A DNA stretch of 64,000 bases from a virus (IMGVR_UViG_3300027747_002579:43672-107671), one strand, 5' to 3'. Positions 1 through 64,000 are shown, numbered from the stretch's first letter. Made by a program: numbers and translations. The notes: generated by a model not told the origin, from the letters alone.

Positions 1-2
1 TT

Positions 3-3000
3 ACAAAAGATAGTCAACAACATGAAATATTAAGGTTGATTAAAACTGGAGATGCATTAGTTAAACCTATGTTAACTAAAGGTAAATGGATTAATCATCT
101 TATAAAAACACAACCACAAGATCTTTATAATTTTGTTGATGCAGAACTAGCTGCTTTAGAAACATCTCCTATTGTTAAAGAAACCGCAGAAACTTTAGCA
201 GCAAGAAGATTAGAAGAATTATCAAACTATTATGACACCTTTGGTGAAGAAGGTGATTTATTATTTCAAGGTATAGATACTCCTAGTGGTATTGAAAATA
301 CTCAAGAATTTAAAGATGCTGTAAAAGTAATATATGATAAATATGATAAATTATTAGCTGATCTAAAAGAAACATCTCCTGCTGAAGAAACAGAAGTTAC
401 ACCAATTAGTCCTTCTCAACAATTAACAGAAAATGAACAACAGGATATATCTAATGAGTTAGACAATCTTGATGTTTCAACAGACAAAAGAGAAGAAGCA
501 AGAAAAAAACTAAAAGAAGAACTAAAAAGATTTGAACCAGAGAATTGGGAACAATTAACTAAATGGCTTAAGAAATTCTTTCCAAATGTTCCTGTATATA
601 GAGTGAAAAATATAATCACGTCTATAGATGGAAAAGAAGAAGTTTGGGGAATGTTTAAAGACGGAGCAATATATGTTTATGAAAATGCAGAAATAGGAAC
701 TGTCTATCACGAGGTGTTCGAAGCAGTGTGGAAAATGTTCTCTTCTCCAGAAGAACAAAAAGCAATAATAGATGAATTCAGACAGAGAAAAGGAACATTC
801 ATAGACAGACCTACAGGAGAAACAATTAAATACTCTGAAGCAACTCCACAACAAATAAAAGAACAACTTGCTGAAGAATTCAGAGATTATATTCTGTATA
901 AGAAAATCCCAGCAAAGCCCACATACGGAAAACCATTCATTCTGAAACTATTTTCAGATTTAGTGAATTTTATAAAAGAGTTTTTTACAGGAAATAAAGC
1001 ACAAATTAATACAGCCAATCTATTTGAAAAAATAAGCACAGGACATTACAATAAACCATCTTTGTATACATCAGCTCTTGCATTAGCAAACAAAGGAGTG
1101 ATTGATATAGACAGCGTGTTTGCTTCAAACTTTAGTGAGTTTAGATTGAAAGGAATTAGACCAAATGTTGTTGGTGACACTCTTCAACAAATGACTTATT
1201 CCATTCTCTATGATTTTGTTCAAGGGAACAAAAGCTTCTTCAATATTTCAAAACTAGACAAAACAGTTTATGAAAAAATACAAAAAGATGTATACAACAC
1301 ATTTCTTGTAAAATTAAAAACCATAAGAGAAGAACTAAAAGAACAAGAAAAAGACAAAGAAAAAAACAAGGTGAAAATTGATGTTTTAAACAATCAATTT
1401 AATGAATTAGGCTCTATGTATTTAAAAACTAAAGAGCAATGGGACGGTATGGTGGAAGAGCACATAGAGTATTTAAAGCCATACAACATTGAGTTTGAAG
1501 ACGAGGACAAGAATGAAGATAAAGAAGGAAGAGGAGATTATCAAGATGCAAGTACAATGGATGCTTTCAAGAAAGCTGATGGTGCTATAAAACTTCTTTT
1601 GTCTACGTTAGTGAGGGGAACCCTCAAAGATGGAAAAAGAGAAACTGGAGAATCTTCTATAGGAGGAGTTACACTACTTCCTCTCACTGAAGTTTTCATA
1701 AAGGTGAAAGAAAATGTATACACATCAAGAACTCCTGAAGAAATGATTGAGAGGATTCGTAAAATGGCTTTGAAAGACTCTAACTATCGCACTCTATACA
1801 AACGTCTTACTAAGACAGAATTTATCACCAACACTTTTAATCCACAAGATTTAGAGAAAGGACATCAGTTGCAGCTCATACAAGCATTGTGGAAAGTGAT
1901 GAAGCAACAAAAACCTTCTGTTAAAAACCTATACATATTTGAAAATGGTGAAATTGAAGTGGGTGATTCCAACTTCTCTTCTCAAATCAGAGAACAGAGA
2001 AATGAAATAGAAGCAGTTCTTCAAGAAAAATTAAGAAATTCTGAAAATCAATATTATTATTATAATGAAAAGTCTGAATATTACGTACGTAAAGCAAATT
2101 ATGATTCACGTAATTTAGGAAGAACTAATGAAGAAACTCTTTCAAATGAATTAAATTCTTTTGGAATTTCTTTCACAAAAGAAGAAATTTTAAAGATAAA
2201 AGAAAACGACAGTAGGAAGTATAATATTTTAAAAGACGCTGTAGAAGGTCTTAAAACTTCTATAAGCCTAGCTCCTGAACTTAAAGCAATTAGTTCAAAA
2301 TATTTAGATATTAACAAAAGACTTACACAAATTGCAGCAGTGAGAGTTTCTTTAGACAACCCTGAATATTCTAGTACATTCTTTAATGTAAAAGGAGAAC
2401 GTGTTCAAACTTTTATTGGAGAAAATGCAATGAGTTCTTTATTCAATACACTTTCACAAATTGAAAACCTTAGTGAACTACAAGGAACAAACTTTGAATA
2501 TCTTCTTACAGATGCATTTTCACAAAACTCTCGTCTATTAAATGAAATGTTTCATCCAATTAATAATGAAGATCCAAATTCAGGAAAAAAGAAAGTGGAA
2601 AACTATGATGACTTATTGTTTACAATTGGTTGGCAAGATGGAATGATTAATGAACAAACAGGAAAGAATAAACAATCTTCACAACTAAATTATAAAGAAA
2701 GACTTATACAAGAACTAAACCTTAATTTAAAAGGATGGTTTCTTAATCTTGTTCCTGGAGATGCTAGTTTGGAATGGATGGTGTTTATGGGAAATTTCAC
2801 ATCTCCTGAATCTATTAGTAAAGGAGATTGGACATCTGTGTATAGTAGATTTAGATCATTTCTATATTCTGAAATAGAGACTTCTAGAGAAGACAGAAGT
2901 ATTGTAAAACTTAGCAAAGAACAAGTTGAAAAAGGTGCTACACAAAGAGACTCAAAAGATTTAAGATTTTTCAAAGGAATTCTTTCAGAAAGTCTTCATA

Positions 3001-6000
3001 ACGAACTTGTAAATTCCACTAAAAGTATTGCTGAGATCCATTTTGCATACAAAGACAAAATAGACGAAGAAGTAAAAAAATACATTTATGACAAAGCGGC
3101 AAATGAAAAAGCAACACTAACTGACTATGGTATAATAGGACAAAGAAAAGAAAAGGACGGTAAGGCTGGAACCTATTATGCCAATGGATTAAATTTTGAA
3201 GATGATCAAAATGTTCCAATAGAAAGTATTGATAGTCTTATTTTATCAAATGTTATTAATTACACTGTTGCAAACATTGATCTTCATAAACTAATTTATT
3301 CTGATCCCTATCAATACAAGGATGAATTAAAACGTACAAAACTTTTCAACTCTCCTCACCAACCACTTATTGGAAACTCTGATGGAATGAATAAAGCCTT
3401 CTCTAAGTTTTATAATGAAGGATATGAGAAAGGTGATGTTCACTGGACAGAGTTTGAATCAGACATACTTAGATCAATCACTTATGATGATATACGAGGA
3501 GTGAGTGATAAAGGTGTTTGGGACGAAGGTGATGGAGGAGGAAAAATTATTTTCAAAGCATATAGACAATTTAGAATTAGAGAAAGTAATTGGAGTGATG
3601 ATAACGAGTTGCAATACAGATATGACGTAGCTTGGGAAAAGAGATATAAGAACGAACAACTTCCTAAAGAAGAACAAAAACCTCTTTCTGAAAAAGAACA
3701 AGAACTTTTAAAGAATGGTAATCCAGGAGTTGCAGATACATATACAGCTACAAAGCCTAAAATGGCAGGCAACAAAGCAAATGGTAAATCTTACAATGAT
3801 GTGTTATTAGACAAATGTGCGTTGTTCCCTATATCATTTAGAGTGATGATGGAAATAAATCCAACAGCAAATGCATTGAAGCTTTACAACAAAATGCAAA
3901 GAGAAAAGATAGACTATGTAATATATAAGAGTGGTAGAAAAGTGGGAGCTGAAGAAACAAATCCTGTATACACTGATAAGGGAGATTTTGATGAAACTCC
4001 ATTTAAGGGAGTGGTAAATGTTCCATTTAGTATAATAAGTAGACAATCAGAAACTCCTTCAAAAGAAAGTTCAAAAACAAAAATGGGTAGTCAAATCACT
4101 AAGATTGGCACTACAAACTTTACAGAAGCTGGCGTACCAATTGATTTTGCAGACTTTAATAAATCCACTAAGTTTTCTCCAGAACGTTTTTTAGAATGGA
4201 TGAATCTCACTCCTGAAGAAAAAGAAACAAGATCTCCTATACACAAAGAACTTCAAAACAACAAAAAACTCATTGATGAAATGAGAAATAACAATTACAA
4301 GTCTTTGTTGAAGAAGTTTGGTATAAAAGAATTTGGAAAGAAGGGTGAGGAGAAAATATACACAATTGATGATGTTAAAAAAACTGTTAAGTTGTTAAGA
4401 AAAAATCTTTCTTCTATTAACAACAACATGATTGACGCATTAGAAGATTTTGAAAATGGTACAACAATACTAGAAGCTACAAACTCCTATCAACAATTAA
4501 GAAATGTTCTCTTTGCAATTGCTGATAAACAAGTGATTAGTCCTAAAATAACAGGAGCACAATTAGTACAGATGTCTTCAGATATGTTAGAATCAGTGAG
4601 AGCTGAAAAAACAACAATCAATGGAAAAACAGGATATACATCAGATGTATTAAAGTTTTATGAAGACAAAGATGGTCAAAGAGTTTGTGAAATAATGGTG
4701 AGAAGATGGTTTGACAGTGATATGTCAGACAAAGAGTTGATGGATTATTTTAATAATAATCCAGAAGGACAAAAACAAATTGCTGCTCTTGCAGGAATTG
4801 CCTATCGTATTCCAACACAAAACAAAAACTCTATTGATGTCTTCAGAGTTGCTAAGTTTCTTCCACAAGAGTTTCGTGATGTTGTAATTGTTCCATCTGA
4901 ATTAGTTCACAAAGTGGGATCTGACTTTGACATTGATAAGTTGTTTATTTATTTAAAAAACATTGTTACAGGAAGAGATGGTAAACCTAAGCTTATAGAA
5001 TTTTTAGATGATAATAATTCTACAATAGAAGAAAGATATCTTAATTGGATAAGAAGTAATGCAAATCTTGATACTAGAAATTACATAAAATTTTTAACTA
5101 AAAAATCTGTACAAAATCTTAAATCTAATTTTGAATTAGTTCTTTCTAAGATTAAAGCTGATTATAAATTTATTGGAAAAGAAGAAAAAGAAGATCTTTT
5201 TCAAACATCATTAGAAACTTCAAAATCTAATATAGAATATGAAATATTTGACCAAGAAGCATATCTTCAAGAATTATTTGATATGGGGAAAAAGGTTTTC
5301 TGGAGAATGTCAGATGAAACTAGAGGACCTTTTTGGGAAGTAAGAGATTTTATTAGAAGTAGAAACATTAAAGGTCCTGATGAGATTAAAAGATATCTTT
5401 CTCTCACAATTGCTTTATTAGAAGATGAAACTACAATAGAAGATGATATTATAAAACTTGAAGGATTAGAAAAAATTTATTCTGAAGAACTCAGAGTGAT
5501 AGGAGAAACAAATGAAATTATTAATAGAATAAAAAAAGAAGCTCTTGATAATTTTAGAAAGAATAAAAAAGTATTAAGTGAAGCTCTTAGAGTAGATAGA
5601 TCAGCTGAATTTGAAGAATCTTTTGATATTTATAAAAACATTAAGTCTCAAATAAGTCTTGAAGCTGCTGAAGAAATTGCGAACATTGATGGTTTGTATA
5701 CATTTGAAGATTTTAAAAAACTATCTAAATATGAACAAAACAATATAGAAGCTTTAGAAAACGCATACATATCTTCTCTAGAAGTACTAACTTCTCATCC
5801 TTTAAACTATGAAAAATTAACATCTCCCAACTCAGCAAAAGAACTACAAGATTTGTCAATAGAAATTGTTAACAAACTTGGACTTGGTGCATTTGATTAT
5901 ACAAAAACATCAAACTTGTTAGATAGAAGATTTATGTCAAGAATCAGACATGCCTTTGTAACAGGAAAAAAAGCAATAGGTGTTGCAGCAACAACACAAA

Positions 6001-8180
6001 CAGGTCACTCATTATTTCAAAAAGCATTTATATATTTAAATGAACTTAATATAAAGAACTTAGACAAAGAAGATCAAGCGTTTGTTGGTGATGGTAAACT
6101 TAATTTCTTTAAAGAGAATGGTGATCCCAACTTTAATACAGTGAAAAAAGATGGACAAATACTAACCACTTTGTCTATGATAAAAGACCAAGCTGGAAAA
6201 TTCATTACAGATACTATAGGAATGTTTATTGATGGATATGTGGATATTGCTAATGGTCCATGGATTATGGAACTTGGTGCCACACCAAATGTTGCTCCCA
6301 CATTCTTGTTTCTTGTGAGAGCAGGGGTGCCTATCAAGACCATTGCATATTTTATAAACCAACCCATCATTCGTGACTATTTGAAATTGATGGAAACTGA
6401 AGGATTTTCTTGGTTGTTTGTTGATAAACTAATTGAAGAAATAAAATCTTCAGAAAAATATATAGTTTCTAAAGATGCAAACGTCACTCCTATTTCTCAA
6501 ATACCTAGCGACACAACGTTACTTGAAACAATAGGTAAGAAAACATTATCTGCTCAAGAAAAAACAGAACAGAAATATATACTTGATGAGTTTTTAAAAT
6601 ATGCAAAGATGGCAGATCAATTGTTTAATGTTACACAAGCAACAAACTTTGATACAGCAACAATTAACGATCCTATTCTTGTATTCAAGAAAATAGAACA
6701 AGTGAAGAAAGCTCAAAATTCTATAATAAGTTCTGTAGATGATGTTTTAGAAAGTTCATTCTTAGGAAACTTATTAGATACAATGAAGAAATTGAGAGAT
6801 GCTTTTGGTGAGATATTAATTTCTGATAAACAAGGATTGATGAGGAATGTAACAGAAAACATTCTTCTTCCATACATTAAAATGGATGATAGAGACTTTA
6901 CACAACTTGCTCAAAAACTTGTAAGTAATTTATTTGATTGGGCAGTGCAAGTGGGAGATGAGAAACTAAATTCAGAAATAAATAGAATTCTTCTTTCTAA
7001 AAAAGGAACAGCTTACCAAATGCAAGAATTTGCAAATAGTGTAAAAGCTAACCCTTTACACCCTTTGCACAATAATCAAGTGATAGAATTATTATTATCA
7101 AATGTTGCAGATAAAGACAATAAGCCTAACAATCTTAAAATTAAGGTGAAGGATAATAAAGTGTATAACCAAAACCAGATGATTTATTCTTTTGCAGAAA
7201 TTAAAGAATACCTAAACAGTAATGCAGGAAGAAAAGGACTTCCTTCTTATGATGATTTTGTAAAACTATCAGTGTTACAATCAGGGACATTGAATTCTCC
7301 AATATCATTTACATCACTAATTCCTTATGATGATTTCAAGAAATTATATGCAACAACAATTTCTAAATTACCATTCAGCAGCGATGTAAATATGTTTAAA
7401 AATCTTGATGTTTTCCAAAGAAACAATTGGAATAATTCAGAAATTGTTCCTAAAAAGAAAGCAAAATGGGTATTTAACGAGTCTTTTCAAAGTTTTAATT
7501 ACATAAATGATAATTTGAGATATAACGATTATTACAAGGACGTAGCAAACGCAATTAAAAACAATATTATTCCTGATGTTATAGCTCTTTCAACATTAAC
7601 ACAAGATGCTCATTTAGACATAGTTTCATATTCTTGGGAAAAACCATTAGTAGACCTACTCACTGAAGAAGAGTTAAAAGCCAATCCTGATGAATTTCAA
7701 AGAATAGCATTAGGAAGAAAGAAACAAAAAGAAATGAAGAGAAAAGCAGATTTTTCATACCTATCTAAAGGACTGTTCAAAAAGGTTTATCTTGCTCCCA
7801 ACGAACCTTACATGCTATTGGATGAAAAAAAGGGAGACAAGGGTAACAAGTTTGTTTACAAGATGATAAATGCTTGGGGAGATTCTTTCAGAGCAAATGA
7901 ATTCTATGATGTTCCAAGGATGTCTATTATTGATAACGGTTTTGAAAAAACAAGAGAAGTGAGTGATGCTGATATTATTAGTTATTTCACAGGCAACGTT
8001 TCTACAGAAGATACAATGTTTGATGGATTAACAGACTTCTCTGATGAAAGAAAACAAGAAATATTAACTAACTTTGGCAAGAAGCACAACATGACAAAAG
8101 AGCAATCTAAGTATTATATTAATTATGCTCTTCAGATAGACACACAAAAGAAAATCAACAAATTAAAAGAATGTTACTAA
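3..8180 (+). CDS. Virion RNA polymerase-like giant protein (5' partial)
   Basis: The frame is open through the left edge of the window, so the real start lies upstream. Counting from the TTG at 36, the piece is 2,714 residues. Seen: the motif SDFDIDK (Asp1630, 1632, 1634) is a DxDxD signature. Known: crAss-like phages package a very large two-barrel RNA polymerase with a DxDxD catalytic motif and inject it to transcribe early genes. Also seen: residues about 221-286 resemble the zincin-like segment of phage polyvalent proteins (VYHEVFEAVW, later EQLAEEFRDY), but the second His of HExxH is Glu, so protease activity is doubtful. The rest is a Lys/Glu-rich helical protein. The stop lies one base before the next giant gene, so the two are probably translated from one message and co-packaged. 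The RNA polymerase call is inferred from motif, size and context. Confidence 0.75.
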   Translation, partial: TKDSQQHEILRLIKTGDALVKPMLTKGKWINHLIKTQPQDLYNFVDAELAALETSPIVKETAETLAARRLEELSNYYDTFGEEGDLLFQGIDTPSGIENTQEFKDAVKVIYDKYDKLLADLKETSPAEETEVTPISPSQQLTENEQQDISNELDNLDVSTDKREEARKKLKEELKRFEPENWEQLTKWLKKFFPNVPVYRVKNIITSIDGKEEVWGMFKDGAIYVYENAEIGTVYHEVFEAVWKMFSSPEEQKAIIDEFRQRKGTFIDRPTGETIKYSEATPQQIKEQLAEEFRDYILYKKIPAKPTYGKPFILKLFSDLVNFIKEFFTGNKAQINTANLFEKISTGHYNKPSLYTSALALANKGVIDIDSVFASNFSEFRLKGIRPNVVGDTLQQMTYSILYDFVQGNKSFFNISKLDKTVYEKIQKDVYNTFLVKLKTIREELKEQEKDKEKNKVKIDVLNNQFNELGSMYLKTKEQWDGMVEEHIEYLKPYNIEFEDEDKNEDKEGRGDYQDASTMDAFKKADGAIKLLLSTLVRGTLKDGKRETGESSIGGVTLLPLTEVFIKVKENVYTSRTPEEMIERIRKMALKDSNYRTLYKRLTKTEFITNTFNPQDLEKGHQLQLIQALWKVMKQQKPSVKNLYIFENGEIEVGDSNFSSQIREQRNEIEAVLQEKLRNSENQYYYYNEKSEYYVRKANYDSRNLGRTNEETLSNELNSFGISFTKEEILKIKENDSRKYNILKDAVEGLKTSISLAPELKAISSKYLDINKRLTQIAAVRVSLDNPEYSSTFFNVKGERVQTFIGENAMSSLFNTLSQIENLSELQGTNFEYLLTDAFSQNSRLLNEMFHPINNEDPNSGKKKVENYDDLLFTIGWQDGMINEQTGKNKQSSQLNYKERLIQELNLNLKGWFLNLVPGDASLEWMVFMGNFTSPESISKGDWTSVYSRFRSFLYSEIETSREDRSIVKLSKEQVEKGATQRDSKDLRFFKGILSESLHNELVNSTKSIAEIHFAYKDKIDEEVKKYIYDKAANEKATLTDYGIIGQRKEKDGKAGTYYANGLNFEDDQNVPIESIDSLILSNVINYTVANIDLHKLIYSDPYQYKDELKRTKLFNSPHQPLIGNSDGMNKAFSKFYNEGYEKGDVHWTEFESDILRSITYDDIRGVSDKGVWDEGDGGGKIIFKAYRQFRIRESNWSDDNELQYRYDVAWEKRYKNEQLPKEEQKPLSEKEQELLKNGNPGVADTYTATKPKMAGNKANGKSYNDVLLDKCALFPISFRVMMEINPTANALKLYNKMQREKIDYVIYKSGRKVGAEETNPVYTDKGDFDETPFKGVVNVPFSIISRQSETPSKESSKTKMGSQITKIGTTNFTEAGVPIDFADFNKSTKFSPERFLEWMNLTPEEKETRSPIHKELQNNKKLIDEMRNNNYKSLLKKFGIKEFGKKGEEKIYTIDDVKKTVKLLRKNLSSINNNMIDALEDFENGTTILEATNSYQQLRNVLFAIADKQVISPKITGAQLVQMSSDMLESVRAEKTTINGKTGYTSDVLKFYEDKDGQRVCEIMVRRWFDSDMSDKELMDYFNNNPEGQKQIAALAGIAYRIPTQNKNSIDVFRVAKFLPQEFRDVVIVPSELVHKVGSDFDIDKLFIYLKNIVTGRDGKPKLIEFLDDNNSTIEERYLNWIRSNANLDTRNYIKFLTKKSVQNLKSNFELVLSKIKADYKFIGKEEKEDLFQTSLETSKSNIEYEIFDQEAYLQELFDMGKKVFWRMSDETRGPFWEVRDFIRSRNIKGPDEIKRYLSLTIALLEDETTIEDDIIKLEGLEKIYSEELRVIGETNEIINRIKKEALDNFRKNKKVLSEALRVDRSAEFEESFDIYKNIKSQISLEAAEEIANIDGLYTFEDFKKLSKYEQNNIEALENAYISSLEVLTSHPLNYEKLTSPNSAKELQDLSIEIVNKLGLGAFDYTKTSNLLDRRFMSRIRHAFVTGKKAIGVAATTQTGHSLFQKAFIYLNELNIKNLDKEDQAFVGDGKLNFFKENGDPNFNTVKKDGQILTTLSMIKDQAGKFITDTIGMFIDGYVDIANGPWIMELGATPNVAPTFLFLVRAGVPIKTIAYFINQPIIRDYLKLMETEGFSWLFVDKLIEEIKSSEKYIVSKDANVTPISQIPSDTTLLETIGKKTLSAQEKTEQKYILDEFLKYAKMADQLFNVTQATNFDTATINDPILVFKKIEQVKKAQNSIISSVDDVLESSFLGNLLDTMKKLRDAFGEILISDKQGLMRNVTENILLPYIKMDDRDFTQLAQKLVSNLFDWAVQVGDEKLNSEINRILLSKKGTAYQMQEFANSVKANPLHPLHNNQVIELLLSNVADKDNKPNNLKIKVKDNKVYNQNQMIYSFAEIKEYLNSNAGRKGLPSYDDFVKLSVLQSGTLNSPISFTSLIPYDDFKKLYATTISKLPFSSDVNMFKNLDVFQRNNWNNSEIVPKKKAKWVFNESFQSFNYINDNLRYNDYYKDVANAIKNNIIPDVIALSTLTQDAHLDIVSYSWEKPLVDLLTEEELKANPDEFQRIALGRKKQKEMKRKADFSYLSKGLFKKVYLAPNEPYMLLDEKKGDKGNKFVYKMINAWGDSFRANEFYDVPRMSIIDNGFEKTREVSDADIISYFTGNVSTEDTMFDGLTDFSDERKQEILTNFGKKHNMTKEQSKYYINYALQIDTQKKINKLKECY

Positions 8181-8181
8181 T

Positions 8182-11100
8182 ATGGCATGTATAAATCCCA
8201 ACACCCCAGAATTTAAAGCAGCGTTAGAAAGAAATGGTGGCAATCCATTATTAGCTGAGATGGAATTAAGTGAGAAAGAAATTAAACCAGGAGTGGAAGA
8301 ATTATTCAATTCCTCTCCTGAGTTGGCTAATATAGGAACACAAGAACAATATTCTCAATACTTAGATAGTATATTTCCTGATAGTAAAGTAAAAGAAGTT
8401 TTATATCATATGACTTCTTATGATGGAAAAAAAGGAATAGAACAAAAAGGAAGATTTTTAAAACCTGGAGAAAAAGGTTATCAGAAAAGAGATTATGCAA
8501 CTACAGGAGGTATTTATTTTACAGATAATAATAGTTATGATGAAGATACAGAAATGTATGGTTCTCCTGTTACTGGTGCATATGGTTCAGCTTATGTATC
8601 AGCTATTCTAAATATTAAAAACCCACTCATTGATTTAACTAAAAGTTTTGGTGATATATCTAAAACAGAATTAAAAGATAATGATGGTTTTGTAGGTACA
8701 AATGAATCAAAAGAAATTGGCGTTCTTGAACCAGAACAAATACACATATTAGGAAATAAACAAGACATAGAAGGATTTAAAGAGTTTGTTAATAAAAAAG
8801 AAACAGCTCCTCTTCTTCAATTAGAGGAAGGACCTAAAAGCTCAAAAGCTTCCACTCAAACATTAAACAAAATAAAAGAGCTTGCTAAGAAAATAGGAGT
8901 GAGCATTCAGAGTCTTTCTGAATATGCAAAAAACAATCCTGATGTTAAAACATCTTCTATAAATGGATTGGCAGACTTAGTGAAATCAATTGTAGCAATT
9001 GCTGATGGAAAAGAAGACGTTGCTCTTACAGAAGAAATGGTGCACATTGCTACAGCAATGATAGAGCAAACCAATCCAACATTAATTACAGAAGCTATTT
9101 CTAAGATTGATAGATTCAAAATATACAAAAAAACATTAGACGCATATAAAGATAACAAGCACTATCAACTTCCTAACGGAAAACCTGACATACGCAAAAT
9201 AAAGAAAGAAGCTGTAGACAAACTAATTGTGGAAGTGATAATAAACAAATCAGAAGGCTCTACAGAATTTCCAGAATTAATGCAAGAAGAAAATGTTTCA
9301 TTTGTAAGAAAACTATGGAATAGAATTATAGATAAAATATTCTCTAAAGTGAAGGGTTCAAACATAAACATATTTGAACAAATAGGAGAAACAGTGTTAG
9401 AAGGAAACATTGAAGGACTTGCAAAAGATAAAGGTTTGACAGGCATATATTTGCAAACAGTGTCAGATAAACAAAAAGCTGTACAAGAAAGACTATTAAT
9501 AGACCAAGACAGAATAACAAAAGTTGTAGAAACTGCTTCTGTAGATCCAATGTTTTTAGACTCTGAAGACGCTAGTAATTTCTACAATATGAAAAATACA
9601 AGCGGTGTAGATGAGAGAGTGGTGAAGAGAGTGACAGACAGAGTGAAGGCTTGGTATAAGAAGAAGTTTGGAACAAAGGTGTTTAGTGAAGCAGAGAAGA
9701 AGTATAACAATATGTTAAGAGACTATGGTGTCAAAGGACACAATGATTTAGAAGAAATTCATTCTAGATTTTTTCATAAAGATGGTACACAAAAAACAAC
9801 AGCTTCTCCAAGACCTTCTAAATTCAATGTAGAAAGCGAAGATATTTATTTAAAGCTTGAAGAATATTACATAGATTTAATAAAGCTTTTAAAAAAACAA
9901 AACAATGGTGTTGTTCCTCTTGTCTTCTCTGAGGTGAAGGTTTATGACCCTAAAGAAAAAGAAGCAGGAACAATAGATTTTCTAGCAATAGACTCTAATG
10001 GAAAAGGACACATCCTTGATTGGAAGTTTATGAATATTAAAGGAGATGATGTTGCTTGGTATAAAAATGGTGCATTCGATATACAATTAGGAAGATATAA
10101 ACAAATGCTTCGTGATGTTTATGGAATAAAAGAATTTGGAATGATTAGAGCAATTCCTATCTCTATGGAATTCACTCTCTCCAACCCAAGAGATGTTAAA
10201 TCAGATTTGAAACTAAAAGGAATTGGTATTGGTAGTGCTGATTCTAGAAAAATAGAAGACATTAAATTAATGCCTATTTCTGAAAAAACAGAATCTACAG
10301 GATATTCTAAATTAGACAAGCTCATAAGCAATATGAATGCTTTGATGTCTAGCTATTCAAAAAAAGAAGTGACTTCTGAAGATGATAAACAGTTTAAAAT
10401 TGAAACGTTAGAGATATTAAGAAAGGCTATAAAGGTGGCACAAGCAACCAATAACTTAGTTCCAATAATTGATGTAATTGAAAAGATTAGAATAGAAGGA
10501 GAAAAGTTGTTAAATGATTACAACAGTAAATATAAAAATCTATCTCCTACAGACACTTCTGTCTCAAGAAGTGAAATAAATGATTTTTCAGAAAGGATGA
10601 GGTTATTTTACAATGCTTCTAATATTTTTACAGAAACAGGAAGACAATTGTCACAACTGATTTATGAAGAAGGGATGTTGGAAAAAGCTGTTTCTCCAGA
10701 AGAGAAAAAAAATGCAACAGAAAGAAAACAATTAGCAGATACACTAAAGAAACAATCTCAGGACATTGCAAACATGAGAGATGATATTAGAGATGAGAGT
10801 ATTGTGTTTGCAGATAAACAAATAGGAATACGAAATCTTATAACAGGACTTCCTAGTGCAGAAGCTGTATTAAAAGGACTAGGAGCTTTCTTCAGAGGAG
10901 CTTCAGACCTTCCTAATGCAGCAATTAGAGTTTTAGTAAAATTAACTTCTTCTGCCAAAGAAATTGCAGCAAAAGAGTCTTTCGATGAAGTGGAAGAGTT
11001 GATGAAAATAAGAAAGAAGATTGTTGATAGAGGTGGAGATGTTAGATCTTTTGTAAAGAAAATCTATAGAAAGAATGAAAAGAACGAAGTGGTTAATAAG

Positions 11101-13602
11101 TTAATTTCTAAACATTCTCCTGAGTTCTATAGTGTTATAGATGAATTGGCTGCAAAAGGAGGAGATAGAGAAAAACTATTAAATAACATAGACATAGATG
11201 TATATAGAAAGAAAGCTAAAGAGATTATTGACAAACAGGTGAAAAAAATAATGGAAGAGCGTTGGAGCTATGACGATGCTAAAGACAGTAAAGAAAAACA
11301 AAAAAGAGTGGAGGCTGTAGAAAAACTTTATGATATAGACAATCCAAATTTCTATGGATGGAACAATTGGATAGTTAAAGGTTCTCCAGCAAATAAATGG
11401 ATAACAAAAGAATATTTAGAAATACAAGCTGATGAAGATTTAAAAGCGTTGTATGAATTTATTATAAAAATAAACAATAAAGCAAAAGATGCTGGATACA
11501 TAAATACAGCAGCCACTTCATTTCTACCATTTATAAGAAAGGGAATGGCTGAAGCTCTTGCTTGGGATAGTCCTTTATCAGCTATACAAAAATGGAACGA
11601 TTCTCTTACGTTAAGACCAGGAGACGTAGGGTATGGAGAATACGATGAGTTTTCAGGAAAGTTAGAGAATTCAATTCCTAAATATTACACATATGATTTT
11701 ACAAGAAATGACGAAGGCGTGAATAACTTTTCTGAAGTGAGTGAAGATATTTTTAAAAATATGATAGTGTATCTTCAGCAAGTGAATAAGTATAAACATC
11801 TATCAGAAGTAGAAGAACAGTTACGACTTGTACGAGAAATAGAAGAATTTAAAGGACACATTCAAACTGATAGGTTTGGGAACGTAGTGATAGAAAACGG
11901 TAAGCCTAAAGTGATAGATGTTGAGAATTCAGAAAATACAAAACTTTATGAAAACTTTCTTAAAGTTTTATTGTATGAACAAAAATATCCACTATCTGAT
12001 TCAGATATTCCATTAAACGTTGGTAAAGTGTTGAATGGTGTTAAAGATGCAATAAATTCTCTTGTAGGAAAAGAAGTGTTTAAGAAAGATGAAAACCCAA
12101 AAGCTACATCATTGATGAAAGTGATGGAAGCTGCAAATAGAGGATTTCAAGTAAAAACTTTAGCTTTAGAAATTGTTCCTGGGGCAAGTAACTTTTTTGG
12201 AGGTGTTGTACAAATTCTCACACAATCAGGAGCCTATTTTAATAAAAATGAACTTAGAAAGAATTTAGGAAAATCATTAAAACAGAAGTTTGAAAGCGAA
12301 GCAGATAAAGAAATGTTTGTTCAATTAATCAACACGTTCATGCCTTTGAAAGATAGTCCTATTTATGAGATGTATAAAAAAGCAGGAATGAGTAGTCTTA
12401 CAAGAGACAATCTTGGAGACAAGTTAATGATCACTATGAGATTTCCTGAGCAAGTGTTAGAAGAAAGTGTATTTCTATCTTTATTAGACAATGCAATGGT
12501 AGAGAATGGAGAAATTGTAAACATACAAGATTATGTAAAAGCTAAATATCCAAATAGATCAAATTCTTCTACAGAATGGAAAGCTGCAAATGAAGCTATT
12601 AAGAAAGAAGTGGAACTATTAAAAGAAACAAGGTCTATAACAGCAACAAAAAAACTTGTAAATGGTAAATTAGAAATACCAGGACTTGATTTAACCAATC
12701 TATTAGAAATACAAAGACTTACAACATTAACTAAACGCACTGTATCAAATGCTTTAGGAGGAGTTTCTGGAGAAAATGTTAATTTGGCAGGAATGAATTT
12801 GTGGACAAGTAGCATGATGTTATTTCATAATTGGATTCCTAAATTAACAGATACACGGTTTTCTGAATTTAAAAGAGTGAGTGATGATTTTAATGTAAGA
12901 ATAAATGACGATGGTGTTTCTGAAGGAGATAGATATGATGTAGGAAGAATTAGACTTCTTCTCACTGTATTAGGAACTTCTATTAGAGATAGGTCTGCAA
13001 ATGTAAGTAACATTATTGCAATGAATGACAAAGGAGTAGAAACAATAAATGAACTATTTGAAAAATATAGAAAAGAATATGAGGATAGAACAGGACAAGT
13101 GTTGAATATGACAAAAGATGATTTTGTAGATTTAGTGAGAAAAAATCTAAGAAATCAGTTAAAAGAATTATTAACACTAGCTATTCTATTAGGAATTATG
13201 TTCTCTTTTGGATTTATTGCTCCAGACGATGATGATGATAAAGCTTCTAAAAATGCATTCAGACTTGCACAAAAAGTTATTAATAAATTTACAGATGAGT
13301 TGAGTTTCTTCTATAACCCAATGAATTATGAAAAATTATTCAGCGGGTCAATGTTTCCTGCATTAGGGTTGATTTCAGACTTTGAAAGATTTATAACAAA
13401 CTTCATAATGGAAATTACAGGAATTGATGTATCTCATCTAGACAGTTCTTCAGAGAAGGTGAGAAAGAAAGCACAACCAATCAAATATCTTATGAAAATG
13501 TTTCCTGTATCAAAAGCTGCATTTACATGGCTTTCTGTATTAAATTCTGATTTTGCTGAAGAGTTTGATGTTACAATACAGAAAGAAAACACAATTAGAT
13601 AG
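8182..13602 (+). CDS. Giant virion protein with ART-like and PD-(D/E)XK-like domains
   Basis: A 1,806-residue protein starting one base after the previous stop and ending in TAG. Residues about 70-155 resemble the ADP-ribosyltransferase-like domain of phage polyvalent proteins (LYHMTS near 74-79, GGIYFTD at 109-115). Residues about 585-650 carry a PD-(D/E)XK nuclease pattern: an upstream Glu (SEVKVYD), GTIDFLAI, then HILDWKF and QLGRYKQML. A hydrophobic segment lies near residues 1663-1683, followed by an Asp run. Position next to the virion polymerase matches the set of very large ejected proteins of crAss-like phages. I infer that it enters the host with the DNA, where either enzyme domain could act on host components. 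Neither activity is proven, and the long middle part is unrecognised. Confidence 0.7.
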   Translation: MACINPNTPEFKAALERNGGNPLLAEMELSEKEIKPGVEELFNSSPELANIGTQEQYSQYLDSIFPDSKVKEVLYHMTSYDGKKGIEQKGRFLKPGEKGYQKRDYATTGGIYFTDNNSYDEDTEMYGSPVTGAYGSAYVSAILNIKNPLIDLTKSFGDISKTELKDNDGFVGTNESKEIGVLEPEQIHILGNKQDIEGFKEFVNKKETAPLLQLEEGPKSSKASTQTLNKIKELAKKIGVSIQSLSEYAKNNPDVKTSSINGLADLVKSIVAIADGKEDVALTEEMVHIATAMIEQTNPTLITEAISKIDRFKIYKKTLDAYKDNKHYQLPNGKPDIRKIKKEAVDKLIVEVIINKSEGSTEFPELMQEENVSFVRKLWNRIIDKIFSKVKGSNINIFEQIGETVLEGNIEGLAKDKGLTGIYLQTVSDKQKAVQERLLIDQDRITKVVETASVDPMFLDSEDASNFYNMKNTSGVDERVVKRVTDRVKAWYKKKFGTKVFSEAEKKYNNMLRDYGVKGHNDLEEIHSRFFHKDGTQKTTASPRPSKFNVESEDIYLKLEEYYIDLIKLLKKQNNGVVPLVFSEVKVYDPKEKEAGTIDFLAIDSNGKGHILDWKFMNIKGDDVAWYKNGAFDIQLGRYKQMLRDVYGIKEFGMIRAIPISMEFTLSNPRDVKSDLKLKGIGIGSADSRKIEDIKLMPISEKTESTGYSKLDKLISNMNALMSSYSKKEVTSEDDKQFKIETLEILRKAIKVAQATNNLVPIIDVIEKIRIEGEKLLNDYNSKYKNLSPTDTSVSRSEINDFSERMRLFYNASNIFTETGRQLSQLIYEEGMLEKAVSPEEKKNATERKQLADTLKKQSQDIANMRDDIRDESIVFADKQIGIRNLITGLPSAEAVLKGLGAFFRGASDLPNAAIRVLVKLTSSAKEIAAKESFDEVEELMKIRKKIVDRGGDVRSFVKKIYRKNEKNEVVNKLISKHSPEFYSVIDELAAKGGDREKLLNNIDIDVYRKKAKEIIDKQVKKIMEERWSYDDAKDSKEKQKRVEAVEKLYDIDNPNFYGWNNWIVKGSPANKWITKEYLEIQADEDLKALYEFIIKINNKAKDAGYINTAATSFLPFIRKGMAEALAWDSPLSAIQKWNDSLTLRPGDVGYGEYDEFSGKLENSIPKYYTYDFTRNDEGVNNFSEVSEDIFKNMIVYLQQVNKYKHLSEVEEQLRLVREIEEFKGHIQTDRFGNVVIENGKPKVIDVENSENTKLYENFLKVLLYEQKYPLSDSDIPLNVGKVLNGVKDAINSLVGKEVFKKDENPKATSLMKVMEAANRGFQVKTLALEIVPGASNFFGGVVQILTQSGAYFNKNELRKNLGKSLKQKFESEADKEMFVQLINTFMPLKDSPIYEMYKKAGMSSLTRDNLGDKLMITMRFPEQVLEESVFLSLLDNAMVENGEIVNIQDYVKAKYPNRSNSSTEWKAANEAIKKEVELLKETRSITATKKLVNGKLEIPGLDLTNLLEIQRLTTLTKRTVSNALGGVSGENVNLAGMNLWTSSMMLFHNWIPKLTDTRFSEFKRVSDDFNVRINDDGVSEGDRYDVGRIRLLLTVLGTSIRDRSANVSNIIAMNDKGVETINELFEKYRKEYEDRTGQVLNMTKDDFVDLVRKNLRNQLKELLTLAILLGIMFSFGFIAPDDDDDKASKNAFRLAQKVINKFTDELSFFYNPMNYEKLFSGSMFPALGLISDFERFITNFIMEITGIDVSHLDSSSEKVRKKAQPIKYLMKMFPVSKAAFTWLSVLNSDFAEEFDVTIQKENTIR

Positions 13603-13634
13603 CCATATTATCTTGTATAGATTTTAGACAGACA

Positions 13635-13663
13635 TTGTAATTCTCTATAAATAACTATTTTTG
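13635..13663 (+). promoter_or_regulatory. Bacteroidota-type promoter before the fibre genes
   Basis: TTG at 13635-13637 is followed after 18 bases by TATTTTTG at 13656-13663, which fits the Bacteroidota consensus (TTG or TTTG about 19 bases before TAnnTTTG). The next ATG is only 7 bases beyond the box, so the message would be almost leaderless. It lies in the only clear gap (68 bases) of the left part of the plus block. Confidence 0.55.
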
Positions 13664-13670
13664 TATTCTT

Positions 13671-14432
13671 ATGAACATTAATTGTGGTAATATTGGTTGT
13701 CCAGATATAATAGATTCTTCTTGTGTATTTTATACAGGACAGAATTTATTATACATAGGTGTTAACACTAATGATACAATACAAACTTCTCTCCAGAAGA
13801 TAGATGCAAAAATACAATCTGTATTAGCAAACAGCACATTACAAGGTTCAGGAACAGCGAATAGAATAGCTAAATGGGCAGCTTCCACCAACCTGACAAA
13901 TTCTAACATAACAGATGATGGCACCACTGTAACAATCACTAGTGCAGCTACAATTAGTGGAGTTTCTATTTTAAATAACATTCTCACTATTAATAAAGTG
14001 CTCCCTAGTGGTTCTACAATATTTAAAATAAATAGTGGAGCTTCTTTTTTAGGAAGTCAATTTGAATTTCAAAACTTTCTAGATGCAGGATTATTAAAAA
14101 TAGGATATTTTGGCAATGCTGGTAATAGAATAGAAATAGATGGAGGATCAAATAACACTGCTCCCACTATAAAATTCTATGAGAAAATTGGTTCTTCAGC
14201 TCCTACATTAAATACTTGGATTAATTCTAATACACTTGGTGGATTTACATATTTCAATGCAGGAAATTTTCTGATTGGTAAAACAACAAATGGAAATTAT
14301 AAATTTGATTTGAACGGAAACATACGGGTGAGTGGAATTGTAGAATATGCATCAAACGCAGCAGCTTTATCAGCAGGACTATTAGCTGGAGCTTTCTATA
14401 GAACAGGAGAATTTTTAAAAGTGGTTTATTAA
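13671..14432 (+). CDS. Tail-fibre or appendage protein
   Basis: A 253-residue protein. The N-terminus is Cys-bearing (NCGNIGCPDI, SSCVFYTG) and leads into a short helical stretch, as in the particle-anchoring ends of Bacteroidota phage fibres. The middle has the phrase GTANRIAKW, close to TNYIPKW in the next gene, followed by Asn/Gly/Thr-rich beta-type sequence. It is first in the operon after the promoter at 13635. It is most likely a structural appendage protein; host-binding function is an inference from composition and neighbours. Confidence 0.65.
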   Translation: MNINCGNIGCPDIIDSSCVFYTGQNLLYIGVNTNDTIQTSLQKIDAKIQSVLANSTLQGSGTANRIAKWAASTNLTNSNITDDGTTVTITSAATISGVSILNNILTINKVLPSGSTIFKINSGASFLGSQFEFQNFLDAGLLKIGYFGNAGNRIEIDGGSNNTAPTIKFYEKIGSSAPTLNTWINSNTLGGFTYFNAGNFLIGKTTNGNYKFDLNGNIRVSGIVEYASNAAALSAGLLAGAFYRTGEFLKVVY

Positions 14433-14444
14433 AAACAAAACAAA

Positions 14445-15839
14445 ATGCCAAAACAAATAGGATGGAGCAATGAGAGTAATCTCCTCTATCAAATCTCTCA
14501 ACAAATAACAAGGCTAATAAATGTAACAGGTACAAATGGTGGAGGGTCTATTACAGGATCTGGTACAACAAATTACATTCCTAAGTGGACATCTTCTTCA
14601 TCATTGAACAATAGTGTTATTTATCAATCCTCTACAGGTAATATAGGAATAGGCACTACAACACCTTCTCAAAAATTAGATGTTAATGGTAATGTTACAG
14701 CTACATATGTTATTGCAGTTAATGAATTTTATGGCAGCAGTATTAGAGTGAATGGGTTTTATGCAAACACAATAGCTTATATGCCATTTTACTCAAACAT
14801 ATCTCCTTATGGAGAAATAATGAGGGTAAATAATAATGGTTCATTATGGATTAACAGGACAACAGATGATGGATCTGGAGCTAAGTTGCAAGTGAATGGT
14901 AATATAAGTACGCCTAATAATATTTCTTCATTTTTAAATGCAACAACTTTTACATTAAGTAATACTTACATGGGATATGCTGGTGGTAATATACAATTTG
15001 CCAAAAGCGATTATGGAACAAGAACGATGACCATTTTTGATTCAACAGGCAATGTTTTAATTGGAAGTGGAACATCAGAAATAAACACAGGATATAAGTT
15101 ACAAGTTGATGGTGGTTTTATAAGTAGATTAGGAGGACCAAGCTTTGCCGTTTTAAATTATATTGGTTCAGCAACTTTATATGGTGGTTATGGTGATTTT
15201 ATAACAAATACTGATAATTATTTTGTAAGAGCAGACGGTTTAAATGTAGTTCATAAAATACCTTCTACTAATGGATTTATGCTATTCAACACTTCAACTG
15301 GAACTGCTATGAAATTGTTAGATAGTGGTACTTTTTTAATCAACAGAACAACAGATGATGGAACAGGTTCAACATTACAAGTGAATGGTGGAATTTCTCA
15401 AGCTGGAGCAAATAATTATAATTATTTTGCATCAAAAGTGTTGATAGGTACAACTACTCCAAGTGCTGGATTAATGACTGTTGCAGGCGATATATACCCT
15501 AGTGCAAACAATACGTATGAATTAGGTAAAACTAATAATTTGTGGTTAGCAATAAATACATCAAATTATGTTAATTATGGTTCTACGAATTCGAATTATT
15601 TTGCATCTGAAGGACATAAATTTAATGTTGATTTTGTTTCACCAGTATTAACAATTACAAGTAATAAAAATGTATTAATAGGTACAACAGCAAATAACGG
15701 TCGAAAATTAGTAGTAGCTGGACAACAAGAATGGATAACGACAGTTGGTACTGGTGTACATACAACAAGCGGAAATCACCTTCCTATTTGGGTAAATGGT
15801 GTTCAATATTGGTTAGCATTATTAAATCCTGTAGTATAA
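14445..15839 (+). CDS. Repeat-containing tail fibre protein
   Basis: A 464-residue protein, 12 bases after the previous gene. The N-terminus (KQIGWSNESNLLYQIS) is an anchor-like helix. The body carries repeats of the form G(I/T)GTTTP or LINRTTDDG followed by KLQVNG or KLDVNG, at least six times (for example GIGTTTPSQKLDVNG and LINRTTDDGTGSTLQ). Such units are typical of beta-helical fibre shafts in Bacteroidota phages. No chaperone-type peptidase end is visible. Its anchor is copied in the 44-residue gene at 18276. Receptor binding is the expected role. Confidence 0.75.
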   Translation: MPKQIGWSNESNLLYQISQQITRLINVTGTNGGGSITGSGTTNYIPKWTSSSSLNNSVIYQSSTGNIGIGTTTPSQKLDVNGNVTATYVIAVNEFYGSSIRVNGFYANTIAYMPFYSNISPYGEIMRVNNNGSLWINRTTDDGSGAKLQVNGNISTPNNISSFLNATTFTLSNTYMGYAGGNIQFAKSDYGTRTMTIFDSTGNVLIGSGTSEINTGYKLQVDGGFISRLGGPSFAVLNYIGSATLYGGYGDFITNTDNYFVRADGLNVVHKIPSTNGFMLFNTSTGTAMKLLDSGTFLINRTTDDGTGSTLQVNGGISQAGANNYNYFASKVLIGTTTPSAGLMTVAGDIYPSANNTYELGKTNNLWLAINTSNYVNYGSTNSNYFASEGHKFNVDFVSPVLTITSNKNVLIGTTANNGRKLVVAGQQEWITTVGTGVHTTSGNHLPIWVNGVQYWLALLNPVV

Positions 15840-15858
15840 ATTTAAATATTAAAATAAA

Positions 15859-16185
15859 ATGGTAAACATTCAACCCGTAGTTTTTCCAATTGTTGGCACG
15901 GCAACAAAACTTTCAGTGACAGTTTTAGGATTTGCAACTAATGCAAAAACATGTGGCACTTATTATGCTTTATTGACAGACGATAATGTAAAAGTAATTG
16001 AAGGCAATTATTATCTCACTGAGGCAGAATTTACAGCGTGGGGAGTAGATAATTCATATATCGATGACATTGTAGCATCACATTTAAATGTGGTGATTGT
16101 TCCAGAATCTATGGATGATGACGTAGTGGATAATGGTGGAGGCGGTGTTCAATCTGCTACATTAGGTGCTCCAAACTTAAATTAA
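15859..16185 (+). CDS. Small structural protein, function unknown
   Basis: A 108-residue protein between the fibre gene and the lysis region. It has beta-type sequence with conserved-looking pieces (TYYALLTDDNVKV, NYYLTEAEF, GVDNSYIDD), an acidic stretch DDDVVDNGGGG and a small C-terminal tail. Placement suggests a fibre accessory or baseplate-associated protein. I do not recognise the family. Confidence 0.6.
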   Translation: MVNIQPVVFPIVGTATKLSVTVLGFATNAKTCGTYYALLTDDNVKVIEGNYYLTEAEFTAWGVDNSYIDDIVASHLNVVIVPESMDDDVVDNGGGGVQSATLGAPNLN

Positions 16186-16191
16186 ATTCTT

Positions 16192-16199
16192 TATATTTG
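16192..16199 (+). promoter_or_regulatory. Possible -7 promoter element
   Basis: TATATTTG matches the Bacteroidota -7 box TAnnTTTG and lies 15 bases before the ATG at 16215. No TTG is present at the expected upstream distance, so this is only half of a promoter. It could serve the genes from 16215 to the amidase. Confidence 0.35.
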
Positions 16200-16214
16200 T
16201 AAAAAATAAAACCA

Positions 16215-16628
16215 ATGAAAAAAAGTACATTAACTATTTCAGATTTCTTAGCTCTTGAAGAAGAATTAACAAATGGAGAGCATTGTCTCCTTGCTCAAAA
16301 ATTAGCAATGACCACTAAGTATTATTTAAATTCTCTGTTAAATAATGTAAAAACAGAAACCACTCCTTGTAACGATATTAAAAATGAGTTGGTAAAGAAA
16401 TACGGAGAAGAAAAAGATGGAAACTTTAGCATTAATGTTAAAATCAAGAATGAACAAGGGGAAGAAATTCTCAATCCAAACATGTTAAAGTTTCAAGAAG
16501 AGTTTCTTCCTGTTCTAAATATTGAAAAAGAACTAGAACACAAAGAATTTAAGATTGAAGAATTCAAAGATGTTTCTTCAGAAGGATTCTACCCAGTATT
16601 TTATAAACTATTATCTATAGAAGCATAA
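16215..16628 (+). CDS. Hypothetical protein
   Basis: A 137-residue, mostly helical, charged protein with no signal or membrane segment. Its stop overlaps the next ATG (TAATG), which suggests coupled translation with the coiled-coil membrane protein. It contains the phrase NVKIKNEQGEEILNPN. Not recognised; position suggests a late gene expressed with the lysis cassette. Confidence 0.6.
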   Translation: MKKSTLTISDFLALEEELTNGEHCLLAQKLAMTTKYYLNSLLNNVKTETTPCNDIKNELVKKYGEEKDGNFSINVKIKNEQGEEILNPNMLKFQEEFLPVLNIEKELEHKEFKIEEFKDVSSEGFYPVFYKLLSIEA

Positions 16629-16936
16629 TGGAAAACAATTTTAACACAGAACTATCAAAAATGGATCTACGTCTAAAAGAGATGGAAGAAAAGATTGATA
16701 ATATAACTAAGAAACTTACGCAAGTGGTAGATGCTATATTAGGCAATTCTCTCACCAAAACAGGTGGATTCATTAATGATATTGAATTGTTAAAACAGAA
16801 AATAGAAATTCTAGAGAAGAAAGAATTGAACCATGCTGAATTTAAGAAACAAGTGAATTGGACAATAGGCATCCTTGTTGCGTTAAGTTTAGTGGCTCAA
16901 TATTTAATAACACTCTATTTAAATTTAAAAAAATGA
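16628..16936 (+). CDS. Coiled-coil protein with C-terminal membrane anchor
   Basis: A 102-residue protein. Residues about 8-80 are strongly heptad-like (LRLKEMEEKIDNITKKL) and residues about 82-98 form one membrane segment (WTIGILVALSLVAQYLI). The layout recalls XhlA-type lysis accessory proteins. It overlaps both neighbours by a few bases (TAATG before, ATGA after), placing it in a tight lysis cassette with the holin-like gene and the amidase. Lysis role is inferred. Confidence 0.6.
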   Translation: MENNFNTELSKMDLRLKEMEEKIDNITKKLTQVVDAILGNSLTKTGGFINDIELLKQKIEILEKKELNHAEFKKQVNWTIGILVALSLVAQYLITLYLNLKK

Positions 16937-17136
16937 AATTTGGTTGGGAAGAATATTGGAAACCCACTCCTAAGAACATAAGAAAATTTGCAGATTCTGT
17001 AATTGTAGCTTGTGTCTTCTCTGGAGGATATGCTAGTATGAATAACAATCCTATATTAAGTACAACAATATTTATATTAGGATTTGTTTTCAAAATTATC
17101 TCTAACTTCTTTTCAGAAACTCCTACAAATGAATAA
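16933..17136 (+). CDS. Holin-like small membrane protein
   Basis: The start chosen is the ATG that overlaps the previous stop (ATGA), giving 67 residues. Two hydrophobic segments are visible (SVIVACVFSGGYASM and TTIFILGFVFKII) with a charged C-terminus. Size, two membrane spans and position just before a membrane-anchored protein and an amidase fit a holin. No family was recognised with certainty. The frame can be read upstream, but that would overlap the coiled-coil gene heavily. Confidence 0.55.
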   Translation: MKFGWEEYWKPTPKNIRKFADSVIVACVFSGGYASMNNNPILSTTIFILGFVFKIISNFFSETPTNE

Positions 17137-17704
17137 GATATTATATCTAATAATTGCGTTCTTATTGATGATTGTTTTCTTGCAAAAATGTGCAAGTGAT
17201 AGAAAGACTATCACCCCACCTTCTGTAGATACAATTATTGTATACAATACAATTAAAGACACAATTGTAGTTACACCTATTCTTCAACATTCCAGAATAG
17301 ATACATTCTGGCAGAAAGAACATCCTGCTGATACAAATTGTACCAAGCTATTAGAACAATACATTGCTTTAGGAAACGAGCACTATGATACAAACATTTA
17401 TGTAACACCATTTCCTATAAAATATGGAAGTGTAACAGTGACAGACACTGTTTATGCTAACAAAATATTACATACAAGTGTTTCTTATGATTTAAATATT
17501 CCTGAAACAACTATTACAAAAACCATTTTTCCTGAGAAGAAGAATGAATATTTCATCACTTCTAGCGTTGAGACATTTCCTTCTGCTTCTATAGGACTAA
17601 TGATGAAGAATAAGAAAGACAACATGTATGGACTAAAAATAGGAACTGACTTCAAAGGACATACGTTCTATGGAATAAACACAATGTGGAAAATAAAATT
17701 ATAA
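17129..17704 (+). CDS. Membrane-anchored protein of the lysis cassette
   Basis: A start at the ATG overlapping the previous gene by 8 bases gives 191 residues. The N-terminus has a single strong hydrophobic segment (ILYLIIAFLLMIVF) ending in LQKC, a poor lipobox, so it may be a lipoprotein or a simple membrane anchor. The remainder is Thr/Val-rich and probably faces the periplasm. A spanin-like role is possible given the holin before and the amidase after, but this is inference. Confidence 0.55.
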   Translation: MNKILYLIIAFLLMIVFLQKCASDRKTITPPSVDTIIVYNTIKDTIVVTPILQHSRIDTFWQKEHPADTNCTKLLEQYIALGNEHYDTNIYVTPFPIKYGSVTVTDTVYANKILHTSVSYDLNIPETTITKTIFPEKKNEYFITSSVETFPSASIGLMMKNKKDNMYGLKIGTDFKGHTFYGINTMWKIKL

Positions 17705-17708
17705 TATA

Positions 17709-18251
17709 ATGGCAAGAAAAATATTTGTATCTTCAGGACATGGCGGAATTGATAAAGGTGCTTCTTCAGGACAATTTATTGAAAGAGATCTTACAATAGA
17801 ATTTAGAAATCTATTAACATTAGAGCTTCAAAAACTAGGAGTGAAATGGTCTACAGATGCAGACACAAATGCTCTAAAAGAAACATTAGATTTCATAAAG
17901 GGGAAGTTTCTTCCTTCTGACATTCTATTAGACATTCATTTTAATGCAGGTGGTGGAGAAGGTGTAGAAGTGGTAATTCCTAACGTATCTTCTGCATTTG
18001 AACAAAGACTTGCTCAATCAATTGTTGATACAATAAGTAAATTGACAGGGTTTAAAAAGAGACAAGGAGGTGTGATTCCTGAATCTTCTACAGCACGAAA
18101 AACTCTAGGATGGATGAGACCTAATTCTGAAAACATATTAATAGAAATGTGTTTTATTGATAACAAATCAGACATGCTCACCTACCAATTAAACAAGGTT
18201 AAGATTGCTAAAGAAGTGGCAAAGGTAATTTCTGATTTTACAAAATTATAA
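17709..18251 (+). CDS. N-acetylmuramoyl-L-alanine amidase (endolysin)
   Basis: A 180-residue Amidase_3-type protein that cuts the bond between MurNAc and L-Ala of peptidoglycan. Zinc ligands are visible: His11 in SGHGG, Glu25 in FIERDL and His77 in DIHFNA; the catalytic Glu146 lies in LIEMCFID. Length equals a bare catalytic domain with no wall-binding module and no signal peptide, so release would depend on the holin-like proteins just upstream. High confidence. Confidence 0.92.
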   Translation: MARKIFVSSGHGGIDKGASSGQFIERDLTIEFRNLLTLELQKLGVKWSTDADTNALKETLDFIKGKFLPSDILLDIHFNAGGGEGVEVVIPNVSSAFEQRLAQSIVDTISKLTGFKKRQGGVIPESSTARKTLGWMRPNSENILIEMCFIDNKSDMLTYQLNKVKIAKEVAKVISDFTKL

Positions 18252-18275
18252 CTTCTCACTTTACAAAATATAAAA

Positions 18276-18410
18276 ATGATCAGTAAACAAATAGGCTGGA
18301 GTCAAGAAGCAAATCTTCTCTACGAAATTAGCAACAAGCTGGAAAGATTAATACAAGTGAGTGGAAGTCCTTCAACAACTACATCCACCACCACTACGAC
18401 AGCACCTTAA
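18276..18410 (+). CDS. Short protein copying the fibre anchor
   Basis: A 44-residue gene. Residues 3-31 (KQIGWSQEANLLYEIS and onward to LIQVSGS) align closely with the first 33 residues of the fibre at 14445 (KQIGWSNESNLLYQIS to LINVTGT). The rest is a Thr/Ser tail (STTTSTTTTTAP type). It is therefore a free-standing copy of a particle-attachment helix. It could cap unused fibre sites, be part of a fibre alternation scheme, or be the remnant of a second fibre. It lies between the amidase and the homing endonuclease. Confidence 0.65.
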   Translation: MISKQIGWSQEANLLYEISNKLERLIQVSGSPSTTTSTTTTTAP

Positions 18411-18433
18411 CAAACATAAACCAACAACTACAT

Positions 18434-19024
18434 ATGAAAGAGTTAGTATTTATTTGCGAAACATGGAAGCGTTGTCCAGGGTATGAATCTTCTTATGAAG
18501 TTAGTACACTTGGGAATGTTAGAAGTATTGACAGAATATCTGGAAATAGACGTGGAGTGATTAAGAGTAAATTACTAAAATCTTATATTAATAAAAAAGG
18601 ATATTTAGAAGTAAGATTGTATAAAAATTCTAAGCACATTTTTAAAATAATACATAGATTGATTGCTAAAGCTTTTTTACCAAATGAAAACAAACCACAA
18701 GTCAATCATATAGATGGTAATAAGTTAAACAATAGAGTAGACAATCTTCAATGGGTTGATAATTCAGAAAATCAACTACATGCTTATAAATTAGGATTAC
18801 AACCTAGTAGAGCTGGTGAGAACAATGTTAAAGCAAAAATTAAAGATAAAGATGTAACTTTATTAAAAGAGTTATATAACTCTGGTAAAACTATTGCTGA
18901 AGTTTCTAATATAACAAAAATAAGTGTAAGTTCAATTAGAGCAATTATTTATGGAAATACTTGGAAATCTAATACAACAGCAATTATAAAAAGAGATGAT
19001 AGATTTAAACCAACAACAGTATGA
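18434..19024 (+). CDS. NUMOD4/HNH homing endonuclease
   Basis: A 196-residue protein. The NUMOD4 module is at residues about 10-35 (ETWKRCPGYESSYEVS, GNVRSI). The HNH core is at about 73-105 (IHRLIAKAFLPNE, VNHIDGNKLNNRVDNLQWV). A C-terminal helix-turn-helix (NSGKTIAEVSNITKISVSSI) would contact DNA. It is free-standing and overlaps the next start by 4 bases. Such genes spread by cutting alleles that lack them, and this one probably inserted between the lysis and glycosyltransferase genes. Confidence 0.88.
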   Translation: MKELVFICETWKRCPGYESSYEVSTLGNVRSIDRISGNRRGVIKSKLLKSYINKKGYLEVRLYKNSKHIFKIIHRLIAKAFLPNENKPQVNHIDGNKLNNRVDNLQWVDNSENQLHAYKLGLQPSRAGENNVKAKIKDKDVTLLKELYNSGKTIAEVSNITKISVSSIRAIIYGNTWKSNTTAIIKRDDRFKPTTV

Positions 19025-20031
19025 TTAAAGAATTAAAGTTTTTGTGCTCGCAGCCAGATGATTCGTATTATAAATGGCAAACACATCTATGGCTAGAGAG
19101 TCTTAAGAAAATAGGAAAGAGTGAACAAGCTATTGTATTAGTTTACACTCCCGCAGAAAGGCAATACAATACAGAATGGGACGAATTAAAAGAACTCTAT
19201 CCAGAAGCAACATTTGGTTTCTATAGAGATGAAGATGGTGTATCAGACTTTATTCCAATTTATATTCCAGTGTTGCGTCCTTACACATTAATGAGATGGT
19301 TCAAAGATCATCCAGAGATGAAAGACAAAGCCATTTTCTATTGTGATTGTGACATTGTGTTTACAGAGAATTTCAACATCGATGCTTACATAAATGATGA
19401 TGTGTGTTATCTGTCTGACACAAACTCTTACATAAACGCTTCATATTTTGATAGCAAGAAAAATGATGTTCTACAGGACAAACAAGAACTATACAACACA
19501 AGAGACGTATTAAACGAACTCACATCTCTTATAGGAATAAATAGACAAATAGCTGAAGCAAATAATTTACATTCAGGAGGAGCACAATATCTTCTGAAGA
19601 ACATAGATTATAAGTTTTGGCAGAAAGTGTTTAGTGATTGTATTCTTATTAGAAGATTTTTGTTAAACATTAACGGACAATTCTTTGAGAGTGAGAACAA
19701 AGGATTTCAAAGTTGGTGTGCTGACATGTGGGCTGTCTTGTGGAACCTTTGGTATAAAGGATACACAACACAAGTGGTGAAAGAAATGGACTTTGCATGG
19801 GCAACTGACCATATATCAAGAATGGATTCTATAGGACTGTTTCATAATGCAGGAATATCCAATACAGATATGGGACATTACAAAGCATTCTATAAAGGAA
19901 AATATATACATGGTGTCTCTCCATTCAGTGATTTAGATGAGGTGTATAACAACGAAGAGAGTAAGAAGTATTGTACACATTATTATGTCAGTCAGTTGGT
20001 AGAATTGAAAAACAAATACAATTTAAAATAA
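19021..20031 (+). CDS. Glycosyltransferase-like protein
   Basis: A 336-residue soluble protein. Residues about 111-118 read FYCDCDIVF, a DxD metal/nucleotide-sugar motif after a hydrophobic strand, as in GT-A folds. The later part is rich in Trp and Tyr (CADMWAVLWNLWYKGY), fitting a sugar acceptor region. The ATG overlaps the endonuclease stop. A role in modifying phage particles or the host surface is likely. Its start (MIKELKFLCS) faintly resembles that of the endonuclease upstream (MKELVFICE). Confidence 0.65.
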   Translation: MIKELKFLCSQPDDSYYKWQTHLWLESLKKIGKSEQAIVLVYTPAERQYNTEWDELKELYPEATFGFYRDEDGVSDFIPIYIPVLRPYTLMRWFKDHPEMKDKAIFYCDCDIVFTENFNIDAYINDDVCYLSDTNSYINASYFDSKKNDVLQDKQELYNTRDVLNELTSLIGINRQIAEANNLHSGGAQYLLKNIDYKFWQKVFSDCILIRRFLLNINGQFFESENKGFQSWCADMWAVLWNLWYKGYTTQVVKEMDFAWATDHISRMDSIGLFHNAGISNTDMGHYKAFYKGKYIHGVSPFSDLDEVYNNEESKKYCTHYYVSQLVELKNKYNLK

Positions 20032-20036
20032 ATAAA

Positions 20037-20438
20037 ATGCAATTAGACAACAAATTAAAAGCGTTCGTTAGATATGATGGATCAGAAAGAATCGTTCCTG
20101 GTTCTCTCATTCTTAGAAAAAACAAGCCTAAAGTGGGCAATTGGAAGCAAGTGTCTTCAAACTATTGTTGTGATGGCATAGGTATTAATTACACTCCTGG
20201 TAGCTTAACTATTGCAAATGTTGATTTGACATTAACGTGCTCTAGTGGAAAATCTATTGTTGTAAATACAAATACAGCATCCACTAACATGGTGACATTG
20301 TTAGCAGCATTAAACACTTCTGCAGGATATTTAGGTGTATTTACATCTCCTGATGGAGCAACTGTAAATTTTGTAGTGAACACATCTGTAGCAAGTACAT
20401 TGTGTTATGGAGCCACTTTATCGTTCTCTATAGCGTAA
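20037..20438 (+). CDS. Structural protein, particle surface type
   Basis: The start chosen is the first ATG after the glycosyltransferase stop (133 residues). The N-terminus has LRKNKPKVGNWKQ and NYCCDG, phrases I associate with small structural proteins of Bacteroidota phages. The remainder is Thr/Ser/Val-rich beta sequence (IANVDLTLTCSSGKSIVVN). It is probably a decoration or appendage protein; the exact role is unknown. Confidence 0.6.
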   Translation: MQLDNKLKAFVRYDGSERIVPGSLILRKNKPKVGNWKQVSSNYCCDGIGINYTPGSLTIANVDLTLTCSSGKSIVVNTNTASTNMVTLLAALNTSAGYLGVFTSPDGATVNFVVNTSVASTLCYGATLSFSIA

Positions 20439-20448
20439 AAAATAAAAA

Positions 20449-20868
20449 ATGAAATCAATATTTCCAAAAGAAATGCTAGGAGAGGGAATGAACAATTCCC
20501 TTTCTCTAGATAAGATAAAAGCAAAGCTTAATTACTTTGAGCTTCAAGTGCATGAATTGCATTGGCAGACAAAAGGATTTGCAGAACACGACGCATTAGG
20601 AAAACTCTATGATGGTGTTTTTGATTTCAAAGATGAAATTGTAGAAAAGATAATGGGCTATTCAGGAATAAGAACAAAAGCTATGCCTGTAGAACCCATC
20701 AAAGACTATTCTATAGGAATATCTGAACAAGTGGTAAATGATTTAATATCATTTGCAAAACAACTAGAACTCTTTGGCTCTGCAAATAACATGCCTGACA
20801 TAGAAAATGTAGCACAATCTCTTTCTGGACTTGCTGCTCAAACCAAATACAGATTAACTCTATCTTAA
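20449..20868 (+). CDS. Dps/ferritin-like protein
   Basis: A 139-residue four-helix-type protein. The pattern ELHWQTKGFAEHDALGKLYDG followed by DFKDEIVEKIMGY matches the diiron-ligand helices of Dps and ferritin-like proteins (His, Glu-His, Asp, Asp-Glu). Proteins of this type are common near the structural genes of crAss-like phages, where their role is unclear. It may protect DNA or be packaged. Its stop overlaps the next ATG (TAATG). Confidence 0.75.
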   Translation: MKSIFPKEMLGEGMNNSLSLDKIKAKLNYFELQVHELHWQTKGFAEHDALGKLYDGVFDFKDEIVEKIMGYSGIRTKAMPVEPIKDYSIGISEQVVNDLISFAKQLELFGSANNMPDIENVAQSLSGLAAQTKYRLTLS

Positions 20869-21155
20869 TGCAAATAAGCACTAAATACTTCCCAAAGATA
20901 TTACAAGATAATGAAATGATTTATTTTGCCTATCTTGAGGCAGTGATAGATTCTGTAGACGAATTGTCTACATTAGAAATTATTAAGAACACAGATTCTT
21001 ACAACTTTAGACTAGCTCCTTCTCTTCCAAAATACAATAACATGCTAATAGAGGAATTATTAAAATTCCACAATCTATTAGGAATAGAGCTGATATTCTC
21101 TAAGAGTATAAAAACATCAAGTACAATTTTTTTCAAAATCAACCAACAATTATGA
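20868..21155 (+). CDS. Hypothetical protein
   Basis: A 95-residue protein, mixed helix and strand, without membrane segment or recognisable motif. It overlaps the Dps-like gene by one base and the next gene by four, so it is co-translated with them. Confidence 0.6.
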   Translation: MQISTKYFPKILQDNEMIYFAYLEAVIDSVDELSTLEIIKNTDSYNFRLAPSLPKYNNMLIEELLKFHNLLGIELIFSKSIKTSSTIFFKINQQL

Positions 21156-21406
21156 AACTAGTGAAAGACGACAACACAACAAGTAGTGTTAAGCAAGTTT
21201 ATGATGCTAACAAGAATTACAAGTGGAAACCAGAGGATGTATTTGAAATCACAGGCAATCAGTTTGGTTCAATACTAAATGCCACCAGAGCGTTCCTAAA
21301 CACTCCAGAAGCAAAGAATGTATTAGCCATCCTCGAAGCCAACAAACAAATCGATGCCATTCTACAGAAGAACGTAGAAAATGGCATTATAGAGGAATCT
21401 CTATAG
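21152..21406 (+). CDS. Hypothetical protein
   Basis: An 84-residue helical protein (KWKPEDVFEITGNQFG, then NATRAFLNTPEAKNVL). It overlaps the preceding gene by 4 bases. Proteins of this look occur in structural blocks of crAss-like phages. No function can be assigned. Confidence 0.6.
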   Translation: MKLVKDDNTTSSVKQVYDANKNYKWKPEDVFEITGNQFGSILNATRAFLNTPEAKNVLAILEANKQIDAILQKNVENGIIEESL

Positions 21407-21447
21407 AAAGTCCATATCCTATGAAAACAATTTTAAATTAAATTATA

Positions 21448-21609
21448 ATGAAAAAAGCAATAAAGCAATTTCAAGCAGGTGGTGTTGCAAGCAAATCTCC
21501 TAAAGCTCCATTAGTAGATCCAAAAGGAGCATTCACAAAAGTGCAAAAGAGAACATTAGCTAATAAGAAAATGTCTACAAAAATGTCTAAAATGTCTAAA
21601 AAGAAATAA
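21448..21609 (+). CDS. Lys-rich small protein
   Basis: A 53-residue, strongly basic protein ending in a Lys/Met/Ser tail (KKMSTKMSKMSKKK). It is the first of eight adjacent small basic genes. DNA binding or packaging in the capsid is plausible from charge alone. Confidence 0.6.
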   Translation: MKKAIKQFQAGGVASKSPKAPLVDPKGAFTKVQKRTLANKKMSTKMSKMSKKK

Positions 21610-21610
21610 C

Positions 21611-21775
21611 ATGGCAACAGACAAAAAGTGGATACAGAAGGCAGTCAAAACTATGCGTACAGATAAACCTTGTACAGGATCTAAGTTTGGATCTAAAACT
21701 TGTCCTCCAGGATCTAAGCGTTATAATTTAGCTAAAACATTCAAAGCCATGGGAAGAGCAAGAAAAGGAAAATAA
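21611..21775 (+). CDS. Small basic Cys-containing protein
   Basis: A 54-residue protein beginning MATDKKWIQKAV, with two Cys (KPCTGSKFGSKTCPPGS) and a basic end (MGRARKGK). The WIQKA start resembles small viral proteins found in several large-virus and phage groups, but I cannot name the family firmly. Its stop shares a base with the next ATG. Confidence 0.6.
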   Translation: MATDKKWIQKAVKTMRTDKPCTGSKFGSKTCPPGSKRYNLAKTFKAMGRARKGK

Positions 21776-21903
21776 TGAAAAAGAAAATAACAGACGTTTG
21801 GAGCGATGTTAAAAAATCTATGGTTTCTCCTAAAGAAGAAAACTTTATGAAAAAACAAAAGAGAAAACTCTCCAAAATAAAACCCATAAAGAAACAAAAA
21901 TGA
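21775..21903 (+). CDS. Small Lys-rich protein
   Basis: A 42-residue, very basic protein (KKQKRKLSKIKPIKKQK at the end). It overlaps both neighbours by a few bases, so it is part of a coupled translation chain. Function unknown. Confidence 0.55.
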   Translation: MKKKITDVWSDVKKSMVSPKEENFMKKQKRKLSKIKPIKKQK

Positions 21904-22049
21904 AAAAGATGATTAAGAGGGCAGATGGTTCTACATCTCAACATGGTCTTTGGGATTCTATTCGTGAAAACAAAGGCAGTGGAAAGAAGCCCACAAAAGC
22001 TATGTTAACACAAGAGAAGAAAATAAAAGCAAAAGCTAAAAAGAAATAA
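21900..22049 (+). CDS. Small Lys-rich protein
   Basis: A 49-residue protein with the phrase DGSTSQHGLWDSIRENKGSG followed by a basic tail (KKIKAKAKKK). It overlaps the previous stop (ATGA). Function unknown; the cluster context suggests a particle or DNA-associated protein. Confidence 0.6.
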   Translation: MKKMIKRADGSTSQHGLWDSIRENKGSGKKPTKAMLTQEKKIKAKAKKK

Positions 22050-22051
22050 TA

Positions 22052-22363
22052 ATGGCTTACATTAAGAAGTCTGGTCCTTGGAATCCACAGAAAGCTGAAG
22101 CCTATGTAGGTAAAGGTGTTCTAAAGAACGGAGGAAATGTAAAAGTGAGTGCAGGTGGTGAGAAGCATGTTGTATATAAAAAAACAAGTGCTACAGGAAT
22201 AGGCAAGGGTAAGAAAGGTGATATTATGGTAAACCATCCTACAAAAGACAAAGGAAAATGGGACACTATAGACCTCACACAAAAATCAAAAGCTAAAACT
22301 ATTAAACAAGGAGTGGCTTCTGTTAAGAAGTGGCACAAAGAACATCCTTACAAAAAGAAATAA
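22052..22363 (+). CDS. Basic hypothetical protein
   Basis: A 103-residue basic protein, Gly/Lys-rich in the first half (GVLKNGGNVKVSAGGEK) and helical and basic at the end (VKKWHKEHPYKKK). It lies two bases after the previous stop. No family recognised. Confidence 0.6.
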   Translation: MAYIKKSGPWNPQKAEAYVGKGVLKNGGNVKVSAGGEKHVVYKKTSATGIGKGKKGDIMVNHPTKDKGKWDTIDLTQKSKAKTIKQGVASVKKWHKEHPYKKK

Positions 22364-22364
22364 C

Positions 22365-22631
22365 ATGGCAACTGTTAAAAAAACACACAAAACACCTGCA
22401 TGGACCCGCTCTGAAGGTAAATCAAAATCAGGAGGATTGAATGCTAAAGGAAGAGCTTCTTACAACAAAGCTACAGGAGGACATTTAAAACCCCCACAAC
22501 CAGAGGGTGGTCCAAGAAAGAAATCATTTTGTAGTAGAATGTCAGGAATGAAGAAGAAGCTTACAAGTTCTAAAACTGCTAATGATCCTAACAGCAGAAT
22601 TAACAAAAGTCTTCGTAAATGGAAGTGCTAA
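22365..22631 (+). CDS. DUF6321-like small basic protein
   Basis: An 88-residue protein with the phrase PAWTRSEGKSKSGGLNAKGR, then HLKPPQPEGGPRKKSF and CSRMSGMKKK. This order matches a small conserved protein of many phages and large viruses (DUF6321, from memory). The role is unknown; it is usually near structural genes, as here. Confidence 0.65.
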   Translation: MATVKKTHKTPAWTRSEGKSKSGGLNAKGRASYNKATGGHLKPPQPEGGPRKKSFCSRMSGMKKKLTSSKTANDPNSRINKSLRKWKC

Positions 22632-22650
22632 AAAACAAATAATAATAATT

Positions 22651-23070
22651 ATGAAAACTGTTAAGAAATCAGCAGCTAAGAAAATGGTTAAGAAAGCTGC
22701 TCCTAAAATGATGGCAAAGCCTGCCCCTAAAATGCCTATGCAAGCTCCTCAACAAGAAGCTCCTATGATGAAAATAGGTGGTAAGATGCCTAAGGCTAAT
22801 TTTGGTCAAAATTTATTAAAAGGACCAATAGGAATGGGTATTGACATGATTAAGAACAATAACAAACCTGCTACACCTCCTGCTAATTCAATGATGAAGA
22901 AGGGTGGAACAATGAAGAAAGCTAAAGCAGGTGGATCATTTCCTGATCTTAACAAAGATGGTAAAATCACCAAAGCTGATGTATTAGTTGGACGTGGTGT
23001 TATCAAGTCTCCTAAGAAGACAATGAAGACTGGTGGCACAATGAAGAAATGTAAAATGGGTTGTTACTAA
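22651..23070 (+). CDS. Lys/Met/Pro-rich protein with EF-hand-like loop
   Basis: A start at the ATG after the A-rich spacer gives 139 residues. The first 60 residues are Ala/Lys/Met/Pro-rich (KKAAPKMMAKPAPKMPM). Residues about 100-111 (DLNKDGKITKAD) have the spacing of a calcium-binding EF-hand or dockerin loop. Repeats of MKKGGTMKK type flank it and the end is KCKMGCY. It may be a flexible capsid or DNA-binding protein; calcium binding is inferred. Confidence 0.65.
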   Translation: MKTVKKSAAKKMVKKAAPKMMAKPAPKMPMQAPQQEAPMMKIGGKMPKANFGQNLLKGPIGMGIDMIKNNNKPATPPANSMMKKGGTMKKAKAGGSFPDLNKDGKITKADVLVGRGVIKSPKKTMKTGGTMKKCKMGCY

Positions 23071-23222
23071 TGACATACGGAAAAACAAACAAGAAGAACA
23101 AAGCTCCAAAGGTGGCTATTCCTAAGAAGAATAAACCATTCTCAGAGACAAAAACCACAGACGATAAATCATCACGAACCTCTCCCATGCAATTGTTAAA
23201 AAAGAAAAGACTTTCTAAATAA
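23070..23222 (+). CDS. Small basic protein, last of the plus block
   Basis: A 50-residue Lys-rich protein (TNKKNKAPKVAIPKKNK). Its ATG shares a base with the previous stop. The terminator starts two bases after its own stop. Function unknown. Confidence 0.55.
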   Translation: MTYGKTNKKNKAPKVAIPKKNKPFSETKTTDDKSSRTSPMQLLKKKRLSK

Positions 23223-23224
23223 AG

Positions 23225-23252
23225 AATCCCCTCAATTACGAGGGGATTTTTG
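23225..23252 (+). terminator. Terminator between convergent gene blocks
   Basis: A 9-base-pair stem (AATCCCCTC with GAGGGGATT) and a 6-base loop are followed by T5 on the plus strand. The minus-strand block ends at 23253, so the same hairpin probably stops both converging transcripts. Confidence 0.85.
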
Positions 23253-24122
23253 TTATAATAAGTGTAGATAATCAGAGTGATTTCCCCAATAGTCTTGATT
23301 TAAATATAAATCATGAGTGTTATATATACTGTAGTGTGATGTGAAATGTTTGCCATGATTTATGTGCACGGCTGGATTTATACATTTCCATTTTCTTCTC
23401 TTTATGTACTGAGGCTCAATCATTCCACTGTTTGTAATAAGAGCATTTGCAAGAATTTCTTCACAATGTGTAATTGCATCAGCAAACTTCATAGTCATTT
23501 GATGAAATGGCTCATGGTCTGCTGTCTTGTCTTGCCATCCCATTTTATTAATTCCCATGTAGTTCATGTTAGTGATCACTTCACCATTATTAAATTCTGG
23601 ATAGTCAAAATATCCTTCTGGATAGAGAACATCATGTTCTAAAAAAGAAACATATTCATAATTATGAATTTCTCTAGCAGCATATAAGAGCTGCATAATT
23701 TGCAACAATTGATTTAAATGAGAAGAAGTTTTTGTCCAAGCTATATATTCTACAAAAGGATTTTCTGGCTCGTGTTGCCACATACAAGTTAATATGTCAG
23801 CTTTTCCTTCTGCTGCTTTTTTAATTGATGCCAATGAAGCTCTTATTGCAGGATATATTTCAGGAGTGTTGTTGTTAGAATAAAATATTCCAAGTTTGTT
23901 TTTTGTAGAAAGTGGAAAAACAAGAAGATCTCCCTCTCTTATAGACAAGTTGTGAATTTTTTCATCATGTTCTATTTCTACATTAAGATATTTTACAGTT
24001 CCTGTAGAAGGATCTCCTATTATGTTATTATTAGAATGAGTGATTAATATATTATTCTTCATTCTTTTTTGCATTACATCTGTACAGTCTACATCACCAT
24101 ACGTAGCTTTTATTATTTTCAT
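23253..24122 (-). CDS. Glycosyltransferase-like protein with extra N-terminal domain
   Basis: A 289-residue protein. Residues about 1-75 (IIKATYGDVDCTDVM, then NNIIGDPSTGTVKYLNV and IREGDLLVFP) resemble a small beta domain of DnaJ-associated DUF3395 type. The second part has YVSFLEHDVLYPEGY, in which EHD takes the place of a DxD metal-binding motif of GT-A enzymes. I infer a sugar transferase with a binding domain in front. It is the last gene of the minus block. Confidence 0.55.
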   Translation of the reverse strand: MKIIKATYGDVDCTDVMQKRMKNNILITHSNNNIIGDPSTGTVKYLNVEIEHDEKIHNLSIREGDLLVFPLSTKNKLGIFYSNNNTPEIYPAIRASLASIKKAAEGKADILTCMWQHEPENPFVEYIAWTKTSSHLNQLLQIMQLLYAAREIHNYEYVSFLEHDVLYPEGYFDYPEFNNGEVITNMNYMGINKMGWQDKTADHEPFHQMTMKFADAITHCEEILANALITNSGMIEPQYIKRRKWKCINPAVHINHGKHFTSHYSIYNTHDLYLNQDYWGNHSDYLHLL

Positions 24123-24421
24123 TATTCAATATTTAAAGCTTTAAAAAATCTTTCTCCATCTGTAGAAGAAAGATAGATTTCTGATTGAAACATGTTACGT
24201 TGTCTTTTCAATCCTCTCACTCTTCCTGTTTTAACATCTACATCTTCTACGTCTTGTGATCTTTCGTGCAAATCATCTAATAACACTAACACTCTATCAT
24301 CTTCAAGAGAAATAGTTCTAATCACTTTGTTAACATTAAAACTGTCTGTGAAGGTTTTAAATTCAGGAGCTTCTGGTGTTCCTCCTACGACTTCTTGTCG
24401 TGTGTAAAAAAATTGGTTCAT
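24122..24421 (-). CDS. Hypothetical protein
   Basis: A 99-residue protein with an acidic centre (ERSQDVEDVDVKTG) followed by a basic patch (RGLKRQRN). Its stop shares a base with the next gene's ATG. No recognised family. Confidence 0.6.
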   Translation of the reverse strand: MNQFFYTRQEVVGGTPEAPEFKTFTDSFNVNKVIRTISLEDDRVLVLLDDLHERSQDVEDVDVKTGRVRGLKRQRNMFQSEIYLSSTDGERFFKALNIE

Positions 24422-24432
24422 ATTTGTTTGAT

Positions 24433-25083
24433 TTATTTTCCATAAATGTGATCTAATATTTTTCCTACAAGATCAGAACGATGATTTTCTTTTAATTTAA
24501 TCCATTTAATTTCAGGAATATGTTTAGATAATTCTATAACAAAATCTAAACCAGTATAACCATCTTTAATGTCTCGTTGAGAAAGATCTCCATTAATAAT
24601 GATTTTTCCAACTTTACCCAATCTAGTTAAAAGTGCTTCCATTCTGTGTCTGGTTACATTCTGAGCTTCTTCTAAAATTAATACATCATCAATAGTTTTC
24701 CCTCTAATAAAATTAATTGGTCCTCCTTTTATTTTTCCTGCTACTATATAGTCTTGGATTTTTTGTTTATCCATACATTTTTCAAAATTTTCCAAAGCAG
24801 CTTCTAAATAAGGATTCATTTTATCATCAATGTTTCCAGGAAGAAAACCCATACTATCTCCCACCTCAACAAGAGTTCGTGTAATTAATATTCTATCACA
24901 CATTTTTTTATTAAGAAAATCTAAAGCTGCTTGAATTCCTACTAATGATTTACCACAGCCAGCTCTTCCTGTAATAACAACAATTTGATTGTCAATGATT
25001 AAATTTTTAGCTTCTCTCTGTTCTTCGTTTAATGTAACTTTGTACTTAATTTCATTCTTTCGTTCTCTGTTAGGTTCCCTCAT
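24433..25083 (-). CDS. phoH: PhoH-like ATPase
   Basis: A 216-residue P-loop protein. Walker A is GRAGCGKS (residues 39-46) and Walker B is VLILEEAQN, followed by a sensor segment (IIINGDLSQRD) and an arginine-bearing NHRSD near the end. This is the PhoH/helicase-like fold common in phages, often near RecA and nucleotide genes. Its precise substrate (RNA or DNA) is unsettled. It overlaps the HNH gene by 14 bases. Confidence 0.88.
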   Translation of the reverse strand: MREPNRERKNEIKYKVTLNEEQREAKNLIIDNQIVVITGRAGCGKSLVGIQAALDFLNKKMCDRILITRTLVEVGDSMGFLPGNIDDKMNPYLEAALENFEKCMDKQKIQDYIVAGKIKGGPINFIRGKTIDDVLILEEAQNVTRHRMEALLTRLGKVGKIIINGDLSQRDIKDGYTGLDFVIELSKHIPEIKWIKLKENHRSDLVGKILDHIYGK

Positions 25084-25462
25084 ATTTCTGTTTTACAATA
25101 TTTATTCTGTTTTTAACATAATCACTAGCGAATCCTCTAGTTTTTTCATCATGACATTTCAAACACACTAACATTATGTTTTCTTCTTCCAATCTTAACT
25201 CTGGATGAGACTTCTTCTCTAGAAGATGATCAAACATGTAAGAGAGTGGCTCTTTTCCAAGCCACTCTCCACAGTTTTCACATTCATGCTTTTTCCTCTT
25301 GTTCCATATTCCTAAAAAGAAATCTCTCATTTGTGTAGCATTCTCATTATCAGAAGATTTAGTAGGAGAAGTTGCTCTACGAGAAATAGGTTTTCTTGGT
25401 TTATGGTGGAAGCAATATTCTCCGTCACAGTTTTTTCCACATGTCTTACACTTCGATTTCAT
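25070..25462 (-). CDS. HNH-type endonuclease
   Basis: A 130-residue Cys/His-rich protein. Paired CxxC motifs (CKTCGKNC; CENCGEW; CLKCHDEK) and an internal YMFDHLLEKKSHPELRLEEEN segment give an HNH zinc-bound nuclease pattern. It may be a recombination or packaging nuclease or a small homing enzyme. It sits between dUTPase and PhoH and overlaps the latter. Confidence 0.7.
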   Translation of the reverse strand: MKSKCKTCGKNCDGEYCFHHKPRKPISRRATSPTKSSDNENATQMRDFFLGIWNKRKKHECENCGEWLGKEPLSYMFDHLLEKKSHPELRLEEENIMLVCLKCHDEKTRGFASDYVKNRINIVKQKYEGT

Positions 25463-25522
25463 TTCTGTATTGCTTCTGCTGTAAAAATAGTAATAAATAT
25501 TGATTTGGCATAAAATATTTGT

Positions 25523-25957
25523 TTAAGACAATCCTGTACTGCCAAATCCACCTGTTCCTCTCTCTGTCACATTATCAAAATCTTCAACGATTTCAAAATC
25601 TACATCATTCACTCTCTCAAAATAAATCTGTGCTATTCTGTCTCCTACACCATAAGGAAGAGGTTCAAGTAGATTGTTAGTGAGAGATGTAAGTTTTATC
25701 ATCACTTCTCCTCTGTAATCAGAATCAATTTGTCCTGGAGAATTCACCATAGTCCAATTATGTTTTGTTAAGTTGCTTCTAGGAACAATTATTCCTTTCC
25801 ATCCTTTAGGGATTTGCATAGCCCAACCAATACCATAGGTGACGGTTCTTCTATTTACGTCTACAGAGGTTGCATAAACATCGTAGCACGCTGCTTCTTC
25901 AGATGCTTTAATTGGAATAACAGCATTAGGATGCGTCTTCTTGAATTTCACTATCAT
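25523..25957 (-). CDS. dut: dUTP diphosphatase
   Basis: A 144-residue trimeric-type dUTPase that turns dUTP into dUMP. All five motifs are present in order: AACYDVYA, PRSNLTK, NSPGQIDSDYRGEV, YGVGDRIAQI and RGTGGFGSTG. The start overlaps the end of recA by 32 bases. It should work together with the ribonucleotide reductase and the UDG-like protein to keep uracil out of phage DNA or under control. Confidence 0.95.
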   Translation of the reverse strand: MIVKFKKTHPNAVIPIKASEEAACYDVYATSVDVNRRTVTYGIGWAMQIPKGWKGIIVPRSNLTKHNWTMVNSPGQIDSDYRGEVMIKLTSLTNNLLEPLPYGVGDRIAQIYFERVNDVDFEIVEDFDNVTERGTGGFGSTGLS

Positions 25958-26966
25958 TTGTTTCTATTTGTGGGTTTAAAATTATATTTCTCAATCTTTC
26001 TTGAAATTCAACATTGTCTATTAACAATTTCTTGAATTCATCAATGTCATATTTCACTTCTTCAAATGTAACAGTTTTTCCGTACTTCTTGATTATTCCA
26101 TCTTCAGAAGCAATGTCTATCAATTCTTGCACCTTATCAATACCTTCTCCATAAATAATGTTGAATTCACATTCTTGGAAAGGACTTCCTAATTTATTCT
26201 TCTCCACCTTCACCTTAGTGAGATTACCAAGCTTTATATCACCTTCCATTACAGAATTATCTTTAGTGGTACTTCTACTCACCTTTAGTCTAACGTGAGC
26301 ATAAAATCTTAATGCGTTGCCTCCTTGTGTGGTTTCTGGACTTCCAAACATAACACCAATTTTCTCTCTCAATTGTCCTATAAAAATAAATAAAACATTG
26401 TATTTAGAAGCAAGTGTGTTAGCCTTCATTACAGCTTGATTAAGCATTCTTGCATGAATTCCTAATGTGTTATCACCTAATTCTCCATTAACGATTTTTG
26501 AAGGCTGTAGTGAGTTGTAGGAGTCTATTACAACAAGTCCTATTTCTCCTGTTTCTACAAGCTTCTCCATTTTATTATATGCACCTTCTCCAGCATGTTC
26601 ATCTAATTGAATTACATATAATTCTTTTAGATTTACACCTAACGCTGTAGCATATTTTGCATCTAAAGAATCCTCACCATCCACTAACAAACATTTCACT
26701 CCTGCTTTCTGATAGTTTGCCATGATGGTTTGTGTCAACGTTGATTTTCCTGAAGATTCCCATCCATAAACTTCTAAAATCTTACCACTATTCTTAGGAA
26801 GTCCTCCTATACCCAAAGCTCTGTCAAGACCTAATGATCCTGTAGAAATAACATCATGATGTTCTTTAGCTTCATTACCATGAATAACACTTCCTCCACC
26901 ATACTCCTTGTTCAGCTCCTTAATCACTTCTTCTATAGATTTTTTTGCTTCTTTACTCTTTGCCAT
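25926..26966 (-). CDS. recA: RecA recombinase
   Basis: A 346-residue protein close to the full length of bacterial RecA. Walker A is GWESSGKST (residues 68-76, Trp where the family usually has Pro), Walker B is IGLVVIDSYN, and the L2/ATP-coupling segment GSPETTQGGNALRFYA is present. I chose MAKSKEAKKS as the start because it follows AAGAAGA; a longer reading from 27005 would overlap the DUF5522 gene more deeply. The C-terminus is acidic, as usual. It serves strand exchange in phage replication and repair. Confidence 0.93.
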   Translation of the reverse strand: MAKSKEAKKSIEEVIKELNKEYGGGSVIHGNEAKEHHDVISTGSLGLDRALGIGGLPKNSGKILEVYGWESSGKSTLTQTIMANYQKAGVKCLLVDGEDSLDAKYATALGVNLKELYVIQLDEHAGEGAYNKMEKLVETGEIGLVVIDSYNSLQPSKIVNGELGDNTLGIHARMLNQAVMKANTLASKYNVLFIFIGQLREKIGVMFGSPETTQGGNALRFYAHVRLKVSRSTTKDNSVMEGDIKLGNLTKVKVEKNKLGSPFQECEFNIIYGEGIDKVQELIDIASEDGIIKKYGKTVTFEEVKYDIDEFKKLLIDNVEFQERLRNIILNPQIETNDSEIQEDAS

Positions 26967-27141
26967 ATTCTTCTTTTGGTTTAATTGTTTTAATTCCTTT
27001 AACATGCTCTGGAAAATATGGACAATGCCTACATTTGTTTCCGCAGCACACCTCTCTTTCTAAATGATAGAGGGCGGTAAACACCACCCTCCCATCATCT
27101 AAATAGTAATGAACATCTTTTATAAATGGTTTTTTCTCCAT
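26953..27141 (-). CDS. DUF5522-like small protein
   Basis: A 62-residue protein with the pattern GRVVFTALYHLEREVCC followed by CRHCPY, matching a small cysteine protein of Bacteroidota cells (DUF5522, from memory). It ends inside the start of recA (14-base overlap) and follows the reductase gene by 3 bases, so it is co-expressed with both. The Cys set could bind a metal. Its presence in a phage points to capture from a host. Confidence 0.7.
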   Translation of the reverse strand: MEKKPFIKDVHYYLDDGRVVFTALYHLEREVCCGNKCRHCPYFPEHVKGIKTIKPKEEYGKE

Positions 27142-27144
27142 ATG

Positions 27145-30003
27145 CTAAATGTTAATTTCACATTGACCACCACCACAAGCTTGTACATCATTAAAGTTTA
27201 CAGTGTCTTCAACTTCTATCACCTTTGTAAGATCAATAGTTTTGAGAGATTCTATTCTCCTATTGTATTCTTCTTCAGTAATTTCAGAAAAAGGTGCTTG
27301 TACATAACTTCCATTATCATAAGGTAGAACACTAATTCCATTATACACATCTCTATTCTCCCACATCCATTGTCCTACAGCTTCCCATTCATCTTTTGAT
27401 TCAGATTCAAAGTTCACAAAATCATTTGGATAATATTTTCTATTCTTATCTATAGAAACTGTAACAGAGACATTGTGCGTATTATCACCATGAATATGTC
27501 CTGGTAATATCCATTCTGTAGAAAACTTCTTTACACGTTCTAATGTATCAATAGCTGTCTCATTTCTAAATATAGAACCTTCTGGAGCTTTAACAGGAAT
27601 CCTAATGCATACAGTGTCTTTTGGTCTAAGAATATCGTCTTCACACATTTCAGGATGATGTATCATTAAATAAGCAGCAATGTCTTCATTCTTATTAAAT
27701 CTCATTGTTCTCAAATAATAAGGAGCATGCCATGCATGTATTCCTGAAGAAGTTCCTAACACTAATGATGTAGTTCCTGAAGGCTTAATGCATGTAATAC
27801 GAGCAGCTTCATTAATTCCTATAATAGCACTGATGTTACTATTTGTTTCTTTAGCAACAGTTGCTGCTATTTCAAGATTGTATTTAAGAATCTCACCACT
27901 ACCTATTCCAGTCATTCCTATACCCAATAAAGCATCTTTATCTGTGGTTTGTTTCCATATAGGTCGTAAATAATGAAAGTCTGTAAATCCTGCTTGCAAT
28001 GTTCCAAAGAAAGCAGCAGCTCCCACTCTATTGCATAAGTCTTCTTGACTTACAATATCAGAAACATTCACTTCACATAAATTGCAAAAAGAGTTTGGAC
28101 GTAAAGCAATCTCACAATTATGAGCAATCACTCCTTCCACCACTCCCCAATGTGTATCATCTTCTAAATTAAAATCAAAAACTTGTTGTGTTGCAGACTC
28201 ATAAACAGATTTCAAAACTTTAGGAGCTTTTTCTTTAATTAACTCTTCTAAAGCATTTTGTTTATACGTGTGAATAAAGTTAATTTTTTCAGCAAAGGTT
28301 AAAACAGATTGAAACTGTGTTATATTTAAATCATAAGATTCTTTGCAAACATAATTACCATTACTAAACGCCACCTCTTTTGATTTATTTGTAGTGTAAT
28401 AGCAAGCTATATTTTGATTTTCTAAAATCTTTTTCACTGCAAGAATTAATTCAAGACATGAAGACTTTAAAGAAACTCTATGTTTAGATATAACAGAACC
28501 ATTTGCAGAATAAAGTCCTTTTAAAAATTGCAATTGATCTGCTGCTTTCCAATAAAAAATTGTTGATGGTAATTTTCTTTTAGGTAAATTTTCAGAAGAA
28601 AATCCTAGAACACTTAACATATTGTTATATCCAGACACATATTGATTTCCTGTTTCAGAAAATCCAAATATTTCAGCAACATCTAAATCTTTTTCACCAA
28701 AATAAACTTCCATACCTAGATGAGATTGAGAAGACAGTCTTCCTAAAGCTCCATCGCCCTGAATAAACCCATATTTTGTATATTCAGAAATCTCTTTGTT
28801 CATTCTATAGAAAGGCATCACTCTTTTTCCCACTAAACCTTCAGCAGGAACTTCTTCATTATCTACAGTTAAAAATATGTGATTTGGTGTACATGTAATT
28901 TTAGTTGTATCACTTAAACTCAATGTCATCACTTCTTTATCACCTGTGCTCCATACAGAAGCAGGAACATATTCTCCATTTTTGTTGATTGCCATAAAGT
29001 TTTTTCCTTCAAGACTTTCAAAAGATTCATATCCTTCAGCTGTTAGAAGTTTTGTATTTCCTGTAAAACAACAAGGATTGGACATCATATCTCTATTGTT
29101 TGTCCAATAAACTCCTGGTTCTCCAGATCCACTTGCTTCAATTCTTTCCCAAAGAGAATTAAAATCACTCTCTGTAATCTTATCTCTCTCAAGAACAGCA
29201 CTGTTGTTACATCTTCCTCTCTGCTCGTTAGTTTCCCACCATTCTCCATATTTACATGTAATCATTTCTTCATCATTATAGTCAAAGAAAGAAATACAAG
29301 CACTTCTTCTAATACCTCCTGACAAAACACTGTTTGCAATATGGCATATAATATCATGACATTCTAATGGAGAAAGTCTTTCTCCTTCTTTCTTCCTGTC
29401 AAGAATTGCTTGAATATGTACAAGACATATCTTCAATGGTTCTGGACCAGGAGCTTTACCGCCAGCTGTAACAAGCATTGCTCCTTTTTCTCTAATTGCT
29501 CTGAAATCAAAATTAGGAAGAAACTTTCCTTCTAAATATGATTTCATCAACACTTTAACAGCATCAGCCCACCCTAAAATTGAATCTTCGACAAGATAGG
29601 TTTTCTTCTTTCCAGGTTTTTTAATTGTTGGTAGAGAGTTAACATGATGTTTCTGAACAGAAAAGCCAAATCCACAACCTGACAATAACAAGAACATTGC
29701 TTCAGAGAAAGCATATACACTATCAATAGGAGCATAGCTACAATTGAATCCTCTAGCATTGTTCACTTCCATAGCAGGTCCTGCAAATTGCAGAGCTCTC
29801 ATAGAAGGTAACACTTTCTTTTCTCTAATGAATATTGTAGAAGCTTTGATTGCTTCTGTTAGCGTTGGATATTTCTTCACTAACATTGTTTCATACCTGT
29901 CCACTATCTCGTCCCATGTTTCTCTTCTGTTTTTCTCAGGGATAAATTTTGCATACTTACTAAACACCGTGAGCTTGGACAGCGTGTCAATTCCTAAATC
30001 CAT
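27145..30003 (-). CDS. nrdJ: Class II ribonucleoside-triphosphate reductase with intein
   Basis: A 952-residue precursor; without the intein about 634 residues remain. The active-site motif NPC (309-311) continues after the intein as CEIALRPNSFCNL (630-642). Cys88 in GFNCSYAP is the partner Cys. The C-terminus has two Cys six positions apart counting both (943 and 948 in ACGGGQCEI), the same spacing as the swinging pair of the monomeric B12-dependent enzyme of Lactobacillus leichmannii. No small radical subunit is nearby. I therefore call class II, using adenosylcobalamin from the host. It reduces ribonucleotides for phage DNA synthesis and is followed by DUF5522, recA and dut. Confidence 0.88.
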   Translation of the reverse strand: MDLGIDTLSKLTVFSKYAKFIPEKNRRETWDEIVDRYETMLVKKYPTLTEAIKASTIFIREKKVLPSMRALQFAGPAMEVNNARGFNCSYAPIDSVYAFSEAMFLLLSGCGFGFSVQKHHVNSLPTIKKPGKKKTYLVEDSILGWADAVKVLMKSYLEGKFLPNFDFRAIREKGAMLVTAGGKAPGPEPLKICLVHIQAILDRKKEGERLSPLECHDIICHIANSVLSGGIRRSACISFFDYNDEEMITCKYGEWWETNEQRGRCNNSAVLERDKITESDFNSLWERIEASGSGEPGVYWTNNRDMMSNPCCFTGNTKLLTAEGYESFESLEGKNFMAINKNGEYVPASVWSTGDKEVMTLSLSDTTKITCTPNHIFLTVDNEEVPAEGLVGKRVMPFYRMNKEISEYTKYGFIQGDGALGRLSSQSHLGMEVYFGEKDLDVAEIFGFSETGNQYVSGYNNMLSVLGFSSENLPKRKLPSTIFYWKAADQLQFLKGLYSANGSVISKHRVSLKSSCLELILAVKKILENQNIACYYTTNKSKEVAFSNGNYVCKESYDLNITQFQSVLTFAEKINFIHTYKQNALEELIKEKAPKVLKSVYESATQQVFDFNLEDDTHWGVVEGVIAHNCEIALRPNSFCNLCEVNVSDIVSQEDLCNRVGAAAFFGTLQAGFTDFHYLRPIWKQTTDKDALLGIGMTGIGSGEILKYNLEIAATVAKETNSNISAIIGINEAARITCIKPSGTTSLVLGTSSGIHAWHAPYYLRTMRFNKNEDIAAYLMIHHPEMCEDDILRPKDTVCIRIPVKAPEGSIFRNETAIDTLERVKKFSTEWILPGHIHGDNTHNVSVTVSIDKNRKYYPNDFVNFESESKDEWEAVGQWMWENRDVYNGISVLPYDNGSYVQAPFSEITEEEYNRRIESLKTIDLTKVIEVEDTVNFNDVQACGGGQCEINI
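28117..29070 (-). mobile_element. Intein with LAGLIDADG endonuclease in the reductase
   Basis: Residues 312-629 of the reductase form a complete intein of 318 residues. It begins CFTGNTKLLT (block A), has TCTPNHIFL (block B, 371-379), two LAGLIDADG motifs (YGFIQGDGAL at 411-420, LKGLYSANGS near 495-503), and ends WGVVEGVIAHN followed by Cys (blocks F and G). All splicing residues are present, so it should excise and rejoin NPC to CEI. It interrupts the thiyl-radical active site, a favoured intein position. Confidence 0.93.
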
Positions 30004-30026
30004 ATTGTTTGTTTTTGATTAAAAAT

Positions 30027-30058
30027 AAAAAGGGGGTAGTAAAAATACCCCCTTTTAT
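30027..30058 (-). terminator. Terminator or attenuator before the reductase gene
   Basis: GGGGGTA (30032-30038) pairs with TACCCCC (30046-30052), extended by flanking A/T pairs, and a T-run follows on the minus strand. It lies between the gene ending at 30073 and the reductase start at 30003. I see no promoter between hairpin and reductase, so partial read-through may set the reductase level. Confidence 0.75.
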
Positions 30059-30072
30059 TTATATTTCCAAAT

Positions 30073-30759
30073 TTATTTGATGGATTTAATAACAAATCCT
30101 GTGTCATCTTTCTTAGCTAGTCCTTTTGCTCTAAGTCCTACAACAACACCTTGTTCATCCATCCATCTAACATCATCGATGTCACCATCAATCACTCTTA
30201 CACCATTCCATTCTACAGGAAGACTTTGTCCCTTCTTAACATCAAACACAACAGCAATATTTGCTTTCTTCTGAATGGCTTTCTTAACATCTTCATTATT
30301 TTCTTCGTTTCTACTGAACGTTAAATGATAATTAGAAGGAAGAGGATTGTCAAATCTATTTAAGACTTTCGTATAGTCGTAGAATTTAACATTAGGAAAC
30401 TCTTCCATGATTTTAAAACGTGTCCATTCAATATCAGAAGTTCCATTAAGACGTACACAAGGAATATAATTTAACTTGTTAGCTTTTTTAACTAATTCTG
30501 TTATATCACATTTCAATAAATATATAAAAGCATCTCTTTGTTCAAAGAAGAGTTTTGTACGTTTTATTCTTGCTTGTTGCACTGTAGAAAACCTTCCCTG
30601 TCCTGCTGTATATAGACATGACGTGGTGCATCCTTCACTTCTTTTAGGACAAACTTCCCATCCAGATATTTTCCCTGGAGCAAGATAGAGGATGCCTGTA
30701 AGCATCCCCTTCTTTTCTCCTTTTATTGTTTTAGCGTTATTTAGAGTGAGTAAGTACAT
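30073..30759 (-). CDS. DUF7227 (gp88-like) phage protein
   Basis: A 228-residue protein starting LLTLNNAKTIKGEKKG, then GILYLAPGKISG and a Cys set (VCPKRSEGCTTSCLYTAGQGR). This order is characteristic of a widespread phage protein family (DUF7227, gp88-like, from memory) of unknown function. The four Cys could bind a metal or cluster. A terminator hairpin follows. Confidence 0.75.
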   Translation of the reverse strand: MYLLTLNNAKTIKGEKKGMLTGILYLAPGKISGWEVCPKRSEGCTTSCLYTAGQGRFSTVQQARIKRTKLFFEQRDAFIYLLKCDITELVKKANKLNYIPCVRLNGTSDIEWTRFKIMEEFPNVKFYDYTKVLNRFDNPLPSNYHLTFSRNEENNEDVKKAIQKKANIAVVFDVKKGQSLPVEWNGVRVIDGDIDDVRWMDEQGVVVGLRAKGLAKKDDTGFVIKSIK

Positions 30760-31105
30760 CTTCTAATATTTTAAAAGCTTCAATAACAGCATCTCTTTCA
30801 GCACTGATTCTATCTTTGTAGTTTTTCATATTAATACCATCTCCCACTTTCCACCAAAAAGATCCTTCAAAATAATCAATGTCTATGTATATTCCATTCA
30901 AATCAAATATATCAAACAACGATCTTGGATTATTATCCACCATCGTTGCTAATTGTTCATCATCAATTTGTATTTCTGATAAACGTTCTTTGTATTCTTC
31001 AGGGACATCAGACTTTCTTAAATTTTCAATAAACTTCGACACATACCAATCATATATTGCATTTCTACAGAATGGATGACTATTCAACAACTCAATACCT
31101 CTCAT
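30737..31105 (-). CDS. Hypothetical protein
   Basis: A 122-residue acidic protein, mostly helical, with the phrase FDLNGIYIDIDYFEG. It overlaps both neighbours (23 and 4 bases), so it belongs to the same translational chain. Function unknown. Confidence 0.6.
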   Translation of the reverse strand: MRGIELLNSHPFCRNAIYDWYVSKFIENLRKSDVPEEYKERLSEIQIDDEQLATMVDNNPRSLFDIFDLNGIYIDIDYFEGSFWWKVGDGINMKNYKDRISAERDAVIEAFKILEDVLTHSK

Positions 31106-31659
31106 ATATTATCTTTTAATTTTTCAATATTTAACACTTCCTTATCCTCATCAAACAATTCCCAAACTTCCATATCGTCTGTGAATTCTACACCAAACTC
31201 TTTTTCCCAATGTTCTTTCATGTCTCGTGTTTTATTGAAGATTCTGTACTGAAGAGAGATTTCGTCTCTATGTAATCCTCCCACCATAAGCTTCAACACT
31301 TTAGGAAACAGTTGTTGAAATTCTTTAGATGTGAGGGAATATTTACCTTCTTTCACCATAATAAAATCTTTTTTAAATTGATCATTCAACTTATAAACAG
31401 ATACAACATATCCATCCTCATAATCATAATCATCAATAAGATTTGTGCCTTTTCTATCATACTCAGATTCTATAAACTTGTTAAACTTGTCTAAGTTTTT
31501 TGGCTTAAACAATAAACACACACTGTCCTCATATTCCAATTCTCTGAGTTCATCTTTCAAATAAGCATTCAAAAAATTATTGTCTTGCAACTTCTCTCTT
31601 CCTATTTTCAATGTAGGAACAAAAAATATTGTTGTATTTGTCTTTGTCATTTTCTCCAT
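31102..31659 (-). CDS. Hypothetical protein
   Basis: A 185-residue acidic protein with no recognisable motif. The ATG shares a base with the stop of the nuclease gene upstream (TAATG), which supports this start. It is co-translated with the PD-(D/E)XK nuclease. Confidence 0.6.
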   Translation of the reverse strand: MEKMTKTNTTIFFVPTLKIGREKLQDNNFLNAYLKDELRELEYEDSVCLLFKPKNLDKFNKFIESEYDRKGTNLIDDYDYEDGYVVSVYKLNDQFKKDFIMVKEGKYSLTSKEFQQLFPKVLKLMVGGLHRDEISLQYRIFNKTRDMKEHWEKEFGVEFTDDMEVWELFDEDKEVLNIEKLKDNI

Positions 31660-32693
31660 TATCCTCTAATATTTATTTTACCTCCAGCAATAAAGTTTTT
31701 TCTACTAATATTCCACATATCATTTACAATAGCCCAATCCAAATCCTTGATAATTTCTCTCACTCCTGGATAATATTTCCCTTTGTGTTCAAATCCTTCA
31801 AGAGCTTTCAGATAATCAGAGCTGTCTAGTGTATAGACAAGAGGATTCATATAGTTTATGCTATCACAAACAATAAACTTTGGATAGAGCACACTATAGT
31901 TTTTTAAATCTTCATTCATCTCAACAACATGTTGTGCTGCTTTATGGTAGAGATAGGCTTGAATATAAGCTCTTCTATAGAGATAGTAGTCTTCATAAAA
32001 TCCTTCAACGCTCCATACACATTTCAAGTCATACACCTGTATAGTTTCTTCTTTATGGTCTATTACCAATTTATCAAAAAGACTCTTAAATGAATGTCCT
32101 TCCACTCTATACCCTTCTACAGCAAATTGATTGTAAACACTATATCTTTTATCATTCTCTAGATTGACAATGTGTTGTGTTGCAAAATTGGTTTTCAACT
32201 CATTGACAATCTTCTCAGCATTCTCTAAGTCATTAAGCGTAATAACAGAAAGTCCTTTTGTTCTCACCATTATTATTTCTTTGTAATACAACTCAGCATC
32301 ACTCTTTGCAAACTTGGTGATGACAGCATCAAATTTAATTTTGAATCCACTGTCTGTATAAGCCATTCTTGCTATTTCTTCAAAGTCTAATTCTTTGTTC
32401 TCTATAGTGTGTTTGTACAAAGCTTCTACAAAAGCTAACATAAGTCCTGTAGGAGCACTCAAACATGCTGATAGGTGAAATCTATTCTCCACTTCCAATG
32501 GTTCTAATAGAATAGTTTCTACAAGTCTACCCATAAGAGAAGCCTGATTTTCTGATTCTTCTGTTTTCTCTCCAAGAACATATCTCTTATAATACTTCTT
32601 TCTGTCCATGGAGAACTCTTTCAAACTAGAAGAGCTATCCAACTTGACAGCTCTATACTCTTTCTCTGTTCTTTTCTTTCCTTTTATACTCAT
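31659..32693 (-). CDS. PD-(D/E)XK nuclease
   Basis: A 344-residue protein with the RecB/Cas4-like layout: an early helix motif GRLVETILLEP, then FKSLFDKLVID and VYDLKCVW (the D...DxK core) and RRAYIQAYLYHKA as the conserved C-terminal helix. Nucleases of this kind occur in crAss-like replication regions, where they are thought to process DNA ends for recombination or degrade host DNA. Likely partners are RecA and the SF2 helicase. Confidence 0.78.
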   Translation of the reverse strand: MSIKGKKRTEKEYRAVKLDSSSSLKEFSMDRKKYYKRYVLGEKTEESENQASLMGRLVETILLEPLEVENRFHLSACLSAPTGLMLAFVEALYKHTIENKELDFEEIARMAYTDSGFKIKFDAVITKFAKSDAELYYKEIIMVRTKGLSVITLNDLENAEKIVNELKTNFATQHIVNLENDKRYSVYNQFAVEGYRVEGHSFKSLFDKLVIDHKEETIQVYDLKCVWSVEGFYEDYYLYRRAYIQAYLYHKAAQHVVEMNEDLKNYSVLYPKFIVCDSINYMNPLVYTLDSSDYLKALEGFEHKGKYYPGVREIIKDLDWAIVNDMWNISRKNFIAGGKINIRG

Positions 32694-32965
32694 GGTGTGT
32701 AGTTTTTAAAGTTTGGTTTAATTTCTCCTCCGTCCATTTTATTTGGATAGACGTATACATCATCGTCATAAAAATTACGCACTCTTCCATCTTCGTACAG
32801 TATTACCTTCCAGACAGTGTTTACATCTGGTCCATAGTCTATCCAAGCTATACATTTCCCATAACCTAGAGGAGTTTCTATGTCTATAGGATTTCTAAGT
32901 TCATGTATTATTGCCAAAATATAAGAATTGTAGAGATGATGATTAAAATAGATGTGTACGCCCAA
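32690..32965 (-). CDS. Hypothetical protein
   Basis: The ATG reading gives 91 residues but overlaps the upstream membrane-protein gene by 58 bases. A TTG at 32917 would give 75 residues with a 10-base overlap and looks more likely. The conserved-looking part is ETPLGYGKCIAWIDYG followed by WKVILYEDGRVRNFYDDDVYV, a small beta-rich domain common in phages. Function unknown. Confidence 0.55.
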   Translation of the reverse strand: MGVHIYFNHHLYNSYILAIIHELRNPIDIETPLGYGKCIAWIDYGPDVNTVWKVILYEDGRVRNFYDDDVYVYPNKMDGGEIKPNFKNYTP

Positions 32966-33273
32966 TATCCTATTGTCTTAGGAATAATGTTTGTCAACCT
33001 ATCAATAATTGATGTTGTTGTCTCACTAATATATGTAAGAGAAATTCCTCTGAAATAATTCAGCGATGTGTTAAATACAGGAATTCTTATTAACAAGAGT
33101 CCCATACACATCAAAATATCTCTACTAATTACATAAACAACAGCAACAATAGTGCCATACACAAGACCATTTATTCCGTGGTAGATGTGTTCACCTTTCT
33201 TAATCTTTTCACTGTCAATTAACGCTAAAATTCCATTCAATAGAATGAATGCTAAATAAATACTAATTTTCAT
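32908..33273 (-). CDS. Membrane protein, several spans
   Basis: A 121-residue hydrophobic protein with about three to four membrane segments (YLAFILLNGILALI, YGTIVAVVYVIS, IGYWAYTSILIIIS). It probably sits in the host inner membrane. Role unknown; it may be an early host-takeover or superinfection protein. Confidence 0.6.
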   Translation of the reverse strand: MKISIYLAFILLNGILALIDSEKIKKGEHIYHGINGLVYGTIVAVVYVISRDILMCMGLLLIRIPVFNTSLNYFRGISLTYISETTTSIIDRLTNIIPKTIGYWAYTSILIIISTILIFWQ

Positions 33274-33505
33274 TTTCCATGTGTTTAAATGCTTTAATAA
33301 TAACTGGATAGAGAGCCCTCACTTCTTTAGGTACACTCTTATAAAACCATCTCACTTCTAAATCAAAGTCGTGTGGAGGTTCTCCTTGTGGATCAATTAA
33401 CCAAAACTTATGTTCTTTTCCTTCCCACTCTACACTTCCTTCATACCAAAATTCTATGAATGAAGCATTTTTACTAATTTCCATTCTCACTTCTCTATTA
33501 TCCAT
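33263..33505 (-). CDS. Hypothetical protein
   Basis: An 80-residue protein rich in aromatic residues (FIEFWYEGSVEWEG, FWLIDPQGEPPHDF). It overlaps both neighbours by 8-11 bases. No family recognised. Confidence 0.55.
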   Translation of the reverse strand: MDNREVRMEISKNASFIEFWYEGSVEWEGKEHKFWLIDPQGEPPHDFDLEVRWFYKSVPKEVRALYPVIIKAFKHMENEN

Positions 33506-33737
33506 CAGGATTCCATTTGTAGCTTAATAGCTTATAATCTTTCCCTCCTACATATTTGTTCTGCATCAATCCTGATGTAGCAATCACTTTCTTCTTCAGA
33601 TCTTCTGGAGAAAGAGTCATTGTTTCTCCTGCATATTCCACTAAATAATTCTCGTTCTTTTTGATTGCTTCTTCCACTTGAAAATCTTTCAAGTCAGCAA
33701 TGTTCCCTTTGTACAGTTTTGTTAGTTTAATTTTCAT
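33498..33737 (-). CDS. Hypothetical protein
   Basis: A 79-residue basic protein (KLTKLYKGNIADLKDF to KLLSYKWNPDG). It overlaps the HNH gene by 4 bases and the next gene by 8. Function unknown. Confidence 0.55.
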   Translation of the reverse strand: MKIKLTKLYKGNIADLKDFQVEEAIKKNENYLVEYAGETMTLSPEDLKKKVIATSGLMQNKYVGGKDYKLLSYKWNPDG

Positions 33738-34126
33738 TTTTTTTCTTTTTGAGTTTTTGTGTTATGACATTTTGAACACAAACATTGTAGCTTTTCAACT
33801 TCTACAAACAGTCTTTCTACAAATCCTGGCAGGTCTTGTGCAGAATTAAGACTTCCTGCTGGGCAAATATGATCTACAGCAACTTCATCTCCTTTAAACC
33901 AATTCTTACATTCATTACATTGATATTCATATTTCTGTCGTTTATTAAGACCTGTATAGGCACGTCTAGCATTTAATTTACATTCTGTAATGGGTTTCCA
34001 ATACATTGTTTTTCTTCTTAACGTGCTTCTAATAAAACTCCAGAAAGCTGATGCAGTCATTGTTCCTGAATTATATGGCTTGTCCACCACTTTTCTTTCT
34101 TTCTTCTCTCTTTTTGCTTTTGCCAT
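33734..34126 (-). CDS. HNH-type zinc endonuclease
   Basis: A 130-residue protein with a basic N-terminus (KAKREKKERKVV). The nuclease part has YQCNECKNWF, then VAVDHICPAGS and LQCLCSKCHNTKT, giving two CxxC knuckles around a DH-type HNH core. This second small HNH gene of the minus block lies just after a terminator hairpin. It could be a recombination nuclease or a selfish gene. Confidence 0.7.
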   Translation of the reverse strand: MAKAKREKKERKVVDKPYNSGTMTASAFWSFIRSTLRRKTMYWKPITECKLNARRAYTGLNKRQKYEYQCNECKNWFKGDEVAVDHICPAGSLNSAQDLPGFVERLFVEVEKLQCLCSKCHNTKTQKEKK

Positions 34127-34142
34127 TGTATAAATTTAAAAA

Positions 34143-34176
34143 TTCTCTCCCAAATATAAAAATAAATGGGAGAGAA
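34143..34176 (-). terminator. Terminator after rIIB-like gene
   Basis: TTCTCTCCCA (34143-34152) and TGGGAGAGAA (34167-34176) form a 10-base-pair stem. On the minus strand T5 follows. The loop contains TATATTTG, a match to the promoter -7 box, but no upstream TTG is at the right distance. Confidence 0.75.
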
Positions 34177-34183
34177 TAAATAA

Positions 34184-35665
34184 TTAAATATTATTCACTC
34201 TATTAGAAATGGTGTCTTTCATTTCTTCTAGAGATTTTACAATATTGTTTAGTTCAACAATGTTAATGCTTGGAAGATTGTATTCATACTTCTTCATTTC
34301 TACAGCAAATCCTTCATTCACTTTATTCATAAGATTGGAAAGCTCATCAACAGCATATTGCTCATCTAATTGTAAGAAGTCAAAATCTCCATCATTCATA
34401 ATCTCATCTGCTTCTTCAACAGTGGTGGTCATAAATGGAAGATATTCGTAACATCTACCCTTCTCTGTTCCAATACCCACCACCTTCATAGGATTGATGA
34501 GAGTGAATACAGTGGTGTCACCACAAAGAACATAAGGAGCTGTATAACCAGCAAAGTGTAATCCTGCTGTAGCACAATCTTGTGTACTCCAATTACAATC
34601 TTCTTTAGGCATACTCACTGCTTGACCAATACGAATGTCAAATGTTCTACTCCAATTGTCTGTATATCTATTCTCGTGTCTATTGGGAAGATCAAGATAG
34701 AGGTCTGTAAGAATTCCTATTTCTTCGCCTTGATGAATAGGTATTTGAGTGTTGTAAGTGTATTCTTCCACTTGTCCATCTCCATCACATCCTTCACATT
34801 CTACATCCCAATCGCTACCAAGTCCTGTACCATCACATTCTCTACATTCTGTAGAATACATTATTTCATTTGCATAAAGACTATCCTTGTGGACAATTTT
34901 GTATTCTCCATTTTGATAGAAAATTACATAATCGTTAGGACTCTTCTTCCATACAGCCTTCACTTTGTTGTATGCGTTTGTAATAAAATCTACAAACTCA
35001 TTACCCCCATGAACATTTACAACATTCCTAAGAGCTACAAAAAGTCCTTGTTTGGTAATTTTCATACCATTCTTGTTCAAGAAGTCATAAAGCTTGTCTG
35101 CCACTTCTGCTCTTGGATTGAGGCAACACCACATAAAAAATCTCTTCAAGCCTTGATATTCATCATTCTCATCAAGACGAAGTTCACCAAAACCTGCACA
35201 ATACTTTGCAATGTTTATAACATCAACAAACCTTTCAACAAGTAATTGAGGAAGACTTCTGTTAATTCCTTTGAGATAGACACTGCCATCTTTTAATTCA
35301 AATTCTCCTGTATTCACTAGAATAGAAAAACTATCATGGAAAGAACTTATTCTCTCTGCTTCCATTTGTCTTTGCATTTGCTCTGCATAAACATTATCAT
35401 CAGTGAACACTTGACGAATCTCTTCTATAGAAGAAGCATTCTTTACATTGTAATAATCCTCAGATGTAGCGTTGATTTTAGAAATCACATCACCATTGTT
35501 TAGAACAACAGTGAGAACATCATTAATCAATTTAACATTCAAATAAGGAACTTCTCCACTTCTTTCTTGTTCCAACTCTTTCACTGCCTGATTTACCCTA
35601 ATTTCTACAATTCTGTCTACAGAACTCTTAATTGCTTCCTTGAACCATTTCAAACTAATACCCAT
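34184..35665 (-). CDS. rIIB: rIIB-like protein with DnaJ-type zinc knuckles
   Basis: A 493-residue protein two genes downstream of rIIA, as in T4-like and crAss-like genomes. A Cys-rich insert near residues 275-300 reads CRECDGTG then CEGCDGDG, the CxxCxGxG pattern of DnaJ zinc centres. The C-terminal half has GLHFAGYTAPYV, similar to the GLH segment I associate with rIIB. T4 rII proteins are membrane-associated and affect lysis timing and exclusion; the biochemical role is unknown. Assignment rests on order, partial motif match and rIIA nearby. Confidence 0.65.
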   Translation of the reverse strand: MGISLKWFKEAIKSSVDRIVEIRVNQAVKELEQERSGEVPYLNVKLINDVLTVVLNNGDVISKINATSEDYYNVKNASSIEEIRQVFTDDNVYAEQMQRQMEAERISSFHDSFSILVNTGEFELKDGSVYLKGINRSLPQLLVERFVDVINIAKYCAGFGELRLDENDEYQGLKRFFMWCCLNPRAEVADKLYDFLNKNGMKITKQGLFVALRNVVNVHGGNEFVDFITNAYNKVKAVWKKSPNDYVIFYQNGEYKIVHKDSLYANEIMYSTECRECDGTGLGSDWDVECEGCDGDGQVEEYTYNTQIPIHQGEEIGILTDLYLDLPNRHENRYTDNWSRTFDIRIGQAVSMPKEDCNWSTQDCATAGLHFAGYTAPYVLCGDTTVFTLINPMKVVGIGTEKGRCYEYLPFMTTTVEEADEIMNDGDFDFLQLDEQYAVDELSNLMNKVNEGFAVEMKKYEYNLPSINIVELNNIVKSLEEMKDTISNRVNNI

Positions 35666-35687
35666 AATTGTTGTTTTTTCTTGATTT

Positions 35688-35718
35688 TTAAAAAATGCAG
35701 TGGTAAGGATGCTGCACC
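35688..35718 (-). terminator. Weak terminator between rIIA-side gene and rIIB
   Basis: TGCAG (35696-35700) pairs with CTGCA (35712-35716), and T6 follows on the minus strand. The stem is only 5 base pairs, so this may be partial termination setting the rIIB level. Confidence 0.45.
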
Positions 35719-35728
35719 CCTATTTAAT

Positions 35729-35971
35729 TTAATTTATTGATGGAGTTAATACCACTTGAATCCTAATGTTTCCAATTTCCCATTCTTTATACAAACATCT
35801 TTCAACACGATTTGCATTAACAATTGCGTCTGGATATCTCTCTAGAGTTTTTTCTGATTGATATCCTTGAAGCCATATTTCATTTTTATAAATGGTTATG
35901 CAATAAAAATCATCTGCGTCAATGTCTAATTTCAATAATACATCTACCGTGTCTTTCATTTCTTCTCTCAT
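35729..35971 (-). CDS. Hypothetical protein
   Basis: An 80-residue protein between rIIA and rIIB (DADDFYCITIYKNEIWLQG). It overlaps the rIIA stop by 4 bases. Function unknown. Confidence 0.55.
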   Translation of the reverse strand: MREEMKDTVDVLLKLDIDADDFYCITIYKNEIWLQGYQSEKTLERYPDAIVNANRVERCLYKEWEIGNIRIQVVLTPSIN

Positions 35972-38199
35972 ACTATTTCGTTTAATGTTTCTGTAATTGG
36001 TTTATTCATTTTAATTCCAAAATCCTCAAAATTTACAGATTGAGAATAATAACTAAATAAGTCTGTAACTAATATACTATAATATTTGATGTTATATGAG
36101 TTGCTTATTGAATCAAACAAAGGATTAATGAAATGAAGGGTTTTAAATAATGCTTCTATTTGAAGAAATAGAGGATGTATTTCATCATCATACAATCCAT
36201 GAGTGTCTGCTATAGTTTTCATAGATTGTTTAAAAGAGTCATTAGCATAAGTGATGTAATGTTTGTTTCTATAAGTTTCTAATTCACACACCTTATCCCT
36301 TAAATCCTCACTAACAAGTTTTAAATATTCGTTCTTTATAAACACTGATTTGTATTTTCGATATAACTCATTAATTATATGAGCAGTGACAACTCTCTTA
36401 AACTCTATTGTATTTCCTTCCATAAATTCATCATATGTTATCCAGTTCTTTAAATTATGTTCCCTCATTTTAGCTTCTTGTGTAGGAGCAAATATAACCA
36501 CCTTCACTTCTTTAGACAAACTGTATATTGCATCTAAATACCCTTTGTTATCCTCTGTAGAATAAATCATCAGTGTGTCATATTCTTTAGACAAATCAAA
36601 AGAGTCACTAACAAACTTACAATACTGACCAGCAACATCTCTTTCAAGAGCAACACCCACCTTACCAATTATGTTTCCTTTGATTCTTTCTCTTCTCACT
36701 GGAGCTATACCACCATTTCTCTTCTTCTTTTGATTATCAATCCATGTTTGAGGAATTTCAATTTTATCAGCATCTATAAGAAGTTCATGATACATTTTCT
36801 CAATGATTTGAAACTCTTTAATTCTCTGTCTCCATTCACTTTTTGGATGTCTATGCAAAGATAACACACTATTGTAACATTCTCCTTCTCTACCAAACAA
36901 GGTGAAAGATTTTGTTTTCTTGAAGAAGTGAGAGGTTTCATTCCATCCTGTAGGAAGAGTGCTTCTCAAATAATCCTTCTTTTGATTTGTGAGAGTGGTG
37001 GTGAAAACATAACATCTATCATCGTCAGCAAAATTTTTGTAATAATTTGATTCTCTAAACTTACCTCTACACAATTCATATTTCTTTGTATAAGGATGAT
37101 CAAAATCGTTTCTTTTATTCTTGTATAAATAAGAAACATCCAACAATTCAATCCCCTTCACTTTAGGAGAAATAAAACTCATTGTAGAATATTTAGCAAT
37201 AGAATTAACATTAAGAACCACCTTTCCTTCTGTTACTATTTTTCTGTCAGAGAAAGAATTAATCAATTCTCTATACATAGTGATTTCTCTAGATGCTTCA
37301 TTGAATTTATTAATATAATAATCTGCAACAAACTGTATTTTCTTAAGTATTTTCTCTTTAGTTTCTTTTGTAATACGAATAGCTTCTCTGTTTGGTGTAG
37401 GATAGATGCCATCTGTCAAACTAAATCTCAATGCTACAGGAAACTCTATTGTTTCTATTCCAAGCTTTTGAAAATCTATAGAATAATAAACATTGTCTAA
37501 GCACATGTGCAAATTTCTATCTGTAGATAGTTCAGAAATCTGAAAGTGTTCACTTCTGGTGATGGTGAACTTATTATCTACACCATCACAATTGAAATAA
37601 ACATTCTCAAAGTATGCAAGTTGCTCTTTAATCTTACTCTCAAATGTATATCTATCAGACCATTTAACAGGAATAATCACTTTTACACCATTTGGTTCTG
37701 TTGTGTTTTTCTTGTACAACAAATCGATGGTGTTGAGATCTTCTCCTTCATACATCATGTATTTCCTCTCTACACCATTCTTTCTACAGATGAAATAAAA
37801 ACTACTACAATATGCAAGAGGGCTCTTGAATCCCAAACCAAACATACCAAGCTCTGTATTACTGTTTCTCTTGGTGCTCTTACCATACTTACTAATAATG
37901 TTTGCAACATCATCATCATCTAAACCAACACCAAAGTCTTCTACAGAAAACTCATAATTACTACTATCATTAATTTTAAAACTAACAATGATTGGATCTT
38001 TCACACCAGCTCTTCTATGACTATCTAGAGCATTACTAGCACACTCTCTGATAGTGGAGCCTATACCATCTGAATACAGATTTTTACTTAACATCTGCAT
38101 CAACATTTGAGCAGAATCTAAGTCTAGTGACATTCCAATACTTTCTTCACTGTTTCCTGTTGATAGGATTTCTACGTCTGATTGTTTTTCGTTTATCAT
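35968..38199 (-). CDS. rIIA: rIIA-like GHKL ATPase
   Basis: A 743-residue protein. The N-terminal 200 residues are a GHKL (HSP90/MutL-type) ATPase: N box IRECASNALDSHR, G1 DFGVGLD, G2 GMFGLGFKS, and a later glycine-bearing strand VKVIIPVKW. This is the known architecture of phage rIIA proteins. With rIIB it affects membrane integrity and phage exclusion in T4; its role in crAss-like phages is untested. The stop overlaps the next start. Confidence 0.85.
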   Translation of the reverse strand: MINEKQSDVEILSTGNSEESIGMSLDLDSAQMLMQMLSKNLYSDGIGSTIRECASNALDSHRRAGVKDPIIVSFKINDSSNYEFSVEDFGVGLDDDDVANIISKYGKSTKRNSNTELGMFGLGFKSPLAYCSSFYFICRKNGVERKYMMYEGEDLNTIDLLYKKNTTEPNGVKVIIPVKWSDRYTFESKIKEQLAYFENVYFNCDGVDNKFTITRSEHFQISELSTDRNLHMCLDNVYYSIDFQKLGIETIEFPVALRFSLTDGIYPTPNREAIRITKETKEKILKKIQFVADYYINKFNEASREITMYRELINSFSDRKIVTEGKVVLNVNSIAKYSTMSFISPKVKGIELLDVSYLYKNKRNDFDHPYTKKYELCRGKFRESNYYKNFADDDRCYVFTTTLTNQKKDYLRSTLPTGWNETSHFFKKTKSFTLFGREGECYNSVLSLHRHPKSEWRQRIKEFQIIEKMYHELLIDADKIEIPQTWIDNQKKKRNGGIAPVRRERIKGNIIGKVGVALERDVAGQYCKFVSDSFDLSKEYDTLMIYSTEDNKGYLDAIYSLSKEVKVVIFAPTQEAKMREHNLKNWITYDEFMEGNTIEFKRVVTAHIINELYRKYKSVFIKNEYLKLVSEDLRDKVCELETYRNKHYITYANDSFKQSMKTIADTHGLYDDEIHPLFLQIEALFKTLHFINPLFDSISNSYNIKYYSILVTDLFSYYSQSVNFEDFGIKMNKPITETLNEIV

Positions 38200-38210
38200 T
38201 TTCTTGTTTT

Positions 38211-38456
38211 TTATTTATTTGATTTTATAATTAGTATATCTCTGTGATTAAGATCTAGATACATGTCTTTTTTAACAATTGTATAGTCATCTAAATCGTT
38301 TGTTAAAATGTCACATTTAACAGAACTATAAGATCCCCAAGCTCTCTTTGTTGTTTCTTTAGGAATTCCTTTCACTATCACTCTTCTTAAATAACTATTG
38401 CTTCCTAAAAGGATTTCATCTCCTTGTTGTAATTCATCAATTTTTATTATACGCAT
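38211..38456 (-). CDS. Small protein, paralogue of its neighbour
   Basis: An 81-residue protein when started at MRIIKIDEL, chosen because it aligns with the start of the next upstream gene. In-frame ATGs at 38465 and 38474 are alternatives. It shares IIKIDELQQGDEILL, SVKCDI and YLDLNHRDILII with the 111-residue neighbour. A small beta-barrel type domain is likely; function unknown. Confidence 0.55.
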   Translation of the reverse strand: MRIIKIDELQQGDEILLGSNSYLRRVIVKGIPKETTKRAWGSYSSVKCDILTNDLDDYTIVKKDMYLDLNHRDILIIKSNK

Positions 38457-38772
38457 AGTTGTCATCTTTTTCAATTAATAATATGTTTCTATAATTTAAA
38501 TTTACATAAATGTTAACATCATGATCTTCAAATGTAGGAACATATTCCTTTAAGTTTCTTGTTGCTGTATATGTACCACTACCATATGTCAACACTGTTG
38601 TTTTCACCTTTATTGAGCATTTTACACTCTTCCAATTAACATCATTAGGTATCCATCTTCTTGGTTTTCCTATTACTGGTTTTTTCAACACTGTCATAAA
38701 TTTCAGCTTTGTATTACTGCTGACAATTATATTGTCTCCTACATTTAAGTCTTCCACTTTTACTACTTTCAT
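38437..38772 (-). CDS. Small protein, paralogue of its neighbour
   Basis: A 111-residue protein with VVKVEDLNVGDNIIV, WKSVKCSI and YVNLNYRNILLI, each matching the downstream gene at the same relative place. The pair arose by tandem duplication. The phrase DLNVGDNIIV recalls small beta-barrel domains that bind nucleic acid or partners, but I cannot name it. Confidence 0.6.
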   Translation of the reverse strand: MKVVKVEDLNVGDNIIVSSNTKLKFMTVLKKPVIGKPRRWIPNDVNWKSVKCSIKVKTTVLTYGSGTYTATRNLKEYVPTFEDHDVNIYVNLNYRNILLIEKDDNYAYNKN

Positions 38773-38782
38773 TGTTTATTTT

Positions 38783-39499
38783 TTAAAAAGGTAATAATTC
38801 AAGCCATTCAATTTTTATTCCATTATTATCCATAAGGATTTTGTTCACTTTACCAAACACACCTTCTGTGTCCCAATCTATGTTTTTATAAGAAGCAGAT
38901 GCTGGATGGGAAACACAAAAGTTCCAACTCAAAGGAGAAGTGTATTTTTTATACTTCTCAGCATCCTTACCAATAAATACAATGGGTGCTCCTGTATAAG
39001 CAAACACTTCTTCCATTAGATATTTGATAAATGGTTGCCATAAATCATTATGACTACCTGCTTTATTTGCTTCTACAGTGAGAGCTGCATTTAGCATCAA
39101 CACACCTTGTTTGCACAAATAAGAAACATCTGGTCCTTTTACAGCATTTAAACACAACCCATCGTATAGTTCTCTCTCTACACCACTATAGAATTGTTCT
39201 AGAGAAGGCTGTATGTTTCCTGTTACAGAACATCCAAATAGCAGTCCATCTGCTACAGGCTCTCCACTTCTTACAGTGTGGTAGGGGCACATCCCCAATA
39301 ACACTACGTTCAAATTATCAAGAGGAGTTTCTTTAAAACATCTGAATACATTAGAAGAAAGAGGAGCAATTGTCTTGCCCCTCTTTGATTCGAATTTCAA
39401 ATGTTTATAAATAGCTTCACATTCCTCACTCTCAATAAAGGGCTTCATCTTCACCCACCAACTCTCGTGAAAGTATTCTTTAAACTTTTCCCAATCCAT
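38783..39499 (-). CDS. ung: Uracil-DNA glycosylase-like protein with altered active site
   Basis: A 238-residue family-1 UDG-like protein. The water-activating motif normally GQDPYH reads GMCPYH here (Cys71 in place of Asp). Other motifs are kept: PSLEQFYSG, VLMLNAALTVEANKAGSHNDLW, and SHPASASY for the HPSP loop. Known UDGs lose most activity without the Asp, so this protein may bind uracil DNA or act structurally, as UDG-like processivity factors do in poxviruses. It sits in the replication module, with dUTPase elsewhere in the same block. Confidence 0.85.
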   Translation of the reverse strand: MDWEKFKEYFHESWWVKMKPFIESEECEAIYKHLKFESKRGKTIAPLSSNVFRCFKETPLDNLNVVLLGMCPYHTVRSGEPVADGLLFGCSVTGNIQPSLEQFYSGVERELYDGLCLNAVKGPDVSYLCKQGVLMLNAALTVEANKAGSHNDLWQPFIKYLMEEVFAYTGAPIVFIGKDAEKYKKYTSPLSWNFCVSHPASASYKNIDWDTEGVFGKVNKILMDNNGIKIEWLELLPF

Positions 39500-39501
39500 T
39501 A

Positions 39502-40272
39502 TTAAAATATTTCTAATTGTGTAAATGCTGATGTATCAATAGTCATAGGTCTTTTTGGAGAAACCACTGTTCCGCTATTGTCTACAAAAAACTTATGTGT
39601 GTTAATGTGAGCACTCATCCAATTTGCAGGATGTGAGTTCTTTAGAGCAAATGTTACGTGATTGTACAATTCCCAAAGACTTCCTGATGCATTATAATCA
39701 AACGTAGGACGCTCCATTTCTCTAGAGATGATGTTCAATTGTGTAGACGTAATAAAACACTCTTCCAAAAACAATCTACCAATCAATTCAGCAGAAGTTC
39801 TCTTTGTCACTTCTATCTGTTTAAACCCATCTCTCTGTTGTTGTAAGTTTCTAAATGCATCTCCTGCCTGTAGAATATAGTCAGAAATAGTGGAAGGAGC
39901 AATGGTTTGAATATCTCCTGTATGCTTTCTCTTGAATGCTCCAAAATCTCCTGCTACAGCTCCATTTTTACAAATAAATATTTGTGTTCCAATTGCAAAT
40001 TTCAAAGAAAGACTCTTGTCATAGCTATTCTGCCATCCTATTTGTAATTGCATTTCACTGTCTGCAACATTCTTAATAGTGTATTTAGCATTTGCTATAA
40101 GTCCACTTTCTATTGAACTATAACTTTCTTCATCAATTGCAAACCCTGCTTTACTAATTCCATTTAATGTTAAATCGATTAGTTCTGAATGACTCACTGG
40201 TTTGTACGTGTTGCTCTCTACAGGAAGAGAAACGTTTCTTAAAAAATTCTGTGTTGCTGAATAATTGCTCAT
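39502..40272 (-). CDS. DUF932-like phage protein
   Basis: A 256-residue protein. The end has SGSLWELYNHVTFALKNSHPANWM and HKFFVDN, and the middle IFICKNGAVAGDFGAFKRKHTG, in the style of DUF932 phage/plasmid proteins (assignment from memory). It lies between the UDG-like gene and the primase-side genes, so a replication or DNA-binding role is possible. Confidence 0.6.
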   Translation of the reverse strand: MSNYSATQNFLRNVSLPVESNTYKPVSHSELIDLTLNGISKAGFAIDEESYSSIESGLIANAKYTIKNVADSEMQLQIGWQNSYDKSLSLKFAIGTQIFICKNGAVAGDFGAFKRKHTGDIQTIAPSTISDYILQAGDAFRNLQQQRDGFKQIEVTKRTSAELIGRLFLEECFITSTQLNIISREMERPTFDYNASGSLWELYNHVTFALKNSHPANWMSAHINTHKFFVDNSGTVVSPKRPMTIDTSAFTQLEIF

Positions 40273-40283
40273 GTTGTTTATTT

Positions 40284-40445
40284 TTATTGATTTTCTGATA
40301 ATTTGATTAATTCACCAAACCATCTTGTTAATATACCTTCTAAGTTTTCTATAGAAATACATTCTATTTCTTCTCCCTCTGATGTTTCTAAATATTCAAT
40401 GTTTTCTTGAATTTCTGTAATTAGCTTTTTTAATTCTGATTTCAT
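40284..40445 (-). CDS. Short helical acidic protein
   Basis: A 53-residue gene. Its ATG overlaps the upstream stop (ATGA), strong support for coupled translation. It is helical and Glu-rich (KKLITEIQENIEYLETSEGEE), ending in TRWFGELIKLSENQ. Function unknown. Confidence 0.65.
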   Translation of the reverse strand: MKSELKKLITEIQENIEYLETSEGEEIECISIENLEGILTRWFGELIKLSENQ

Positions 40446-40651
40446 ATTAATTGTTTAAAATAGTTATACACTTCTGGAATGTGTTTTTTGTAATAAGGCT
40501 GATTGTCTTTACACCATTGTTTTAATTCATCTGATGTTTTAAAGGGCTTTTGCCAGCTTTGTCCTGACATAATTGATGTAAATGATGGCTCAAGTTCGTC
40601 TATAAAATCTTGAGCTGTCCATCCTTCCCAAATATGTTTGTTTAAGTTCAT
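40442..40651 (-). CDS. Hypothetical protein after primase
   Basis: A 69-residue protein (IWEGWTAQDFIDELEPSF, then LKQWCKDNQPYYKKHIPEV). It overlaps the primase stop by 4 bases and the next gene by 4. Its fixed place beside the primase suggests a replication accessory role, but nothing proves it. Confidence 0.6.
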   Translation of the reverse strand: MNLNKHIWEGWTAQDFIDELEPSFTSIMSGQSWQKPFKTSDELKQWCKDNQPYYKKHIPEVYNYFKQLI

Positions 40652-41643
40652 AATAATTGTTTTTCTTTTAAATATTCTTCTATAGCATCCATGCCATACT
40701 TCTTAGCCCAATCTGCCCAATCTGTAATTCCTTCTGATAAAAATCTCTTAGGAACATTCAAATATTCAAAATCAAATTGTTTTGTTATTGATTGACTATT
40801 CTTCACTCCTGCTTCATCATTATCAAACGATAACACTTGTACATCTGAGTTGTCTTTTAAATACTTCACATTCTCTGGAGAAAAGCATCCAATCCCTTCA
40901 TTCTGTACAGCACAACAATATGGATATATTTTCTTCATCACCATGTAGTCTTTCTTGCTCTTGTTAATAAAAGCAATTCTACAATTCTCTACATCTTTCT
41001 TTCCATCCATTGTTGTAATAGGCACATTGTTGGGAACCCATTTGTATTTTTTATCAACAAAAGGTCTGTAGATTTTCCAACTGTTCCCATACAAATATCC
41101 AAACCTTAAGTCAGTGTCTTTTAATGAGAATAATTGTCTATTCAAATACACTTTTTGAAGCGAATAAATGTTATTAGCTTTCAAATCTTGCTCACTTTGA
41201 TGATAGGAATTCCAATAATCAAGTTCTTCTTGTGTAAATCTTCTTGTTACAGCTTGAATGAGCGTATACACCTTTGGCTCTTCAGGACGTTTGTTTTCTT
41301 TAATTATGTGAACATTTAAATTCTTCTCACCACTTAATATTCCCAGTCCAAAATCTTTATCAATCAATTTCAAAGCATTGTCATAAGAAATATTATACAA
41401 CATTCTTACAAAATCAAAACAGTTTCCTCTCTTGCTGCCATCTGAAAAATCAGCAAATAATAAATCATTGTGTTTGTTATTTATAAGAAATGATGGATTG
41501 TTTTCATTTCTAAAGGGCGAGTATGTCACTTGATTAATTTTCCAATTCTTATTTGGCATGTAATACATAAATATGTCATAATCACTAATCTTAGAAAGAA
41601 TTGTCTTAGCAGACAGCTGTTCTTTTTTCACACCTTTTATCAT
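40648..41643 (-). CDS. dnaG: DnaG-type primase
   Basis: A 331-residue protein. The N-terminus (YSPFRNENNPSF and FADFSDGSKRGNCFDFV) matches the zinc-finger region of DnaG primases, but the metal-binding Cys/His are missing. The TOPRIM part has NEGIGCFSPENVKYL and VLSFDNDEAGVKNS. It would make RNA primers for the DNA polymerase, with the DnaB-like helicase encoded a few genes upstream. It follows a terminator hairpin, so its level may be set separately. Confidence 0.8.
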   Translation of the reverse strand: MIKGVKKEQLSAKTILSKISDYDIFMYYMPNKNWKINQVTYSPFRNENNPSFLINNKHNDLLFADFSDGSKRGNCFDFVRMLYNISYDNALKLIDKDFGLGILSGEKNLNVHIIKENKRPEEPKVYTLIQAVTRRFTQEELDYWNSYHQSEQDLKANNIYSLQKVYLNRQLFSLKDTDLRFGYLYGNSWKIYRPFVDKKYKWVPNNVPITTMDGKKDVENCRIAFINKSKKDYMVMKKIYPYCCAVQNEGIGCFSPENVKYLKDNSDVQVLSFDNDEAGVKNSQSITKQFDFEYLNVPKRFLSEGITDWADWAKKYGMDAIEEYLKEKQLL

Positions 41644-41652
41644 AAAACAAAT

Positions 41653-41686
41653 TTAAATAAAAAGCCCCACATTTCTGTGAGGCTTA
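41653..41686 (-). terminator. Terminator before primase gene
   Basis: On the minus strand AAGCCTCACA pairs with TGTGGGGCTT (10 pairs including one U-G) and TTTTTATTT follows. It lies between the gene ending at 41710 and the primase start at 41643. Confidence 0.8.
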
Positions 41687-41709
41687 TTATTAAAGAAAAG
41701 AAAGGATTA

Positions 41710-42567
41710 TTAATAATCTCCGTCATCCTCTAGAATCACCTTGTTACTTTCTACAAGATTATCATCAGGATTGTAGTCTCTCATATCATCTAGTGTATAA
41801 TAGTCTTTACAACCATATTCACCTTTGATGTCTATTACAAATCTCTCATAAGGCTTCAAGTCTTTAGATTTCTTCAGAGCAAGTCTTTTAATGGTTTGAT
41901 CGTCCCATTTAATTAGTCTGATTTGTTTCATAGCATATTCAGGAAGAAATGCTTTGTTGTAAACACCCTGATAGGTTTTCACCTCTCCATCTTTCTCTAC
42001 AGATTTAACTATCGCAAGAGCAACAAATGGTGTACAAAACTCTCCACCAATTTGCTCTTTCAAATCTTTAACATTACCTCTAATCAATTTCTTCCATTCA
42101 ATCTGTAATGTGGTGTCTTTGTCTCTGTAATCAAGACCACCTAACCAATTTCTTACAAAGTTGTAAAAGTCTTCTTCTCCCACCTTTGCTGTACGACATT
42201 CTCTCTCAAGAAACCAAGAAGGAAGAGAATCTTTATCCACTCCCCAAGATGTTGTTCCTACAGTGTTGATGAATTGTGTCTTTGTACAATCTCTGTTCTC
42301 TTTCTTTCTATCTTCTAAATAAAATCCCACTTTGAACTTCATCTTTGTTTTCACTTCTTCAATCCAAAAGTCCACTCTCACTGTGTCATAACCATCTTTA
42401 GAAGTTCCAAGATATTCTGTCATCTTAGAATCTTCTTTGAGTTCAATGCCCAATACATCTTTGTACTCTTCAATTGTAGGATTGATAGCAATTACGTTTG
42501 CTAAAAATAGTCCCACTTTCTTCTCATAGTTTTCTGTTTGCTGTTTTTTTGATCCGCTGATACTCAT
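41710..42567 (-). CDS. Possible single-stranded DNA-binding protein
   Basis: A 285-residue protein of mixed strands and helices with a short acidic, aromatic C-terminus (VILEDDGDY), as ssDNA-binding proteins often have. It lies next to the RecA-like NTPase and primase in the replication module. The first half has DTVRVDFWIEEVKTKMKFKVGF. No family motif is certain, so the call rests on the tail and context. Confidence 0.5.
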   Translation of the reverse strand: MSISGSKKQQTENYEKKVGLFLANVIAINPTIEEYKDVLGIELKEDSKMTEYLGTSKDGYDTVRVDFWIEEVKTKMKFKVGFYLEDRKKENRDCTKTQFINTVGTTSWGVDKDSLPSWFLERECRTAKVGEEDFYNFVRNWLGGLDYRDKDTTLQIEWKKLIRGNVKDLKEQIGGEFCTPFVALAIVKSVEKDGEVKTYQGVYNKAFLPEYAMKQIRLIKWDDQTIKRLALKKSKDLKPYERFVIDIKGEYGCKDYYTLDDMRDYNPDDNLVESNKVILEDDGDY

Positions 42568-42579
42568 CTTTCTTGATTT

Positions 42580-43251
42580 TTAATTATAATAATTGTTAAT
42601 ACTATCCACCACCATTTGTAAATTATTAGGAATCTTCACTTCTGCAAACATTCCATCAGGAGACTTAGCAGGAAACTTCTTATGACGATTTGTTAACAAG
42701 CTGTAAGTCATCTTTCCTTCTTTAGTTTCTTCTACACAAGTGTATAAACACACTGTAAGAAGTCCTTCTAAAAGAATTTGATTGTCAATAAGCTTACCTG
42801 CTGTCTTTATCTTCCATCCTACAATATCTCCACCATCTTCAATGGTTTCTGGATGTGTGAAATAAAATACAATAATGTCTTCTCTAAGTGTTCTTGCTTC
42901 TCTAAAGAGCTCCACCATATCTTTAGCCATTAAACTAAATTTCTCATAGCCCTTCTCTGTTGCTTTAGCCACCATATTAAATCCCATAATGTAATTAGAG
43001 TCTTCAATGATGATGTTTTTAATGTGAGGAGCTTTGTCTGAAATAGTGCGTAACAATCTAGAGATTTCATTAGCATCGTCCACTTCCTTGTAATTCTTGT
43101 TCTCTTTGTTGTAAAGTTTTTCACTTCCTTTAAAGGGCAGCTCTTTCTTAGCTACATTAATGATGTACGTTTCTTCTGGATTTAAGTATTTGATGGATGT
43201 AGACTTCCCTGTCCCTGTTTCTCCAACAATACCAATTAATTTACTTGCCAT
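42580..43251 (-). CDS. Sak4/RecA-like NTPase
   Basis: A 223-residue P-loop protein. Walker A is GETGTGKST (residues 10-18), a Walker B-type strand reads IKNIIIEDSNY, and IIVFYFTHPET matches sensor positions of phage RecA-like ATPases of the Sak4 type. Such proteins work in recombination and annealing with an SSB, which fits the neighbouring gene. Confidence 0.75.
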   Translation of the reverse strand: MASKLIGIVGETGTGKSTSIKYLNPEETYIINVAKKELPFKGSEKLYNKENKNYKEVDDANEISRLLRTISDKAPHIKNIIIEDSNYIMGFNMVAKATEKGYEKFSLMAKDMVELFREARTLREDIIVFYFTHPETIEDGGDIVGWKIKTAGKLIDNQILLEGLLTVCLYTCVEETKEGKMTYSLLTNRHKKFPAKSPDGMFAEVKIPNNLQMVVDSINNYYN

Positions 43252-43277
43252 GTTTATTTGATTTTTAATTGATTTGA

Positions 43278-43472
43278 TTATAAAGATACGTCAATAATCT
43301 CAGAAGTTAAAATACTTTTTTTGTATATACAAGAAGGATTATTTTTTATTGATTCTTTCATGTCATTAATCTTATCTAAATTATAACTTCCTGTAATATA
43401 CTTTCCATCAATGTGTATTTCATACCAACTGTTTTGTCCAATTTTCTCTTCTCTGATGATTTCAATTTTCAT
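43278..43472 (-). CDS. Hypothetical protein
   Basis: A 64-residue protein (WYEIHIDGKYITGSYNLDKI). It overlaps the SF2 helicase stop by 11 bases. Function unknown. Confidence 0.55.
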   Translation of the reverse strand: MKIEIIREEKIGQNSWYEIHIDGKYITGSYNLDKINDMKESIKNNPSCIYKKSILTSEIIDVSL

Positions 43473-44544
43473 AATATTTGATTTTTGATGCGTCTAATAA
43501 TTCTAAGCTTTGTTTAATTTTCTTTAATTCTGGAGCCTCATTTAAACATAAAATGTGTAAATCAGCTTTCTTTCCTCTGTAGTCAAGCTTGATGGCTCTA
43601 TTAAGAATCTGCGATGTTTCTTCAGCATTGTATGTGAAGTTTAACAGAATAACAGAATCTAAATCACTGTATGTCACTCCCATCTTGCCCATAGCAGCTA
43701 ATGCTAAATGATTAAATGTTCTTTTCTGAAACTCCTTGTAATTATCATCATTCTTTGATTTAGAATGATAGGAAGGAATACCAATCTCATCAGCCACTTT
43801 AGCAAGTCCTGTAAACACTAACACTCTTTTATCAGAAAGACTATCTAAAAGCATTCTTAAGTGATTCATCTTTCCTATAGAAGACATAGAGAGCCTGTTT
43901 CTTGCTAATGCTAAATGCATGAAGTTTTCTTGTTTCCTCTTCAATGTCTCAATCACCCATGTGTAGGCTCTGTATTTCTCTTTCTCAGTTTTCTTCTTGC
44001 CATTCTTGTCTTCCATCTTGACAACATCGTCTAGGTTAACAATGTGAACAGAGATTTGATAGTCTGCAAGAATTCCGTCTTCTATACCATCAATTGTACT
44101 ATAGACACCTATCCTATCTAAACACCACTCCTCATCTGTTTCAACACTCACTGTTCCTGATAGAGCAAGTGTATTGTTGCTTCTGCTCATTATTTCTTCA
44201 CAATACGAACGCTCTGTGCTGCTGGCAGCGTGGAATTCATCAATAATAAAGAAATCTGTTCTATCCATAGTGTGTTTCTTCAGAGAGCTGAAGTTAACAT
44301 ATCTAATGTTGGGGTTGGAATATTCCCATTTCTCAAACTCAGAAATCCATACGTCTCTAAGTTTGTTGTCTGGATAGGCAACTAATACATTAATAGGACT
44401 GACAGGAAGTCTCTTCAACACTTCTATAGAGATTCTGCATTTACCTATTCTCATAGCCAATTCCAAATATCCTACAGAATTGTCTTTAAAGAATTCTAAT
44501 GTGTTGTTAATAAATCTTTCTTGTATTTCGTCTTGTTTTGTCAT
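43462..44544 (-). CDS. SF2 (SNF2-like) helicase
   Basis: A 360-residue protein, short for the family. Motif I is ELAMRIGKCRIS, motif II is FFIIDEFHAASS (DEFH box), motif III ALSGT, and the second domain has RVLVFTGLAKVAD and LNRAIKLDYRGK near motif VI. It is a compact helicase or translocase, probably for fork remodelling or recombination, as T4 UvsW. It shares a base with the 80-residue gene upstream. Confidence 0.78.
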   Translation of the reverse strand: MTKQDEIQERFINNTLEFFKDNSVGYLELAMRIGKCRISIEVLKRLPVSPINVLVAYPDNKLRDVWISEFEKWEYSNPNIRYVNFSSLKKHTMDRTDFFIIDEFHAASSTERSYCEEIMSRSNNTLALSGTVSVETDEEWCLDRIGVYSTIDGIEDGILADYQISVHIVNLDDVVKMEDKNGKKKTEKEKYRAYTWVIETLKRKQENFMHLALARNRLSMSSIGKMNHLRMLLDSLSDKRVLVFTGLAKVADEIGIPSYHSKSKNDDNYKEFQKRTFNHLALAAMGKMGVTYSDLDSVILLNFTYNAEETSQILNRAIKLDYRGKKADLHILCLNEAPELKKIKQSLELLDASKIKYYEN

Positions 44545-44786
44545 TAATACATTTTTATAATTGTTCCGTTATCATCTGTTATTCGAATAACGTTTAGTTC
44601 TTGTTCCAATCGTGATGTCAATGTTTCAAATACATATTGCAAGTTTCCCATCATCATTGTCATAAACATAAAGAATTGATCTTTTGGAAGTTCGTATTTT
44701 TTATCTCTATGCTCTTGATAATATACATACAATACATCTTGTGGATTGTTAGACATCATAATGTCTATGTATTCTTGTTTAGTCAT
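44544..44786 (-). CDS. Hypothetical protein between two helicases
   Basis: An 80-residue helical protein (DVLYVYYQEHRDKKYEL, FFMFMTMMMGNLQYVFE). It overlaps the DnaB-like gene by 8 bases and the SF2 gene by one. Tight coupling suggests a helper of one of the helicases; no motif supports more. Confidence 0.55.
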   Translation of the reverse strand: MTKQEYIDIMMSNNPQDVLYVYYQEHRDKKYELPKDQFFMFMTMMMGNLQYVFETLTSRLEQELNVIRITDDNGTIIKMY

Positions 44787-45843
44787 TGTTTAAAAAGTAT
44801 GTCTTATTAATAATACTCTCATAGTCTGCATCAGTGATGTCTTTCTTCTTAGGAAGCTCCTTGAACATTCCTACATTTCCCAAGAAACCAAGTCCTACAC
44901 GTAAGTCATCCTCACCATAACTGTTCTTAATAAGTCTGAGGCTCCTGAAATATTTAGCACCAAATTGATCTTTGAGTTTTGAGAGTTCATATCCAGAAGG
45001 ATCTGCCACTTTATATCTCATAGGATCAAATAGTGCCAATACAACATCTGCGTCATTTTGTGTAGAGGAACTCTCTGCAAAGTCTTCGAGCTGAGGCTCT
45101 ACGTCACCATTTTTAAGTCTTGTGACATTAGAGATACTTCTGTTAAACTGACTCACAACCACTGGAGAATAGCCATAAAAGTCCCTTACAAAACGAAGCT
45201 CATCACTCATCTTATCAATAGCATCTTTCTTTGTAGGATGATCTTTTGTTGTCTTTAAGAGCCCTACGTGGTCTATGATGACAAGTGTCACTTCATTCTC
45301 ATTGTTAGGAATATAAATCTTGTTGTATTCATCCACTTCTTCCACTACACCATTTTTCATAGCATGAGCTCGTAATTGCTTTGATATTCCTATAGGGTTT
45401 TCTGGACCATCTATAATGGTGACAATGTCCATCAATTGATTAATGTAGTCTTCATACATCATAACAAGATCGTGCTCGTCCTTAGTCATCAGTTCTGTCC
45501 ATCCTAAGATTTTAGAAATGGGAATAATAACACCATGGTCTAGAAATATCTTTCTACTCACCCATTTAGAGAGTTTGTATGTTTTACTTCTCTCCATAGA
45601 ACGATAGATGATTTTCAGTTTTATATCAGACTTGTTCTTAGAAATATACCAATCTACAGGATTTAGAACATATGCATCATCAATAAACGATGTCTTGCCT
45701 GAACCTGTATTCCCACCAACAAGAGTGTAAATACGTTTTCTGATTCCTATATAATTGTTAAGACGAGGAAAACCCATAGGAATCCCTTTATTCTTACCAA
45801 GCATACCTTTCTCCACCTCGTTTCTTAACAATTCAAAGCTCAT
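44779..45843 (-). CDS. dnaB: DnaB-like replicative helicase
   Basis: A 354-residue RecA-fold helicase without the usual DnaB N-terminal domain. Walker A is GGNTGSGKTSF (residues 43-53), Walker B is VTLVIIDHVGLL, and SPVVVSQFNRS matches the DnaB H3 region. It should unwind the fork for the B-family polymerase. The gene upstream overlaps it by 4 bases and may encode its loader. Confidence 0.85.
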   Translation of the reverse strand: MSFELLRNEVEKGMLGKNKGIPMGFPRLNNYIGIRKRIYTLVGGNTGSGKTSFIDDAYVLNPVDWYISKNKSDIKLKIIYRSMERSKTYKLSKWVSRKIFLDHGVIIPISKILGWTELMTKDEHDLVMMYEDYINQLMDIVTIIDGPENPIGISKQLRAHAMKNGVVEEVDEYNKIYIPNNENEVTLVIIDHVGLLKTTKDHPTKKDAIDKMSDELRFVRDFYGYSPVVVSQFNRSISNVTRLKNGDVEPQLEDFAESSSTQNDADVVLALFDPMRYKVADPSGYELSKLKDQFGAKYFRSLRLIKNSYGEDDLRVGLGFLGNVGMFKELPKKKDITDADYESIINKTYFLNND

Positions 45844-46454
45844 ATGTCTGTACTCCCTTCTATTTCATCTGTTATTGTAATTTTGTTTCCTTCTCTAATA
45901 AGCTCTACAAAAGATTCGTAAGTTTTTTGATTCAAATATGTTAATGAATTTTGCATAAACGTAAGAGCATTTGATTTTGTCAATACAGATTTTTCTTTCT
46001 TCTGTAACACTTCAAATTCTAATGCTTCAATCAATTCACTAATTGTATATTCTCCTTCAGATAGAATCTTTTCAAGCTTTTCTTTACATTCATCTTTCTT
46101 AGTTCTAAGACTTCTTCCTCCTGAGAAAGATTTGTTCTTGTGTGTGAATGTGTCTGTACCTGGATAGGCTTTCCACCATCTGTCAAAAGCATCTTCGCTA
46201 GTTTTTCTCCTCTCATAAACAACACCATCATTGTCATCCTCTCTATAGAAAGCTAGAAGGTTTTGTCCTTCTAGCATTAACATTTCCTTCTCACTAATTA
46301 GTTGTTTTCTTATAATCAATTGACGAAGAGCTTTAAGTTTTGGTGTGTCACAAAACTTCTTTAAATCCATTTCCTTTTCACACATCTCCAAAAGAAATAT
46401 CACATCTAATGAATATCCTTTCTCAATAATGTTCTTGAATTTTGTTAGATTCAT
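45840..46454 (-). CDS. Possible helicase loader or replisome protein
   Basis: A 204-residue helical protein. The middle has FDRWWKAYPGTDTF followed by basic residues (FSGGRSLRTKKDECKEKLEKI), a pattern I have seen in phage replisome organisers. It overlaps the DnaB-like gene by 4 bases. Function is inferred only from this position. Confidence 0.5.
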   Translation of the reverse strand: MNLTKFKNIIEKGYSLDVIFLLEMCEKEMDLKKFCDTPKLKALRQLIIRKQLISEKEMLMLEGQNLLAFYREDDNDGVVYERRKTSEDAFDRWWKAYPGTDTFTHKNKSFSGGRSLRTKKDECKEKLEKILSEGEYTISELIEALEFEVLQKKEKSVLTKSNALTFMQNSLTYLNQKTYESFVELIREGNKITITDEIEGSTDI

Positions 46455-46605
46455 GTTCTTCTTGGTTTATGTTAACAATAATTTTTGCAGGACTTCTTCT
46501 TAATTCTTCGTAAAACTCTTGTTCTATTCTTAGAGCTTCTTCCCCAAGAAAAATCATTTCTTGGAGGTGGACTCTTTCGTAATCTTCTCTCTTGAAATCT
46601 TGCAT
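46423..46605 (-). CDS. Small acidic helical protein
   Basis: A 60-residue protein (EMIFLGEEALRIEQEFYEELRR). It overlaps both neighbours by 30-50 bases, more than usual here, so it is less certain. The sequence looks protein-like, helical and charged. Function unknown. Confidence 0.45.
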   Translation of the reverse strand: MQDFKREDYERVHLQEMIFLGEEALRIEQEFYEELRRSPAKIIVNINQEEHESNKIQEHY

Positions 46606-46823
46606 TTTAATTCTCTTTTATTTTTCACTTCTATTTTAGTAACAGGAATTCCTATTTTTTGACAATACAATTGTGCAATTTCTACGTCTCCTTCAGAATA
46701 TGCAATAGCATGTGTTTTGTTTTGTAATTCGAGAAGCAAAGGCTTTGCATAAACAGTGATGACACTTACGTATTTTCTTCCTTCATGTTTAGGATCGAGA
46801 TGTTTTAATTGATAAACTTTCAT
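46554..46823 (-). CDS. Hypothetical protein after DNA polymerase
   Basis: An 89-residue protein (RKYVSVITVYAKPLLLELQ, GDVEIAQLYCQKIGIPV) with a basic end. Its ATG shares a base with the polymerase stop. Function unknown. Confidence 0.58.
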   Translation of the reverse strand: MKVYQLKHLDPKHEGRKYVSVITVYAKPLLLELQNKTHAIAYSEGDVEIAQLYCQKIGIPVTKIEVKNKRELKCKISREKITKESTSKK

Positions 46824-47302
46824 TAGAATAAATTTAATTGTTGAGGGTTTATTTCTGCTCTTCTTTTCTTTCCTTCTGTTTGTATCTTATGTACAATTCT
46901 ATTTGCTTTTTCTATGTAATACTGATAATCAATGTTGTCTAGAGAATGGTCTTTAGTTAGATGATTACATACGTGCATCACCCATTCACCTGCTTCCACT
47001 TGTGAGAGTTCTGCAGCATTAGTTGTGCATTCAGGATTTTTCACTTTAAGAAGCTTTTCTCCTTTTTTTGATACATAATACCTAATCAATTTATTGTATA
47101 CAGTCTTTTCTCCAGATTTTTTATTCACTCCTTCGTAATGGAAATCTTTTGAAGCTTTCTGTCTAATACAAAAATCAAAAATATTATCATGAGAATGAAT
47201 GGTGTCAGCAATAGGGATGCCATCCACATAATAACGCTTAAGAGCAATAGGAACAATCCTAGCACTTTTGTTCTTGTGTAATTCAAAATCTGTAAGAAAA
47301 TC
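46823..47302 (-). CDS. DNA polymerase B, exon 2
   Basis: This encodes the last 159 residues of the polymerase: DFLTDFELHKNKS and IVPIALKRYYVDGIP, the thumb region that follows the KxKG motif in protein-primed-like B polymerases. The C-terminus is QLNLF, a match to the beta-clamp binding motif (QLxLF), so the enzyme may use the host sliding clamp. Read alone it would need a TTG start at 47305, but joining to exon 1 after GGT restores the expected spacing (KG, 8 residues, HKN) in frame. Confidence 0.85.
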   Translation of the reverse strand, partial: DFLTDFELHKNKSARIVPIALKRYYVDGIPIADTIHSHDNIFDFCIRQKASKDFHYEGVNKKSGEKTVYNKLIRYYVSKKGEKLLKVKNPECTTNAAELSQVEAGEWVMHVCNHLTKDHSLDNIDYQYYIEKANRIVHKIQTEGKKRRAEINPQQLNLF

Positions 47303-47430
47303 CAAGTTATTATCATAAAAGCTTTTTATCTTTTATTTCTTATGGTACTTTTATTCTCCCATAAGTTTGGCATATATTTTAATCCTATTTCAATATAGGA
47401 TCTGGACACTCGTGGCAAGATTATATTTAT

Positions 47431-48207
47431 TCACTTGCTATGCTCTACACTGCTTTTTGACCTTTCGCTATTCAAAAAGTTAGCACGGTATTTAGTAAAT
47501 CTTTCTTTTTTTCTAGACATGTAAAAATCTGCATCTTTATAAAGAAAATCATAAAAATTAGTGACATAATTATAGATGTTTTTGTCACGTTCTATGAAAG
47601 TAACACCTTTCTTTTTTTCTTGAGAATTAATGTGTAATCTAAACAATGATATTTTTCTCAATTGAGAAGGAGAGTATTGTAAATCTTCTTTTATGTAACA
47701 ATTTATTCCAGAAACAAGTTCATTTAACTTGTTTTTGAATAATTCTGCAAAAAGATTATTATTAAAAAGTAGTTCTATTTTAGGAAACTTATTTTTAATA
47801 CAACCATCACCATCCATAAATCCTCTGAAAAAGTCTCTAAAATATTCATTTGGTATATTGTCTAAATTTACTAAAAAATTAATATCAAAACTTTTTCTAT
47901 GTAAACTTGACATATATTTTTCTAAATCTTTAACCATTTTTTCAGATGTCCATTGTATTTTACAAGTTTTATATCCGTCAGCATTTGTAATAATTTGAAT
48001 ATTAGCTTCTGGACACACTTCGTTTTTAAAAAACTCAAGAATTTCTATATCGCTATCTTTTAAAGAAATTACTATGTGATTTAATTGCTTATTCACTTTT
48101 TGACTTATTATTGAACCGTCTGCAATTAAAAAACCTAATAAATATGCTTTTTTACCATTGTCTATTTTCTCAAAATAATCAAAATTCACCAATTTACCTG
48201 TTGCCAT
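47431..48207 (-). CDS. LAGLIDADG homing endonuclease (intron-encoded)
   Basis: A 258-residue protein from the ATG at 48207 (MATGKLVNFDYFEK). Two LAGLIDADG motifs are present: AYLLGFLIADGSI and FFRGFMDGDGCI, so it works as a monomer. The longer frame to 48285 starts upstream of a good promoter, so the shorter start is preferred. It would cut intron-free polymerase genes and so spread the intron. Confidence 0.88.
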   Translation of the reverse strand: MATGKLVNFDYFEKIDNGKKAYLLGFLIADGSIISQKVNKQLNHIVISLKDSDIEILEFFKNEVCPEANIQIITNADGYKTCKIQWTSEKMVKDLEKYMSSLHRKSFDINFLVNLDNIPNEYFRDFFRGFMDGDGCIKNKFPKIELLFNNNLFAELFKNKLNELVSGINCYIKEDLQYSPSQLRKISLFRLHINSQEKKKGVTFIERDKNIYNYVTNFYDFLYKDADFYMSRKKERFTKYRANFLNSERSKSSVEHSK

Positions 48208-48221
48208 TTTATTTATTTTTG

Positions 48222-48253
48222 CAAAGATAATTGTAAAATTTGACAATTCCAAG
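48222..48253 (-). promoter_or_regulatory. Promoter inside the intron
   Basis: On the minus strand CTTG is followed by 20 bases and TATCTTTG (48229 to 48222), a full match to the Bacteroidota consensus. The endonuclease ATG lies 14 bases further on. The endonuclease can therefore be made independently of polymerase transcription and splicing. Confidence 0.72.
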
Positions 48254-48338
48254 AAAAATAGGGATTTGTTATAAAAACTATTCACCGTTTTTGCCCAATT
48301 TTCAATCTATATTACTATAGAAAGAGGCAATTTTTTTC

Positions 48339-49829
48339 ACCTTTAAGTTTAACTTCGCCATCTGTTTTTATTGCAATATAATCATTCACTGTAGAAAATA
48401 TCATTTTCTTAAACTCCATTTCTTCTAATTCATAAGTTAATTTCATTGAAGTGGAAACTCTCCAATCTTCTTTAATCTTATTAAAAAGTTGTCTTTTTGT
48501 TTTAGGAACAATAAATGTAGCACCATCAGTGTTTGCCATGATGCATTTTATTTGATTCAATTCACATTCTTCTATAAGCATCAATATAGACAATTCTCCT
48601 GTAAGACAAGTGGCTAATGTCATTTGTTTGTCATACAACCAACTTGTCATTTCTGAACTTTTACCATACGGACAATTTCCTGCTTCTTTTAGTCCTGCAA
48701 CAATTCCTTTAAGTTTCTTATCTTTCTTAGCTAAAGGTTTTAGTTCAAGTCTTTTGAAATACACTTTACTATATCCTACAAGAAATTCTTTTCCTAAATG
48801 AGCTGGATAATACGAATTATTAATAATACTTGCTGGATAATATCCACTAACATCTACATCTACTAAATCATTGTCTTCATCAGATTGATAAATTTTACCA
48901 TTAATTACATTATGTAATCCTCCTTTAGCAAATGTGTAAGTTTGATTATAGAAATCAATACTTTCAATAAAATCTTCTGTTTGAGAAAGAGTGATGGTTT
49001 TTATTCTTGTTAAGAAGTTCTGTAACTGTTTGGTTTTAAATTTAACATATTTAGGGATACAATTTTTTAGGGCTATTGATTTTCTAAATGTGCCTTTTTT
49101 AGGAAGATCTTTGTATTCAATCTTCTTAGTTTCACAATAATATTTCTTAATAATCTCATCACCAATTTTAGAATTAGAATAGTTTAAACAAGGAATACCA
49201 AACTCTTCTTGTATATCCATTCTTAGTTCTATTTGATTAATTCCTCTATAGAGCGGATGAGTGGTGTCACCAATGGTTATCTTGTAGAATTCATATGTTG
49301 CCATAATATCATTCTTACAATAATCTCTGGTTAGTTGTCTCTCTTCAAAAGTCATGTTCTCTTTGAGATGATGAACAGGCATTTCTTCTATGTTCTCAAG
49401 ATCCATTTCAAACTCAAGCCTCTTCAATGACACTCTACGATTTTTATTGTCGTAGTGATGTATTTTGAACAAGTCGATTTGTTTCAATGTTAAATTGTGT
49501 TCACTGTATTCAGGTAACACCTCATAATTTGCATCATGAATAACATCTGCTGCTTTCTGAGCAATCATCGCTGCTAGTTCTAAAGAACCATAAGAATACC
49601 ATTCTTCAGCGTTACGAAGAATCCATTCTATCACCTGGCTGTCAAATCGTAGATTGTTATATCCCACCCAAAAACAGTCTGAATGAGTTTCTGTAAATGA
49701 AATAAACGAATGTAACTCATCTCTCTCAGCACTAATTTCAAACTCGAAATACATGTCTGTAGAGGGTTCGTAAATTCCTATGAGAAACATCTCCTTGAGA
49801 GTTTCTATGTCATACACCAATATCTTCAT
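48339..49829 (-). CDS. DNA polymerase B, exon 1
   Basis: This encodes residues 1-497 of a spliced enzyme of about 656 residues. Exonuclease motifs: VYDIETL (Asp7, Glu9), YNNLRFDSQ (57-65) and YCKNDIMAT (170-178). Polymerase motifs: A, DVDVSGYYPAS (324-334); B, KEAGNCPYGK (381-390); C, NTDGA (433-437); then KLKG (494-497). The size is that of compact phage B-family enzymes. It is the replicative polymerase of the module. Without splicing the frame ends after seven extra residues at 48315. Confidence 0.92.
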
Positions 49830-49831
49830 GA

Positions 49832-50083
49832 TTAGTTAATTAAATCATCTATAAAAATACCATGTTCTTCTAACGTAATATTAATAAACTCCCGCACTTT
49901 GTCTAAAAGTTCATACTGTTTATCTATAGAACTACTGTCATCATCAAGAGAATTCTCTATTAAATGCTTCATGTTGTGTTTAATTTCCCACAATGCTAGT
50001 GCAAGATCTGTAGACTTAGTTGCTCTTAAATGGGACATTTGGTCTTCCATTTCATCTAAATTAAATTCTAAAATTGCCTTCAT
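49832..50083 (-). CDS. Hypothetical acidic protein
   Basis: An 83-residue helical acidic protein (NLDEMEDQMSHLRATKS, NSLDDDSSSIDKQYELL). It stops two bases before the polymerase start, so it is probably the first gene of the replication transcript. Its leader is the A-rich repeat at 50087-50115. Confidence 0.58.
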   Translation of the reverse strand: MKAILEFNLDEMEDQMSHLRATKSTDLALALWEIKHNMKHLIENSLDDDSSSIDKQYELLDKVREFINITLEEHGIFIDDLIN

Positions 50084-50086
50084 GTT

Positions 50087-50115
50087 GTTTTGTTTTTGTT
50101 TTTGTTTTTGTTTTT
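50087..50115 (-). repeat. Hexamer repeat in a gene leader
   Basis: On the minus strand four perfect AAAAAC units (50115-50092) lead to the ATG at 50083. Bacteroidota genes rarely use Shine-Dalgarno pairing and favour A-rich leaders, so this could be a strong translation enhancer whose length may vary. Confidence 0.6.
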
Positions 50116-50186
50116 ATAAACGGTAATATAATACTCAAAATACATATATTTCGTATCATTTATGACACATTACGCCCAAAAAGGTA

Positions 50187-50471
50187 TTATTTTACTGATT
50201 TTGTGTAAAAGTCAACACAATGTATATGAAACATTTGAGTGTAAATATTTTCATTCCAATTGTCCCCATTGCGACAAAGATATTCAAAATGTCCTTCATA
50301 ATCAGATCCATATTTAGAAACATATGGATGAAATCTGATGAGTTTTGCTTGTGGAATTTCTCTATCAGCACCGCAGTATTCATCTAATGCTTTTTGCATG
50401 TCTTTAAAATCTGCTACAGCTAATACAGGATGACCATTTTCTCTGTCATGTGCTACGTATATTGTATTCAT
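50187..50471 (-). CDS. Hypothetical protein
   Basis: A 94-residue protein (IYVAHDRENGHPVLAVAD, DEYCGADREIPQAKLIRF). The ATG shares a base with the upstream stop. The 103 bases downstream hold no gene. Function unknown. Confidence 0.58.
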   Translation of the reverse strand: MNTIYVAHDRENGHPVLAVADFKDMQKALDEYCGADREIPQAKLIRFHPYVSKYGSDYEGHFEYLCRNGDNWNENIYTQMFHIHCVDFYTKSVK

Positions 50472-50641
50472 TAGTCTATTATTAAATCTAATATAGATTG
50501 TTTACACAAATGTATTTCATTTTCTATAGAGCCACCTTCTTCTATTGCTTCTTCACACAAAGTTACAAAATAAAGTATTTCTTCTTTGTGTTCTGGACAA
50601 TCTCTTATAATTTCATTTGCCCATTTTTTTAATTCTTTCAT
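50471..50641 (-). CDS. Small acidic protein
   Basis: A 56-residue gene (KKWANEIIRDCPEHKEEI, LCEEAIEEGGSIENEI). Its ATG overlaps the upstream stop (ATGA) and its stop overlaps the next ATG (TAATG), which makes it convincing despite its size. Function unknown. Confidence 0.68.
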   Translation of the reverse strand: MKELKKWANEIIRDCPEHKEEILYFVTLCEEAIEEGGSIENEIHLCKQSILDLIID

Positions 50642-51150
50642 TTTGTTTCTTTAAGTGATTTAATAAAATCTTCAAAACTATCAAATGGCTCTAATGACTT
50701 CCCATAAGCAAATGCTAATTTCATTTGTTCCTCTGTATAAAATGTTTCTTTAGCTTTTTCATATCCCTTCTTCCACCAAGATTTCTTATCATCTGCACCA
50801 ATAGTGGTAGTTTTAAATTCACCAAACTCATCAATTAGATGATTTATCAATTCTTTGTTGGCTAATTCATCCACAACGTCTTTCTTGATCAGTTTAGCAT
50901 AACTTATAATTTCAACATTACCATCAACCTCTTCCCACAGTCGTTGGCATACAAAATCTACATTTGGATAGGCTCTTATTCTTGATTCTATGTCATCAAA
51001 CACTAAAGCATCTTTTTCAATTTGTTTTACATCATCAGGATGTAATGGAAGATAATTCACTAAAGAATTGTTTCCATCAAGAACATCAATAGGATGTCCT
51101 ATATATTGCACCATCCATTTATTGTCTATTTTTCTTAATATTCCTTTCAT
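50638..51150 (-). CDS. Phage-conserved hypothetical protein
   Basis: A 170-residue protein with a beta-type start (GILRKIDNKWMVQYIG, LPLHPDD) and a helical end (WWKKGYEKAKETFYTEEQM). Proteins ending in this Lys/Tyr/Phe helix recur in phages as unknowns. It is coupled to the next gene by ATGA overlap. Confidence 0.6.
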   Translation of the reverse strand: MKGILRKIDNKWMVQYIGHPIDVLDGNNSLVNYLPLHPDDVKQIEKDALVFDDIESRIRAYPNVDFVCQRLWEEVDGNVEIISYAKLIKKDVVDELANKELINHLIDEFGEFKTTTIGADDKKSWWKKGYEKAKETFYTEEQMKLAFAYGKSLEPFDSFEDFIKSLKETK

Positions 51151-51153
51151 AAT

Positions 51154-51363
51154 TTATTTTTTAAATGTTTCAAATTCTCCTTTATAATTCACCGTTAAAT
51201 TGAACTTCTCACCACAATCGCATTTCACCTTTGTAATCCAAGATTTGTTTCTATTGATGCGATGGAAGTATTTTTCATCTTTATCAATGTGCAATTTTGT
51301 GCAATATGGGCAATTAAAATCAGTTTGTGCAATATCAATGAAAAAATGCTTAAATTCTATCAT
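51154..51363 (-). CDS. Small zinc-ribbon-like protein
   Basis: A 69-residue protein with CPYC (residues 18-21) and CDC (49-51), a possible zinc ribbon. It may bind nucleic acid or a host protein. No family named. Confidence 0.58.
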   Translation of the reverse strand: MIEFKHFFIDIAQTDFNCPYCTKLHIDKDEKYFHRINRNKSWITKVKCDCGEKFNLTVNYKGEFETFKK

Positions 51364-51375
51364 ATCTATTTTAAT

Positions 51376-51654
51376 TTAGTCTGTAAATAAAATAATATAA
51401 TCTTCTGTTAGTTCTTGCGTTTCTGTGAATTTTTTAATCCATCCATCGTATTGTAATTTATTCACATTCACTCTAAACACTTTGTTTTGCACCTCAGTTT
51501 CTATTTCATCTGGTAAATTCCATGCAATGTGGTCCAATTCATCTGTAAAAACATTATTAGAATCATTCCAATTATGTTCTGAATTTCTTGCAATGAAATA
51601 AACTATTGCATTATTATTAATTGCAAGTGTGGGGTTTAAATATATTTTAGTCAT
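51376..51654 (-). CDS. Hypothetical protein
   Basis: A 92-residue protein (IAWNLPDEIETEVQNKVF, KFTETQELTEDYIILF). It overlaps the upstream stop by 4 bases. Function unknown. Confidence 0.55.
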   Translation of the reverse strand: MTKIYLNPTLAINNNAIVYFIARNSEHNWNDSNNVFTDELDHIAWNLPDEIETEVQNKVFRVNVNKLQYDGWIKKFTETQELTEDYIILFTD

Positions 51655-51875
51655 TTATTAAAAGTTTTATTAAAATAATTTTCAGCGTTTGAACATTCTG
51701 AAATGTCAAACTCTGCTATAATTGGAAATTTACCATCAATTAACCCATCTCTAAATCCTTGGTTGTAAGCATTTTTGATTTGTTGTTTAAACATTTCTGT
51801 AGCTTGTAAAAAGTTTACATTTCTATCTATTCCTACAGTTAGATAAATGTGTTCTATAAATTCTATTGCTGTCAT
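51651..51875 (-). CDS. Hypothetical protein
   Basis: A 74-residue protein with KNAYNQGFRDGLIDG, a helix type repeated in several phage unknowns of this cluster. Function unknown. Confidence 0.55.
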   Translation of the reverse strand: MTAIEFIEHIYLTVGIDRNVNFLQATEMFKQQIKNAYNQGFRDGLIDGKFPIIAEFDISECSNAENYFNKTFNK

Positions 51876-51886
51876 ATTATATTTAT

Positions 51887-52078
51887 TTATGAGTATATTC
51901 CGTATTCTATTCTATGTAATATTATTTCCACTTTCTTTAGTCCTTCTATAGAATCCAATAAATCATTAGGGATGAAATTTCCTAACGCAGGAACAGGTGT
52001 TGACAACCAACGTTGAAATTTTTCCTCTTCATTGTTAAACACCATTAGTCCATATTCCAGCAATTCTTGTTTATTCAT
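51887..52078 (-). CDS. Hypothetical protein
   Basis: A 63-residue protein (FNNEEEKFQRWLSTPVPALG). It overlaps the upstream membrane peptide gene by 8 bases. Function unknown. Confidence 0.55.
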   Translation of the reverse strand: MNKQELLEYGLMVFNNEEEKFQRWLSTPVPALGNFIPNDLLDSIEGLKKVEIILHRIEYGIYS

Positions 52079-52241
52079 TGTCTTTAATTACGTTGTATAC
52101 AATTGCATAAATTACTACAAATCCCATAGATAGTACTATTATAATCCCAATAAGAGGATTATAATATATAGCATAACATAAACAAGTGAGTATACTAAAT
52201 ATTACAATAAGTGCTGCAATTGTCTTTAAATGTGTTTTCAT
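52071..52241 (-). CDS. Small membrane protein
   Basis: A 56-residue protein with two membrane segments (IAALIVIFSILTCLCYAI and GIIIVLSMGFVVIYAIV). It overlaps its upstream neighbour by ATGA. It is probably an early inner-membrane protein; role unknown. Confidence 0.6.
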   Translation of the reverse strand: MKTHLKTIAALIVIFSILTCLCYAIYYNPLIGIIIVLSMGFVVIYAIVYNVIKDNE

Positions 52242-52402
52242 AATTCTTTAGTTTCTTCTTTTATTAATCTATACACTATATAAGCCATTTGTGTGGCTAT
52301 GATTAATTTTAACATTTCATCTATTGTAATATTTTTCAATAAATTAAATATTACAAGAATATATATTAACAATATGAGCATAAATAATCCAAATGTTTTC
52401 AT
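52238..52402 (-). CDS. Small membrane protein
   Basis: A 54-residue protein with one strong membrane segment (LFMLILLIYILVIFNLL) and a second weaker one (KLIIATQMAYIVYRLI). Start and stop both overlap neighbours by 4 bases, as in a tight operon. Confidence 0.6.
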   Translation of the reverse strand: MKTFGLFMLILLIYILVIFNLLKNITIDEMLKLIIATQMAYIVYRLIKEETKEL

Positions 52403-52551
52403 TTTTTTGTTTTAAATTTTTCTATCAATTCTTCATTAGTGTAATACTTTCTAGCAATTCCTTTAACATAAGGTCTTTCTTGTGTTGTATACCAACCTTT
52501 GTCACATGCATACCAATGATTATCTTGTAACCATATTAAAAATTCCATCAT
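52399..52551 (-). CDS. Small hypothetical protein
   Basis: The ATG at 52551 overlaps the upstream stop (ATGA), giving 50 residues (FLIWLQDNHWYACDKGWY). A longer frame exists but runs deep into the neighbour. Function unknown. Confidence 0.58.
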   Translation of the reverse strand: MMEFLIWLQDNHWYACDKGWYTTQERPYVKGIARKYYTNEELIEKFKTKK

Positions 52552-52817
52552 AATAATTCTATTTCTTTGTCTACTTCTTTCCAATAAGTTAGTGCTTCAC
52601 CTTCTTTAGATTCATAAATATATTCTTTACCTCTAAATATAAAGTCACCATCTTCATCATATGGACTAGTTGCAGTTCTTTTTGGTTCAGATTTTATAAT
52701 TTCCCACACTGCTTTAGAAGCAAATTGTTTTGCATCTTCCCAATTACTAATTCTAGGTAATAAACCATAATACCATTCGACTAAATCTTTAGCTTTTTCT
52801 TTTGGTGATAATATCAT
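52548..52817 (-). CDS. Hypothetical protein
   Basis: An 89-residue protein (KDLVEWYYGLLPRISNWEDA, DGDFIFRGKEYIYE). It is the first gene after the structured gap at 52837-52890. Function unknown. Confidence 0.58.
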   Translation of the reverse strand: MILSPKEKAKDLVEWYYGLLPRISNWEDAKQFASKAVWEIIKSEPKRTATSPYDEDGDFIFRGKEYIYESKEGEALTYWKEVDKEIELL

Positions 52818-52836
52818 ATTATTTTGTTTTTAAATT

Positions 52837-52890
52837 TGTCAAGTTTCGCCCCCTGTATCTTGACAGAAGAATGCTCAAGGTACACCTTGA
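52837..52890 (-). other. Paired hairpins between genes
   Basis: TGTCAAG (52837-52843) pairs with CTTGACA (52859-52865), and a second near-palindrome at 52875-52890 (TCAAGGT/ACCTTGA) lies beside it. On the minus strand they follow a TAG stop by 6 bases and precede the next ATG by about 20 bases after the A-rich leader. No T-run follows, so they may protect or process the message rather than end it. Confidence 0.5.
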
Positions 52891-52896
52891 TGACAG

Positions 52897-53364
52897 CTAA
52901 GCTTTGAGGGAGCCACTCTTTGCTAGTTCAATTAATTTTTTAAGACATTCAAGTTCTGCTTCTTCATAAGTTCTGAAAGTAGATCTATACTCAATTTCAA
53001 ATTTATATTGTAATATCCCTAAATTATCAATATTATAAGAGTAACCATCATAATTATGACCTCTTACAAAATGGCAAAAATTATACTTCTCTCTAAAGAA
53101 ACGGAATGCTTGACTGAATGTTGGAGCTGCAATAAACTGTGTATACAAATGTTTAGGTCCATTAAAGTTGTCAATATTTAATTCACTATTATACACAAAG
53201 TGCTTTGAGTCTTCTATGTACCTACAATCAGGTTCACTATTTGAATAATCAAAAGGGTTTCTTAATTTACCCTCATTATCATAACTAGTAAAACAAGGTT
53301 CATCAAAACCAAGTTCCTTCATATCAAGACTTTGTTGATATGGTACAAATTCTTTTTCTATCAT
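52897..53364 (-). CDS. Hypothetical protein
   Basis: A 155-residue protein, aromatic and acidic (PFDYSNSEPDCRYIEDS, YTQFIAAPTFSQAFRFFREK). It ends in TAG, showing TAG works as stop here. The phrase with Phe/Tyr recurs in phage early unknowns. Function unknown. Confidence 0.58.
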   Translation of the reverse strand: MIEKEFVPYQQSLDMKELGFDEPCFTSYDNEGKLRNPFDYSNSEPDCRYIEDSKHFVYNSELNIDNFNGPKHLYTQFIAAPTFSQAFRFFREKYNFCHFVRGHNYDGYSYNIDNLGILQYKFEIEYRSTFRTYEEAELECLKKLIELAKSGSLKA

Positions 53365-53795
53365 AATAAATTATTTAATGTATTTTCAATAGCTGATTCA
53401 TAAGATTCTGTTGGTGTATTGTGATAACCTGTATTATCAACATAGCTACCATCTTTAAATTGAATAATTGAAGAAAATTTATCAAAAGCTTCTTGATTTA
53501 TTATTTCATAAGTTTTTATAACATTAATCCATATTTCATGCTTATCATACAACCACATTACAACATCTGCAATTGTTGGTGCTGAAAATTCTTCTAATTC
53601 ATCAATTCCATTTTTATTAATGAATTTTTGTCTTTCAGAAAATTCTAAATTAAAGTTTTCATAAGTATCTGAAAAGATTGTATTAAACTCATCTATTTCA
53701 CCTCCATCACAATACCCAAATTTTGTATTTACTTTTTCTTGATATTCTTTTTCTTTCAATAATTTAGCTAACTCAAAACTTACTGGCTTATTCAT
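53361..53795 (-). CDS. Hypothetical protein
   Basis: A 144-residue protein (APTIADVVMWLYDKHEIW, GYHNTPTESYESAIENTL). The last phrase is a pattern I know from many small phage and prophage proteins, with no known function. It overlaps both neighbours by 4-8 bases. Confidence 0.58.
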   Translation of the reverse strand: MNKPVSFELAKLLKEKEYQEKVNTKFGYCDGGEIDEFNTIFSDTYENFNLEFSERQKFINKNGIDELEEFSAPTIADVVMWLYDKHEIWINVIKTYEIINQEAFDKFSSIIQFKDGSYVDNTGYHNTPTESYESAIENTLNNLL

Positions 53796-54318
53796 AATAA
53801 ATAGTTTTTAATCTTTGTTTTTTCCAAAGTTGAAGGAGTTCTTTTGTTGTTTTTTCAACAAGTAAATAATTACCGTCTTTCACAAATAAAAGTGAGCTTA
53901 ACCATTCATTAAACTCAACTACATCGTCATCTGAATAAGGATGTGATTGTTGAGATTTGTCATAACCTAATAAAAAATTTATTTTTGCTCTAACTTTATC
54001 CAAACCCCATTTACCTTCTATTTCTGCAACTTCTTTTGCCATTTCTTCAACTATATCCACCACTTGAGGTATTTCTTTAGAGGGGTCATTTGTTGCAATT
54101 ACTTTTAAAAATTCTCCTCTTTCAAAAGACTCTATTGCATATTTTGAAGTGCCTATGAATTTGAGAAATGGATGAAACTTACTGTCTGTTGTGTCCCATA
54201 CATTTAATTCATGGATGTCTTTTATGACACCTCCTATATAGAAATCAAATCCATTCACTGTTTCTTTAGAACAAATATGTTCTTCACCAGTTTTTCTGTT
54301 GATTAATTTATATTTCAT
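53788..54318 (-). CDS. Hypothetical protein
   Basis: A 176-residue protein with an N-terminal small beta domain (YKLINRKTGEEHICSKET) and a helical end. It overlaps the upstream stop by 4 bases. Function unknown. Confidence 0.58.
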   Translation of the reverse strand: MKYKLINRKTGEEHICSKETVNGFDFYIGGVIKDIHELNVWDTTDSKFHPFLKFIGTSKYAIESFERGEFLKVIATNDPSKEIPQVVDIVEEMAKEVAEIEGKWGLDKVRAKINFLLGYDKSQQSHPYSDDDVVEFNEWLSSLLFVKDGNYLLVEKTTKELLQLWKKQRLKTIYYE

Positions 54319-54848
54319 TTTTTCTTTTTAAATTGCTTAAGTATTTCTTTAAATCTATTATCGTTTTCAGTTTGGTCATCAAGTAACTCTAATCCAATTA
54401 AACCACAAGACTTATCATACATTCCTCTCATATCTTCCTCACTATACATTCTTTGTTCTTGCCATTTAGCACCTGAAATAAAATCATAAATTATTGCCTG
54501 TATATTTATTTGATTACCTTCTCCTGCATCTTCTTTAACAGCATGTTTTTCAGCAGCTTCTTCAAGGGTTTCTTGTTTAAGAACTTGTTTAGGATGTTCT
54601 TGTGTAGTTTTAATAGCACAAGGTTCGCATTGAAATGCTCTTTTATCCCCTGTAAACTTTGTTTTACAAGTTGTGCATGTACAATCATAATAACCTGGAG
54701 CATAACCACCAATAGGATATTGTTTAGCTTTTTCTTTTTCAAGTAATTGTTCTGCTTTATCTTTAATTACTATCCAATCTATACATTGTTGCTGATTGTA
54801 TTGTAAGGATTTTGCCCAATCAATTAATTCTTGCATTGCTTTATTCAT
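54315..54848 (-). CDS. Protein with central zinc ribbon
   Basis: A 177-residue protein. The middle has CTCTTCKTKFTG and CEPCAIK, four or more Cys in CxxC pairs, suggesting a zinc ribbon between helical ends. It may bind nucleic acid. Function unknown. Confidence 0.58.
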   Translation of the reverse strand: MNKAMQELIDWAKSLQYNQQQCIDWIVIKDKAEQLLEKEKAKQYPIGGYAPGYYDCTCTTCKTKFTGDKRAFQCEPCAIKTTQEHPKQVLKQETLEEAAEKHAVKEDAGEGNQINIQAIIYDFISGAKWQEQRMYSEEDMRGMYDKSCGLIGLELLDDQTENDNRFKEILKQFKKKK

Positions 54849-55383
54849 AACTTATTTGTTTTTGTTTTGACATAACTATTGTTTCAATTTCTTGCATTTG
54901 AGTTAAAAGTGCATTAACACCTAATTCATTTGCTAAGTAGTCAAATAACTCTTGATAAGGTTGTTCTCTTGGAAATATTATTTTATAATAACTACCATAT
55001 TCTATACACGATTCACCTAATTCCATATCAACTTCAAATTCTACTAATTTAATTTCTATTTCCTCACAAGTTGGGTTTTTAATGAACCATTCTAAGAACT
55101 CATCATCAATGGCTTGTACACCATCATTGATTAAGTCTTGGTCTGTTGTTAGGATGATTTTTTTAACATCTCTATCAACTACATTATTAGGATACATGCA
55201 TTTAATCATTGTATTAGTTCCACTAAGTACATAATCTCCTTTTTTAATTTCTTCTGAAGAAATGATGTAGATGTTTTGACTTATAAATGTTTTATAAAAT
55301 TCTTCTTTATCAAAAAGTAATTTACCTTGAAAGTAGCTTAACCTACTTGGTTTATCTGTGGGCAATAAATGTATATTTTTCAT
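54841..55383 (-). CDS. Hypothetical protein
   Basis: A 180-residue protein. The part KGDYVLSGTNTMIKC, then DLINDGVQAIDDEFLEWFIKNP, recurs in phage proteins of unknown role. It overlaps both neighbours by a few bases. Confidence 0.58.
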   Translation of the reverse strand: MKNIHLLPTDKPSRLSYFQGKLLFDKEEFYKTFISQNIYIISSEEIKKGDYVLSGTNTMIKCMYPNNVVDRDVKKIILTTDQDLINDGVQAIDDEFLEWFIKNPTCEEIEIKLVEFEVDMELGESCIEYGSYYKIIFPREQPYQELFDYLANELGVNALLTQMQEIETIVMSKQKQISYE

Positions 55384-55661
55384 TTTATATTGTTTAATGG
55401 GTAAGCTTTTAATATTGATTTTACATTTACATCAGCTCCTACATTATCATCTGTAATTACATCTGTATAATCAAATATTTCATTAGTCTCTAAGTCAACA
55501 TATTCTACATAAGCTTTTTCACTTGCTGATTTCAATGCTGCTTTTACGTGTAATTTAGCAAATCCAATCATGATACGATATACTTCATTAGGAGTGTAAT
55601 CTCCTGCTAAGTATCCATCATTTTGATTTAGTACAAATTCTTTTGCTGTTGGTATGCTCAT
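55380..55661 (-). CDS. Hypothetical protein
   Basis: A start at MSIPTAKEF gives 93 residues, fitting a common phage small-protein opening. An ATG at 55679 is possible and would overlap the upstream gene. It contains GDYTPNEVYRIMIGFAKLHV, a helix common in phage unknowns. Confidence 0.55.
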   Translation of the reverse strand: MSIPTAKEFVLNQNDGYLAGDYTPNEVYRIMIGFAKLHVKAALKSASEKAYVEYVDLETNEIFDYTDVITDDNVGADVNVKSILKAYPLNNIK

Positions 55662-55671
55662 AATTTTAAAT

Positions 55672-55890
55672 TTATTCATTGTTTGGTAATACTGCATCTT
55701 CTTCTTCTTCTGACATATCAACCGTGAATTTATTATTACTGGTTTCACCAATAACATCAAAAATCATATAATCTACCCCATCGTCTTTAATCCATCCAAT
55801 TATTTTTTTCACAGCTTCTAATGGATTATCTGAATCAATGTCATTAAACGTTAACGATACAGTGTAAGTTTCCTTAATTGGTCTATTCAT
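55672..55890 (-). CDS. Hypothetical acidic protein
   Basis: A 72-residue protein (YTVSLTFNDIDSDNPLEAVK, then MSEEEEDAVLP). A terminator hairpin lies just upstream, so it may be the first gene of its transcript. Function unknown. Confidence 0.55.
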   Translation of the reverse strand: MNRPIKETYTVSLTFNDIDSDNPLEAVKKIIGWIKDDGVDYMIFDVIGETSNNKFTVDMSEEEEDAVLPNNE

Positions 55891-55900
55891 AATTTTAAAA

Positions 55901-55929
55901 TTTAAAAAGGGAGCTTTTACACTCCCTTT
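55901..55929 (-). terminator. Terminator
   Basis: On the minus strand AAAGGGAG pairs with CTCCCTTT around a short loop, with a T-rich end. It follows the stop at 55935. Confidence 0.75.
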
Positions 55930-55934
55930 ATTTT

Positions 55935-56138
55935 TTACATATTAAAGTCAAACATAAAATCTGTGCTGTTCCACCACCTTACAAAGGCTTTATACCCATG
56001 TACAAGTGGATTATGAGCAGCATATTGTGGATAACCATCTGTGTTTCCACAAACCTTACACACATTAATTGTCATTGGCACAGCAAACAACGATGCACTA
56101 ATTAATAACAAAACTACTAACATTTTCATTTTTTTCAT
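55935..56138 (-). CDS. Small exported protein with CxxC
   Basis: A 67-residue protein with a clear signal peptide (MLVVLLLISASLFAV) and then CKVCGNTDGYP, a CxxC pair that could bind metal or form a disulfide outside the cytoplasm. It is flanked on both sides by terminator hairpins and so is its own transcription unit or a processed one. Function unknown. Confidence 0.6.
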   Translation of the reverse strand: MKKMKMLVVLLLISASLFAVPMTINVCKVCGNTDGYPQYAAHNPLVHGYKAFVRWWNSTDFMFDFNM

Positions 56139-56154
56139 ATTTCTGTTTTAAAAG

Positions 56155-56184
56155 TTTAAAAAGAGAGGAGCTTTGGTACTCCTC
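56155..56184 (-). terminator. Terminator after the tRNA-like genes
   Basis: GAGGAG (56165-56170) pairs with CTCCTC (56179-56184). On the minus strand the stem is followed by TCTTTTT. It should end the RNA carrying the tRNA-like elements. Confidence 0.7.
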
Positions 56185-56215
56185 ATTGATAGGTAAGTGG
56201 GATTCTTATATCACC

Positions 56216-56279
56216 CTTGTTCGTGTAGTCTACAGCTACCAACAAGTTTCATCAGTTCTCAGTGTAGCCTTAGATGAAA
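56216..56279 (-). other. Structured RNA element after tRNA-like gene 1
   Basis: Two hairpins stand side by side. TTTCATC (56247-56253) pairs with GATGAAA (56273-56279). CTTGTT (56216-56221) pairs with AACAAG (56241-56246) and encloses GTAG/CTAC with a 7-base loop. Read on the minus strand the loop is CTGTAGA, which has the form of an anticodon loop for Tyr (GTA), but I find no acceptor or T arm around it. Confidence 0.45.
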
Positions 56280-56284
56280 GTCTG

Positions 56285-56383
56285 CAATGTAGGCAGGACT
56301 CGAACCTGCATTTAGAAGCTGTTTTCAATGTTATTACTTCCACCCGTTTATAGAGCTGCGTATACCAATTCCGCCACTACATT
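56285..56383 (-). tRNA. tRNA-Leu-like gene with abnormal anticodon region
   Basis: On the minus strand: acceptor AATGTAG/CTACATT, D arm GCGGAATTGGTATACGC typical of tRNA-Leu, and T arm GCAGG TTCGAGT CCTGC. These are sound. Between D and T arms lie 47 bases. I tested each T as position 33 and found no 5-pair stem with a 7-base loop. A TAA triplet sits in CTATAAAC, but without a paired stem. CCA is not encoded. It may be a decayed or expanded tRNA, or a tRNA mimic. Confidence 0.6.
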
Positions 56384-56473
56384 ACTTGATAAGAGATGTT
56401 CTGAGTGGTTGCGATCCACAACAGACTGGGACACATTATCAAAAGTTACTGGATAAGCACCCAAATAACTATG

Positions 56474-56618
56474 TGATGGAGGTGGGATTTGAACCCACAA
56501 TGTGGTGCTTCTATAACACTTGTATCTATGTAGTTTTGCATACTACTCACAAGCACCCTCTCAGATAATAGCGTCTACCACGTTAGAGGACACCCCTAAC
56601 ACCTTCCGCCACTCCATC
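56474..56618 (-). tRNA. tRNA-Leu-like gene with inserted hairpins
   Basis: On the minus strand: acceptor GATGGAG/CTCCATC, T arm GTGGG TTCAAAT CCCAC, and D-stem parts GCGG and CGC as in tRNA-Leu. The total is 145 bases against about 85 expected. In the D loop sits a hairpin, GTTAGGGG TGT CCTCTAAC (8 pairs). The anticodon region holds GGTGCTT/AAGCACC enclosing GTAGT ATGCAAA ACTAC, whose loop has T at position 33 and GCA as triplet (a Cys-type anticodon). A CTGAGAG loop (GAG, Leu) lies where an anticodon would be expected but has no stem. Confidence 0.6.
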
Positions 56619-56621
56619 AAT

Positions 56622-56759
56622 TTATTTCCACCACCATTGCTTTATAGAACATTTAAAAATGAATAATTTTAATCTTATTCTTCTTTTTAGTTTTACATAC
56701 CATGGATCTTTTTTAGATTTCTCCATGATTTGCTTAATAAGACTTGGTGTTTTTCTCAT
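56622..56759 (-). CDS. Small basic protein before the tRNA-like genes
   Basis: A 45-residue very basic protein (KQIMEKSKKDPWYVKLKRR, ending KQWWWK). It stops 4 bases before tRNA-like gene 2. Function unknown. Confidence 0.6.
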   Translation of the reverse strand: MRKTPSLIKQIMEKSKKDPWYVKLKRRIRLKLFIFKCSIKQWWWK

Positions 56760-56770
56760 TTTATTGTTTT

Positions 56771-56806
56771 TTAAAAAAGTGAGAGGGGAGGATAGCTAGT
56801 CCTCCC
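56771..56806 (-). terminator. Terminator
   Basis: GGGAGGA (56786-56792) and TCCTCCC (56800-56806) make a 7-pair stem; on the minus strand CTCTCACTTTTTT follows. It lies between the membrane-protein gene at 56882 and the 45-residue gene. Confidence 0.7.
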
Positions 56807-56881
56807 AAAGTGTCTACTTACTACCTATGCATTCATCTAGAATTAACATAGCCCTCGTGTTCATGCACTCTCTCAATATTT

Positions 56882-57256
56882 TTATTCTGTTTTTCTAATG
56901 TATGGACGTTTTCTTGGCTCATTGTTTATAAGATCGCTGTAATTCCAAATGGTTGTAGGAATTGTGAACGAAATCAACAAGCTGGCATAAAACGCAAAAT
57001 CAAATTGATTGAAATTCCAATAGTATAATAGATTAATGAGAAATGAGATTATTGCAAAGAATGTTGCTACGCTTCTCTTTTGTTCTATTGTGAATATGTA
57101 TATTGACAGTTCTAGAGAAACAGCGAATACATATGCAATAATCTCATCCACCCATCCGTTTGTTTTAGAAATGCTCTTAAACACGAATGCAGCATGACTC
57201 ACTTGTGTTATCAATGCTGTTATGATGGCTATTCTCACTAATATAAACTTATTCAT
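56882..57256 (-). CDS. Four-span membrane protein
   Basis: A 124-residue protein with about four membrane segments (ITALITQVSHAAFVF, IIAYVFAVSLELSIYIF, FFAIISFLINLLYYW, FYASLLISFTIPTTIW) and a basic tail. It has its own promoter at 57271-57302 and terminator. It is a likely inner-membrane protein; function unknown. Confidence 0.65.
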   Translation of the reverse strand: MNKFILVRIAIITALITQVSHAAFVFKSISKTNGWVDEIIAYVFAVSLELSIYIFTIEQKRSVATFFAIISFLINLLYYWNFNQFDFAFYASLLISFTIPTTIWNYSDLINNEPRKRPYIRKTE

Positions 57257-57270
57257 ATATTTGGTTTATG

Positions 57271-57302
57271 CAAATATACAAAATTAGTGTTTCTTTAACA
57301 AG
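57271..57302 (-). promoter_or_regulatory. Promoter for the four-span membrane protein
   Basis: On the minus strand CTTG, 20 bases, then TATATTTG (57278 to 57271) match the Bacteroidota consensus. The ATG at 57256 is 14 bases downstream. It lies inside the end of the preceding gene. Confidence 0.7.
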
Positions 57303-57574
57303 GGATTAAAGACTATTCCATCAGAAGAAATGTGTGATATTTTCTTCTTCAGAGCTTCTTCCACTTTTTTTTCATCTCTGAACATGTGAGGAATATCTCC
57401 CCACGATATATGACTAATTTCCCAAGATGATGTTCCATCCCATCCAATGTCTCCATTAGATGTGTACATCTTTTCTCTTTGGTGCATCCAATTTACATCT
57501 ACGTAAATTGTTGCATATTTTTCAGGAAATAACTCATATTCTATTTTTATTTCTTCTACACCATTTGTGTACAT
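57284..57574 (-). CDS. Hypothetical protein
   Basis: A 96-residue protein (KYATIYVDVNWMHQRE, GDIGWDGTSSWEISHI). It is divergent from the holin-like gene, whose promoter overlaps its start. Function unknown. Confidence 0.55.
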   Translation of the reverse strand: MYTNGVEEIKIEYELFPEKYATIYVDVNWMHQREKMYTSNGDIGWDGTSSWEISHISWGDIPHMFRDEKKVEEALKKKISHISSDGIVFNPLLKKH

Positions 57575-57594
57575 AAAATATTTTTGTATATTTG
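57564..57594 (+). promoter_or_regulatory. Promoter for the plus-strand holin-like gene
   Basis: TTTG (57564-57567), 19 bases, TATATTTG (57587-57594): an exact Bacteroidota consensus promoter, with the ATG 17 bases downstream. Confidence 0.8.
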
Positions 57595-57611
57595 TTTAAA
57601 ATATTTTCACT

Positions 57612-57785
57612 ATGAACAAAGATCAAATTTTAGGACTTGTTAGACACGTATTGACATTCGTTGGTGGATTTCTCATCACCAAAGGTGTAATTGATGAAGC
57701 AACTTCTGTAGAAGCAATTGGTGCAATTAGCACATTAATTGGTGCTATTTGGAGTGTTGCTTCAAAAGTGGTGAAAACAGCCTAA
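57612..57785 (+). CDS. Holin-like protein (Pam3 gp28 type)
   Basis: A 57-residue protein on the strand opposite to all neighbours. It reads GLVRHVLTFVGGFLITKG, then VEAIGAISTLIGAIWSVASKVV: two membrane segments and a pattern I associate with the Pam3 gp28-like holins. It has a consensus promoter and a strong terminator of its own, so it forms a one-gene unit. A second holin candidate lies at 16933. Timing and target membrane are unknown. Confidence 0.78.
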   Translation: MNKDQILGLVRHVLTFVGGFLITKGVIDEATSVEAIGAISTLIGAIWSVASKVVKTA

Positions 57786-57800
57786 TTCAATCTCTTAATG

Positions 57801-57834
57801 AAAAGGGAGAATATTAATTTATTCTCCCTTTTTT
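57801..57834 (+). terminator. Bidirectional terminator
   Basis: A 12-pair perfect stem (AAAAGGGAGAAT with ATTCTCCCTTTT) and 8-base loop, T7 on the plus side. The minus-strand gene ending at 57838 converges on it, so it likely serves both strands. Confidence 0.88.
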
Positions 57835-57837
57835 TAT

Positions 57838-58104
57838 TTATACATCAGCATCGTCATCTCCTTCGAATGGGAAGTCTTCATTTTCAGCATCTTCCCAAGA
57901 GAAAATGGTCTCATGCATCCCAAGTATTGACCCTAGTTCTAGGATGTTATCAGGATGAATGCCATCTTCCACTTCTAGTTCTAAAGAGCCATTGATTCCT
58001 CCTTCAATGATTTTAGAAGAGATATCAATAGCCTCTAGATATTTAACAATTTTCTCTTTTGTCTCATCCTTAGTGACAGGATGGAATCCGTACGTAAGTA
58101 TCAT
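57838..58104 (-). CDS. Hypothetical protein with acidic tail
   Basis: An 88-residue protein (KYLEAIDISSKIIEGGI) ending in a run of Asp/Glu (FPFEGDDDADV). Function unknown. Confidence 0.55.
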   Translation of the reverse strand: MILTYGFHPVTKDETKEKIVKYLEAIDISSKIIEGGINGSLELEVEDGIHPDNILELGSILGMHETIFSWEDAENEDFPFEGDDDADV

Positions 58105-58119
58105 ATATCTATTTTTTGG

Positions 58120-58374
58120 TTATAAAAGAAACGCTTTATAGTCTTCGTAAGGATTATACTCATCATCATCTCCAGGAAAATCATCATTAAACAATTGAGA
58201 CATTTCACCTTTAAGCTCAAGTTTAGGAGCAGGTTTGTTTGCAATTTGCGAATTGCGAACTTGGGCTTGTGAAGCCCTTATTATCATTTTTAGCGTATTA
58301 CGCAGATGATTGATATCCATTTCGTCAACATCAATCAAAGATCCATTACGCATTTTCCAATATACTGTACTCAT
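58120..58374 (-). CDS. Phage-conserved hypothetical protein
   Basis: An 84-residue protein. VYWKMRNGSLIDVDEMD followed by NHLRNTLKMIIR fits a pattern (WkxxdGxxIxIxdMxxxHLxNt) that I know from many phage and plasmid unknowns. The end is acidic. Function unknown. Confidence 0.6.
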   Translation of the reverse strand: MSTVYWKMRNGSLIDVDEMDINHLRNTLKMIIRASQAQVRNSQIANKPAPKLELKGEMSQLFNDDFPGDDDEYNPYEDYKAFLL

Positions 58375-58507
58375 GTTCTATGTGTGTTGGTATTTTGTTA
58401 AACAATAGAGATACATTAAACTCCTCGCACCATTCTTGGAATGTAAGAGGTTCATAATTGATCACTGGAGGACGTGTAAGTGTATTACCACTCTTCTGAC
58501 TCGTCAT
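58346..58507 (-). CDS. Small hypothetical protein
   Basis: A start at MTSQKSGN gives 53 residues and a 23-base overlap with the upstream gene; a longer frame from 58549 is less likely. It contains PLTFQEWCEEFNVSLLF. Function unknown. Confidence 0.5.
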   Translation of the reverse strand: MTSQKSGNTLTRPPVINYEPLTFQEWCEEFNVSLLFNKIPTHIEHEYSILENA

Positions 58508-58982
58508 TATCATCGTCGTTAGTTTTAAAATGATTAGATATTTCATCACTGTATTCTTCTTCAGATTCTTCGTACTCCTGAAGAACAGAAATTATCACTT
58601 TGCCATCCATGTACAACAACTGATAACCTTCTTCGTCATCGTATGTTGTTTCTACATCAATGAGTCCTTCGTTCTCAAGAATCAGATTGAATTCCTTTTC
58701 TCCTATTTCTGTATAGGAGTCGCAATCTTCTCCACAATCCCACCAACCTATTTCTTCTGGTCGAGCAAGGATTGTGCCATCCATTGCACATATATATGGC
58801 TTTACTGGATGTCCATTCTCTCGAATGAACAATTCCTTATCAAGACGAAGACTCTGTTCTTGAGAAATTGTCCTGATTCTAACGTAATCAGAATATTTAT
58901 CAAGACTTGTAAACATCATCCCTGGCTCTATTTCCTGCCAAGAAGGAAGTTCATAGCTTTGAAATATTAACACTGCTTCCAT
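58485..58982 (-). CDS. Hypothetical acidic protein
   Basis: A start at MEAVLIFQSY gives 165 residues and sits 10 bases after the upstream stop. The C-terminus is strongly acidic (NDDDNDESEEW). A WWDCGEDC stretch may bind metal. Function unknown. Confidence 0.58.
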   Translation of the reverse strand: MEAVLIFQSYELPSWQEIEPGMMFTSLDKYSDYVRIRTISQEQSLRLDKELFIRENGHPVKPYICAMDGTILARPEEIGWWDCGEDCDSYTEIGEKEFNLILENEGLIDVETTYDDEEGYQLLYMDGKVIISVLQEYEESEEEYSDEISNHFKTNDDDNDESEEW

Positions 58983-58992
58983 TGTATTTGGT

Positions 58993-59373
58993 TTAAATAT
59001 TACTTGTTTTGTTATCGTAGCATTCTTGTGCATATTCCAACGCACGTGTGTCTGAATTTAATACAACAAGTCCTGCAAAACTCTTATGATGTTCATTAGT
59101 TTTCCATCTAAAGAATGTGCATGGTTTACCCATACATATACAGGAGTGTATGCCTTCTTCAAATTTATCAGACACTCTATTGTCAACTATTTGATCAGCT
59201 TCTAATTCAGAACGAAGCATGCTAAATATATCATATCCAATTAAGGTTTCCAACTTACCATGTAAATAACAATACGAAGGTCTAACCACTTCGTCATCAT
59301 TATAATAGCCTGCTAAATACCCACCATTATATGTACTCTCAGGCACAATGGTGTAAACTAATTTGTTTGTCAT
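58993..59373 (-). CDS. Hypothetical protein
   Basis: A 126-residue protein with a Cys cluster (SCICMGKPC) and GYLAGYYNDDEVVRPSYC. It overlaps the upstream stop by 4 bases. Function unknown. Confidence 0.58.
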   Translation of the reverse strand: MTNKLVYTIVPESTYNGGYLAGYYNDDEVVRPSYCYLHGKLETLIGYDIFSMLRSELEADQIVDNRVSDKFEEGIHSCICMGKPCTFFRWKTNEHHKSFAGLVVLNSDTRALEYAQECYDNKTSNI

Positions 59374-59573
59374 TCTAATTCAGTTATGTTGTCAATTGTA
59401 GTGGATATATATCCTATTACCATCAAACCATCGTCTTGAGGCAGAAAGGTTTCTATTCCTAATTTGTCTTCATTACGAAAACAAACTACCACTCTATCAC
59501 ATAACTCTTCGATGTCTACAATGTTATCGTCTACATCGATTACAAATTCCATTGTCATCTTTACTTCTTTCAT
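59370..59573 (-). CDS. Hypothetical protein
   Basis: A 67-residue protein (MEFVIDVDDNIVDIEELC, FLPQDDGLMVIGYISTT), beta-rich. Function unknown. Confidence 0.55.
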   Translation of the reverse strand: MKEVKMTMEFVIDVDDNIVDIEELCDRVVVCFRNEDKLGIETFLPQDDGLMVIGYISTTIDNITELE

Positions 59574-59666
59574 AAAAATATTATACGTTTTTAAATATAA
59601 AATGAACTAACCAAAGGAAAATATATGTATATAGATATAAAGTCTAGATACATATATTGTGAGAGG

Positions 59667-59804
59667 TTAATAGCCTAAGAGCTCTAGTTCTTCTATAGAA
59701 GCTGTCACTATTATATTTCCAGACAAAATCCAGAAATCAAAATAGAAATTGGCTAACTTTTTGAAGTTGTAGAACTCCTTGGCTGACAATGTAATTGTCT
59801 TCAT
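59667..59804 (-). CDS. Short protein AKEFYNFKKL type
   Basis: A 45-residue gene (ITLSAKEFYNFKKLANFYF, ASIEELELLGY). This opening and closing pattern recurs as short genes in crAss-like phages, in my recollection. Function unknown. Confidence 0.58.
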   Translation of the reverse strand: MKTITLSAKEFYNFKKLANFYFDFWILSGNIIVTASIEELELLGY

Positions 59805-59820
59805 ATTATTGGTTTGATGG

Positions 59821-60027
59821 TTACTTTTTAAATAAGTCATCATAAGACTTTTTACAGTCTTGATAACTTGTATACAAAGAATAAGAGGTCATCAGTCCTC
59901 CTGTGAACACTAAGCTAATGATAGCGAGGTTTACTTTTGATGGTGTGAGCAAATAAATGCCTAAAAATATCCACGCTATAGATGCCATCAACATCACTAT
60001 AGCAGATATTAAATAATAATTTTTCAT
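59821..60027 (-). CDS. Small membrane protein
   Basis: A 68-residue protein with two membrane segments (IVMLMASIAWIFLGIYLL, LAIISLVFTGGLMTSY). The ATG overlaps the upstream stop. Role unknown. Confidence 0.6.
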   Translation of the reverse strand: MKNYYLISAIVMLMASIAWIFLGIYLLTPSKVNLAIISLVFTGGLMTSYSLYTSYQDCKKSYDDLFKK

Positions 60028-60215
60028 ATTGTATCATTTATCACAATTAACAATATAGGGCAAACTATCACCCAATAAATAATGGACATTCCCCAAAACT
60101 GTCCTGCGTTGAACACTTCTTTGGGAACAAATGCACATCCTGTGCATACAAACGCTATCCACACCAACAAGAACGGTGTGATGATTGCTAACAAAAACAA
60201 TGCTGCTTTTTTCAT
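60024..60215 (-). CDS. Small membrane protein
   Basis: A 63-residue protein with two membrane segments (ALFLLAIITPFLLVWIAFVC and MSIIYWVIVCPILLIVI). It follows the long terminator hairpin and is coupled to the next membrane protein gene. Confidence 0.6.
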   Translation of the reverse strand: MKKAALFLLAIITPFLLVWIAFVCTGCAFVPKEVFNAGQFWGMSIIYWVIVCPILLIVINDTI

Positions 60216-60245
60216 TTTAATTAATATGTGAAGGTTTAAAATACA

Positions 60246-60311
60246 AAATAAAAAAGAGAAAACATTTGCAATAAGTGGTGTTATTCAGCACCTTTCGCAA
60301 ACATTTTCTCT
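60246..60311 (-). terminator. Long terminator with 15-pair stem
   Basis: On the minus strand the stem runs 60311-60297 with 60269-60255, 15 pairs including two G-U. Inside is GGTG/CACC. CTCTTTTTTATTTT follows. On the plus strand the two G-U pairs become C-A mismatches, so the RNA is made from the minus strand. Confidence 0.8.
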
Positions 60312-60322
60312 ATAAGAGAGAA

Positions 60323-60679
60323 TTAATTGAAAAATGTTAATGCCCATTTATAGAGCTCCAATGTTTCTCTATCAAACCAATCATCCTCGTCCTCAGACAA
60401 GAATGCGATTTGCCTCTCCACATCTTCCTTTGAATAAGGATTGTGGAGATATGATTCTCCAAATGCTTTCATTTCTTCTGGACTACCACCATCGTAGCCA
60501 AATCTTGCCTGAAATGGATCACAATGGTCACAAGAGCCATAAGCTCCTATCACCACGCTGCGTTGACCATTATAGTCAACAACAGCACCCCAAGTGCCTT
60601 GATAATCACCTGAGGCTTTGAAATCTATTACCGTAGCACCTGCTGCTTTCAACGCTGAACTATACCCGTAAGCTGCCAT
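60323..60679 (-). CDS. Hypothetical protein
   Basis: A 118-residue protein (GTWGAVVDYNGQRSVV, GAYGSCDHCDPFQARFG, then an acidic helical end). The GSCDHCDPF stretch is a pattern seen in many phage proteins and may bind metal. Function unknown. Confidence 0.6.
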   Translation of the reverse strand: MAAYGYSSALKAAGATVIDFKASGDYQGTWGAVVDYNGQRSVVIGAYGSCDHCDPFQARFGYDGGSPEEMKAFGESYLHNPYSKEDVERQIAFLSEDEDDWFDRETLELYKWALTFFN

Positions 60680-60792
60680 AAAATATATATTTGAGGATGA
60701 ATAAAAAATAATTTAAAAAAAGAAAATAGAAGTCCCCTACTAACACATTTCTGTGCGTTCAGGGAAACCTCAAAATCAGTTGAAAAATAATA

Positions 60793-60972
60793 TATACGCA
60801 TGTCGTTTGCTTTTGTATACAAACTTTCTCCATTATTATTACAAACCTAGTCTCATTATGAATGTCTTTTCAATTCATCTTTAAGATTTTGTTATAGGAA
60901 ATGGAGACAGAGCAACCTTAATTTATGTTTGTTTAGGCTGTACACATCAGCACGCCACTCTCCATGCGTATA
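60793..60972 (-). other. Multi-branched RNA element 1
   Basis: The outer stem is TATACGCATG (60793-60802) with CATGCGTATA (60963-60972), 10 perfect pairs. Inside: TCTCCATT (60827-60834) with AATGGAGA (60900-60907), ATGAAT/ATTCAT (60858-60863, 60873-60878), and the palindrome TTTGTATACAAA (60812-60823). The element starts 4 bases after the stop of the gene at 60977. No convincing gene lies between 60680 and 60976. Confidence 0.55.
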
Positions 60973-60976
60973 AATA

Positions 60977-61201
60977 TTATTGCAAGGTGTAGGTGTCGTT
61001 AGAACTTGACACCAAAATACCCATTTTTTTAAGTTGTGTACGAGACAAGCTCGTAACAACAGTGAAGCCGTGTTGTGTGTAGAGCGGTGCTCCATCACAC
61101 TGTGAACAGCAAATAAATATATCCTTTATTGCAGGCTTCGCGTTTCCAAACGATGCTGCTGCATCAGCATTTTTTACAAAATATTTCTTATCTGTGTTCA
61201 T
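60977..61201 (-). CDS. Hypothetical protein
   Basis: A 74-residue protein (KNADAAASFGNAKPAIKDI, CCSQCDG). It lies between RNA elements: element 1 follows it and the acceptor/T-arm minihelix is 49 bases upstream. Its codon choice is less AT-driven than the replication genes. Function unknown. Confidence 0.58.
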   Translation of the reverse strand: MNTDKKYFVKNADAAASFGNAKPAIKDIFICCSQCDGAPLYTQHGFTVVTSLSRTQLKKMGILVSSSNDTYTLQ

Positions 61202-61250
61202 ACTAATGGTAAGGTTAACCTATACACCTAAAGGTTTTAATTAAAATAAG

Positions 61251-61296
61251 TGCAAAGTGAGAGAATCGAACTCTATAGAACATTCCAATCTTTGCA
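61251..61296 (-). ncRNA. tRNA-like acceptor/T-arm minihelix
   Basis: On the minus strand TGCAAAG (61296-61290) pairs with CTTTGCA (61257-61251), and a T arm AGAG TTCGATT CTCT sits just before the 3' strand. Only 15 bases join the 5' strand to the T arm, so there is no D or anticodon arm. I looked through the next 300 bases for another acceptor partner and found none. It stands in the leader of the gene at 60977-61201. Confidence 0.5.
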
Positions 61297-61395
61297 TATC
61301 GCTAATATCAAGAGGATAATCTCAATCAATCAACTAATCTGTGGTAACTGAACAGATTTAAACAGTAGTAAATTTTACAGTTTTTTACTCAACTG

Positions 61396-61500
61396 GCTGC
61401 AATAGGCATCATAAATCTAATAAACAATTATCTGTTTATTGACCAAGATTCATTTAGCCTGATAATACACACATCCAATTAAGGATATGTAAATTGCAGC
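61396..61500 (-). other. Multi-branched RNA element 2
   Basis: Three-way junction. Outer stem: 61396-61403 with 61493-61500 (8 pairs). Arm one: 61404-61407 with 61457-61460, then 61411-61418 with 61446-61453 and 61419-61426 with 61433-61440 (16 stacked pairs with a 5-base bulge). Arm two: 61470-61476 with 61483-61489. Arms one and two each hold one pair that is G-U on the minus strand but A-C on the plus strand. Minus-strand RNA is therefore favoured. Confidence 0.6.
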
Positions 61501-61560
61501 AACTTCTTAATTATTCATCTCCACAAGACGGTCAAATCTTGCAGAGGAAGTTGTTTTTTT
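61500..61560 (+). terminator. Terminator-like hairpin on the plus strand
   Basis: CAACTTC (61500-61506) pairs with GAAGTTG (61547-61553), with CAAGA/TCTTG inside, and T7 follows directly. No plus-strand gene ends here. It either ends an antisense RNA or is just another minus-strand hairpin that happens to follow an A-run. Confidence 0.4.
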
Positions 61561-61743
61561 ATAACATAATGGTTTGTGTTGTGAAGATCTTTCACAAAAA
61601 AAAAATGAAAAAATAATAAAAAATAGGATTTATAAAGGTTTTTTATACGTTAGTTTTAGCATGATATATCAATGCATCTAACGTTTTTTATCCTTCACCA
61701 ACAAGTGAGTTTCCTCTTTTCAAGCGGTATTCTTGTTGTTGTA
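61561..61743. other. Gene-free stretch with two hairpins
   Basis: I see no gene. ACGTTAG (61647-61653) pairs with CTAACGT (61678-61684) and contains GCAT/ATGC. CAACAAG (61699-61705) pairs with CTTGTTG (61732-61738). A long A-run lies at 61597-61605. These may be part of the long leader of the gene at 60977-61201. Confidence 0.4.
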
Positions 61744-61841
61744 CAGCTCAGCACCACGCTATGAGCCGCCTATTTAGTTTAATACAGGTAAAAGCTAAAT
61801 TACGATGTAATGGACCTAAACCCTGTATTGTTGATGAGCTG
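61744..61841. other. Multi-branched RNA element 3
   Basis: Outer stem CAGCTCA (61744-61750) with TGAGCTG (61835-61841). Inside, AATACAGG (61781-61788) pairs with CCTGTATT (61822-61829) and encloses ATTAC/GTAAT (61799-61803, 61807-61811). A competing small hairpin GCTCA/TGAGC lies at the left foot, so two folds are possible. Nothing decides the strand. Confidence 0.45.
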
Positions 61842-61931
61842 AATGTCCCTATCATATCTCATCTTTACAAATCAAATACGTTTTTGTATTTCAGAACGTA
61901 TAAACTGGGGCGTAGTTTTAATTCCCGTCGA

Positions 61932-61979
61932 CCTGTGCCCTAAGGAGAATAAGCAGTTTTATGTCATGCTTAGGACAGG
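61932..61979 (-). other. Hairpin after the gene at 61984
   Basis: CCTGT, a GC bulge and CCTAAG (61932-61944) pair with CTTAGG and ACAGG (61969-61979), 11 pairs. It begins 5 bases after the stop codon on the minus strand. No T-run follows, so it may shield the 3' end. Confidence 0.5.
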
Positions 61980-61983
61980 CTGA

Positions 61984-62352
61984 TTAGAATGCAGGGCAAA
62001 TGCCTCTACATCCTATAAAACTATTGCCATCAGGAGTGTATACAGGATCAGCCACTGTATACAATTTGCTGCAATCTACACCTGCAGCCTTAGCAGCTGA
62101 AGCGTATAGAGCAGAAACAATGTAAACATCAAAACCGTCTGGTAATGAGTCTACTCCTGAGAAACTCTTGCCAAATACAGGGATATCAGCAATAGATGGC
62201 AAATCTATTGTAGATATTTTAGCACTAAGCACTCCTGTAGAAGGAATACTTAGCACTACGTCACCTCCAACATACTTGCGTATTGCTGGAGTGAAAACAG
62301 AACCTGAAACCACATTTATGGCATGTGGTGTGCCATTAAAAATCTTAGACAT
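61984..62352 (-). CDS. Conserved hypothetical protein, GCRGI-type end
   Basis: A 122-residue protein (FNGTPHAINVVSG, PSTGVLSAKIST, LPDGFDVYIVSALYASAAKAAG, ending GCRGICPAF). The order TPH, PSG-like, IVS with Ala-rich helix, DG and GCRG resembles a small protein of phages and actinobacteria of unknown role. Its leader carries element 4. Confidence 0.62.
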   Translation of the reverse strand: MSKIFNGTPHAINVVSGSVFTPAIRKYVGGDVVLSIPSTGVLSAKISTIDLPSIADIPVFGKSFSGVDSLPDGFDVYIVSALYASAAKAAGVDCSKLYTVADPVYTPDGNSFIGCRGICPAF

Positions 62353-62386
62353 AACTATATTGATTTAATTGGTTACTAAAAGTTTG

Positions 62387-62501
62387 CTCTGTTCCTCCTT
62401 TAAGCTACAGAGACTGATTTCAATGAATATTTGCTAGGAAATCTTACACTTGCGAGAGGGTATATCTCTCTGGGCGTACGCTTTTGTGAACGCAAATATC
62501 C
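62387..62501 (-). other. Structured leader, element 4
   Basis: Stem 62425-62434 with 62492-62501 is 10 pairs on the minus strand with one G-U that would be A-C on the plus strand. Inside are GAGAG/CTCTC (62454-62458, 62466-62470) and a GCGT/ACGC foot. A separate hairpin CTCTGT/ACAGAG (62387-62392, 62407-62412) holds AGGAGG in its loop on the minus strand. Both lie in the leader of the gene at 61984-62352. Confidence 0.55.
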
Positions 62502-62586
62502 ATCTAAGAAGGTTTCCACCTACAATAGCCTAAATGTATTAGACATCAAAATGTTCATTCTTCAGAAGAACATATAACAACAACCC

Positions 62587-62624
62587 ATTCCCATAGAGAA
62601 ACGAATCTCTATGAGAACAGGAAT
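62587..62624 (-). other. Hairpin after the gene at 62628
   Basis: CATAGAGA (62592-62599) pairs perfectly with TCTCTATG (62606-62613), extended by ATTCC/GGAAT. It lies 3 bases after the stop on the minus strand; GGGTTGTTGTT follows rather than a clean T-run. Another hairpin at about 62550-62573 (ATGTTC/GAACAT) is next to it. Confidence 0.5.
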
Positions 62625-62627
62625 AAT

Positions 62628-62885
62628 TTACCACTGGTCTCCAAAGTGGGACATAAAGTCCCTCCATCTAAAATTCTCATTCTTTTCAAGAATGGAATTC
62701 ATGAGAGCCATATCTTCAGGAGTAGCTTCTCTTACAGTTTTGTCAACCACCTCGAACTCGTAGTGGTTAACAAATTCACGAGCTATCTCTAGCCCGTTCA
62801 TAAAGAATACACTAAAACTTCCTGTAGCACCATCTTCTGCTATGAAATTGCTTACTCTTACAGACACTACGTTGTTAAAACTCAT
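62628..62885 (-). CDS. Hypothetical protein
   Basis: An 85-residue protein (SVRVSNFIAEDGATGSFSV, AREFVNHYEFEVVD, ATPEDMALMNSILEKN). It has a long structured leader (62886-63397). Function unknown. Confidence 0.58.
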   Translation of the reverse strand: MSFNNVVSVRVSNFIAEDGATGSFSVFFMNGLEIAREFVNHYEFEVVDKTVREATPEDMALMNSILEKNENFRWRDFMSHFGDQW

Positions 62886-63002
62886 GATATATATAAATTA
62901 AAGAGGTTACAAAAGAATGTATAAGCGATGTTGTTCTTATACGTACACACAATTAACCATCAACGTATCTACCGTTTGTGTGCTATTGCCATTAAAATAT
63001 TC

Positions 63003-63027
63003 ATTATGTACGGCAATTGTACATAAT
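63003..63027. other. Perfect 9-pair hairpin
   Basis: ATTATGTAC and GTACATAAT enclose a 7-base loop. It lies in the leader of the gene at 62628. Nearby GTATAAG/CTTATAC and ACACACA/TGTGTG pairs (about 62920-62980) suggest the whole leader is folded. Confidence 0.45.
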
Positions 63028-63100
63028 GTATATAAGAGAATGTGATGTGTTAAGGGTTATTGGTCACCCTATACATCCCTTTCTCCTATATAAATACATG

Positions 63101-63157
63101 TTTTGTTTAACGATAAGTTGAAAAAAGCCGCCTTTTCTTTTCAAACGTTAAACAAAA
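63101..63157. other. Long hairpin, 12 pairs
   Basis: TTTTGTTTAACG (63101-63112) pairs perfectly with CGTTAAACAAAA (63146-63157). Inside, TTGAAAA pairs with TTTTCAA. It is next to element 5. Confidence 0.5.
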
Positions 63158-63178
63158 CGTATATATCCCCTCTGCATT

Positions 63179-63257
63179 CAATTGTAATACGTCTTGTACA
63201 AGACATTAAATTATTCCTCGTTCCATTTATGGTCTTTAGGATAATATATTACAATTG
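63179..63257. other. Three-way junction, element 5
   Basis: Outer stem CAATTGTAATA (63179-63189) with TATTACAATTG (63247-63257), 11 perfect pairs. Arm one is the perfect palindrome GTCTTGTACAAGAC (63191-63204). Arm two is ATTATTCCT (63210-63218) with AGGATAAT (63238-63245), 8 pairs with a one-base bulge. Linkers are 1, 5 and 1 bases, so this is the cleanest junction in the region. Confidence 0.58.
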
Positions 63258-63318
63258 CTCATCCTTGGGAAATGAGATTGATGCATTAAATATATTCTTT
63301 CTATAGAACAATATAAAA

Positions 63319-63389
63319 CCCTTTGGAGTATATATATAATTAATTATTCAACACACATTCGTGATGAATATAATATATACCCCAAAGGG
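63319..63389 (-). terminator. Long hairpin after the first minus-strand gene
   Basis: CCCTTTGG and GTATATA on one side (63319-63334) pair with TATATAC and CCAAAGGG (63374-63389). On the minus strand the joining position is G-U, giving 16 stacked pairs; on the plus strand it is A-C. GGGTTTTATATTG follows on the minus strand, so it is a possible terminator or a processing site. Confidence 0.55.
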
Positions 63390-63397
63390 GCAGTGGC

Positions 63398-63760
63398 TTA
63401 AGAACCTGCCACTAATGTGTTCAACGGTACTGTTACCGTCTCAGCCGCTGGCTTACGCACCTTCCGCTTGTACTCTTCGTTGGAGTACAATGCTTCGATT
63501 TGCTTTCTGGTCTTCCACACGCTGACTTCTGCAAGTCCTTCAGCGGTGGGTTTCAATGTCAGTGTGAACAGTGAGCCATCGTTGTAGGCATCCAAGAACG
63601 CCTGACTGTCACTGTTAAACTTTGTACCATTAGCAAGGTTGAACAAGTGATATGCTTGTCCTGCTTTGCTATTTGGCTTACCGTCCTTTCGTAGTTCCTG
63701 GTGAATGAGTGTAGCACGGTATTGTACCTGTTCGATTTCAAGTCCTTCTAATGTAATCAT
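63398..63760 (-). CDS. Hypothetical protein, first gene of the minus block in this window
   Basis: A start at MITLEGLEIEQVQ gives 120 residues; a GTG 12 bases upstream is less likely. It contains RATLIHQELRKDGKPNSKAG and a C-terminal basic part (EEYKRKVRKPAAE). It is less AT-rich than its neighbours. The leader on the minus strand is C-rich with several CCTCC. Probably an early gene; function unknown. Confidence 0.58.
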   Translation of the reverse strand: MITLEGLEIEQVQYRATLIHQELRKDGKPNSKAGQAYHLFNLANGTKFNSDSQAFLDAYNDGSLFTLTLKPTAEGLAEVSVWKTRKQIEALYSNEEYKRKVRKPAAETVTVPLNTLVAGS

Positions 63761-63850
63761 AAAACAAATCACAGGGAGGTATGTTGCACCCCGTCAATCA
63801 AAGGAGGGGTTGATATTGGAAGTACTCTCCTCTCCCATCTACATAAAGGA

Positions 63851-63884
63851 GGGGGGGGGGCTAGAAAAAAAAATTTTTTTTTTT
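63851..63884. repeat. Homopolymer tract G10-CTAG-A9-T11
   Basis: Ten G, then CTAG, nine A and eleven T stand together upstream of the first minus-strand gene. The A9-T11 part should be bent DNA. It may mark an early promoter or origin region, or partly reflect sequencing error in homopolymers. I see no gene from 63761 to the right edge. Confidence 0.6.
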
Positions 63885-64000
63885 GTATTTATATTTCCCC
63901 TTACCTTTGAAGGGTGGAGGGCGGGAATAGATCTATAGAAACCATAGAATTTTTAGGATTTTATAGCTTATGTGGTTTAGAGGAGTTTTTAGTTTACACG

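Follow-up and report, generated by a model that had tools for sequence, protein, structure and literature searches.

The chain of stems lying between the small early genes of this virus (positions 60246-63389) consists, with a probability that we put at about 70%, of real sense-strand RNA structures separating swappable genes, one of which, element B (63160-63296, minus strand), represents a divergent self-cleaving ribozyme of the twister P1 type. The window analyzed, 64,000 nucleotides in length, corresponds to positions 43672-107671 of a 107,671-bp IMG/VR virus record. The chain occupies the distal end of a leftward early gene block, some kilobases ahead of the rightward terminase gene, and the minus strand is the gene-sense strand across it. 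The genome is effectively circular, as the contig of a sister phage (G008) continues across the end of the record into its start. The terminase belongs to the crAss-like lineage, with its closest match in Leptolyngbya phage Lbo-JY46 (39.6%), and a 122-aa early protein (61984-62352, minus strand) has relatives with 36-39% identity in two Pseudanabaena phages, Pam2 and PA-SR01; taken together, these relationships hint at a cyanobacterial host. Positions 27145-30003 (minus strand) encode a ribonucleotide reductase interrupted by an intein, which comprises a splicing domain and a LAGLIDADG endonuclease. Between the early and late blocks, the stretch 63774-63996 carries the motifs AAAAATTTTT and GGGAGAGGAG..CTACT..CCAA..ACCCC, recognisable in about 43 relatives; it is perhaps an early promoter or leader, and RNAalifold gave no consensus fold for the alignment of the 43 loci.

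A sequence-only reading of this DNA had noted hairpins and junctions strung between the small genes, with imperfect pairs that were one-sidedly minus-strand G-U. When stems of at least ten pairs were scanned for, with 40 local dinucleotide shuffles as control, both points were confirmed. Eight strong stems were found in 60246-63389 (shuffles: mean 0.45, maximum 3), and the imperfect pairs in the stems, read on the minus strand, comprise 15 G-U vs. 2 A-C (binomial p 0.002), the corresponding shuffle values being 0.55 and 0.40, so that shuffled sequences of the same composition equalled neither the stems nor the wobble bias. The ratio is 10:2 (p 0.04) when the intragenic stems 62220-62258 and 62739-62774 are left out. 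Genome-wide, wobble pairs slightly favour the plus strand in stems among plus-strand genes (20:14) and favour the minus strand in stems of the early minus-strand region (16:3); the minus-strand bias is thus that of the sense strand of the early genes.

Fold z-scores were computed on the minus strand, on which all elements discussed here lie. The hairpin at 60255-60311 (z -6.2), which lies past the 60323-60679 gene and leads into a T run, resembles an intrinsic terminator and has three G-U pairs on the minus strand and none on the plus strand. Most of the eight elements originally listed are stable. Element 1 (60793-60972; z -4.4) is multibranched, with an interior identical in the sister phage, and element 2 (61396-61500; z -5.3) is a junction with an 8-bp closing stem and a single change in the sister. 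Both element 5 (62425-62501; z -4.9), with a 13-bp closing stem and an inner hairpin, and element 6 (62587-62624; z -7.4), a 16-bp hairpin 3 nt past the stop of the 62628-62885 gene, are identical in the sister, while element 8 (63319-63389; z -6.2), a 17-bp stem right after the stop of the 63398-63763 gene, has a changed loop there with the pairing preserved. By energy alone, element 3 (61744-61841; z -1.9), nearly identical in the sister, and element 4 (61932-61979; z -2.0) are weak. The pairing proposed for element 4 is partly excluded by a hairpin at 61950-61972, which is the part common to other phages; its core, UAAGCA[UGACRUUAAAC]UGCUUA, was found in L233, L178 and L181, in L178 with a compensatory pair. 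Element 7 (63179-63257; z -3.7) belongs to a larger RNA of 137 nt, 63160-63296, of which it forms one arm, the P5-like variable arm of B. A 19-bp stem at 63094-63164, absent from the earlier list, is kept in the sister, L079, L071 and L086.

The seven listed elements other than that of B draw their support from fold energy and from their conservation in a single sister genome; they show no resemblance to any ribozyme, and several of them may be terminators or mRNA-end stabilisers. Applied to the whole chain, such an explanation would have the hairpin after each gene end or protect the message, with B as a non-catalytic structured UTR. This fits the terminator-like hairpin and T run at 60255-60311, as well as the elements 62587-62624, 63319-63389 and 61932-61979, which begin 3-9 nt past stop codons. 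However, a T run is missing from most elements, and a plain stabiliser would have no need of the invariant loop, GAGGG and UAA of B, and we consider this account of the entire chain rather unlikely.

For most of the listed elements the sister phage (G008/L015) provides the sole homologue found, and because the elements are nearly identical in it, the comparison yields almost no covariation. No DNA homologues of the region, or of B, were found among phage isolates. Three long noncoding blocks differ from the sister at 32 of 1176 sites (2.7%), compared to about 161 of 1985 synonymous sites (8.1%) in the late genes (p 1.5e-10). The only fast-changing stretch of a 720-base conserved noncoding block is 61564-61623 (minus strand), which reads GTGAAAGATCTTCAC in the window and GTGGAAGAGCTCCAC in the sister, with one compensatory pair. 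In contrast to the little-changed noncoding blocks, three early genes have dS values of 0.48-0.85 vs. the sister (0.05-0.14 in late genes), the 74-aa gene 60977-61201 is absent there and the 63398-63763 gene has no homologue in it. This pattern points to early genes that are exchanged alleles, some replaced or missing in the sister, and to intergenic RNAs that stay in place.

The swapping of genes between conserved blocks also agrees with another explanation, in which the elements are kept because the early genes recombine homologously there, their structure being secondary. The PeSL cassettes of phage T4, in which an early promoter is reportedly joined to a simple stem-loop, are said to be conserved between exchanged early genes and to have a proposed role in homologous recombination. 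The present chain resembles them in its conserved stem-loops between exchanged early genes and differs in containing branched RNAs and a ribozyme candidate. Recombination linkers, however, predict neither covariation nor a sense-strand G-U bias, and they leave unexplained the presence of a twister core in phages whose terminases are just 25-35% alike. We regard this explanation as unlikely, although a linker role could hold in addition to the ribozyme reading.

The evidence that sets B apart comes from its relatives. With 63179-63257 and its flanks as query, relatives were found in the early regions of other phages. In the first seven seed sequences, 96.6% of the cells of a hand-drawn three-helix structure are paired, vs. 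24-46% in slid-structure controls, and 12 of 21 pairs are changed on both sides, a value reached in none of 500 shuffles; the shuffles used for B covariation leave phylogeny in place. A covariance model, R1, was used to collect further members and gave 33 distinct matches in terminase-linked relatives and 92 in contigs fetched by a core pattern; in all, its hits lie in more than 80 contigs besides that of the window. The core pattern matched at least 119 IMG/VR contig stretches, while a control pattern with one extra spacer base matched one viral contig (L139), which itself carries a B; the core pattern fixed the loop L4 and part of the arm, so that their conservation in the members fetched with it is in part a product of how the hits were chosen. 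The 92 sequences contain 206 double changes and show covariation at 17 of 21 pairs, and imperfect pairs in the relatives favour the sense strand (G-U vs. A-C, 49:15). The strong covariation of this one element, its G-U excess and the sister conservation of the others together uphold the proposed selection on minus-strand RNA; the covariation lies in the helices of 63160-63296, the other elements having one near-identical homologue.

The terminases of B-bearing contigs share between about 25% and 84% identity with that of the window phage, which indicates that B spans deep branches of the crAss-like lineage. Most records carry a single copy and some carry two. Of 53 B sites, 51 lie outside ORFs, which were called mechanically, and 13 (25%) have the next ATG at most 60 nt away, vs. 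10% for random intergenic places. B was not found in the sister phage, and so is a non-essential, accessory unit, consistent with exchangeable modules. The structure, covariation, strand and distribution of B are thus direct observations.

Twister ribozymes are built on the essential stems P1, P2 and P4, with P0, P3 and P5 optional; they have two pseudoknots, T1 and T2, and cleave at U-A, P1 being dispensable for activity (PMC5408937). The skeleton of B, [P1]-UAA-UGCAC-CA..-P4 5 bp[UUCCCAAGG]-arm-A-GUGCA-GAGGG-[P1'], follows the type-P1 twister layout, with an extra arm between P4 and P2'. In the window, P1 (63296-63289 with 63167-63160) is followed by UAA (63288-63286; predicted cut 63288/63287), P2 (63285-63281 with 63177-63173), P4 (63276-63272 with 63262-63258, loop at 63271-63263), the extra arm (63257-63247 with 63189-63179) and GAGGG (63172-63168), all on the minus strand. 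An unaided fold (z -3.5) recovers P1 with its eight pairs, P2, P4 and the arm. The Rfam twister-P1 consensus, taken at the twister match in G095, is ccuu-UAA-cgCc-GCC-(P3)-GcC[GGUCCCAAGCCC]Ggg-UAAA-gGcg-GAGGG-aagg, and B has the same order, both L1 halves, the L4 core, P2 and P4. Among 85 members, UAA is present in 82, GAGGG in 83 and UUCCCAAGG in 82, L4 being pattern-fixed in part of the set, and all five pairs covary in each of P2 and P4. From the twister alignment a P1 helix was expected outside UAA and GAGGG, a part previously outside the B model. The flanks of the 85 members do pair better with their own partners than with permuted ones (0/500), with P1 short or absent in many members.

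B is therefore like twister type P1 (RF03160; PMC5408937) in its strand order (P1-UAA-P2-P4-P2'-GAGGG-P1'), its L4 core UCCCAAG, a CCC/GGG pair of segments capable of forming T1 and the U-A at the predicted cut site. It differs in lacking P3, in its long variable P5-like arm and 9-nt L4, and in having CA.. instead of GC in L2; the RF03160 model run at the B places gave no match, nor did any Rfam model match B at E 10. As for T1, the L4 CCC and L1 GGG are complementary but near invariant, with one compensatory case and a few against. The usual GC:GC of T2 is absent, and L2 CA and L4 GG would allow at most a substitute C-G pair. On this comparison, B is probably a divergent, phage-borne subtype of the type-P1 twister and a putative self-cleaving ribozyme. 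An xrRNA-like block, suggested by the three-way junction, was dropped as a candidate since strand order, UAA, CCCAAG and GAGGG fit twister, and an HDV-like theta ribozyme was ruled out by its differing strand order. Theta ribozymes are small RNAs in gut phages, located next to tRNAs and proposed to process phage RNA (PMC10879173). B is comparable as a small phage RNA candidate for processing phage RNA; unlike these HDV-like folds, it usually lies between protein genes.

While B itself is without an Rfam match, known ribozyme families were found near it in relatives, and these neighbours, like the motif match, are observed directly. Hatchet (RF02678) occurs above cut-off in 3 of 50 B-bearing records, each time on B's strand and some 1 kb 5' of it, and a pistol-like match (RF02679), below cut-off, lies on that strand in 2 of 50. 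In G095, twister-P1 scores 48.5 bits, less than the curated cut-off, at a site about 0.1 kb 5' of B, again on the same strand. Hatchet and pistol have folds unrelated to that of B, with which they share arrays and strand in some phages; an Rfam search of the window found neither. Self-cleaving ribozymes tend to cluster together (PMC10085705).

Other structured RNAs accompany B. An RNA family, S, consists of UACUCUCAUCCAAGCAGG, a variable insert of 5-170 nt and CAAGGGUUGCAACCUUGUGAGAGUA (e.g. L216:105-177, L246:11964-12372 and L204:7968-8085); among its 24 distinct members, 7 of 15 pairs covary. The family has no match in Rfam and directly adjoins B in L246 and L222. Two tRNA-like units on the minus strand of the window, 56285-56383 and 56474-56618 (39 and 32 bits to Rfam tRNA), neither of which was called by ARAGORN, have a leucine-type D arm, acceptor and T arm, with an unusual insert replacing the ordinary anticodon arm. 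Similar units are found in at least 14 relatives, within B-bearing arrays. Just 3' of B in L068, L055, L123, L098, L193 and L184 lies a module, TTGCACATGGAAC..AATATATAGC..GGCAACA..GCTATATATT, whose arms covary between loci and which is a possible H-type pseudoknot. A contig bearing both B and hatchet (L181) also carries a phage tmRNA gene with tRNA-Arg and tRNA-Leu (8424-8820, plus strand).

A constant core with a variable insert is common to B, family S and the tRNA-like units, as would be expected of trans-acting small RNAs whose conserved cores present variable arms to targets or host factors. Against this, B inserts are not enriched in antisense matches to their own loci (9.94 vs. 9.87 shuffled), and a TROVE protein was found in 0 of 33 records, for which reason a TROVE/Y-RNA link was dropped. 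Such a role is improbable. Among the functions initially proposed for the chain (processing sites, stability elements or small RNAs), processing is now the best reading of 63160-63296, and of this element only, on account of its twister layout.

According to the ribozyme model, B may divide early transcripts into pieces. As part of such a transcript it would fold into P1, P2 and P4; the T1 pseudoknot would bring loop L4 (UUCCCAAGG) onto the GAGGG of L1, and self-cleavage would occur between U63288 and A63287. The upstream message would be released with a 2',3'-cyclic phosphate end, and the downstream message would begin with the folded B RNA and a 5'-OH, so that a long early transcript would become separate messages with protected ends; cleavage, cut site and effect on the mRNAs are what we infer from the model. 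The other intergenic structured units, i.e. hairpins and branched elements here and hatchet, pistol-like, ordinary twister-like and tRNA-like units in relatives, would then be exchangeable processing and end-protection units. A more far-reaching possibility, which we put forward tentatively and hold to be somewhat doubtful, is that environmental crAss-like phages process early genes by ribozymes, without host nucleases, through exchangeable RNA arrays that cut and shield transcripts (the new twister subtype, hatchet, pistol-like RNAs, family S and tRNA-like units without an ordinary anticodon arm), with S and some other elements as new ribozyme or RNA classes.

No explanation has been found for the clustering of twister, hatchet and pistol ribozymes close to particular phage genes (PMC10085705). 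B offers a ribozyme candidate with a fixed address, between early genes and on the early strand, in a large phage group, and this address makes its role testable through transcript-end mapping. The results suggest that an abundant subtype escapes the present twister models, and that a large repertoire of structured RNAs in the early regions of crAss-like phages is still uncharted.
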